A DNA stretch of 34,563 nt from an uncultured Methanobrevibacter sp. (GTDB lineage: Archaea > Methanobacteriota > Methanobacteria > Methanobacteriales > Methanobacteriaceae), in NCBI GenBank assembly GCA_900314605.1, contig OMVX01000033.1, forward strand, positions 1 to 34,563, written 5' to 3'. The translations under genes were made by a program, and so were the position numbers. The stretch's first letter is position 1; each line of letters begins with the position of its first letter. Below, piece by piece: positions 1-34,563 of this stretch. The notes beneath the pieces are model-generated. The model was not told the DNA's origin, ran no database searches, and was given only the letters and a program-made list of their open reading frames with translations.

Positions 1-123
1 ATATATTTTATGAAAATTTTTTGCAAAAAAACAAAAGATCAAAAATTTCAATCAAAAAAATCCAACAACAAAATTACCAACTAACAAATTGACAAATACG
101 ATATTAATGAATATTTCAAATAA

Positions 124-330
124 TTTAAAATGAATACAACCAGTGAAGAAGAATTAAATTTGCCATTAGAAAAAACATGAATTTTTAAAGAAAAATCTGC
201 GAATTTTCGGGAATGTATTGGCGAAGCTGTTCCACCAATAATAATGCAAAAAATAGCAAAAAATATTAAAGATGTTTTAAATGGAAAAAAACTTCAAAAA
301 AGTAGTGGGCAAACAAGATTAATCTTATAG
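124..330 (+). pseudogene. Remnant of the C-terminus of a DNA methyltransferase
   Basis: Read in the frame of codon 181, the DNA encodes FRECIGEAVPPIIMQKIAKN followed by a stop at 328-330. The block IGEAVPP followed by a helix is the C-terminal motif seen in DNA (mostly cytosine-5) methyltransferases, where the usual form is IGNAVPP. The same frame is broken upstream by TAA at 82-84, TAA at 121-123 and TGA at 178-180. The last of these sits where the family often has an aromatic residue before FK. No catalytic motif is present in the window, so this is either a decayed gene whose 5' part lies outside or an isolated fragment. The family assignment rests on one motif only. Confidence 0.55.
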
Positions 331-349
331 AATTATCATTAATAAATAA

Positions 350-358
350 TTTATATAA
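350..358 (+). promoter_or_regulatory. Putative TATA box of the first TPR gene
   Basis: The sequence TTTATATAA lies about 60 bases upstream of the ATG at 411. Start of transcription some 25 bases downstream would leave a short leader containing the CGGAG ribosome binding site near 396-400. In DNA this rich in A and T, such boxes also arise by chance. Confidence 0.4.
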
Positions 359-410
359 TAAACTCATAAAATATATAACAATTGAACTTTAATTTCGGAG
401 TAAATTATTC

Positions 411-1568
411 ATGTCTAATTCAGATAATATCTTCAATAATTCTTTACAAGAGAAAGATGCTAAAGATAAATTTAATAAAAATCCAGAAGATAAAGATAAA
501 GATATTTCTAATTTTATAAATCAGGAAAATAAAGAAGAATTATCTAATATAGATAATGGTATACAAAACAATCTAAATTCCCATGATTCTCAATATCGAA
601 CTATTAATATAAACTTACCTATTACAGATGATGAATTAATTCTTTTACAGACAGATTCTAAAATAAAAGATAAATTAATCAAAATATTTGATGAACTTAA
701 TGAAGAATGTAATGATGAATTTGAATTAAATATTCATAAATCTCAAGTACTTGCAAATAGTGAATTGTATTTTGAAGCTGTTTGCTATTTGAATAATGCA
801 TTACTCTTAAAAAAAGACAATGAAGCACTATTTAAAAAAGCCAAGTATACATACGAATTAGGATTAAAGGAGGAAGCTCTTAATTTAACAGTTGATATTT
901 TAGATAAGTCACCAGAATCATATGAAGCATTAAAATTTTTAACTATATTACTTGCTTCTCTTAAAAGATATGATGATGCAGATATTATATTTAATAAGGC
1001 AAGAACAATAAACCCAGATGATATGGCTCTTTATCAGGAATATGCAGATGAAACTGCATCAACAGGGAATTTTGATAAAGCTTTAGAAATAAATAATATG
1101 GCTTTAAATTTATTTTCTAATGATTTAGACTTATTATATGATCGACGTTACTATTTAATCACTAATAATGCACCATCAGATTTAATTGATAAGATTAATA
1201 ATGAAATACAAACAAAAGAAAAAGAAAATCTTGATGAAATAAATCCTAATGACCAGACAGATAATTACATAAATGAAGAAAACTCTTCTTTAAAGGACGA
1301 GACTCATAATGATGATTTTAATTCAGATAAAAATAATAAATCTCCTACTAAAAAAAGCTACAAAACTCATCCTCAAAAATATGAAAGTTTAGATAATGAA
1401 AATTCAGATGAAAATGATATATATGATTTAGCCTCTGAGGATAGGCATTTTGATGATGAGGAAAATATTATAGATCTTGAATATGATGATAAAGAAGAAA
1501 AAGACACAGACATTCTAAACGATAACAAAAATTCTAAAGAAATGACTTTAGATAAATGGTTATCATAA
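411..1568 (+). CDS. TPR-repeat protein with acidic tail
   Basis: A 385-residue soluble protein with no signal peptide or membrane segment. Residues 1-65 are a polar, Asn/Asp/Lys-rich low-complexity region. Residues about 105-265 form helical TPR-like repeats, for example the block around NPDDMALYQEYADETAS. Residues 270-385 are a disordered, strongly acidic tail. TPR proteins are protein-binding scaffolds; no enzymatic motif is visible. The ATG is preceded by CGGAG at a spacing of about 10. The repeat block is clearly related to residues 325-390 of the next gene (ALEINNMAL versus ALGINQKAL), so the two genes look like tandem paralogues. The partner and pathway are unknown. Confidence 0.85.
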   Translation: MSNSDNIFNNSLQEKDAKDKFNKNPEDKDKDISNFINQENKEELSNIDNGIQNNLNSHDSQYRTININLPITDDELILLQTDSKIKDKLIKIFDELNEECNDEFELNIHKSQVLANSELYFEAVCYLNNALLLKKDNEALFKKAKYTYELGLKEEALNLTVDILDKSPESYEALKFLTILLASLKRYDDADIIFNKARTINPDDMALYQEYADETASTGNFDKALEINNMALNLFSNDLDLLYDRRYYLITNNAPSDLIDKINNEIQTKEKENLDEINPNDQTDNYINEENSSLKDETHNDDFNSDKNNKSPTKKSYKTHPQKYESLDNENSDENDIYDLASEDRHFDDEENIIDLEYDDKEEKDTDILNDNKNSKEMTLDKWLS

Positions 1569-1709
1569 GTTTTTTTAGATTTTTTTTAAAAAGGAATATT
1601 ATTAAATATTACTAATTTAATAATAAAAATAAATATTAAACAAAATCTTTTTTTTTAATTAATTCAATGATTAATTATTATATTAATGATTATTATTTGA
1701 GGAATAATT

Positions 1710-3224
1710 ATGTCAGATTTAGATAAAGACTTTGATGAAGCTTATAAATACTATGAAGAACATGAATACGATAAATCATTAGAAATATTTGAAAAACTAT
1801 ATGAAGAAAATTATCAAATAGAAGAGATAATTCCACCAATGGTAGATTTATATCTTGCAAAAGAAGATTATGATAATGGATTAAAATATATTAATATTAT
1901 TCTAAATTTACAGGAAGATAACTTAGAAGCATTATCTATTAAATCATATATTCTAACATATATGGATAGACTAGATGAAGCATTAGATATTGCAGAAGAA
2001 ATTATTGATAAGGATCCTAATGTTGAGGAAGGTTATCTTCTTAAAATATCAATATTACATCTACAATCAAAAGAAGATGATATAAAAGAATTTGTTGAGG
2101 GATTGAAAGAAAACAGTCCAATAGTTTTAGAAGGAATTGAAAAATTAACAGGATTATCTCCAGAAGATTTAATAACAGGTATCTCTCCAGAATTTGATGA
2201 GAATAATAATATTTTTGAAGAGGAACCATTAACCAATCACATGGAAGGAGAATGTAATAATCCACATCACCATCATCATGATGATGAATGCTGCGGCCAC
2301 CACCACACACAAAATGAAGAGATAAACCCAGAACAGATGGAAGAAATTCTAGAAGGAATATATACTCAAATAGATGAAAATATTGATGATGATGTAGAAA
2401 AATACCTACATAAAGCAAATGCAGCAGCACAATTTCAAAAAACAGATGAAGCAATAGACCTTCTTGATAAAGCATTAGAAATAGATAATGAAAACCTTGA
2501 TGGACTATTATTAAAAGCAGGTATTTTATTTAATTCAATGAAATTTGAAGAGTCCCTTGATACAATAAAGCATGTAATTGATCTTTATCCAGAAAACACA
2601 GATGCAATAACTTTTAAAGGTTTTGTACATATTAGTTTAGGAGACTTTGAAAAAGCTGAAGAATCATTTAAAAAAGCATTAGATATTGATGATAATGACC
2701 TTGAAGTCTATAGGCAATATTCATTTGCTGTTGCATCTAGAGGAGATTTAAACAGGGCACTTGGTATAAATCAAAAAGCACTTAAAAAATTCGAGGATTC
2801 ATCAGATTTATGGTATGATAAATATTATTTCCTAAATCAACTTGGATCAAGCTCAAAAGCAGAAGAAGCATTAAACAAAGCACTTGAAATTAACCCAGAA
2901 CAAAAACATTATGAAGGGTCTTATGTAAATGAAGAATTAAATGACAATTCAAATGATTCAAAAAATAATATCCCAGATGAAAAAACACTAGACAATTATA
3001 CAGATAATGAGCAACATTCAAATGATTTTCAATTGTCTGGTGAAGAAGAAAGATTATTTAAATTATTATCAGAAAAAGGATATGATTCTGCAAGCTCTAC
3101 AGAACTAGTATTAAGTTCCTATCAAGAAGTTATGGCGGAAAATCCTGATGAAGAAAATCAAGATGAACTATTTAAAAAAGTTGTTGATCTTATAGAAGAG
3201 AAAATTAAAAAAGAAGAAATATAG
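1710..3224 (+). CDS. TPR-repeat protein with His/Cys-rich insert
   Basis: A 504-residue soluble protein. TPR-like helices occupy residues about 5-120 and again 230-395. Between them, at 181-199, sits a metal-binding-like cluster of eight His and three Cys (HHHHHDDECCGHHH). The C-terminal 60 residues look like a separate helical module. GAGGAA at 1699-1704 is a suitable ribosome binding site for the ATG. It is a paralogue of the preceding gene, with a 141-base gap, so co-transcription is possible. TPR domains bind proteins; metal binding by the insert is inferred from composition only. A strong hairpin plus T-tract follows the stop codon and probably ends the transcript. Confidence 0.85.
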   Translation: MSDLDKDFDEAYKYYEEHEYDKSLEIFEKLYEENYQIEEIIPPMVDLYLAKEDYDNGLKYINIILNLQEDNLEALSIKSYILTYMDRLDEALDIAEEIIDKDPNVEEGYLLKISILHLQSKEDDIKEFVEGLKENSPIVLEGIEKLTGLSPEDLITGISPEFDENNNIFEEEPLTNHMEGECNNPHHHHHDDECCGHHHTQNEEINPEQMEEILEGIYTQIDENIDDDVEKYLHKANAAAQFQKTDEAIDLLDKALEIDNENLDGLLLKAGILFNSMKFEESLDTIKHVIDLYPENTDAITFKGFVHISLGDFEKAEESFKKALDIDDNDLEVYRQYSFAVASRGDLNRALGINQKALKKFEDSSDLWYDKYYFLNQLGSSSKAEEALNKALEINPEQKHYEGSYVNEELNDNSNDSKNNIPDEKTLDNYTDNEQHSNDFQLSGEEERLFKLLSEKGYDSASSTELVLSSYQEVMAENPDEENQDELFKKVVDLIEEKIKKEEI

Positions 3225-3243
3225 TTAACAATTTATTTAAAAT

Positions 3244-3285
3244 AGTCATTTATTATATTTTAAAATAATAAATGACTTTTTTTTA
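3244..3285 (+). terminator. Hairpin plus T-tract terminator after the TPR genes
   Basis: A perfect 13-bp stem (AGTCATTTATTAT at 3244-3256 pairing with 3265-3277) with an 8-base loop is followed directly by eight T residues. It lies 20 bases after the stop at 3224, between convergent genes. Archaeal termination needs mainly the T-tract; the hairpin makes this the clearest terminator in the window. Confidence 0.75.
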
Positions 3286-3312
3286 TAAATTGATAATATT
3301 ATAGATATATAA

Positions 3313-3456
3313 CTATTTTTCATCTATAATAAAATGGTCATATGCTTTTTTTCCAGCTTTCTTAGCTAGAGGCAAACCAACATGTTTTATAGCCTTTTTA
3401 GCTATATAAAATTTTACATTTTTTTTTACACCTAATTTTATAAGTGTTCCAATCAT
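3313..3456 (-). CDS. Small basic protein, 47 aa, unknown function
   Basis: A short frame on the minus strand starts with MIGTLIKLGVKKNVKFYIAK and ends DHFIIDEK. It is rich in Lys with an amphipathic helical pattern, and has no Cys and no clear membrane segment. AGGTGATT lies 5-12 bases upstream of the ATG and matches the ribosome binding site of other genes here, which is the main reason to believe the frame is real. It begins 14 bases after the stop of the TatD gene, so the two are probably co-transcribed. I do not recognise the family. A toxin or a small regulatory peptide is possible but unsupported. Confidence 0.6.
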   Translation of the reverse strand: MIGTLIKLGVKKNVKFYIAKKAIKHVGLPLAKKAGKKAYDHFIIDEK

Positions 3457-3470
3457 AATAATCACCTAAT

Positions 3471-4232
3471 TTAAATATTAAATACTTTTTTACCATTATT
3501 AGAAGTAATCTCATCAATCTCTTTTAGATTAATCTCTTTTAACTCAGCTATTTTACGAGCTCCTCTCATAACAAATGCAGGTTCATTTCTCTCTTCACGA
3601 CTTAATGCTAGATAGGGACTATCTGTCTCTGTAAGGATATGTTCAAGAGGTATATTTTTTACAAGTTCTTGATGTTGTTTAGAGTAACAAACCATTGTTG
3701 AAAAACTCATATAATAATTATCATATTCCATTATTTTACGAGCAGTTTTTAAACTTCCACTATAACAGTGGAATATTACATATGGTATATTATCATATTC
3801 TTTTATAATATTTAATACCTTCTTCTCACAATCTCTTCCATGTATTAATAATGTTTTTTTATATTCATTAGCTATTTCAACAAATGATGTGAAGATTTCC
3901 TGTTGTTTATCACGTAAGCTTTTATCGGTTATATAATAATAATCCATTCCTACTTCACCAATTGCCACAAATTCATCTAACTTGTTAATTAAAAAATTTT
4001 GTGCCTGTTTAATCTCTTCAGATGTTTTTGTATGTGATGCTACAGGATGAAATCCAAAACTTGGGTATATGAAATCAGGATTTTTTTTACTTATATCAAG
4101 AACAGATTGATTTGACTCATAACTTGTTCCTGAATCCACTACTGCTTCAAGAACTTCTCGTGCTCTATTTATAACATCTTCTCTGTCATGGTCAAATTCT
4201 TCAAAGTCTATATGGCAATGAGTATCTATCAT
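3471..4232 (-). CDS. TatD-family metal-dependent deoxyribonuclease
   Basis: The 253-residue length is typical of TatD hydrolases (TIM-barrel, two divalent metals). Metal ligand motifs are in order: HCH at residues 5-7, GEVGMDYY near 96-103, LLIHGRD, VIFHCYSG and TETDSPYL. The family includes 3'-5' exonucleases and AP-type nucleases used in DNA repair or turnover; the exact substrate here cannot be told. GTGATT upstream of the ATG serves as ribosome binding site. It lies between the upstream cyclase gene (70-base gap) and the downstream 47-aa gene (14-base gap), all on the minus strand. Confidence 0.92.
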   Translation of the reverse strand: MIDTHCHIDFEEFDHDREDVINRAREVLEAVVDSGTSYESNQSVLDISKKNPDFIYPSFGFHPVASHTKTSEEIKQAQNFLINKLDEFVAIGEVGMDYYYITDKSLRDKQQEIFTSFVEIANEYKKTLLIHGRDCEKKVLNIIKEYDNIPYVIFHCYSGSLKTARKIMEYDNYYMSFSTMVCYSKQHQELVKNIPLEHILTETDSPYLALSREERNEPAFVMRGARKIAELKEINLKEIDEITSNNGKKVFNI

Positions 4233-4302
4233 AGAATCACAATCCTAATGATTTTATTAATTATGATAATAAAAATATTTGAAATAATTTAGAATTTTAG
4301 AA

Positions 4303-5025
4303 TTAATCTTTAAAATCATTATCAATCCACTTATTAAATTCAGGTATAAGTGATTCTCCAGTATATATTTCTCCATATGCCGGATGATGTTTCATTTCAA
4401 ATGTTTCTTTTGCCTGATTATTAATTTTCGCTAAATTATCATAAAATTCCTTAGACATTACAATTTCTTTATATTCATCCTTATTAGCTACTGATGAAAA
4501 ATTACAAGCATCAATTACAGCATCACCAATCCATATTTTATCATCAATATCTATTTCTCCTCTTGCTGTATTAACAAGTAGAACTTCACTATAACCTAAT
4601 CCAATACCTGCTTTAAAGCTTGGTAAATCATGTTCTTTTAAAAGTATATTTAACATTTTAATATAAGTATTACAAATACTAGCCTTTTCATACAAATCTT
4701 TTAGGTCTTCAGGATTAGGTGCTGTATAAATTGCACATGCACAATCTCCAACAATTCTGCTTAATCTTAAATTGTCACTTGCTCTTATTATCGCAATTAA
4801 TTCTGAAATAAATGCTTTACTTAATTTAGATATTTTTTTATCATCTGTAGTTTTAAATAGATTTGAAGAATCCCTAATATCAATAAAAATACTTGATACC
4901 CATGTATAATATCCTTTATCAAATTCTATTTTCATTGATTCAGGTAAATATTTTTGATGTTTAATTTCTAATTCACTATTTAAAATTTCTTCTACTCTTT
5001 TTTTAGATTCTTTATAGTCGTACAT
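4303..5025 (-). CDS. Class III nucleotide cyclase resembling Pycsar cyclases
   Basis: A 240-residue stand-alone cyclase homology domain. Both metal-binding aspartates are present: D49 in SSIFIDIRDSS and D94 in SRIVGDCACAIYT. The block IWIGDAVIDACNFSSVANK at 164-182 and the C-terminal region ending EFNKWIDNDF match the layout I recall for Pycsar-type pyrimidine cyclases (PycC) better than classical adenylate cyclases. The usual catalytic Asn and Arg of the VNxAxR motif are Ile and Asn here. I chose the ATG at 5025 because GGTG lies just upstream; an in-frame ATG at 5064 adds 13 residues but has no binding site. No membrane, TIR or cyclic-nucleotide effector gene is adjacent. Product nucleotide and role are unknown. 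Confidence 0.75.
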   Translation of the reverse strand: MYDYKESKKRVEEILNSELEIKHQKYLPESMKIEFDKGYYTWVSSIFIDIRDSSNLFKTTDDKKISKLSKAFISELIAIIRASDNLRLSRIVGDCACAIYTAPNPEDLKDLYEKASICNTYIKMLNILLKEHDLPSFKAGIGLGYSEVLLVNTARGEIDIDDKIWIGDAVIDACNFSSVANKDEYKEIVMSKEFYDNLAKINNQAKETFEMKHHPAYGEIYTGESLIPEFNKWIDNDFKD

Positions 5026-5215
5026 TAAAACACCACATTTCACTTCAATTTTTGAATAAATCATTAATCTAGTTAAATCATTTAATATTAAATATAATAT
5101 ATATTAATAGTCATTCCTTTAACAATTGATAATATTTTTAAATTATTATCCTAAATGCTCTATTATTTAGAGTTAAAAATAAGTGTTTTTATATTTGATT
5201 TAAAATAAATAATAG

Positions 5216-5980
5216 TTATGTACCAAAACGCCTATCCCTTGCTTGATAATCACGTATGGCTCTTAAAAAATCAGTTTTTCTAAATTCTGGCCATAACGTA
5301 TCACAGAAATATAATTCAGAGTATGATGATTGCCAGAGTAGGAATCCGCTCAATCTTTCCTCACCACTGGTACGAATAATTAAATTAGGATCTTCTAATC
5401 CTGCAGTATATAGATTTTTACTAATCAAATCTTCATTTACTGCATCAATACTGAATTCTCCATTTTCGATTTTCTTGTAAATATTTTTTACAGCATCTAT
5501 AATTTCTAATCGTCCATCATATCCGATTGCAAGGTTGAATACACGTTTAGTATAATTTTTTGTTGCTTCTTCAGCTTCTTTTATAGCTTCTTTAACTTCA
5601 TCAGGTAAAAGTTCAGTTCTGCCTACCACATTAACTTTAACTTCATTATTATGGATTTTCTTATGTGTAACTAACCTTTTAAAGTTTTTTACAAATAATT
5701 TCATTAAATTATCAACTTCATCTGATGTTCTATTAAAGTTTTCAATAGAAAATGCATAAACAGTTACAATTTCAATACCTAAATCTATAACCCAGTCTAA
5801 TACTTTCTCTAAGGTATCAACACCCATCTCATGGCCTTTAACAACATCTATATTCCCTTGTATTTTACTATATCTACGATTTCCATCCATAATTATTGCA
5901 ATATGTTTGGGCATTTTTTCAGGGTCTAAATGTCTCATCATGTACCATTCATATAAGCTATAGATAAATTTTCCTACCAT
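5216..5980 (-). CDS. uppS: Isoprenyl diphosphate synthase, UppS type (cis-prenyltransferase)
   Basis: This 254-residue enzyme adds isopentenyl units in cis configuration to make the long polyprenyl diphosphate lipid carrier used for glycan and, in these archaea, pseudomurein assembly. The family signature is complete: [13 protein letters not shown] at 27-39 with the catalytic Asp and the phosphate-binding [15 protein letters not shown], and the C-terminal [15 protein letters not shown] with the Arg pair and Ser that hold the substrate. The first 20 residues ([15 protein letters not shown]) are a short amphipathic extension. The ribosome binding site is weak (AGGTTT). The next minus-strand gene lies 190 bases downstream and may be read from a separate promoter. 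Confidence 0.95.
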
Positions 5981-6356
5981 TTTAAAACCTTTTTTTAGTT
6001 TAATAAAAAGTATTTATTTTTTTATCAATTATTATCTTAACAATTATTATTTATTAATTATATATTATTATCTTATTATATATTTTGCCTAATTTTATAT
6101 AATGTTAATTTTTTTTCTATCATAATATTACATATACTATACTTTTTATTAATTTTAATTAATTTAATTATTTTTAATTAGAATGTTTTTATTTTAATTT
6201 TTTTTTATTTTATTTTATTTATTATTTTTTCTAGCGATTTTTAGTATTTTATTGATAATTTTTTTTATTGTTATTATAGTTCTATTGGATTTTTTTTACT
6301 TTAATTTTAATAATTAAATAAATAATTTTATTTATTGAAAAATAATATTTTATTAT
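5981..6356. other. Divergent intergenic region, extremely T-rich
   Basis: The 376 bases between the divergent uppS and mtxX genes contain long T and TTTTA-like runs on the plus strand. I see no frame with a ribosome binding site and no RNA gene. It should hold both promoters. The best candidate for mtxX is TTTTATTTATT at 6326-6336. Confidence 0.5.
6326..6336 (+). promoter_or_regulatory. Putative TATA box for a leaderless mtxX transcript
   Basis: TTTTATTTATT is centred about 26 bases before the ATG at 6357, and no GGTGA- or GGAGG-like sequence lies in the 20 bases before the ATG. This is the geometry expected of an archaeal leaderless mRNA. It is inferred from spacing only. Confidence 0.35.
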
Positions 6357-7112
6357 ATGTTTAAGATTGTTGCAGGATTAGGTGAAAATACTAATATTAA
6401 AGAGGCAGCTTTGGCTATAAAAGACTTTGAAGTAGAACTTGTTAATTGCGATGATGCCCTTATTAAAGCTATTAACAATCCTAATGTAGATGGGGTCATA
6501 CGTGGTTCTTTATCTGCATCAAATCTCATTAAAAGTTTAAAAAAAGCCAATCCAAATAGGCCTATTAATCGTGGAACTTATATACATTCTGATGATTATG
6601 ATTTTTTAATATTACCTGTAGGTATAGATGAAGGACAAAGTATATCTGATAAAAGGATTCTTATAAAACAGGCTTTTGAGTTTATTTTAAAATTAGGAAA
6701 AATTCCAAAAATTGCAATATTGTCATCTGGACGTTGTAATGATTATAATAGAAATCCTAATGTTGATTTATCTTTAAAAGAAAGTGAAGATTTAGAAAAA
6801 ATCATAAATGAAGACTTATCCTCCGATGTAAAATTTAATGAAATAGATTATACTGTTAAAAACTATTATATTCTTATTGAACAGGCAATAAATGATAAAA
6901 ATAATATTATTATAGCTCCAGATGGTATTATTGGAAATTATATTTTTAGAATTTTGGTTTTATTATGTAAATGGCCTAGTTATGGGGCTGTTACTTTAGG
7001 AATTGATGAAATATATATTGATACTAGTAGAAATCAAAGTAAAGAAGGATATATTAGAAGTTTAAATTTAGCATACAACTTGGCAAAAATGAAAAAAAAT
7101 CGAAAATTATAA
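6357..7112 (+). CDS. mtxX: Methanogenesis marker protein 4, MtxX
   Basis: The 251-residue protein resembles the MtxX/marker 4 family, found in methanogens and distantly related to phosphate acetyltransferase-type enzymes. Matching segments include the N-terminal KIVAGLGEN, DGVIRGSLSAS, LPVGIDEGQS, AILSSGRCND and IIAPDGIIGNYIFR, followed by GAVTLGIDEIYIDTSR. The family was first annotated as a methyltransferase-associated subunit, but its biochemical role is not established as far as I know. No Shine-Dalgarno sequence precedes the ATG, while a TATA-like box sits about 26 bases upstream, so translation may be leaderless. The next gene follows 116 bases later and could be co-transcribed. Confidence 0.85.
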   Translation: MFKIVAGLGENTNIKEAALAIKDFEVELVNCDDALIKAINNPNVDGVIRGSLSASNLIKSLKKANPNRPINRGTYIHSDDYDFLILPVGIDEGQSISDKRILIKQAFEFILKLGKIPKIAILSSGRCNDYNRNPNVDLSLKESEDLEKIINEDLSSDVKFNEIDYTVKNYYILIEQAINDKNNIIIAPDGIIGNYIFRILVLLCKWPSYGAVTLGIDEIYIDTSRNQSKEGYIRSLNLAYNLAKMKKNRKL

Positions 7113-7228
7113 ATTATTTATCTTAATCCCTTATTTATTCATTATTTATAAATTAATTCATTTTTAACAGTTATAACTTATTTTTTATCTAAAAAATTTT
7201 TAATAATATAAATAATATATTAGATTCT

Positions 7229-8503
7229 ATGTTATATGATATTGCAATTATTGGTGGTGGAGCTAGTGGAATGATGGCATCAATTAGTGCTAGCTTAGCT
7301 AATGATTTAAAAGTTGTCATTTTAGAGAAAAATGATTCACTTGGCTGTAAATTATTAATTACAGGTCAAGGCCGTTGTAATATCACTAACTCTAATTCTA
7401 TTAAAGAAACCCTTAAAAAATACAGTAAAGACGAAGCTAAATTCTTAAAACATTCCTTTTATAATTTAAACAATGAAGAATTGTTAGATATATTTAGAAC
7501 AAAAGGGCTTGAATTTAAAGAGGAGGAAAATCGTAGAGTTTTTCCCGTTACTGATAAAGCTCAATCTGTTTTAGATATACTTAAATCTTATCTAAAAGAT
7601 AATAAAGTAGATATATTATATAATTTCAATGTTTGTGCTGTAAAACTTAATGATGATAATTTTTTTATAATTAAATCAGAAAATAATAGTTTTATCACCT
7701 CCCGAAAACTTATTGTCGCTACGGGGGGTGCAACTTATCCTCTTACAGGTTCAACTGGTGATGGTTGTCAAATTGCTCAAAAATTAAATCATAATATTAT
7801 TACCTTAAAGCCAGGAACCTTCTCTTTTATCATTGATGATAATGATTTAATATCTCATCAGGGATTAAGCTTTAGTGATGTAAAACTTTCATTTAAAAAT
7901 ACTAAAAATCAGAAATTTGAAAGTATTGGGGATGTTCTTATAAGTCATAATGGTCTTACAGGTCCAGCAGTACTAAATCTTAGTAATGATTTAATAAAAG
8001 ACCAGGATTATGATTTACTTAATAATCGTTCTAACTTTAAAAAAGTGGATATGACTATTGATTTTCTTCCAGATATTAAAAGGGAAACTATTAATGAAGA
8101 ATTTATAAGAAATTCAACAAGTAAAAAAGAGTTACATAATTATTTAAAGAAATATTTACCTAATAATTTTATTAAATACTTTTTAGATAAAATAAGTATT
8201 GATTCTAATATTACATTAGCTAATTTAAAAAAGAAAGATAGAAATAAGATTGTTGAAAATATAAAAAGCTTCCCTTTAACTATTAATGGTATTATGGATA
8301 AAAATGCATTTCTAACAGTAGGTGGAGTAGACTTAGATGATATTGATTCTAAAACATTAGAATCAAGAATTGTTGATGGTCTTTATTTTTCAGGTGAAAC
8401 ATTAAATCTATGTGGACCTACTGGTGGCTATAATTTAATGATTGCATTTACAACAGGATACCTTGCAGGTCAATCAGCTAGTTTAAGTTTAAATAAATTA
8501 TAA
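7229..8503 (+). CDS. FAD-dependent oxidoreductase, HI0933/YhiN (BaiN-like) family
   Basis: A 424-residue soluble flavoprotein. The N-terminal dinucleotide-binding motif is IIGGGASGMMAS at residues 7-18, followed by ILEKNDSLGCKLLITGQGRC, with the family signature GQGRCNITNSN at about 48-58. A second Rossmann segment (LIVATGGATYPLTGSTGDG) and the C-terminal FAD contact GETLNLCGPTGGYNLMIAF are present. Length fits the family. The physiological substrate of most members is unknown; some gut bacterial members reduce bile acid intermediates, but nothing here indicates this. No obvious ribosome binding site precedes the ATG. The downstream neighbour is separated by a simple repeat and a MITE. Confidence 0.88.
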   Translation: MLYDIAIIGGGASGMMASISASLANDLKVVILEKNDSLGCKLLITGQGRCNITNSNSIKETLKKYSKDEAKFLKHSFYNLNNEELLDIFRTKGLEFKEEENRRVFPVTDKAQSVLDILKSYLKDNKVDILYNFNVCAVKLNDDNFFIIKSENNSFITSRKLIVATGGATYPLTGSTGDGCQIAQKLNHNIITLKPGTFSFIIDDNDLISHQGLSFSDVKLSFKNTKNQKFESIGDVLISHNGLTGPAVLNLSNDLIKDQDYDLLNNRSNFKKVDMTIDFLPDIKRETINEEFIRNSTSKKELHNYLKKYLPNNFIKYFLDKISIDSNITLANLKKKDRNKIVENIKSFPLTINGIMDKNAFLTVGGVDLDDIDSKTLESRIVDGLYFSGETLNLCGPTGGYNLMIAFTTGYLAGQSASLSLNKL

Positions 8504-8534
8504 ACAAAAAAACTTTTTTATTTTAACTATTATG

Positions 8535-8578
8535 TTTATTTTATTTTATTTTATTTTATTTTATTTTATTTTATTTTT
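8535..8578. repeat. TTTTA microsatellite
   Basis: About eight direct copies of the pentamer TTTTA (read TTTAT TTTAT on the plus strand) follow the flavoprotein gene, ending shortly before the left target duplication of the MITE. The T content may also serve as terminator for the upstream gene. Copy number is likely to vary between strains. Confidence 0.85.
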
Positions 8579-8580
8579 GT

Positions 8581-8779
8581 CTTAAAATGGCACTTTCAAA
8601 AACTTGAGTGATAAAATTTATTTCAATTTTTTTCACCTTAGAAAAATTTGGTTAAACAAGACCAAACATACACATAGAACTTTAATTTTAAAAATAAATA
8701 ATAAATCAGCGGAAAATTTTTGAGTTGTGCAACTTGTAAAAATTAAAATCACTTAAGTTTTTGAAAGTGCCCTTAAAAT
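8581..8779. mobile_element. MITE copy 1 with 8-bp target duplication
   Basis: A 183-bp non-coding element at 8589-8771. Ends are GGCACTTTCAAAAACTT and its reverse complement; the inverted repeats extend to 24 bases with one mismatch. It is flanked by a perfect direct repeat CTTAAAAT at 8581-8588 and 8772-8779, the target site duplication. The interior has no frame that could encode a transposase, but includes the palindrome AGTTGTGCAACT. A second copy lies at 31532-31692 in reverse orientation. The GG-starting ends with 8-bp duplication resemble ISL3-type elements, and 8 bp is also what I recall for ISM1 of Methanobrevibacter smithii. The parent transposase is not in this window. Confidence 0.9.
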
Positions 8780-8906
8780 TATTTTTTTATAATTTTAAAA
8801 ATTAATTAATTATAAAAACATTTAGGATTATATTTATAATTAAAATATGTGAATAATTTTTTTTTTATTATTTCTTTCAAATAATTATTTAAAATGATGT
8901 GGTAAA

Positions 8907-9539
8907 ATGTTTATGGGAGCTTCAACTAAAGAAGGTATGGATATTGCTACTAAAAGTAGAGATATTATACGTTCTCTTATTGGAGAGGATATTAAGGATT
9001 TAAATCCTGCAGAAAAAGATATTGTAGAAAGAATTGTACATTCTACAGCAGATCCTGAATATGGAAAACTTGTCTCTATAAGCCCTGATTTTGTAGATGT
9101 AAGTCTAAAATCACTTGAAAATCATGAAGATATTTTAACAGATATAAATATGGTTAAAGTTGGTATAACTCAGTATGATGGAAATGTGTATTCTTATATT
9201 AAAGATGAAAAAGTAAAGGAATATGCAAAGGATAAAGACATTACTAGAGCGGCTGCTGCAATAGAGTATGCTGCACTTGAAGGTTTTGAAGGAATGATTG
9301 TCATTGGAAATGCACCTACATCACTTTTTAAATCAATTGAACTTGTTCAATCAGGAGATTTAAATGCCAAATCAATTGTTGGTGTTCCAGTAGGTTTTGT
9401 TAAAGCTGCTGATTCAAAAGATGCACTTGCAAATACTACAATTCCACATGTAATCACTTGTGGGCCAAAAGGAGGAACACCTGTTGCGGTTGCATGTGTT
9501 AATAGTTTAATTTCAACTTTAAAAAATGAATTTTATTAA
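8907..9539 (+). CDS. cbiC: Cobalt-precorrin-8 methylmutase (CbiC)
   Basis: The 210-residue enzyme moves the methyl group from C-11 to C-12 of cobalt-precorrin-8 to form cobyrinate in the anaerobic cobamide pathway. The signature ERIVHSTADPEY holds the catalytic His45. The glycine-rich segments VGITQYDGNVYSY, GMIVIGNAPTSLF, SIVGVPVGFVKAADSK and CGPKGGTPVAVA are all in family order. Methanogens need cobamides for the Mtr methyltransferase. The ATG at 8907 follows GTGGTA closely; the ATG two codons later (8913) is an alternative start with better spacing. The MITE ends 128 bases upstream of its target duplication's gene side, so the gene's promoter must lie in or after it. Confidence 0.93.
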   Translation: MFMGASTKEGMDIATKSRDIIRSLIGEDIKDLNPAEKDIVERIVHSTADPEYGKLVSISPDFVDVSLKSLENHEDILTDINMVKVGITQYDGNVYSYIKDEKVKEYAKDKDITRAAAAIEYAALEGFEGMIVIGNAPTSLFKSIELVQSGDLNAKSIVGVPVGFVKAADSKDALANTTIPHVITCGPKGGTPVAVACVNSLISTLKNEFY

Positions 9540-9995
9540 TTTTTTTAGAAAAGAATTATTAATAGAGTTTATATGTTCATTTTTTTTTAGTTTAATAACA
9601 ATCTCACTTTTTTTTTAAATTGGATTATGATTTAAAAAACTATTTAATGTTTTATAAGCTTTTCACTATTTTTTTGTTTTATTTATTTTATAACTTTTTT
9701 ATCTAAGTCTAACAAATGTCTATAATTTATTTAATAATTAATTATAAAGGTTTTTTTTTTAAAATCAAGAAAAAAAGTATATTAAAAAAAATCTAATTTG
9801 AAGACATAAAAATTCAATTAGAAAATTCAAGGACAATATTTTTATCAAATTTTAAAAATCAGAAGAAATTTAATATTTGATTATTAAGTTAGGAATATTT
9901 GATTTTTAATTAATTATTTAGTTAAATATTATACGAAACTTTATAATAAGAGTTAATACATAATATGCATTATCATAATTTGGTGAGGTGTTGTA
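9540..9995. other. Intergenic region without recognised gene
   Basis: 456 bases. The first part has several T-tracts of 8-9 bases that may terminate cbiC. At 9792-9822 a hairpin can form (TCTAATT-GAA arms, about 10 bp with one bulged base), and AATATTTGATT occurs twice near 9872-9905. GGTGAGGTG just before 9996 belongs to the next gene. No credible reading frame was seen on either strand. Confidence 0.5.
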
Positions 9996-10445
9996 ATGAA
10001 AGTATGTCCTCAGTGTGGAAAATCTGTTGATGAAACTGATAAGCGTTGTAGTCATTGTGGTCATAAATTAGAAAAAAATAAGAATTTAAAATATATTATA
10101 GGTATACTAGTAGTTGTAGTTCTAGTAGTTATTGTTGGAGCTTTTGTAGGAGGGGTTTTCAATAATGGTGAAAATACTAATACAGCAGACCATTCTGCTT
10201 CTCAAGTTTCAACTCCTGTAAATAATTCAACAAATTCTATTAATAATTCTTCCCAATCTAGTTCTGATAATAATGGAAGTTCAGCAACTGAAACTGTATT
10301 TTGGGCTAGTTCTCAATCAGATATATTCCATAAACCTTCTTGTGAATGGGCTCAAAAAATTAGCGATAATCATAAAATTGTTTATCACTCCCGTGAAGAA
10401 GCTATTTCAGATGGTAAACGACCATGTAATGTTTGTAATCCCTAA
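9996..10445 (+). CDS. Membrane-anchored zinc-ribbon protein with Ada-like C-terminal domain
   Basis: The 149-residue protein has three parts. Residues 1-25 form a zinc ribbon (C4, C7, C18, C21 in CPQCG and CSHCG). Residues 32-54 are one strongly hydrophobic helix. Residues 55-98 are a Ser/Asn/Thr-rich linker. Residues 100-149 carry FHKPSCEWAQKI and, after a gap, REEAISDGKRPCNVCNP, the Cys/His spacing of the small metal-binding domain found in Ada and at the ends of some archaeal nuclease-like proteins. With a cytoplasmic ribbon, the C-terminal domain would be outside the cell. Ribosome binding site GAGGTG is strong. Function is unknown. Confidence 0.8.
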   Translation: MKVCPQCGKSVDETDKRCSHCGHKLEKNKNLKYIIGILVVVVLVVIVGAFVGGVFNNGENTNTADHSASQVSTPVNNSTNSINNSSQSSSDNNGSSATETVFWASSQSDIFHKPSCEWAQKISDNHKIVYHSREEAISDGKRPCNVCNP

Positions 10446-10563
10446 TTTTCTCCAGTAATTTGATTCAATAATTATGATATCAGTTAGTGGTTTATAAGAC
10501 TAGTTAGTACTAATATTAAACTTAAATTTTTATTTGTTTGTAATAATCAATATGATTTTTACA

Positions 10564-10578
10564 TTTTTTTTTTTTTTT
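10564..10578 (+). terminator. T15 tract downstream of the zinc-ribbon gene
   Basis: An uninterrupted run of 15 T residues lies about 120 bases after the stop at 10445 and before the hemL promoter region. Oligo-T tracts alone terminate transcription in archaea. No hairpin precedes it. Confidence 0.45.
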
Positions 10579-10720
10579 AATTGTATCCTAGAATAATTAA
10601 CATCTATCTTATTATTAATATTAATTTTTCATTATTAGAAAATTGTGTATAAATATTTATATTAAAAATTTATAATATTATTAAAGTTTCATAAATATAA
10701 ACTAAGATTTTTGTGATAAA

Positions 10721-12007
10721 ATGATGTCATCAAGAGAAATGTTTATTATAGCTAAAGATTATATGCCTGGAGGAGTAGACTCTCCTGTAAGAGCATATGA
10801 ACCATATCCTTTCTTTGTTGAGAAAGGTTATGGATGTAAAATTTATGATGTAGATGGAAATGAATATATTGACCATTGTCTTGCTTATGGTCCATTAGTC
10901 TTAGGTCATGCTAATGAAAAAATTACCCATAAAATATCACACCAATTAAAACTTGGTACTGCTTATGGTGCTCCAACTGAAGCAGAGGTAAAACTTGCAA
11001 AAGAGGTAGTAAGTAGAGTTCCATGTGCTGAAATGGTCAGATTCTGTAATTCTGGAACAGAGGCTACAATGAGTGCTATTAGACTTGCAAGAGGTTTCAC
11101 TGGTAAAAATAAAATTATTAAATTTGAAGGAACTTATCATGGTGCACATGATTATGTACTTGTAAAATCAGGTTCTGCAGGTGCATGTTTGCCTGATTCA
11201 TTAGGTATTCCAGAAGAAACAACTAAAAATACTTTATCATGTCCATTTAATGATGAGGATGCATTAACTAAACTTATTTCTGATAATGATGATATTGCAG
11301 CTGTAATAATTGAACCTGTAATGGGTAATATTGGTTGTGTTGTTCCAGATGAAGGTTTTTTAGAGTTTGTACGTGAAATTACAGAATCAAAAGATATTAT
11401 TTTAATTTTTGATGAGGTCATTACAGGTTTTAGACTTGCACGTGGTGGTGCACAAGAATACTTTGATATTAAACCAGATTTAGTTACTTTTGGTAAAATA
11501 TTAGGTGGAGGGTTCCCTGTTGGTGCAGTGGCAGGTAGAAAAGATATAATGAAATTAATGGCTCCTGAGGGTAAAATTTATCAGGCAGGAACATTTAATG
11601 GAAATCCTATTACAATTAATGCAGGTTTAGTAACCTTAGAACAGTTAGACCATCAATTCTATAATCAGTTAAATAAAAGCGGTCAGTATATTAGGGATTC
11701 TATTAGGGATATTGTTGATGATTTAGATTTAAATATTCAAGCTGTTGGTATAGGTTCAATGTTCCAGATATACTTTACAGATAAAGAGGTTCACAACTAT
11801 GCTGATTCACAGACTTGTGATACAAAAAGATTCTTAACCTATTTTAGGGAAATGCTTAATAATGAGATTTTTATCCCTCCTAGTCAATATGAATGTAATT
11901 TTGTATCTATTAAACATACTGAAGATGATTTAGATAAAACAGCTGATGCCATTGAAAATTCTTTAAGAGTTGCATTTGACATATCTCCTGAAGAAGATGA
12001 TGATTAG
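10721..12007 (+). CDS. hemL: Glutamate-1-semialdehyde 2,1-aminomutase
   Basis: This PLP enzyme turns glutamate-1-semialdehyde into 5-aminolevulinate, the C5 route precursor of haem-like tetrapyrroles; in methanogens these are mainly F430 and cobamides. At 428 residues it has normal length. The PLP lysine is K259 in [17 protein letters not shown]231 in [10 protein letters not shown] contacts the pyridine nitrogen; [14 protein letters not shown] and EGTYHGAHD are the phosphate and substrate regions. The first two codons are both ATG; GTGAT at 10713-10717 is better spaced for the second (10724). The gene has its own upstream gap of 275 bases. CbiC nearby belongs to the same tetrapyrrole network. 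Confidence 0.96.
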
Positions 12008-12387
12008 TTTATATTCTTTTATATTTTATTTTCATCATTTTATTTTTAATTTTAAAATTTAACAATATAATATTAGGCTTACTATTAATTAATTTAAAGA
12101 TTCTCTAATTCAATTAAAATTTTGTAAAAATTATAAATTTGTACCAAATTTATTTTGGGTAAGTTTTATAAATTAACTATTTTTTTTTTAAAATAAAAAA
12201 GTAAAATAATATAAAATCTTTGAATGACATTAATTTTTCTATAAAGTTTATTAATTAAAAATTTTATATTTAATTATATATGAATGAATTTTTAATATTT
12301 TATTATTAATTATTATCAGATAATTTATTTAAATATTCATTTTATTATTTTATTATTATTTTTTTTTTATTTTATGAGGTGAATTAA
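12008..12387. other. Intergenic region before aspS
   Basis: 380 bases of AT-rich DNA between hemL and aspS. T-tracts near 12181-12190 and 12360-12369 may act in termination. I see no reading frame or RNA gene. GAGGTGA at 12375-12381 is the aspS ribosome binding site. Confidence 0.5.
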
Positions 12388-13707
12388 GTGGAATACTTAT
12401 TAAGAGACTTAAGAAGAACTCATTATACTAGTAATGTAACTGAAGATGTAATTGATGAAGAAGTTACTGTAATGGGATGGGTTCATGAAATTCGTGATTT
12501 AGGTGGAATTATATTTCTACTTATAAGAGATATTGAAGGTAGAATACAGGTTACTGCACCTAGTAAAAAAATATCTGCAGAAATTTTAGAAGATATTAGA
12601 GCACTTAGAAAAGAGTCAGTTGTTGCAGTTAAGGGTACTGTCCAATCTTCTTCTAAAGCACCTAATGGTGTTGAAATATTACCATCAGAGATCACTGTTT
12701 TAAATATGGCTGACCAGCCATTACCAATGGATCCTACTGAAAAAGTTAAGGCAGAAATTGATACTAGATTAAATTCAAGATTCTTAGATTTAAGAAAAAC
12801 TGGTGTTTCTGCGATTTTTAAAATTAGAAATCAAATGTTTAAATCTGTTCGCGAATATTTTGCAGATAATAATATTATTGAAATTAACACTCCTAAACTT
12901 GTAGCTTCAGCTACTGAAGGAGGTACTGAACTTTTCCCAATTACTTACTTTGAAAGGGAAGCTTTCCTTGGTCAATCTCCACAATTATATAAACAAATGA
13001 TGATGTCTGCAGGTTTTGATAAGGTTTATGAAATAGGTCAAATTTTCAGAGCAGAAGAACATGATACTTTAAGACATTTAAATGAAGCTATTTCTATTGA
13101 TATGGAAGCTTCATTTATGGATGATGTTGATGTTAAAAATATCTTAAATGACATGATGGTAAAACTTATCACTGATATTAATGATAAGTGTTCAGATGAA
13201 TTAGATATTTTAGAATATAAACTTGAAGTTCCTCAAGGTAGATTCCCGGATATTGATTATGATGAGGCTGTAGATTTAATTAATGCTCGTGGGGTAGAAA
13301 TGGAGTATGGTGAAGATTTATCTCGTGAAGCTGAAAAAGTTTTAGGAGATGAAATGGATGATTTCTATTTCTTAAGTGGTTGGCCTACTGAAATTAAACC
13401 TTTCTATGTAATGCCTTATGAAGATCAACCTCAAAAGTGTCATGCTTTTGATTTAATGTATAAGAACATTGAATTATCTTCAGGTGCTACCCGTATCCAT
13501 CAGTATGACCTTTTAATAGAACAAATGACTAAAAAGGATTTATCTCCAGAATCATTTGATTCCTACTTAAAAGCATTTAAATATGGTATGCCTCCTCATG
13601 CTGGTTGGGGTCTTGGTGCTGATAGATTAAATATGGTTTTAACTGGTGTTGAAAATATTAGGGAAACTGTTTTATTCCCAAGGGATAGACACAGATTAAC
13701 TCCTTAA
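12388..13707 (+). CDS. aspS: Aspartate--tRNA(Asp/Asn) ligase, archaeal type, GTG start
   Basis: A class IIb aminoacyl-tRNA synthetase of 439 residues, the usual archaeal length. An N-terminal OB-fold ([19 protein letters not shown]) binds the anticodon; the catalytic core has motif 2 ([15 protein letters not shown]) and motif 3 ([15 protein letters not shown]). The start is GTG at 12388, placed by the strong GAGGTGA six bases upstream. H33 in WVHEIRD and P92 in KAPNGVEI are at the positions where discriminating archaeal enzymes have Trp and Lys; His and Pro mark the relaxed form that also charges tRNA(Asn). I therefore infer a non-discriminating enzyme that relies on an amidotransferase. hisD follows after 26 bases. 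Confidence 0.95.
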
Positions 13708-13733
13708 TCTTTTATTATTTTTTTTGTGATTAA

Positions 13734-15014
13734 ATGAATATAATAAATTATAGTGAAGAACAGTTAGATGATATTATTAAAAGGTCTGAAGAGGACATTA
13801 ATAATATTATTTCCACGGTTAATGATATTTTAATTGATATTAAAGAAAATAAAGATTATGCTATTTTATCTTATACTGAAAAGTTTGATGGTGTTAAATT
13901 GGATACTATGCTTGTATCTGATGAAGAAATCAATCAAGCTTATGATGAAATTGATGATTCATTAATTGAAGCTCTTAAAAGTGCTGCAGCTAATATTAAA
14001 AAATTTCATAAAGCTGAAATTCCTACAGAATGGGAAATGGAAGTAATGGACGGTATTAGAGCAGGCCAGATTATAAGACCTCTAGAAGCGGTTGGTTGTT
14101 ATATTCCTGGTGGACGAGCAGCTTATCCATCTACTATTTTAATGACTGTTATACCTGCAAAAATTGCAGGTGTTAAAAAAATTGTTTGTTGTACACCTCC
14201 AGGTAAGGATAAAAAAATTGCCCCTGCAATTCTTGTTGCAAGTCATATTGCAGGAGCAGATGAAATATATAAGGTAGGTGGAGCACAGGCTATAGGGGCT
14301 ATGGCTTATGGTTCGGAGTCTATTCCTAAAGTTGATAAAATAGTAGGTCCTGGAAATATTTTTGTTACAGGTGCAAAAAAACTTGTATATGGAGATGTAG
14401 ATATTGAATTTCCAGCAGGACCATCAGAATTACTTATTCTAGCAGATGATTCTGCTAATCCTGAATTTGTTGCTAATGATTTTTTATCACAAGCAGAACA
14501 TGACCCAAATGCTGCATGTATATTTGTAACAGATTCTGAAGATTTGGCAGTCAAGGTTAAGAAGGAAATTGAAAGTTTAACTTTAAAAGCTGTTAGAAAA
14601 GAAATCATAGAAGCTTCAATTTCTAAAAGAGGAAAAATAGTTTTAGTTAAAGATATGGTTGAGGGAATTTATTTAACAAATAAATACGCTCCAGAACATT
14701 TAATCATATCAACTAAAGATAATAACAAAGTCCTAAATAGAATTAATAACGCAGGTTCTATTTTTATAGGAAATTATTCTCCTGTTGCATGTGGTGATTA
14801 TGGTTCTGGTACTAATCATGTACTTCCAACAGCTGGTGGTGCTAGAATGTATTCCGGTTTATCTACTGAAGATTTTATTAAAAAACCAACTGTTCAAGAA
14901 CTTTCAAAAGAAGGTTTAAATACTCTTAAAAATACCATTATTCCAATTGCGGAATATGAAGGATTTTATGCCCATGCAGATTCTGTTAAAATAAGATTTA
15001 AAGATGATCAGTAA
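13734..15014 (+). CDS. hisD: Histidinol dehydrogenase
   Basis: The 426-residue enzyme performs the last two NAD-dependent oxidations of histidine biosynthesis, L-histidinol to L-histidine, using a zinc ion. Family blocks present are GCYIPGGRAAYPSTILMT, EIYKVGGAQAIGAMAYG, DKIVGPGNIFVTGAKK, EFPAGPSELL, the zinc-binding SQAEHDPNA, and NKYAPEHLII. The C-terminal YSGLSTEDFIKK is also typical. It starts 26 bases after aspS with GTGATTAA as ribosome binding site, so the two genes very probably share an mRNA, although other his genes are not in the window. Confidence 0.96.
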   Translation: MNIINYSEEQLDDIIKRSEEDINNIISTVNDILIDIKENKDYAILSYTEKFDGVKLDTMLVSDEEINQAYDEIDDSLIEALKSAAANIKKFHKAEIPTEWEMEVMDGIRAGQIIRPLEAVGCYIPGGRAAYPSTILMTVIPAKIAGVKKIVCCTPPGKDKKIAPAILVASHIAGADEIYKVGGAQAIGAMAYGSESIPKVDKIVGPGNIFVTGAKKLVYGDVDIEFPAGPSELLILADDSANPEFVANDFLSQAEHDPNAACIFVTDSEDLAVKVKKEIESLTLKAVRKEIIEASISKRGKIVLVKDMVEGIYLTNKYAPEHLIISTKDNNKVLNRINNAGSIFIGNYSPVACGDYGSGTNHVLPTAGGARMYSGLSTEDFIKKPTVQELSKEGLNTLKNTIIPIAEYEGFYAHADSVKIRFKDDQ

Positions 15015-15568
15015 TTTTTTTATTTTTTAATCACTTATTCAACTATTTTTTTTTAATTTTATTTCTTTTTAAATTATTATATTTGATATATTTTATTAAA
15101 CAATTTATATTTTGATTATATTTTCTATTTATTATGATAATTTTAAATGGATTATACTGTTTTTATTAATTTTAGATAGTTATAATAATTTTTCAAGAAT
15201 TAAAGTTTATCCAATTTATTTACCATATATTTCTATTTTTCAGAACATTACATTTATAAACCTTAAAAATATATAATAAAATATTTAAATTATAAATTTA
15301 TATTAATTTATTTTTTAAATTTTATGATACAATGAAATTAATAGTTCATTTTCATATATACTTAATTTATTAAAAGTATTTTATTTAAATTCAAGATTTT
15401 AATTGCTTATTGGCCGATTATAATAAGCAGTTTCTTTAAATCAATAAATTATGATTTAAAGCATGATTTATTATTTAACTTGTTATTTATAAATCAAGTT
15501 AATTTACACTATTATAAGTGGTAAGTCCTTAGATTTATATTTTTAATACATATTTGGGAAGGGTAATT
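15015..15568. other. Long intergenic region before the UPF0058 gene
   Basis: 554 bases. The part after hisD has T-tracts (15016-15030, 15047-15055) that probably end transcription. The middle is featureless AT-rich DNA. The last 170 bases contain a run of four adjacent hairpins, given as a separate entry. No reading frame with a ribosome binding site was seen. Confidence 0.5.
15404..15524 (+). ncRNA. Candidate structured RNA or leader: four consecutive hairpins
   Basis: Four non-overlapping stems follow each other. A: TGCTTATT at 15404-15411 with 15422-15429. B: CTTTAAATCA at 15434-15443 with 15452-15461, 10 bp perfect. C: TTAACTTG at 15475-15482 with 15495-15502. D: TTA-CACT at 15504-15510 with 15517-15524, one bulge. 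Loops are 6-12 bases. The block ends about 45 bases before the ATG of the UPF0058 gene, so it may be its leader or a separate small RNA. Single stems of this size arise by chance at this base composition; only the close packing is notable. Confidence 0.35.
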
Positions 15569-15865
15569 ATGTATAAAGATGAAATGATTCAAATGCATCA
15601 ATTTTTAGTTTATGTATTAAAAAATTTAGCTGAAAATGATGAAATAAAAAATGATTGTAGTGAATATATTGCTTTAAATATTAGTCCCCATCATATTCAT
15701 AGGACTAAAGCCGAACATAAACATGCAATTTTTGTATTGGCTAGTACAATTTCTAATGTTATGTTACATAAAGATGAAAATGCTATTCCACCCAATGTTA
15801 CTAATGCTTTACAGGAATTAATTAAAAGATCAGAAAAAGATATGGCTAATGCAGAATCTAAATAA
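15569..15865 (+). CDS. UPF0058 family protein
   Basis: A 98-residue archaeal protein with the family pattern: an N-terminal helix KDEMIQMHQFLVYVLKNL, then ISPHHIHRTKAEHKHAIFVLA at about 49-69 with a dense set of His residues. Family proteins are small, helical and of unknown function; the His cluster suggests metal binding, which is inference. I start at the ATG at 15569, not at the in-frame TTG at 15554, because GGGAAGGGTAATT places its AAGGG 7 bases before the ATG and the family begins at this Met. It stands alone, with over 450 bases free on each side. Confidence 0.85.
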   Translation: MYKDEMIQMHQFLVYVLKNLAENDEIKNDCSEYIALNISPHHIHRTKAEHKHAIFVLASTISNVMLHKDENAIPPNVTNALQELIKRSEKDMANAESK

Positions 15866-16318
15866 GTATATTATTTAATTTTTTTTATCTATAGAATCTT
15901 TATATTTAATCATTTAATATTAGGTTATTTTATCATTATTTTACTTATTTTCATATAACCCTTTTTTTAATTTAACTTTGTTTTCATATTTTTTCTTTTT
16001 ATTTATTTATTTATTTTTCTTGCTTTATTTAATTTCTATTTATTCTTTAAATTTCTATTTATTATTTAAATTCTATTTATTTTATTAATTTTCTTATCAT
16101 TAATCTTATTTTTTTATTATAATTTTATTCATATTCTATTTATTTAAGTATTTTTTCTTATTTTTCAAGATTTTAATTCATATTTTTTTATCATTACTTT
16201 TTTAAAATTTCACTTTCAATATATTAATATAATGAAATCTAAATAATAGTTAAAATATATTTATTTTAATTATAGTTTTCAAAAAGTTTTCTAAATTTAA
16301 TTATTTTTTGGTGTTAAT
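15866..16318. other. Intergenic region with degenerate short repeats
   Basis: 453 bases, very T-rich on the plus strand. A TTTA run at about 15999-16016 and three imperfect copies of an 18-19-base unit at 16028-16082 are the only structure seen. GGTG at 16310-16313 is the ribosome binding site of the next gene. No reading frame was found. Confidence 0.5.
16028..16082. repeat. Three tandem copies of a TTTAAATTTCTATTTATT unit
   Basis: Units at 16028-16045, 16046-16064 and 16065-16082 differ by one or two bases; the core TTCTATTTATT is repeated again near 16135-16144. No function is evident. It may be slippage in T-rich DNA or binding sites. Confidence 0.65.
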
Positions 16319-17686
16319 ATGAATAAAATTATTTGTCTTGTTGATGGTGAACATTATTTACCTGTTACTAAATCGGCAGTTTTAACTATTAATGATTCTA
16401 ATCATAATGAAGTTCAGGCTATTGTTTTTATTGGAGGAACAGAAAAATTAAAAACTGAAAATCATGAAGAATATTCAAAACTTATGGGTTTTCCTGTATA
16501 CTTTGGAGATGATTATGGAGAAATTCCTTATGATTTAATTGAAGAAGTGATTGATAAATATGGTCCTGATTGTGTTATGGATTTATCTGATGAACCGGTT
16601 CTTGATTATTCTAAAAGGTTTAAAATAGCATCCTGTGTTTTATCACGTGGACTTATATATGAAGGACCAGATTTTAGATTTGAACCTCCAACCCAAGCAG
16701 AAATTCCAGAAAAACCTAGTATAAAAATTATAGGAACAGGTAAAAGAATAGGTAAAACAGCTGTAAGTACTTATACCTCAAGATTAATTGAAAAAAATAA
16801 GTATAATCCTTGTGTTGTGGCAATGGGTAGAGGAGGTCCTGAAAAACCAGAACTTGTCCGTGGAGATTTAATGGAGATTACTCCTGAATTTTTAATGGAA
16901 CAATCTGAAAAAGGTGTTCACGCAGCTAGTGACCATTGGGAAGATGCATTAATGAGTAGAGTATTAACTATAGGTTGTAGACGTTGTGGTGGAGGTCTAT
17001 CTGGTGAAGTTTTTATGACTAATATGAAAGAAGGAGCAAAAATTGCAAATGAACAGGATAAAGACCTAATAATATTTGAAGGTAGTGGTGCAGCAATTCC
17101 TCCAATCAAAACAGATAAAAACATATTGTTAATAGGTGCTAATCAGAATCTTTTAAATATTGTAAATTTCTTTGGACCATTTAGGATAGGCCTTAGTGAT
17201 TTAGTTATACTTACAATGTGTGAAGAGCCAATGGTTAACAAAGAAAAAGTTCAGGAAATAATAGAGTTTATTTCTTCCTTAAAACCTGAAATTAATGTTA
17301 TTCCTACAGTATTTAGACCTAAACCTTTAAAAAATATTGAAGGTAAAAATGTTTTATTTGCAACTACTGCTCCAGAAGCAGTAAAAGATAAACTTGTGAA
17401 ATATTTGGAGAAAGAATATAAATGTAATATTGTTGGTACAACTTCACATCTATCTAACAGACCTCTTTTAAGAGAGGATATTAAAAAATATATGGCAGAT
17501 GCAGATTGTATGTTAACAGAACTTAAAGCAGCTGCAGTTGATGTTGCAACAAAAGAGGCTATTGAATCAGGTTTAGAAGTTGTTTATTCAGATAATATTC
17601 CTATTGTAATAGATGATGACTCTCCAGATATTGATTCAACTATATTAGAACTTGTAGACAGTGCAATTGAAGATTTTAATAAGTAA
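16319..17686 (+). CDS. cpgS: Cyclic 2,3-diphosphoglycerate synthetase
   Basis: The 455-residue enzyme closes 2,3-diphosphoglycerate to its cyclic form at the cost of ATP. This solute accumulates in Methanobacteriales as a phosphate and carbon store and protein stabiliser. The sequence fits family length and has a nucleotide-binding loop [13 protein letters not shown] at 138-150, the segment [18 protein letters not shown], and the strand [14 protein letters not shown], as in related P-loop ligases. The ATG at 16319 follows GGTG. An ATP-grasp gene follows after 81 bases on the same strand and may be co-transcribed. Confidence 0.9.
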
Positions 17687-17767
17687 ATATTATTTTTTAC
17701 AACATTAAATTTAATTTATTAATATTATACATGAAAGTTTATTTTATTAATTTATAAGGATGATATT

Positions 17768-19474
17768 ATGAGGAATATTATGATTGTGGATTGTAGGTCC
17801 ACGGGAAAAAATTTTATAGGAGATATTATTACACGAGGATATAATCCTGTTGTCTTGCATTTAAAGAATGCTGATACTGAAGCTGGGCATGAATGGGGGG
17901 AAAATATTCTAAAAGGATATGAAACTATTCCTTATGATTTCGATATGATTTATGAATCTGATACTTTTGAAGAAACTCTTGAACAAGTGAAAAAGTTTGA
18001 TCCACTTTTAATTCTTCCAGGTAATGAGAGAGGTGTTCGTTTAGCATCTAAATTAACTCATGAATTAGGTTTATTAGGTAATTCCATTGAAGATCTTGAT
18101 GCATTAACTTATAAAAATGAGATGCATAATCGATTAGCTCAAAATGGTATTCGTTCAATTAAAGGTAAAGTTGTCAATTCCATTGAGGATGCAATAGACT
18201 TTTATGATAGTGAAGGTTTAAAAGAAGTGGTTTTAAAACCTATTTATGGTGCAGGTTCCACAAGTGTTAGAATTTGTCTTAATAGGGATGAATTTTTAGA
18301 ATCAGCTAAATTTTTATTCAATAATTTAATGAATGAGTATGGGGAAGAACTATCTGAACTTTTAATTCAGGAGCGTATTAATGGTGTGGAATATATTGTA
18401 AATACTGTATCTCGTGAGGGTATTCCTTCTATTACTACTATATGGAAATATAATAAGGTCAAAACATCTTATGGAGCAAATGTTTATGATTCATGTGAAA
18501 CTGTTAATGAATTAAATATTGGTGAAGCTGAGCTAATTGAATATGTTTATAAAGTTTTAAAAGTATTAGGAGTTAAATATGGTCCGGTACATGGTGAATA
18601 TATGATTGATGATAAGGGGCCTGTTTTAATTGAAGTTAATTGTCGTCCTATGGGGCTTAATATGCCTGCTGAGTTTTTAGATAAAATTTCAGGTCAACAT
18701 GAAACTGATACTATTTTAGATGCTTATTTAAAACCTAAAATTTTTGATGAAAGATTAAAGAAAAAATATGGATTATATGCTTATGGAAATATCAAATCTT
18801 TCCGTGTTCCAAATGATATGTTTGCTAGTTCATCACCTATGGTTCTTATGTTTAATAAATTAAAAGCTTTTCATAGTACTTCATTAACGGAAATAAAATT
18901 TACTAAACGTTTTTATTCAAAAACTGTTGATATAGATACTTCTGGAGGGACTGTTTTTTTAGTTCATAAAAATAAATTTGAAGTTGATAAAACTTTAGAA
19001 TTTTTAAGAACTGTTGAGAATAATGCATTTTCACTAATTTTAAGTCATCATGATTTAACAGTTAATACATTCAAAGATGATGAAACTTATCTAAATGATA
19101 TTTACCCTATTATTAAGTGGTCATATGACTATACTACAAGTTGTTTGTTTATAACAGATCAATTTGTAGAGGATATAAACATTTTACAAATAGGTTTTAA
19201 TGAAATTGATGAGTTAAAGGGTAGTTTTGATTATATTATCTTAAATCTAAATAAAAGTTTATATAATAAAAGTGAGGTAGAAAAAGTAAATATATTATTA
19301 AACATCTTTTTAAAACTTAAAACAGGAGGTATGATTAATATTTCAAAAAATACTTATGAATTATTGGCTAGTGGAAGAAAGGGTGTTGAAGTTTTATTAA
19401 AACTTTTAGATTATAATATTGATGTTCCTCCTTATTATATTCAGCAGTTGATTATAGCTTCCAAAAAAATATAA
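17768..19474 (+). CDS. ATP-grasp ligase with uncharacterised C-terminal domain
   Basis: A 568-residue soluble protein. Residues 1-110 form a pre-ATP-grasp domain. Residues about 115-325 are the ATP-grasp core: VVLKPIYGAGSTSVRI at 154-169, LIQERINGVEYIVN at 199-212, and GPVHGEYMIDDKGPVLIEVN at 272-291 with the metal-binding Glu and Asn, then NCRPMG. Related enzymes join a carboxylate to an amine, often amino acids or peptides. Residues 455-568 resemble the end of a Rossmann-type methyltransferase (NILQIGF, FDYIILNL, LKTGGMINI), but have no clear SAM-binding glycine motif. GGATGAT provides the ribosome binding site. The substrate is unknown; the position 81 bases after cpgS may be a clue. Confidence 0.85.
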   Translation: MRNIMIVDCRSTGKNFIGDIITRGYNPVVLHLKNADTEAGHEWGENILKGYETIPYDFDMIYESDTFEETLEQVKKFDPLLILPGNERGVRLASKLTHELGLLGNSIEDLDALTYKNEMHNRLAQNGIRSIKGKVVNSIEDAIDFYDSEGLKEVVLKPIYGAGSTSVRICLNRDEFLESAKFLFNNLMNEYGEELSELLIQERINGVEYIVNTVSREGIPSITTIWKYNKVKTSYGANVYDSCETVNELNIGEAELIEYVYKVLKVLGVKYGPVHGEYMIDDKGPVLIEVNCRPMGLNMPAEFLDKISGQHETDTILDAYLKPKIFDERLKKKYGLYAYGNIKSFRVPNDMFASSSPMVLMFNKLKAFHSTSLTEIKFTKRFYSKTVDIDTSGGTVFLVHKNKFEVDKTLEFLRTVENNAFSLILSHHDLTVNTFKDDETYLNDIYPIIKWSYDYTTSCLFITDQFVEDINILQIGFNEIDELKGSFDYIILNLNKSLYNKSEVEKVNILLNIFLKLKTGGMINISKNTYELLASGRKGVEVLLKLLDYNIDVPPYYIQQLIIASKKI

Positions 19475-19567
19475 TCCTACTATTTTACAATTTTGGTATC
19501 TGATTTTATTCTATTATTGATTATAATAATATTTAAAATACAGATTGGGAAATATTGTATCATTTAT

Positions 19568-20389
19568 TTAATTACTTTTATTATATGTTTTAAATAGAAT
19601 ATTGAATAATTGATCTATTTCTTCTTCTAAGGATGTATCTAAATATTCAACTCCTTTTTCAGTAATTCCTCCTGGAGTACATACAGAATCTATCATAGCA
19701 TCACAGCTTTCATTATTTAATTTATCTACAGATAAATTTTCACTTGTACCTATTAATGTTTTAAGGATTAAATATTTAGATTCACTATAATCTAGAGAAG
19801 AATTTTCTACCGTATATTCTGCTAATTTTTTAACTATTAAACTAATAAAAGCAGGAGCACAACTTGTTAGTATTGTAGCTATTTCTATATCTTTTTCACT
19901 TGGAAGAATTTTAACATATGTAAATTCATTAAATAAGGTTTCTATACTTGTTGAGTTTAAAAAATTAACATTATCATTATGTACAATTAGACTAATTCCT
20001 TTTTGAGGATTTTCTCTTTGTTGAAATCTTGATGCTAATGATGGAATAATTACTGTAACAGGTCCATCAAACACTTCTTTAATATCATCAAAACTTATAC
20101 CTGCACATGTGTGTATAATATGAGTATTGTCAATGTCATCTTTAATCTCTCTTAATACATCAAGTAAATCATCACTTTCAACAGAAATTATTATTTTATC
20201 TGCAGATTGTGCAAGTTCTTTATTATTATCTGTTATTGTTATTTGCGGAAAATCTTCTTTTATTTTATTTAATTTTTTTATGTTTCTATTAGATATTATA
20301 ATCTCATCCGGATTTATTAGATTAAGTTTTAATAAATTTTCACTTATCATTTGACCTATTCTTCCATATCCTATTATTCCAAGTTTCAT
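19568..20389 (-). CDS. Pyrroline-5-carboxylate reductase-like NAD(P)-dependent oxidoreductase
   Basis: A 273-residue protein with an N-terminal dinucleotide fold (LGIIGYGRIGQMISENLL), the middle strand ADKIIISVESDDLLDVL and HTCAGISFDDIK. The C-terminal helical dimer domain carries SVCTPGGITEKGVEYLD, the ProC-type substrate loop, with an Ala-rich segment ATILTSCAPAFISLI before it. True ProC makes proline from pyrroline-5-carboxylate. The divergence here leaves open a different imine or F420-dependent substrate, so no symbol is given. GTGATAAT precedes the ATG. It is the second gene of a pair with UPF0280, 32 bases apart. Confidence 0.8.
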   Translation of the reverse strand: MKLGIIGYGRIGQMISENLLKLNLINPDEIIISNRNIKKLNKIKEDFPQITITDNNKELAQSADKIIISVESDDLLDVLREIKDDIDNTHIIHTCAGISFDDIKEVFDGPVTVIIPSLASRFQQRENPQKGISLIVHNDNVNFLNSTSIETLFNEFTYVKILPSEKDIEIATILTSCAPAFISLIVKKLAEYTVENSSLDYSESKYLILKTLIGTSENLSVDKLNNESCDAMIDSVCTPGGITEKGVEYLDTSLEEEIDQLFNILFKTYNKSN

Positions 20390-20421
20390 ATTATCACTGT
20401 TAATAATATTATTATAGTATT

Positions 20422-21135
20422 TTAATAATCTATATCAAAGTCTTCTGTTGTAACAATTTCAGGTATTTTCCCAATAGTTCCAACTAATCCTCCCACTGTT
20501 ATAAGGCCACCATCAAAATATTCCTTATATTTTTCAGCAGATTCTAGTCCATTCATCATACTTTCTTCATCACTTTCTCCATTTACATCATTTGCTATTC
20601 TTGTTGCAAGTCCATCACATATACTTGCTTCAGGCCCTATAATTGTAACTGATTCTGAGTTTCCAAAACTTATGGAGTGACCTATTTTTGAGGAGGAGGT
20701 ACATATTCCAAGAGGTTTACTTCGAGGTTTTAATTTGAATCCAATGTTTTTAATTGTATTGGAGTATATGCCACAAACTAACTTTTTATTATTAATTATG
20801 GCTATGTCACCTCCGTTTTCAATGGAACTTAATTTGGATCCTTTCATTATTAATTGATTTAAACACATCTGTGATATTGTACCTGCTACACATGCCATAG
20901 GTCCAACATTTCCAATCTTACTTGATTTATCCATTATTCTAACAATTTCACTAGTGTTTACTCTTTTGTTTAATGGTTCAAGTGAACTTAGAAATTCTGG
21001 GTCTTCATAAATATATTTTTTCAAATCAAAACGTATTTTTTTAATATATTCCTCTAGATTCGGATATAAAATGTCAGAAATGAGGCGAATATGAGTCTCT
21101 TCAATATCAATGTGTTTTATTTTGTTTTTATACAT
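20422..21135 (-). CDS. UPF0280 family protein (ApbE-like superfamily)
   Basis: A 237-residue protein common in methanogens. Recognisable blocks are KIGNVGPMACVAGTISQ, SIENGGDIAIINNKK, GICTSSSKIGHSISFGNS and ADA-like ASICDGLATRIANDV. The family is distantly related to ApbE flavin transferases, but lacks a demonstrated activity as far as I know. The ATG at 21135 has only a weak upstream match (TTGATT). It is transcribed away from comA, with 228 bases shared between the two starts, and leads a two-gene unit with the ProC-like reductase. Confidence 0.85.
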   Translation of the reverse strand: MYKNKIKHIDIEETHIRLISDILYPNLEEYIKKIRFDLKKYIYEDPEFLSSLEPLNKRVNTSEIVRIMDKSSKIGNVGPMACVAGTISQMCLNQLIMKGSKLSSIENGGDIAIINNKKLVCGIYSNTIKNIGFKLKPRSKPLGICTSSSKIGHSISFGNSESVTIIGPEASICDGLATRIANDVNGESDEESMMNGLESAEKYKEYFDGGLITVGGLVGTIGKIPEIVTTEDFDIDY

Positions 21136-21363
21136 TTAAATCAATTTTTTTTAAAATTATTTATAATATGTTAAACTATATAATATCATTATAAATTTTA
21201 TTAGTATTTTATCAAAATTTTTAATATTGTTTAAAAAACTTATTAAATAAAATTTATTAATTATATATATTATAATAATTTTTATATTTAATTTTTATAA
21301 AAGAATATGATTTTAAACATTTAAAATATTGAATTTAATTAATTAAATAAAAAGATGATTTAT
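21136..21363. promoter_or_regulatory. Divergent promoter region of UPF0280 and comA
   Basis: The 228 bases between the opposed starts are nearly all A and T with several TATA-like stretches, such as AATTATATATATTATAATAA near 21259-21278. Both promoters must lie here, but they cannot be separated by eye. No operator-like palindrome stands out. Confidence 0.45.
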
Positions 21364-22140
21364 ATGAAAGGATTTGAATTTCTTATTAAAGAACGTGAAA
21401 ACAAACCTAGAGATATAGGTATGACAATGGTTTTAGATAAGGGTTTAGGATATGAAAGTGCTAAATCCTTAATGGAAATTTCAGCAGATTATGTTGACTA
21501 TTTAAAATTTGGCTGGGGAACTAGTGTTATTCAGGATGAAAATATTATCAAAGCGAAAGTTGAAATGTATAAAGATTTTCAAATTATTCCCTATACTGGA
21601 GGAACCCTTTTTGAACTTGCATATATGAATAATAATGTAGATTTGTTTTTTAAAAGAGCAAATGAATTAGGTTTTGAGGCAATTGAAATATCAAATGGAT
21701 CTACTGATTTAAGCTATGCTGATAAAATTGAATATATTAAACAGGCAAAAGATTTAGGTTTCCATGTTTTATCTGAGGTAGGTAAGAAGAACCCTGCTCT
21801 TGATAAGGATATTGGTCTTGAAGAGCGTGTTAAATATATGAATGAAGAATTAAAAGCAGGTTCATCTAAGGTAATTGTTGAGGCAAGAGAAGGAGGAAAA
21901 AATATAGGTATTTTTGATAAATCAGGTAATGCTAAAGCTGATGAAGTCGATTATATTTTAGATAATATTTCTGATAAAAATAAAATAATTTGGGAAGCTC
22001 CGCAAAAGGATCAACAAGTATACTTTGTTTTAAACTTAGGTTCAGATGTTAGTTTAGGAAATATTTCAACTGAGGATATTATATCTCTTGAAACCATTCG
22101 TCAGGGTCTTAGGGGAGATACATTAGGAAAATTAGATTAA
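21364..22140 (+). CDS. comA: Phosphosulfolactate synthase (ComA)
   Basis: The enzyme adds sulfite to phosphoenolpyruvate to give (R)-phosphosulfolactate, the first step of coenzyme M synthesis in this group. The 258-residue TIM-barrel protein shows the family blocks DYLKFGWGTSVI, IPYTGGTLFELAY, GFEAIEISNGS, HVLSEVGKKNP, SKVIVEAREGGKNIGIFD and IIWEAPQKDQQ. I chose the ATG at 21364 because AAGATGATTT lies just before it; the in-frame ATG at 21355 falls inside that binding site. The downstream marker-16 and Hdr-like genes run in the same direction, and comDE lies 7 kb away in the opposite direction. Confidence 0.95.
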   Translation: MKGFEFLIKERENKPRDIGMTMVLDKGLGYESAKSLMEISADYVDYLKFGWGTSVIQDENIIKAKVEMYKDFQIIPYTGGTLFELAYMNNNVDLFFKRANELGFEAIEISNGSTDLSYADKIEYIKQAKDLGFHVLSEVGKKNPALDKDIGLEERVKYMNEELKAGSSKVIVEAREGGKNIGIFDKSGNAKADEVDYILDNISDKNKIIWEAPQKDQQVYFVLNLGSDVSLGNISTEDIISLETIRQGLRGDTLGKLD

Positions 22141-22334
22141 AAAGATATTTATATAATAGTAACTTAAATAGTATATAAAAAATATAACAATTGATATATT
22201 TTTATAAAATTTTTTAAACGTTTTATATGTTTTTTATAAAATTTTATAGGAATTCTCAAAATCTATAAAACTACAATTTATATTTTCAATTTTTCTACTA
22301 TTATATATAAAATAAATTTATAGGGGATGTTTTT

Positions 22335-23606
22335 TTGTCTCGAACTATTGAAGAAATAAATCAGAAAATTCAAGAGGGTGATGTCCAGGTTTACTCTGCT
22401 CTTGATTTTAAACAAGCAATTAAAAATAATGAGACTATTCCTTTTGAAGAAGTTGATATAGTTACATGTGGTACTTGTGGAGTTATGAGTGGAACTAGTG
22501 CAATTTTTAATATTATTGTTGATGAACCAGGTTCCTTTAAAAAAGCAAAAAAAGTATTTTTAAACGGTATTGAAGCTCAAGTAGGTCCATGTCCTAATGA
22601 ATGGTTAGGTTCTATAGATTGTATCTTAAATGGTACAGCACATAGTAAGAATATAGAAGGATATGGCGGAGGATTTTTAATACATGACCTTTTAAAAGGT
22701 AGAGAAATTGATATTGAAGTAGAAGATATTGATGGTAAAATCATTAAATCAAAAACTACATTGGATGAGATTGTTACAGCTCAAATGATAGGTACCCGTA
22801 ATGCCTTTAAAAATTATACTGCATTTGTTAATCCGGGAGATAATCCTGTAAGTTCTATTTTTTATGCAAAAGAAATGGAAACAGGTTTTGATAAAATTTC
22901 ATTTTCTGGTTGTGGTGATATAAATCCACTTCAAAACGATCCTAATAGAATTGTTATTGATCAGGGAGCGAAAATTTTATTAAATGGTGCAGAAGGATTA
23001 GTTTTAGGACAAGGTACAAGGTCTTCTAATGAAAAACCAAATCTTATGCTTTCAGCAAATATTAAAGAAATGGATTCTCATTATGTTGGAGGATATAAAA
23101 CAGGTTTAGGTCCTGAAATATTTGATTCAGTAGCTATACCTATACCAGTACTAAATGAAGAAATTTATAATAATTTACTTATATTAAATGAAGATATTCC
23201 AATTCCAGTATCAGATATTCATGGTAGACATTTGCCTATATCTCAAACAGATTATGCTAAATTGTGGGATAATCATAGTAAAAGACCAAAATATGATGAG
23301 GAGAAATGTATAGCATGTGTAGAGTGTTTTGCTGAAAAATATTGTCCAACAAATGCTATCAAACACATGATTAAAAATAATAAAATAAACATTGAGTTTA
23401 ACTCAAGTGAATGTTTCGGTTGCGGTGTATGTGCAGAATATTGTGTAGGTAATGTATTTATTATGAATACAGGTTCTTTAACTATTAATCATGAAAACAC
23501 AAAGCATAACTTAAAGATTACCTCACGTCAATCTGATAAGGTCCGTGCATCTGATATAATCAATGAATTAAATGATAAAATTTTAAGTGGAGATTTTAAA
23601 CTTTAA
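22335..23606 (+). CDS. Methanogenesis marker 16 protein: DUF39 (homocysteine-biosynthesis-like) plus two 4Fe-4S clusters
   Basis: A 423-residue protein with a TTG start at 22335, fixed by AGGGGATG a few bases upstream. Residues 1-310 are a DUF39/COG1900 domain with conserved cysteines C45 and C48 (VTCGTCGVMSG), C86 (QVGPCPNEW), C96 and C193. Residues 320-378 hold two ferredoxin clusters: C325, C328, C331, C337 and C360, C363, C366, C370. Related DUF39 proteins carry out reductive thiolation of aspartate semialdehyde to homocysteine, so a sulfur-insertion reaction is a reasonable inference. Placement between comA and an Hdr-like complex suggests coenzyme M as the product, but this is not shown by sequence. 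Confidence 0.85.
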   Translation: MSRTIEEINQKIQEGDVQVYSALDFKQAIKNNETIPFEEVDIVTCGTCGVMSGTSAIFNIIVDEPGSFKKAKKVFLNGIEAQVGPCPNEWLGSIDCILNGTAHSKNIEGYGGGFLIHDLLKGREIDIEVEDIDGKIIKSKTTLDEIVTAQMIGTRNAFKNYTAFVNPGDNPVSSIFYAKEMETGFDKISFSGCGDINPLQNDPNRIVIDQGAKILLNGAEGLVLGQGTRSSNEKPNLMLSANIKEMDSHYVGGYKTGLGPEIFDSVAIPIPVLNEEIYNNLLILNEDIPIPVSDIHGRHLPISQTDYAKLWDNHSKRPKYDEEKCIACVECFAEKYCPTNAIKHMIKNNKINIEFNSSECFGCGVCAEYCVGNVFIMNTGSLTINHENTKHNLKITSRQSDKVRASDIINELNDKILSGDFKL

Positions 23607-23731
23607 GTTTTAAACTTTACTGTGATGATTGGTTTTAGTATAAATAATATAATTTTTTATGTTTTAAAATATAATTTATATTAAATCAATTTTAAAAAAT
23701 TATAATTAAATTAATAATTAGGGGTTTAATT

Positions 23732-24328
23732 ATGGATGAAAAATTTGAGCATGGTTCATTAGATCTTGCTCATTTTATAATGAATGATATTAAATTCGCT
23801 CAAGGAGAAAATCTTCTTAAATGTGTTCAATGCGGAATGTGTACCTCAGCTTGTCCTGGAGCACAGCACTCTGATTATAATCCTCGTGACATGATAGAAT
23901 ACATTTTGGAAGGAGATAATTCCATTATTGAAAGTGAAGATATATGGAATTGTTTTTATTGTTATACCTGTCATAGTATTTGTCCTGTTGGTAATAGTCC
24001 ATGTCAGGCTAATCAAGTATTAAAACAAATTGCAATAGATGAAGGTATTGCAGATGAACATTTAAGACCATTTTTAGGATTTGGAGATAGTTTTTTAAAT
24101 CATGGAATGGGTGGAATTCCTCAAAACTTTTTTAAAGAGATGAGAGAAGATATTGGTGAAGATTGGTGGGAATTTAAAAATCATCTTGATGATGTTAGAA
24201 CACAATTAGGTTTAGGTCCAGTTTATCCAGATGATGATTCTATAGAGGAAATTTCGACCATTTTGGTAAAATGTGGTTTTAAAGATAGAGTAGAGAAGAT
24301 ACGAGAAATTAAAGACTATGAGAAATAG
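23732..24328 (+). CDS. hdrC: Heterodisulfide reductase subunit C-like protein
   Basis: A 198-residue soluble iron-sulfur protein. Two complete 4Fe-4S motifs are present: C31, C34, C37, C41 (CVQCGMCTSACP) and C74, C77, C80, C84 (CFYCYTCHSICP). HdrC passes electrons from HdrA to the noncubane clusters of HdrB. The acidic C-terminal third is slightly longer than in classical HdrC. AGGGGT precedes the ATG. hdrB follows after 23 bases, so translation is probably coupled in one mRNA. Since the partner subunits here are unusual, this may be a paralogue rather than the main methanogenic Hdr; the symbol gives family only. Confidence 0.88.
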   Translation: MDEKFEHGSLDLAHFIMNDIKFAQGENLLKCVQCGMCTSACPGAQHSDYNPRDMIEYILEGDNSIIESEDIWNCFYCYTCHSICPVGNSPCQANQVLKQIAIDEGIADEHLRPFLGFGDSFLNHGMGGIPQNFFKEMREDIGEDWWEFKNHLDDVRTQLGLGPVYPDDDSIEEISTILVKCGFKDRVEKIREIKDYEK

Positions 24329-24351
24329 AAATTTAATGTGTAGGTTAAATT

Positions 24352-25407
24352 ATGAAACAAATTCCAGATAAAAACATTTTACTTTTTAAAAGTTGTCTTG
24401 TAAGTATAGAATATCCAGGAGTTGAATCCTCTACTACTTTTGTATTTGATAAAATTGGGGTAGATTATTTTGTAAGTAGAGAGCAAACATGTTGTACGGG
24501 TTTAGGTCATTACTCTGATGTTTTTGATCAGTTTACAACAACTGTTAATGGTGCAAGACATTTTGCACTTTCACACAAATTGAATAGGCCTAATTTTGCC
24601 ATGATGTGTGCAACCTGTTATGCAATTAATAAACGTGTTGCTAATTTATTAAATGAAAATGATGAATTAAGAGATTCTGTAAATGATGTTTTTGATGATT
24701 GTGGCTTTGAATGGATGAAATATGAAAAGGATGATATTACCTCTCGTGAAAATATTTTCCATGTCATAGATATATTCTACAGTAAAAGAAAGGAAATTGC
24801 CGAAAATATTAAATATGATTTTTCTGATTTTAAAATAGCAACTCATCATGGTTGTCATTATTGTAAGGCACATTATCATGATACTATTGAAGGAGTTAGA
24901 AATCCACATATTATAGACGATGTTGTTAATGCATGTGGTGTTGAAACTGTTGGTTGGTATGATTTTAAGAGGGCTACTTGTGGAAATGGTTTTTCACAAA
25001 GATTTGTACATAAAGATTTGTCTATGGATGCAACAAATGATAAATTCAAATCTCTTAAAGATAAAAATACAGAAATTTTAATACACTTATGCCCTAACTG
25101 TCATATTCAATTTGACAGATATCAGCCTTATATGGAGAAACATTATGGTGAAAAATTAGATATAATAAATTTAAATATTGCACAATTTTTAGCTATTGCA
25201 ATGGGTGCTGATCCATATAATGTAGTAGGTATACAAACACATACTGTTCCTGTTGAACCCCTTTTTGATAGATTAAAACTATTATCTGATGAGGATAAGA
25301 AAATGATTATAGAAAATGTTTCTCGTAAAGTAGATTTAGATAATTCTGCTGATTTTAATATGGAAGCAGATACAATTAAAGTAGATTTTAAAAAGGGGGC
25401 TAAATAA
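24352..25407 (+). CDS. hdrB: Heterodisulfide reductase subunit B-like protein with altered second CCG motif
   Basis: A 351-residue protein, about 50 longer than classical HdrB. The first CCG domain is intact: C15, C47-C48 (TCCTG), C86 and C89 (MCATCY). The second has C168 (HHGCHYC), C210, C247 and C250 (CPNCH), but the first Cys of the CC pair is Thr209 (ATCGNG), and an extra Cys171 appears. In HdrB, each CCG motif holds a noncubane 4Fe-4S cluster where the CoM-S-S-CoB disulfide is cleaved. Loss of one ligand argues for different chemistry or a different cluster. A polar extension of 60 residues ends the protein. Ribosome binding site AGGTTA. Confidence 0.87.
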   Translation: MKQIPDKNILLFKSCLVSIEYPGVESSTTFVFDKIGVDYFVSREQTCCTGLGHYSDVFDQFTTTVNGARHFALSHKLNRPNFAMMCATCYAINKRVANLLNENDELRDSVNDVFDDCGFEWMKYEKDDITSRENIFHVIDIFYSKRKEIAENIKYDFSDFKIATHHGCHYCKAHYHDTIEGVRNPHIIDDVVNACGVETVGWYDFKRATCGNGFSQRFVHKDLSMDATNDKFKSLKDKNTEILIHLCPNCHIQFDRYQPYMEKHYGEKLDIINLNIAQFLAIAMGADPYNVVGIQTHTVPVEPLFDRLKLLSDEDKKMIIENVSRKVDLDNSADFNMEADTIKVDFKKGAK

Positions 25408-25471
25408 TGTTAATAAAAAGCCTAATTTTTAAATCAATAATTTTATTCAACTTATTTTTAGTGGTGATTTA

Positions 25472-27802
25472 ATGGTTTCTGATAATTTAAAGGTTGGAGT
25501 TTTTATTTGTAAATGTGGTGGAAACATTTCTGATGTTATAGATATAGAAAGAGTTAAAGAATCTATTGATGCAGATGTTATAGAAGAGTATACTAATTTA
25601 TGTTCTATTAACGGACGAAAAATTATCAGAGATAAAGTAATTGGAGATGAATTGGATAGGGTTGTAATTGCTGCCTGTTCTACCCAATCACATTTAAAAA
25701 CATTTCAAGCATATGTACAACCATTAAATCCCTATTTGATGGATATGGCTAATATTCGTGAGCAATGTTCATGGGTACACAGTACTACTGATGATGATTT
25801 TAATCAAAAAGCAACAGACAAAGTTATTACACTTATTAATGCTTCAATTGGTAAGGTTTCAAAATCTGAACCAGTTGACCCAATCGTTGTTCAAACTCCA
25901 AATAGTGCTGCTGTTGTTGGTGGAGGAATTTCAGGTATGAGTGCAGCATTATCACTTGGAAAACAAGGTATTAAAACTTATTTGATTGAAGAATCTCCAT
26001 CTATAGGTGGACATATGGCAAAGATTGGTAAAGTTTTCTCACCAGTTAAAATTGCTGAGGAATGTGGTCTATGTCTGTTAAATCCTGTATTAAATGATGT
26101 TGTTTGGAATGAAAATATTGAAGTAATGACAAATAGTAAAGTCGTTAAGGCTAACAGAAGAGCAGGTAGTTTTAATCTATTAGTTGAAACTAAACCACGA
26201 TATGTTGACAGTGAAAAATGTTTGTCTTGTGGAGATTGTGTGGATGTTTGTGATAAATTAATACCTAATGATTGGAATGATGGTCTTACAAATAGAAAAG
26301 CTATTTATAAACCATTTGCACAGTGTTATCCAGATAGTTATGTAATTGATATTGATAATTGTGACAAATGTGGAGACTGTAAAAGGGAATGTAAAATGGA
26401 TGCTATCAGCTTTAGAAGAGAAAATGAAATGATTCCTCTTGAAGTTGGTTCAGTGATTTTAGCTACAGGTCATAAATTATTTGATCCAGATTTACGTCCA
26501 GAATATGGTTATAGTAGGTTTAAGGATGTTATAACTCAAAGTGAACTTGGAAGGATTTTAGGTGTAAATGGACCTACTAAAGGTAAATTTCAATGTTTAT
26601 CTAATGGGGAGGTTCCTAAAAATGTAGTAATGATACAGTGTGTTGGTTCAAGAGATGATACTCCTAATGGTCATAAATATTGTTCTAAAGTTTGTTGTAT
26701 GGTGGCACTTAAGAATGCTAATATTATTAAACATAAATATCCTGATACTAATATTATCATCTGTTATACTGACATCCGAACTCCTGGAATGTTTGAAAAA
26801 TATTATAAACATGCACAAGCAAGTGGAATTAGACTTGTAAGAGGTCGTCCTGGTGAGGTTGGTAAGAAAGATGGCCACCTTGTTGTAAGAGTTGAAGATA
26901 CAGTTAAACGTGAATTTAAGGAACTTGATGCAGATATGGTAGTTTTATCTACTGCAATAGAACCTTCCGAAGGAACTAATGAAATTGCTAAAATATTCGA
27001 TGTATCACAATCTGAAGATAATTTTATTAAAGAAGCTAATCCTAAAATCAAACCTGTTACTACAGATATTCAAGGTGCATTTGTTGCAGGTACAGCACAA
27101 GATCCTAAAGATATTACTGATAGTATATTGCAGGCTACTGCTTCAGCAAGTAAGGTATCAGAAATTGTAAGTAATGGTATTGAAATTGAACCATTTATTG
27201 CTGATGTAGATTATGAAATATGTGATTTATGTGGAGAATGTATAGAAGTTTGTAAGTATAAATCCATGTCTATAGAAAAAGATAGGATATTTATAGATCC
27301 TATGAGCTGTTCAGGGTGTGGAAATTGTATTGCTAAATGTGATAAAAATGCTATTAGTATTAATGGTAATATTGATGAGATGATCTTTTCTACTATTGAT
27401 GGAATACTTAAAGATAAAAAACCAGGTGAAAAACGTATAATTGCATTTTTAGATGATATTGGATATACTGCAGCAGATAATATTGGTATTAACAGATTAT
27501 CTTATCCTGAGTCTATTCATATTATTAAGGTTATTTCAGTAAATAGGGTAATGCCAAAACATATTATACATGCACTTAAAACTGGTGCTGATGGTATATT
27601 TATTGGTGAATATCCTGGAGACCTGTTATATGATGAGATTGAACATAATATGAAGAAAATCAGACGTGAAATAGAAATGAATAATATGAATCCTGAAAGA
27701 TTAGCATTTTCTAAGGTTTATATTCCATATTTCTCTGGTTTAGCTCGTAAATTTATTGAATTTGATTCTAAAATAGATGAAATAAATGATTTAGCTAAAT
27801 AA
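25472..27802 (+). CDS. hdrA: HdrA-like flavoprotein fused to a cysteine-free MvhD-like domain
   Basis: 776 residues against about 655 for classical HdrA. In order: N-terminal domain with C13, C15 (ICKCGGN), C44, C69 and C99; Rossmann/FAD motif VVGGGISGMSAAL at 148-160; ECGLCLLNP with C198 and C201; inserted ferredoxin C250, C253, C256, C260 and C297, C300, C303, C307; C-terminal ferredoxins C584, C587, C590, C594 and C613, C616, C619, C623. Residues about 655-770 align to MvhD (RIIAFLDDIGYTAADNIG, INRLSYPESIHIIKV, GADGIFIGEYPGD), yet contain no Cys, so the usual 2Fe-2S site is gone. HdrA-MvhD fusions exist as HdrA2 in Methanosarcina. GGTGATTTA precedes the ATG. The role is probably flavin-based electron delivery to HdrBC; the donor is unknown. 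Confidence 0.88.
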   Translation: MVSDNLKVGVFICKCGGNISDVIDIERVKESIDADVIEEYTNLCSINGRKIIRDKVIGDELDRVVIAACSTQSHLKTFQAYVQPLNPYLMDMANIREQCSWVHSTTDDDFNQKATDKVITLINASIGKVSKSEPVDPIVVQTPNSAAVVGGGISGMSAALSLGKQGIKTYLIEESPSIGGHMAKIGKVFSPVKIAEECGLCLLNPVLNDVVWNENIEVMTNSKVVKANRRAGSFNLLVETKPRYVDSEKCLSCGDCVDVCDKLIPNDWNDGLTNRKAIYKPFAQCYPDSYVIDIDNCDKCGDCKRECKMDAISFRRENEMIPLEVGSVILATGHKLFDPDLRPEYGYSRFKDVITQSELGRILGVNGPTKGKFQCLSNGEVPKNVVMIQCVGSRDDTPNGHKYCSKVCCMVALKNANIIKHKYPDTNIIICYTDIRTPGMFEKYYKHAQASGIRLVRGRPGEVGKKDGHLVVRVEDTVKREFKELDADMVVLSTAIEPSEGTNEIAKIFDVSQSEDNFIKEANPKIKPVTTDIQGAFVAGTAQDPKDITDSILQATASASKVSEIVSNGIEIEPFIADVDYEICDLCGECIEVCKYKSMSIEKDRIFIDPMSCSGCGNCIAKCDKNAISINGNIDEMIFSTIDGILKDKKPGEKRIIAFLDDIGYTAADNIGINRLSYPESIHIIKVISVNRVMPKHIIHALKTGADGIFIGEYPGDLLYDEIEHNMKKIRREIEMNNMNPERLAFSKVYIPYFSGLARKFIEFDSKIDEINDLAK

Positions 27803-27955
27803 TTATTTCATTTTTTTATTTTATTATTTTCATGAAAATTTATTGAAATATAAAAATTTAAACCAGAATTTATAATTTAGACTAATAATTTCTTTTTTAA
27901 GTTTAATATAAATTTGTAATTTTATGATTAAATCAGATTTTTATAAGATGATATT

Positions 27956-28753
27956 ATGGCATTATTGGATATTAGATTTAAATCATTAGAATTAGGAAGA
28001 AATGTTTCTATAACTGCAATTCTTCCAGTAGATCATATAGATTATGTTAATAAAGTTAATACATCATCTAACCCGCCTTATAAAACTTTATATTTATTAA
28101 ATGGTTTATATGGTGATTCATCTGAATGGATTACACATACAAATATTAAAGTACTAGCTGAGGTTAATAATCTTTGTGTTATAATGCCTAGTGGTGAAAA
28201 CAGTTTTTATAGAAATCAGGGTGAAGGTAGAAATTATTCTAATTTTATTGGCCAGGAACTTTTAACTATTACTCGAAATATGTTTAATTTATCTCGAAAA
28301 AGAGAAGATACATTTATTGGAGGGTATAGTATGGGAGCTTATGGTGCATTATATAATGGTTTAAAATATCATCATAACTTTTCTAAAATAGTAGGATTAT
28401 CTCCAGTATTAAAACTTGATTATTCAGTTAATAAATCAACCAAACCCTCTTCCCATTATAGTTTAAGTTTTCTTGAAAATTGCTTTGGTTCATTAGAAAA
28501 TATGGATATTAATGAAATTAATCCAGAGTATCTTTTAAAAAATCTCATTGCAAATGATAAAAGGGTTCCGGATATTTATCTTTCATGTGCTGAGGATGAT
28601 GAGATTTTAATTAATCCTACACGTAAATTTAAAGAAGTTTTAAATAAATATAAAGATAATGTTAATTATACTTATAGTGAAGGTCGAGGAGGCCATAACT
28701 GGCAGTACTGGGATAGGCAATTAGAAAGTATAATTAATTGGATAGTTAAGTAA
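27956..28753 (+). CDS. Alpha/beta-hydrolase esterase, EstA/S-formylglutathione hydrolase-like
   Basis: A 265-residue soluble protein of the putative esterase family. The nucleophile is S125 in FIGGYSMGAYGAL, the oxyanion region is LYLLNGLYGDSSEW, the acid is D214 or D215 (CAEDDEIL), and the catalytic His is H247 (EGRGGHNWQYWD). No signal peptide is seen, so it acts in the cytoplasm on a small ester or thioester; the substrate cannot be told. GATGAT precedes the ATG. It lies 153 bases after the HdrA-like gene and is convergent with comE (54 bases), so it may end the same transcript or stand alone. Confidence 0.88.
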   Translation: MALLDIRFKSLELGRNVSITAILPVDHIDYVNKVNTSSNPPYKTLYLLNGLYGDSSEWITHTNIKVLAEVNNLCVIMPSGENSFYRNQGEGRNYSNFIGQELLTITRNMFNLSRKREDTFIGGYSMGAYGALYNGLKYHHNFSKIVGLSPVLKLDYSVNKSTKPSSHYSLSFLENCFGSLENMDINEINPEYLLKNLIANDKRVPDIYLSCAEDDEILINPTRKFKEVLNKYKDNVNYTYSEGRGGHNWQYWDRQLESIINWIVK

Positions 28754-28807
28754 GTCTATTAAAAATATAATTAATATTTTTGTATTGATTTTTTCCTAAT
28801 CTTTTAT

Positions 28808-29350
28808 TTACTTTTGTATTTCGCTCATAAACCTGTCTCTTACCTCATCAGGTGATAAGTCTATTACGGGTGCATCAGAGTTTCCTGCTTCTAATTTATA
28901 TTCTATAAATGTACATTTATTACTGTCTAATATTTCTTTAAAATTTATTTGACTAAATTCATATGCATTTTCAAATCCAGAATCTTTTGCTATTTGGACT
29001 AAATCCATATCTGCCATATATGTTGTTTGATTTCCTGTTGAACCATATGCTCCATTGTTTATAACTATCCATATAAGATTATCACACTGATTATGGGATG
29101 TGGTTATAAGTGAGCCCATATTCATAAGTAGTGAACCATCACCATCTATTACAACAACAGTTTCTTCTTGGCTTAATGCAAGACCCAGGCCTATTGATTC
29201 TACAAGCCCCATTGATCCGATCATATAGAAATTACGGCTTCGGTCTTTTACTTGGAATAATTCTTTTGTTGGAACACCTATATTACATACAACAAGTTCA
29301 TTGGTTATATCTTTCATTATTTCTTTTATTCCATCTATTCTCCTAGCCAT
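28808..29350 (-). CDS. comE: Sulfopyruvate decarboxylase, beta subunit
   Basis: The 180-residue subunit carries the thiamine diphosphate binding part of sulfopyruvate decarboxylase: VVIDGDGSLLMNMGSL at about 68-83, with the paired Asn-Asn of IWIVINNGAYGS completing the GDG-NN motif that binds Mg and diphosphate. With ComD it makes sulfoacetaldehyde, the last well-defined intermediate of coenzyme M synthesis. Its GGAGG binding site lies inside the end of comD and the start is two bases after the comD stop, so the two subunits are translationally coupled. It is convergent with the esterase gene. Confidence 0.94.
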   Translation of the reverse strand: MARRIDGIKEIMKDITNELVVCNIGVPTKELFQVKDRSRNFYMIGSMGLVESIGLGLALSQEETVVVIDGDGSLLMNMGSLITTSHNQCDNLIWIVINNGAYGSTGNQTTYMADMDLVQIAKDSGFENAYEFSQINFKEILDSNKCTFIEYKLEAGNSDAPVIDLSPDEVRDRFMSEIQK

Positions 29351-29352
29351 TT

Positions 29353-29859
29353 TTAGTCCTCCTTAAGTTTCCAGTATGGTATTTCAAGTAAAATACTAAA
29401 TGCTTTTTTATCTTTTGTAGTTTTTGTCCATGAGTTCTTAACAGTTTCATAAGCTTCTTTAATACTTTCTGGTTTAACATATTCTAAATTAATTGCTTTA
29501 AGAATATCCGGTGTAGCTTTACCCATAGGGACCTGACCAATAATGGATTCTCCTTCTGTTCCTCTATGACTCATTATCATTACAAGTGGAAATGAATATA
29601 GTTCATATAATGAACATAAAGCATTAACACAGTTTCCAAGACCTGAATTCTGCATTAGTATTCCAGTTTTTTTCCCTGCCATATATGCACCTGCACATAT
29701 TCCAAGTCCTTCTTCTTCCCGGCTTACAGGTATATGAGTAATTGTATCATCTTCATCAATCATTATTAATAATTTTTTTAAATTAGCACAGGGTACACTT
29801 ACAATAAAATCTATACCTGCATCCTTTAGTCCTTTAAAAATCGCTTCACTACTGTCCAT
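29353..29859 (-). CDS. comD: Sulfopyruvate decarboxylase, alpha subunit
   Basis: The 168-residue subunit provides the PYR domain of the ThDP enzyme. Visible family blocks are FIVSVPCANLKKLL, THIPVSREEEGLGICAGAYM (the Glu that activates thiamine), GILMQNSGLGNCVNAL, LVMIMSHRGTEGE and the C-terminal ILLEIPYWKL. It precedes comE by two bases, giving the usual one-to-one complex. GGTGAG before the ATG at 29859 is the ribosome binding site. In some methanogens ComD and ComE are fused; here they are separate. The 292-base gap to fprA contains promoters for both directions. Confidence 0.94.
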   Translation of the reverse strand: MDSSEAIFKGLKDAGIDFIVSVPCANLKKLLIMIDEDDTITHIPVSREEEGLGICAGAYMAGKKTGILMQNSGLGNCVNALCSLYELYSFPLVMIMSHRGTEGESIIGQVPMGKATPDILKAINLEYVKPESIKEAYETVKNSWTKTTKDKKAFSILLEIPYWKLKED

Positions 29860-30151
29860 CTGCTCACCATAAGAATTTTTGAAGTATAATGTATTTTTGT
29901 AATTTTTTTTTAAATTATATTTTTTTTAGAATTTATTTCATCATATTAAGAATGAATTTTTCATAATAAAATTATAATTTTTAAAGAAATACTATAAATA
30001 ATAATTATAATATATATAGTATATATTATATTAAAGAATTTTTTTAAATTTCACATATTTTAAATTAAAATATATTTTTTTATAATTTAATTATATTAAT
30101 TTAATAAATTTTTTAGTTATTTAAATAATTTAAAATAATTAGGTGTATATT

Positions 30152-31381
30152 ATGAAAGCAGATGCTGTAAAAATTGATGATGATGTATATTGGGTTGGAG
30201 CTCTTGATTGGGATGCTCGTGATTTCCATGGATTTGCAGTTCCAGGTATGACATATAATGCTTATCTTGTTTTCGGGGATGAAAAAATTGCATTAATTGA
30301 TAATGTTGACAGTGGATTTTTCCCTGAATTTTGGGCTAGAATTGAAGATGCATTTAAACAAGAAGGTTTAGATAATATAAAAATAGATGTTTTAGTTCAA
30401 AATCATATTGAAAATGATCACATAGGTTCTATTCCTGAGCTTTTAGAAAAAGTACCTGATGTAGAATTTTATTGTACTGCTGTAGCTGCTGCAGGATTAA
30501 AAAAACAAATACATTCCTTAGAAAATCAGGAAATGAAACCTGTTAAAACTGGTGATACTGTAGATTTAGGTGGTAAAACTCTCACCTTTATTAATGCTCC
30601 TATGCTTCACTGGCCAGATAGTAACTTTACCTTATATAATGAGGGAGGAATATTATTTTCAAATGATGCATTTGGTCAACATGTTTGTGAATCTAAAAGA
30701 TTTGACAGTGATAAATCTGATTCATTTATGGAATTACATACAAGAAGGTTTTATGCAAATCTAGTTTCATTATCTTCTATGCTTGTAGTAAAAAAAGCAG
30801 AAGAAATGGTAGAAGCAGGATATTTAGATAATCTTAAAATGATTGCTCCATGTCATGGTCAAATATGGACTAATCCTCAAAGAGCTATTGATTTATATAC
30901 TAAATGGGCTACAGGTCAATGTGATGATAAAATTACAGTAATATATAATACTATGCATCATTCTACACAAAAATTAGCTCACAGTTTCTGTGAAGGTATT
31001 ATGAGTGAAGGTGTAGAGGTTAAAATGCACTTTTTACAATTTAGTCCAGAAAGTGATATTTTAGCTGATGTGTTAGATAGTAAAGCTATTGCTCTTGGTG
31101 TTCCAACTATGATGAATGGTCCATATCCAAAAGTAGGAAACTTAATGTATTATTTTAATGCTACTAATATGGCTACAATTGGTGATGGTAAAAAAGCTGT
31201 TACATTTTCATCTAAAGGATGGGCTGGAGGAGCTATTAAAAAACTTAATGAATCCTTATCTGTTGCAGGATTTGATGTTTTAGAAGATGATTCTTTAGAT
31301 ATTAAATTTGCTCCAAATGATGATGAATTAGATTTAGCTTATGATTTAGGTAAAAAATTAGCTCAAATTGTTAAAGATTAA
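30152..31381 (+). CDS. fprA: F420H2 oxidase (A-type flavoprotein FprA)
   Basis: The cytoplasmic enzyme reduces O2 to water with reduced F420, protecting the anaerobe from oxygen. The 409-residue protein has the two parts of A-type flavoproteins. Residues 1-245 are a metallo-beta-lactamase-like di-iron domain with H85, E87, D89 and H90 (NHIENDH), H153 (MLHWPDS), D172 (SNDAFGQH) and H235 (PCHGQIW). From about 260 it is a flavodoxin domain (VIYNTMHHSTQKLA binds FMN phosphate). I use the ATG at 30152, since AGGTG immediately upstream overlaps the alternative GTG at 30143. It stands as a single gene upstream of a MITE. Confidence 0.94.
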   Translation: MKADAVKIDDDVYWVGALDWDARDFHGFAVPGMTYNAYLVFGDEKIALIDNVDSGFFPEFWARIEDAFKQEGLDNIKIDVLVQNHIENDHIGSIPELLEKVPDVEFYCTAVAAAGLKKQIHSLENQEMKPVKTGDTVDLGGKTLTFINAPMLHWPDSNFTLYNEGGILFSNDAFGQHVCESKRFDSDKSDSFMELHTRRFYANLVSLSSMLVVKKAEEMVEAGYLDNLKMIAPCHGQIWTNPQRAIDLYTKWATGQCDDKITVIYNTMHHSTQKLAHSFCEGIMSEGVEVKMHFLQFSPESDILADVLDSKAIALGVPTMMNGPYPKVGNLMYYFNATNMATIGDGKKAVTFSSKGWAGGAIKKLNESLSVAGFDVLEDDSLDIKFAPNDDELDLAYDLGKKLAQIVKD

Positions 31382-31523
31382 TATTTCATAAATATTTATT
31401 TTATTAATTTTAACTTTTTTAAAATTTTATTTTTTTCTATTTTATAAGATATTTATCTAAAAATCTTTTATTTATCTATTTTAATTTTATTTTCTTTATT
31501 TTAACTCATTTTACACATATATT

Positions 31524-31700
31524 TTTAAATAGGCACTTTCAAAAACTTATGTGATTTTAATTTTTACATGTTGCACAACCCAAAAATTATCCATCGATTT
31601 ATGATTTATTTTTAATTTAAAAATTTATAACTTAATTTTTCTAAGGTAAAAAAATGGAAATAAAAGTTATCACACAAGTTTTTGAAAGTGCCTTTAAATA
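31524..31700. mobile_element. MITE copy 2 with 8-bp target duplication
   Basis: A 161-bp element at 31532-31692, reverse in orientation to copy 1. It starts GGCACTTTCAAAAACTT and ends with the reverse complement; the arms pair over 24 bases with one mismatch. The flanks are a perfect direct repeat TTTAAATA at 31524-31531 and 31693-31700. Once inverted, it matches copy 1 throughout apart from scattered changes and about 22 bases missing in the middle. It has no coding capacity. It lies between fprA and the thermosome gene, about 130 bases before the likely thermosome promoter. Confidence 0.9.
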
Positions 31701-31828
31701 TTAGAAAGATATTTATATAAGCTTTAACTCATTAAATATTAATAAACTATTTATTTAGTTTTATTCTTAATTTTAAAATAATTATTAATTAAAAATATTT
31801 TTAATTATATTTTATATTTTCAATTAAA

Positions 31829-31840
31829 TTTTTATATTTA
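31829..31840 (+). promoter_or_regulatory. Putative TATA box of the thermosome gene
   Basis: A TTTTTATATTTA-like box lies about 60 bases before the ATG at 31896. Initiation about 25 bases downstream, near 31860, would give a leader of roughly 35 bases that contains the CTTAAG hairpin and the GGTGAT binding site. Confidence 0.4.
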
Positions 31841-31871
31841 TTATTGGACACTAAAAGTCTATCTAATAGAA

Positions 31872-31892
31872 CTTAAGTCAACTTAAGGTGAT
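31872..31892 (+). promoter_or_regulatory. CTTAAG hairpin next to the thermosome ribosome binding site
   Basis: CTTAAG at 31872-31877 and again at 31882-31887 can pair with each other across the four-base loop TCAA. The ribosome binding site GGTGAT (31887-31892) begins at the last base of the stem. As DNA it is also a 10-bp-spaced repeat of a palindrome, which could be a protein site. Both roles are inference. Confidence 0.35.
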
Positions 31893-31895
31893 ATA

Positions 31896-33569
31896 ATGGC
31901 AAATAATATGAATCAACCGATGATTATTTTACCTCAAGGAACACAAAGATTTAAAGGTAAAGATGCACTTCATCAAAATATTTATGCTTCTAAAATTTTA
32001 GCAAGTATAGTTAGAACTACTCTTGGACCTAAGGGTCAAGATAAAATGTTAGTAGATAAAATGGGGGATGTTGTTGTAACAAATGATGGTGTTACAATTT
32101 TACGTGAAATGGATATCGCTCACCCTGCTGCAAGAATGTTAGTCGATATTGCTAAAAATCAAGAGGATATTGTTGGAGATGGAACTACTACTGCAGTTAT
32201 TATTGCAGGTGAATTACTTTCTGAAGCTGAGAAATTATTAGATCAAGGTATTCCAGCACCAATTATTTTAAAAGGTTATCAGGATGCAGTTGAGAAAACT
32301 TTAGATATTTTAGAAGATATTGCAATTGATGCTAAAGATGATGAGACTTTACGAAAAGTTGCTAAAACTGCATTAACAGGTAAAGGTTCTGAATATGCTA
32401 AAGATAAATTAGCAGATATTGTTGTTGAAGCATGTACTAGTGTAGTTGAAGATGGTAAAGTTCAAAATAAACATATTAATACTCAAAGAATAAATGGTGA
32501 ATCTATTGAACAATCTACAGTTGTTGACGGTCTTTTAATTGATAACACTCCTATTGATTCTAAAATGCCTAAAGATATTAAAGATGCTAAAATTGCTCTT
32601 TTAAAATATCCAATTGAAATTAAAGATTTAACTACTAATGCTAAAATAGATTTATCTTCACCTTCTGCTATGAATGCATTTTTAGCTAATGAACAGGAAA
32701 TGTTAAAAGATTTAGTACAGAAACTTTCAGATGTAGGTGCTAATGTTTTAATGTGTCAAAAAGGTATTGATGAATTAGCTGAACAATACTTGAAACAAGC
32801 AGGTATTGTTGCATTTAAACGTGTTAAAAATACTGATATGGAAAGATTAGTTTATGCTACTGGTGGAAAAATTATTCTTGATGTAGAAGATATAACTAGT
32901 GATGATTTAGGTCATGCAGGTCATATTTACACTGAAAAAATCTTTGACCAAGAAGTTACATTCTTTAAAGATTTAGAAGATTCTAAAGCTATTTCAATTA
33001 TATTAAGAGGTACCACTAGACATGTGACTGGTGAACTTGCACGTGCTGTTGATGATGCTATTGGCGTAGTTTCTGCTACAATTGAAGATGGTCAAGTTGT
33101 TATTGGAGGTGGAGCTCCTGAAATAGAACTTTCAAGAATACTACGTTCATATAGTGAGTCTATAAGCGGTAAAGAACAACTATCTATAAATGGTTTTGCT
33201 AGAGCTTTAGAGGTTGTTCCAAGGACATTAGCAGAAAATGCAGGTTTAGACACCGTTGATATTATTGCAGAACTTATTAGTGCACATGAAAATTCAAATA
33301 CTATGGGTCTTGATGTATATTCTGCAAAAGTTGTTGATATGTCTGATGAAGTTGTTGAGCCTTTAAGAGTTAAAAAACAAGCAATCACTTCCGCAACTGA
33401 AGCTGCTCAAATGATTATTCGTATAGATGATATGGTTGCAGCAAGTGGTGCACTTAATTCTACAGGTTCAGAAGATGATGGTTTAGATCATAGTGGAATT
33501 CCTCATGATGCTGAGGGTAATATTACTGGAATGCCTGGTGGAATGGGTGGAATGCCACCAATGATGTAA
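31896..33569 (+). CDS. Thermosome subunit (group II chaperonin)
   Basis: The 557-residue protein is a subunit of the double-ring archaeal chaperonin that folds proteins in the cytoplasm in an ATP-driven cycle. Motifs: [19 protein letters not shown] at 39-57 with the nucleotide loop, [13 protein letters not shown], the catalytic [14 protein letters not shown], and in the lower half [10 protein letters not shown] and the ATP-binding [12 protein letters not shown]. The tail ends in Gly-Met-rich repeats ([13 protein letters not shown]) as usual for group II chaperonins. GGTGAT gives a good start at 31896. It is preceded by a MITE and a small hairpin, and followed by T-tracts. Confidence 0.96.
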
Positions 33570-33604
33570 TTTTCATTTATTCTTTTATTAATGAATTTAT
33601 TTTG

Positions 33605-33660
33605 TTTTTTTTTTAATTTTTAATTTTATTCTTTTAAGATTTTTTGTTGTTTTTTTTTTT
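33605..33660 (+). terminator. T-tracts downstream of the thermosome gene
   Basis: Two uninterrupted T runs of 10 or more (33605-33614 and 33650-33660) lie within 100 bases of the stop at 33569, the pattern expected of archaeal oligo-T termination. No strong hairpin accompanies them. Confidence 0.55.
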
Positions 33661-34089
33661 AAATATATTTTGTTTTAGGAATTTTTTTATTAATTCTTAA
33701 AATTCGTAGTTTTTATACTATTGTCTTATTTTTTTTATTATTTTTTCTTTGTTTAAATCATTAGATTGAATTATTATTTTATCATTTAAAATACTTTTTA
33801 ATTTTACCATTCTAATAATTCTTATTTTTCATATAAAATAGTTAATATTAAGCTAATTTTTAATTATAATCTATTATTACTTTATGTTTTCTTTCATTAA
33901 TTTTAATTTTTCTATATTTTATATCAATGGATTCATAGTACTGTTTAAAAAATTTATTTATACTATTAAACTTACTATGAAATTTAATTATTTTAAATAG
34001 ATTTTACTTATTTTTACTTAATCCAATTAGTATTAGGGGTTATTTTTAATAGAAAACTTTTATATACAATTTTCCACATAAATTTAATT
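33661..34089. other. Intergenic region before the adhesin-like gene
   Basis: This stretch has no reading frame with a ribosome binding site on either strand and no RNA gene I can recognise. A TATA-like TTTTATATACAAT at 34058-34070 near its end is the likely promoter of the adhesin-like gene; a second box, GTATATATATAA, lies at 34118-34129. Confidence 0.4.
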
Positions 34090-34232
34090 GTAATAAATCT
34101 TTTGTGCATTTAATATTGTATATATATAATTTTTATATTATTTTTATACTATCAATTTTGTATATAGAAATTTTTTTTACAATTTTAATTGTATTATTTT
34201 TCTTTTCAATAGATTTACAAAAGATTTATTAC
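34090..34232 (+). promoter_or_regulatory. 16-bp inverted repeat bracketing the adhesin gene leader
   Basis: GTAATAAATCTTTTGT at 34090-34105 is perfectly repeated in inverse at 34217-34232, 111 bases later. The first arm lies where transcription from the TATA-like box at 34058-34066 should begin; the second ends 11 bases before the GGAGG ribosome binding site. Between them are the palindrome ACAATTTTAATTGT (34179-34192) and related half-sites. It could close a long leader RNA structure or be paired operator sites. Confidence 0.45.
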
Positions 34233-34254
34233 TTATAAAATATGGAGGTTTTTA

Positions 34255-34563
34255 ATGTCGAGAAAATGGGGATATATTACTTTTATTGCAGTAGTATTGA
34301 TATTTTTAAGTCTTGGTTGTATTAGTGCTTCTGAAGTTGCTGATACATCTTCTTTATCTGATTCTTCTGGTGATTTTGTTGTGGGTACAGATTCTGATTC
34401 AGTTTCAGATTCTGTCAACTCTCCAGAAGATGCTATTGCTAATTTAAATGATGCAAATGAGGGAGATAGTAGTTCTAATAGTGTTTTAGCTAATGATGCT
34501 AAGAATTCTACTAAAATTCAAGGTTCTGATGCTAAAATTACTACTAAATCAGGTGATAGTTAT
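34255..34563 (+). CDS. Secreted adhesin-like protein, 5' part only
   Basis: The gene runs off the right edge; 103 codons are visible. The start at 34255 has the strong ribosome binding site GGAGG at 34244-34248. The N-terminus MSRKWGYITF is followed by a hydrophobic core (IAVVLIFLSLGCISA), giving a signal peptide of about 25 residues. After that comes a Ser/Asp/Asn/Thr-rich stretch without structure. This is the beginning typical of the large adhesin-like surface proteins of Methanobrevibacter and Methanosphaera, but the repeat domains that would prove it lie outside the window. Other secreted Ser/Asp-rich proteins are possible. Confidence 0.7.
   Translation, partial: MSRKWGYITFIAVVLIFLSLGCISASEVADTSSLSDSSGDFVVGTDSDSVSDSVNSPEDAIANLNDANEGDSSSNSVLANDAKNSTKIQGSDAKITTKSGDSY

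Follow-up and report, generated by a model that had tools for sequence, protein, structure and literature searches.

Biological methane formation cannot proceed without coenzyme M (CoM). From where the last step in its synthesis draws electrons and sulfur is an acknowledged open question. The enzyme of this step is already in print: marker protein 16 (MMP16) is the CoM synthase, ComF (White 2019; PMC12068725), with a function shown for M. acetivorans (PMC12068725), and a result cited in the latter paper has CoM being formed by MMP16 expressed in E. coli without Hdr. The main text of PMC12068725 describes an ATPase, a GTPase and COG2000 as neighbours of MMP16; Hdr is not among them. The known COG1900 thiolation system combines a COG1900 domain, electron supply through ferredoxin and a COG2122 sulfur partner. 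A third relevant system is HdrA1B1C1 of M. acetivorans (MA3126-3128), named a ferredoxin-type heterodisulfide reductase. Its deletion lowers total CoM by 41%, brings CoB below detection and induces the com genes; the mutant is partially rescued by sulfide (PMC12713407, PMC9963511) and is not rescued by CoM alone (PMC9963511).

Results

The window analysed here is a stretch of 34,563 nucleotides from an uncultured Methanobrevibacter sp. (contig OMVX01000033.1). Its ComA, ComD, ComE and MMP16 all score above curated cut-offs, indicating a probable PEP-pathway CoM biosynthesis locus, and its HdrA, HdrB and HdrC exceed those of the HdrA1B1C1 subfamily (Table 1). Profile matches recover every gene named in the original prediction, with comA, MMP16, hdrC, hdrB and hdrA on the forward strand and comE and comD facing them. 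The gene set thus stands, with three corrections: comA starts at 21355 rather than 21364, an esterase-family gene separates hdrA from comE, and a COG2122/UPF0280 gene just outside the predicted range belongs with the locus. The TIGR03287 match begins at residue 22 of MMP16, and the TTG at 22335 may therefore precede the true start by about 60 nt.

Table 1. Genes of the CoM-Hdr locus, with positions in the window and profile scores.
Gene	Position	Strand	Profile	Score (bits)	Cut-off (bits)
COG2122/UPF0280 gene	20422..21135	-	PRK04334.1-1	232	262
comA, phosphosulfolactate synthase	21355..22140	+	TIGR03849	327	280
MMP16/comF, coenzyme M synthase	22335..23606	+	TIGR03287	537	364
hdrC1-type subunit	23732..24328	+	NF041890	319	270
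hdrB1-type subunit	24352..25407	+	NF041780	532	450
hdrA1-type subunit	25472..27802	+	NF041891	1347	1300
esterase-family gene	27956..28753
comE, sulfopyruvate decarboxylase beta	28808..29350	-	TIGR03846	222.4	221.5
comD, sulfopyruvate decarboxylase alpha	29353..29859	-	TIGR03845	218	148

The MMP16 of the locus consists of a COG1900 domain and a 2x[4Fe-4S] ferredoxin domain in which 8/8 cysteines are retained in the alignment. No second COG1900 protein was seen in the window's genome, where the other TIGR03287 matches cover the ferredoxin domain only. The proposal that marker 16 is the thiolating enzyme was correct, but had been published before (White 2019; PMC12068725), and the reaction predicted for this protein is identical to that of the described ComF system. 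As in the loci reported earlier (White 2019; Chadwick et al. 2025, PMC12068725), MMP16, comA and comDE lie together; compared with PMC12068725, the operon here also contains its own dedicated hdrCBA and is flanked by COG2122. With the known COG1900 thiolation system the locus shares a COG1900 domain, electron supply through ferredoxin and a putative COG2122 sulfur partner, with the difference that COG2122 here accompanies MMP16 and the CoM genes. The local COG2122 copy is of the same family but falls under the PRK04334.1-1 cut-off, which homologues from more distant genera exceed. COG2122 adjoins com or hdr genes in six genera (g1, g2, g5, g6, g10 and g15), and this homologue of the sulfur-trafficking protein MA1715 of M. 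acetivorans is likely to be the sulfur partner of MMP16.

Among the Hdr subunits of the locus, HdrC retains all eight [4Fe-4S] cysteines, and the FAD and ferredoxin domains of HdrA are present with their cluster cysteines. Canonical Hdr has five cysteine ligands per CCG motif (C..CC..CxxC); in HdrB of the locus, motif 1 is intact, whereas in motif 2 T209 replaces a cysteine and a new one, Cys171, appears. One paired cysteine of motif 2 is missing in 104/104 HdrB1 sequences, all with a complete motif 1. The C-terminus of HdrA is an FlpD/MvhD domain (Pfam E=1.4e-24), which bears out the earlier label of an 'HdrA-MvhD type' as to domain content, but not a single cysteine ligand remains in it, nor is any cysteine conserved in this domain across 92 HdrA1 sequences. 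The locus contains neither a hydrogenase or formate dehydrogenase partner gene nor the MvhD [2Fe-2S] cysteines of an electron-bifurcating HdrABC-MvhAGD complex. The locus keeps the HdrA, HdrB and HdrC folds (by sequence) and most cluster cysteines of the canonical complex (PDB 5odc and others), from which it differs in CCG motif 2, in the fused cysteine-free MvhD domain and in lacking hydrogenase genes; compared with the canonical copies that this genome also encodes, its HdrB and HdrA show about 28% and 38% identity. By these features the set can be placed in the HdrA1B1C1 class as a non-canonical complex, related to heterodisulfide reductase but degenerate. It belongs to the same subfamily as M. 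acetivorans HdrA1B1C1, sharing T209 and the cysteine-free MvhD-like domain, and the HdrB1 proteins of the locus and of Methanosarcinaceae form one supported group apart from canonical HdrB. Cys171 is extra in Methanobacteriaceae, with Y at the same site in Methanosarcinaceae. The gene order is C-B-A at the locus versus A-C-B in M. acetivorans, and the locus set sits inside the CoM operon.

In four Methanobrevibacter-like genera MMP16 and hdrCBA form a tight operon, with median intergenic gaps of 15, 9, -4 and -4 nt, and the whole cassette is duplicated in one genome (G106). Among family genomes carrying both MMP16 and HdrB1, the two lie within 5 kb of each other in 62/97. Other genera show independent linkages: hdrCBA-comDE-COG2122 in g2, comED-COG2122-hdrABC-MMP16 in g15, and hdrC-hdrB beside a second MMP16 (MMP16b) in g16. 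In a Methanosarcinaceae genome (G509), cysteate synthase-comDE-MMP16 adjoins MreA-hdrACB. An HdrC-HdrB fusion lies immediately 5' of MMP16 in 6/12 genomes, and the genomes with this arrangement carry either upstream CoM pathway, comA or cysteate synthase/comDE. The MMP16-Hdr pairing thus extends to distant archaea, and the Hdr-like complex therefore probably functions in making CoM rather than methane. Several genera, however, have their hdrCBA away from the com genes and next to cysEK, cysS, sufBC or mvh; mvhDGAB adjoins it in g7 and g16. A gene of the HacA/LeuC family neighbours the Hdr set in Methanosarcinaceae; at 534-544 bits versus a HacA cut-off of 550, it cannot be called CoB-specific. 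The genes that separate ComA from MMP16 elsewhere among the genera were first taken for an ATPase-type electron module; this was rejected, the translations resembling alaS, ribosomal-protein, ftsZ-like and thiI-like genes.

HdrB1 is almost never present without MMP16: all 20 HdrB1 genomes sampled from the Methanosarcina phylum also have MMP16, and one genome (G158) has HdrB1 but no MMP16. CoM-auxotroph genomes lack comA, MMP16, COG2122, HdrA1 and HdrB1 while retaining canonical HdrA/B. Auxotrophs without comADE that kept marker 16 and this Hdr set intact had been named as the case against the original prediction; both are missing there. This co-loss is a linked deletion, a single contiguous block that is cleanly removed in G048 and G096. 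In G032 and G117 the genes only seem to be lost, because the contigs end there; these are not deletions. Methanimicrococcus and Methanolapillus, CoM auxotrophs reported with HdrA2B2C2 only (PMC11362671), are uninformative as an unlinked co-loss, because many CoM-making Methanosarcinaceae also lack HdrB1. Indeed, HdrB1 is absent from about half of the MMP16-bearing Methanosarcinaceae, from Methanothermobacter-type and Methanothermus-type genomes, and from G012, G013 and M. jannaschii, all three with MMP16. The Hdr-like complex is not universally required for CoM synthesis, since many CoM prototrophs do without it. A degenerate ferredoxin domain occurs in one MMP16 clade (M. curvatus type), confined to HdrB1-bearing genera.

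Discussion

We consider it rather probable that this locus makes CoM and that its HdrCBA serves the final, sulfur-inserting step. In the known part of the pathway, ComA opens the route, ComDE yields sulfoacetaldehyde and MMP16/ComF converts it to CoM, a step that takes two electrons if the sulfur is sulfide and four if it is S0. The best reading of the sequences is that HdrCBA may be a ferredoxin-driven reductase for this step, and possibly for sulfur assimilation generally. We infer the electron donor, direction and physical partner as follows: HdrA would accept low-potential electrons from ferredoxin via its own C-terminal ferredoxin domain, a hydrogenase being an improbable donor because the MvhD-like domain lacks cluster ligands; HdrC would then relay these electrons from HdrA to HdrB with its altered site; and HdrC/HdrB would reduce either the MMP16 clusters or persulfide-level sulfur handled by COG2122 and MMP16. 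The original prediction that the Hdr-like complex is the electron source of marker 16 is partly supported: repeated independent clustering, a distribution nested in that of MMP16, absence from auxotrophs and degeneration all point to a functional link, though not to a universal requirement, and the electrons may go to MMP16, to a sulfur species or to a disulfide. The MMP16 half of this proposal was already known; the Hdr half, well supported as a functional link, we did not find in the literature searched.

The complex could instead be a heterodisulfide reductase, as it is named in the M. acetivorans literature, that recycles CoM and adjoins com genes only through the shared CoM thiol pool. 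Such a role would fit the family names of NF041780, NF041890 and NF041891, the overall homology to HdrABC, the adjoining mvhDGAB in g7 and g16 and the authors' own interpretation of the M. acetivorans mutant (PMC12713407). We nevertheless think it unlikely, since auxotrophs, which would still have to reduce imported or heterodisulfide CoM, keep canonical Hdr and lack this complex, CCG motif 2 and the MvhD cluster ligands are altered or lost family-wide, and the pairing with MMP16 recurs, also as HdrCB without HdrA.

Chance neighbours retained by descent in one clade, without functional coupling, would be compatible with the linked MMP16 of the four main genera forming one clade and with the single-block deletion in G048 and G096. 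This is highly improbable given the duplication of the cassette as a unit and at least four further linkages, which differ in gene order and come from additional genera and from a second major lineage of archaea. A general sulfur-assimilation reductase, making sulfur at the persulfide, S0 or sulfite level usable or donating electrons to several thiolases, would serve cysteine, homocysteine, CoM and CoB, with the CoM operon as one use among several. Where comA linkage is lacking, the complex adjoins cysE/cysK, ThiF/MoeB, metX/metY, cysS, sufBC and sulfonate transporters; the M. acetivorans mutant, with its undetectable CoB and its rescue by sulfide (PMC12713407, PMC9963511), and the HacA/LeuC-family neighbour in Methanosarcinaceae also agree with a broad role. 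Auxotrophs, however, have lost the complex along with the CoM genes although cysteine and CoB are still required there; this loss and the near-constant association with MMP16 make a general role quite unlikely. A more tentative extension of the dedicated CoM role, possible though we would not lean on it, is that neither HdrA1B1C1 nor the HdrC-HdrB fusions are heterodisulfide reductases. They would instead be dedicated to COG1900-type thiolation as its reductase, taking over from or supplementing the CoM synthase's ferredoxin domain, and those of Methanosarcinaceae would perhaps also serve the equivalent thiolation in CoB synthesis.

If HdrCBA does serve CoM synthase, the so-called second heterodisulfide reductase, a widespread complex that occurs in methanogens of gut and rumen as well as in Methanosarcina, would have to be renamed. 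It would also become clear why the M. acetivorans mutant is low in CoM and CoB and responds to sulfide, effects that have been puzzling, and the origin of CoM auxotrophy in rumen methanogens would become apparent. Hdr machinery would then have a biosynthetic role, one that is directly testable.

Results

ORF calling and curated profiles bore out the genes listed in the original prediction, with comA, MMP16 (marker 16/ComF, the CoM synthase), hdrC, hdrB and hdrA on the + strand and comE and comD facing this run in the opposite orientation, one esterase-family gene lying between them and the hdrA side. The source genome is 2.37 Mb and 99% complete, the window being its contig 56, and the nearest named relative among the loci compared is Methanobrevibacter sp. 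87.7 (L095). The conserved gene in the table (compared at loci L034, L038 and L059) also occurs near hdrCBA, as a homologue, in Methanosphaera, and its family is retained in putative auxotrophs.

Further genes near the com/hdr genes of the window
Feature	Position	Strand	Remark
COG2122/UPF0280 gene	20422-21135	-	directly upstream of the com/hdr genes; addition to the genes first listed
Conserved gene, 455-467 aa	16319-17686		near the com/hdr region in genera g1 and g5

Across 130 genomes of Methanobacteriaceae, with linkage defined as at most 5 kb between HdrB1 (the NF041780-type HdrB) and MMP16, the two are linked in 62 of the 97 genomes that have both (g1, 3/3; g5, the M. smithii group, 49/50; g6, 2/2; g10, the M. 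ruminantium group, 5/5; g15, 1/1; g16, 2/4). The intergenic gaps of MMP16-hdrCBA are operon-like (medians 15, 9, -4 and -4 nt), and G106 carries two tandem copies of this cassette. HdrB1 alone is found in 3 genomes, MMP16 alone in 8 and neither in 22 (Fisher p=2.5e-15, shared ancestry ignored); at ≥90% completeness the counts are 68 with both, 1, 2 and 8, two of these last eight (G032 and G117) reflecting contig ends. In the Methanosarcina phylum (296 genomes), MMP16 is present in 20/20 genomes with HdrB1 versus 112/276 others. Among 112 Methanosarcinaceae, 47 have HdrB1 (G158 of these lacks MMP16 and G502 and G506 are ambiguous), MMP16 occurs without HdrB1 in about 50 others, and 12 lack both. 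The distribution of HdrB1 is thus nested in that of MMP16, yet MMP16 does not require HdrB1.

Linkage also recurs in other, independent arrangements. The order in M. curvatus (g2) is hdrCBA-comD-x-comE, then COG2122, and in g15 comED-COG2122-hdrABC is accompanied by a ThiF/MoeB-like gene, MMP16 and SsuA. Second copies (hdrC-hdrB-MMP16b) adjoin a ThiF/MoeB-like gene and a sulfonate transporter in g16 (L048, L082), and G035 has hdrC-MMP16b-metY-metX-cysE. One Methanosarcinaceae genome (G509) combines cysteate synthase-comDE, MMP16, an MreA regulator, hdrA-C-B and a HacA/LeuC-family gene. Outside Methanosarcinaceae, genomes of the Methanosarcina phylum encode an HdrC-HdrB fusion (475-535 aa), which a long, supported branch places with HdrB1 and apart from canonical HdrB, and which lies immediately 5' of MMP16 in 6/12 genomes. 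At two of these loci (L178, L181) comA comes next; the other four (L176, L177, L179, L180) have cysteate synthase and mostly also comDE, with SsuABC-type transporter genes nearby in L176. Because the Hdr-MMP16 link occurs with both upstream CoM pathways, what most naturally unites these loci is the last step, which the two pathways share.

Where hdrCBA stands away from com genes, it adjoins the sulfur genes cysE-cysK, ThiF/MoeB, cysS or sufBC (L034, L042/L140, L043, L047, L049, L050), and in g7 and g16 mvhDGAB is nearby. A HacA/LeuC-family gene follows hdrA1-C1-B1 in Methanosarcinaceae, and an MreA-family regulator often lies upstream of the cluster (L143, L144, L146, L154, L155, L188-L190, L196).

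CoM auxotrophs had been set beforehand as a test, and MMP16 and the Hdr set are both absent there, along with comA. Profile searches of G026 (one contig of 2,937,203 bp), which we take to be M. ruminantium M1, found no ComA, ComD, MMP16, COG2122, HdrA1 or HdrB1, and five genomes of the same genus (G039, G044, G052, G058, G061) share this pattern. M. ruminantium M1 reportedly requires CoM and is missing comA, comD and comE (PMC2812497). G048 and G096, of the M. smithii group (L059, L060), retain comDE with a clean deletion of exactly the M. smithii block hdrA-hdrB-hdrC-MMP16-comA-x-COG2122-proC-like between intact flanks, and tblastn found no remnants of this block; we predict both to be new CoM auxotrophs whose comDE is orphaned and diverging. 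Canonical HdrA and HdrB are kept in all these genomes. As CoM importers should keep a disulfide-recycling complex, the absence of HdrA1 and HdrB1 favours a role for HdrA1B1C1 in making CoM rather than in recycling its disulfides, with the lost genes being contiguous and the auxotrophy of G048 and G096 a prediction. The Methanorudis MAG Th196P4 bin56 is cited as unable to make CoM (PMC13135261); it carries hdrC-hdrB1 (L087), and the matching genome G033 (68% complete) has a ComA match; its apparent auxotrophy may reflect incomplete assembly.

In alignments, the first CCG motif of HdrB1 is intact, and the second has lost one paired cysteine in 104/104 sequences (T in 97), versus C in 4/4 canonical HdrB. 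A cysteine is gained at position 171 in Methanobacteriaceae (88/89), where Methanosarcinaceae have Y. The cysteines of HdrC and the aligned Fe-S cysteines of the HdrA1 ferredoxin and FAD domains are conserved, and the fused MvhD-like domain of HdrA1 has no conserved cysteine among 92 sequences. Given what these motifs are known to do, the HdrB1 active site should therefore differ, and electrons from hydrogenase or formate dehydrogenase cannot use the usual MvhD cluster as their way in.

A single MMP16 clade (L046, L048, L066, L067, L082, L085, L197-L203), made up of the proteins of g2, g4, g7 and g15 together with the second g16 copy, has lost four of eight ferredoxin cysteines and kept those of the catalytic domain. 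This form is the only MMP16 copy seen in g2, g4 and g7; all genera concerned carry HdrB1, and in g15 and g16 it adjoins hdrC/hdrB. Such a pattern, a single evolutionary event, would be expected if HdrC(B) had taken over electron delivery.

Discussion

The original prediction suggested MMP16 as the thiolating enzyme and the Hdr-like complex as its electron source. Its first half is right and was already known: a CoM synthase role was first proposed by White (2019, as cited in PMC12713407), and genetics identified MMP16 as the primary CoM synthase of M. acetivorans, clustering and correlating with sulfoacetaldehyde genes (PMC12068725). According to that study, it is not known which sulfur species the step uses or whether it takes 2 or 4 electrons, and its main text mentions Hdr for a transcriptional response only. 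Our search of open-licence papers found no Hdr-MMP16 electron-supply link; the second half is a hypothesis supported by comparative evidence for which we found no earlier report, and the pairing is not universal.

Electrons would most likely pass from ferredoxin through HdrA, HdrC and HdrB to MMP16 or its sulfur, with COG2122 as a putative sulfur partner; the homologue in M. acetivorans, MA1715, has been described as necessary for L-ASST to assimilate sulfide efficiently (PMC12068725). HdrA1B1C1 may also serve reductive sulfur chemistry more widely, as a general reductase for cysteine, homocysteine, CoM and CoB synthesis, which the recurrent neighbours cysE/cysK, ThiF/MoeB, metXY and sufBC support and which is compatible with a role at the CoM step. 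When hdrA1B1C1 is deleted in M. acetivorans, total CoM drops from 28.2 to 16.7 nmol/mg, CoB falls below detection and cysteate synthase/comDE transcripts rise. Sulfide restores the mutant in part, as does CoM together with acetate, but CoM alone does not; the authors invoke slower heterodisulfide reduction (PMC12713407, PMC9963511). The phenotype also fits a function of HdrA1B1C1 in making thiols, and not only CoM. If the HacA/LeuC-family neighbour is AksD/HacA, it would point to coenzyme B synthesis.
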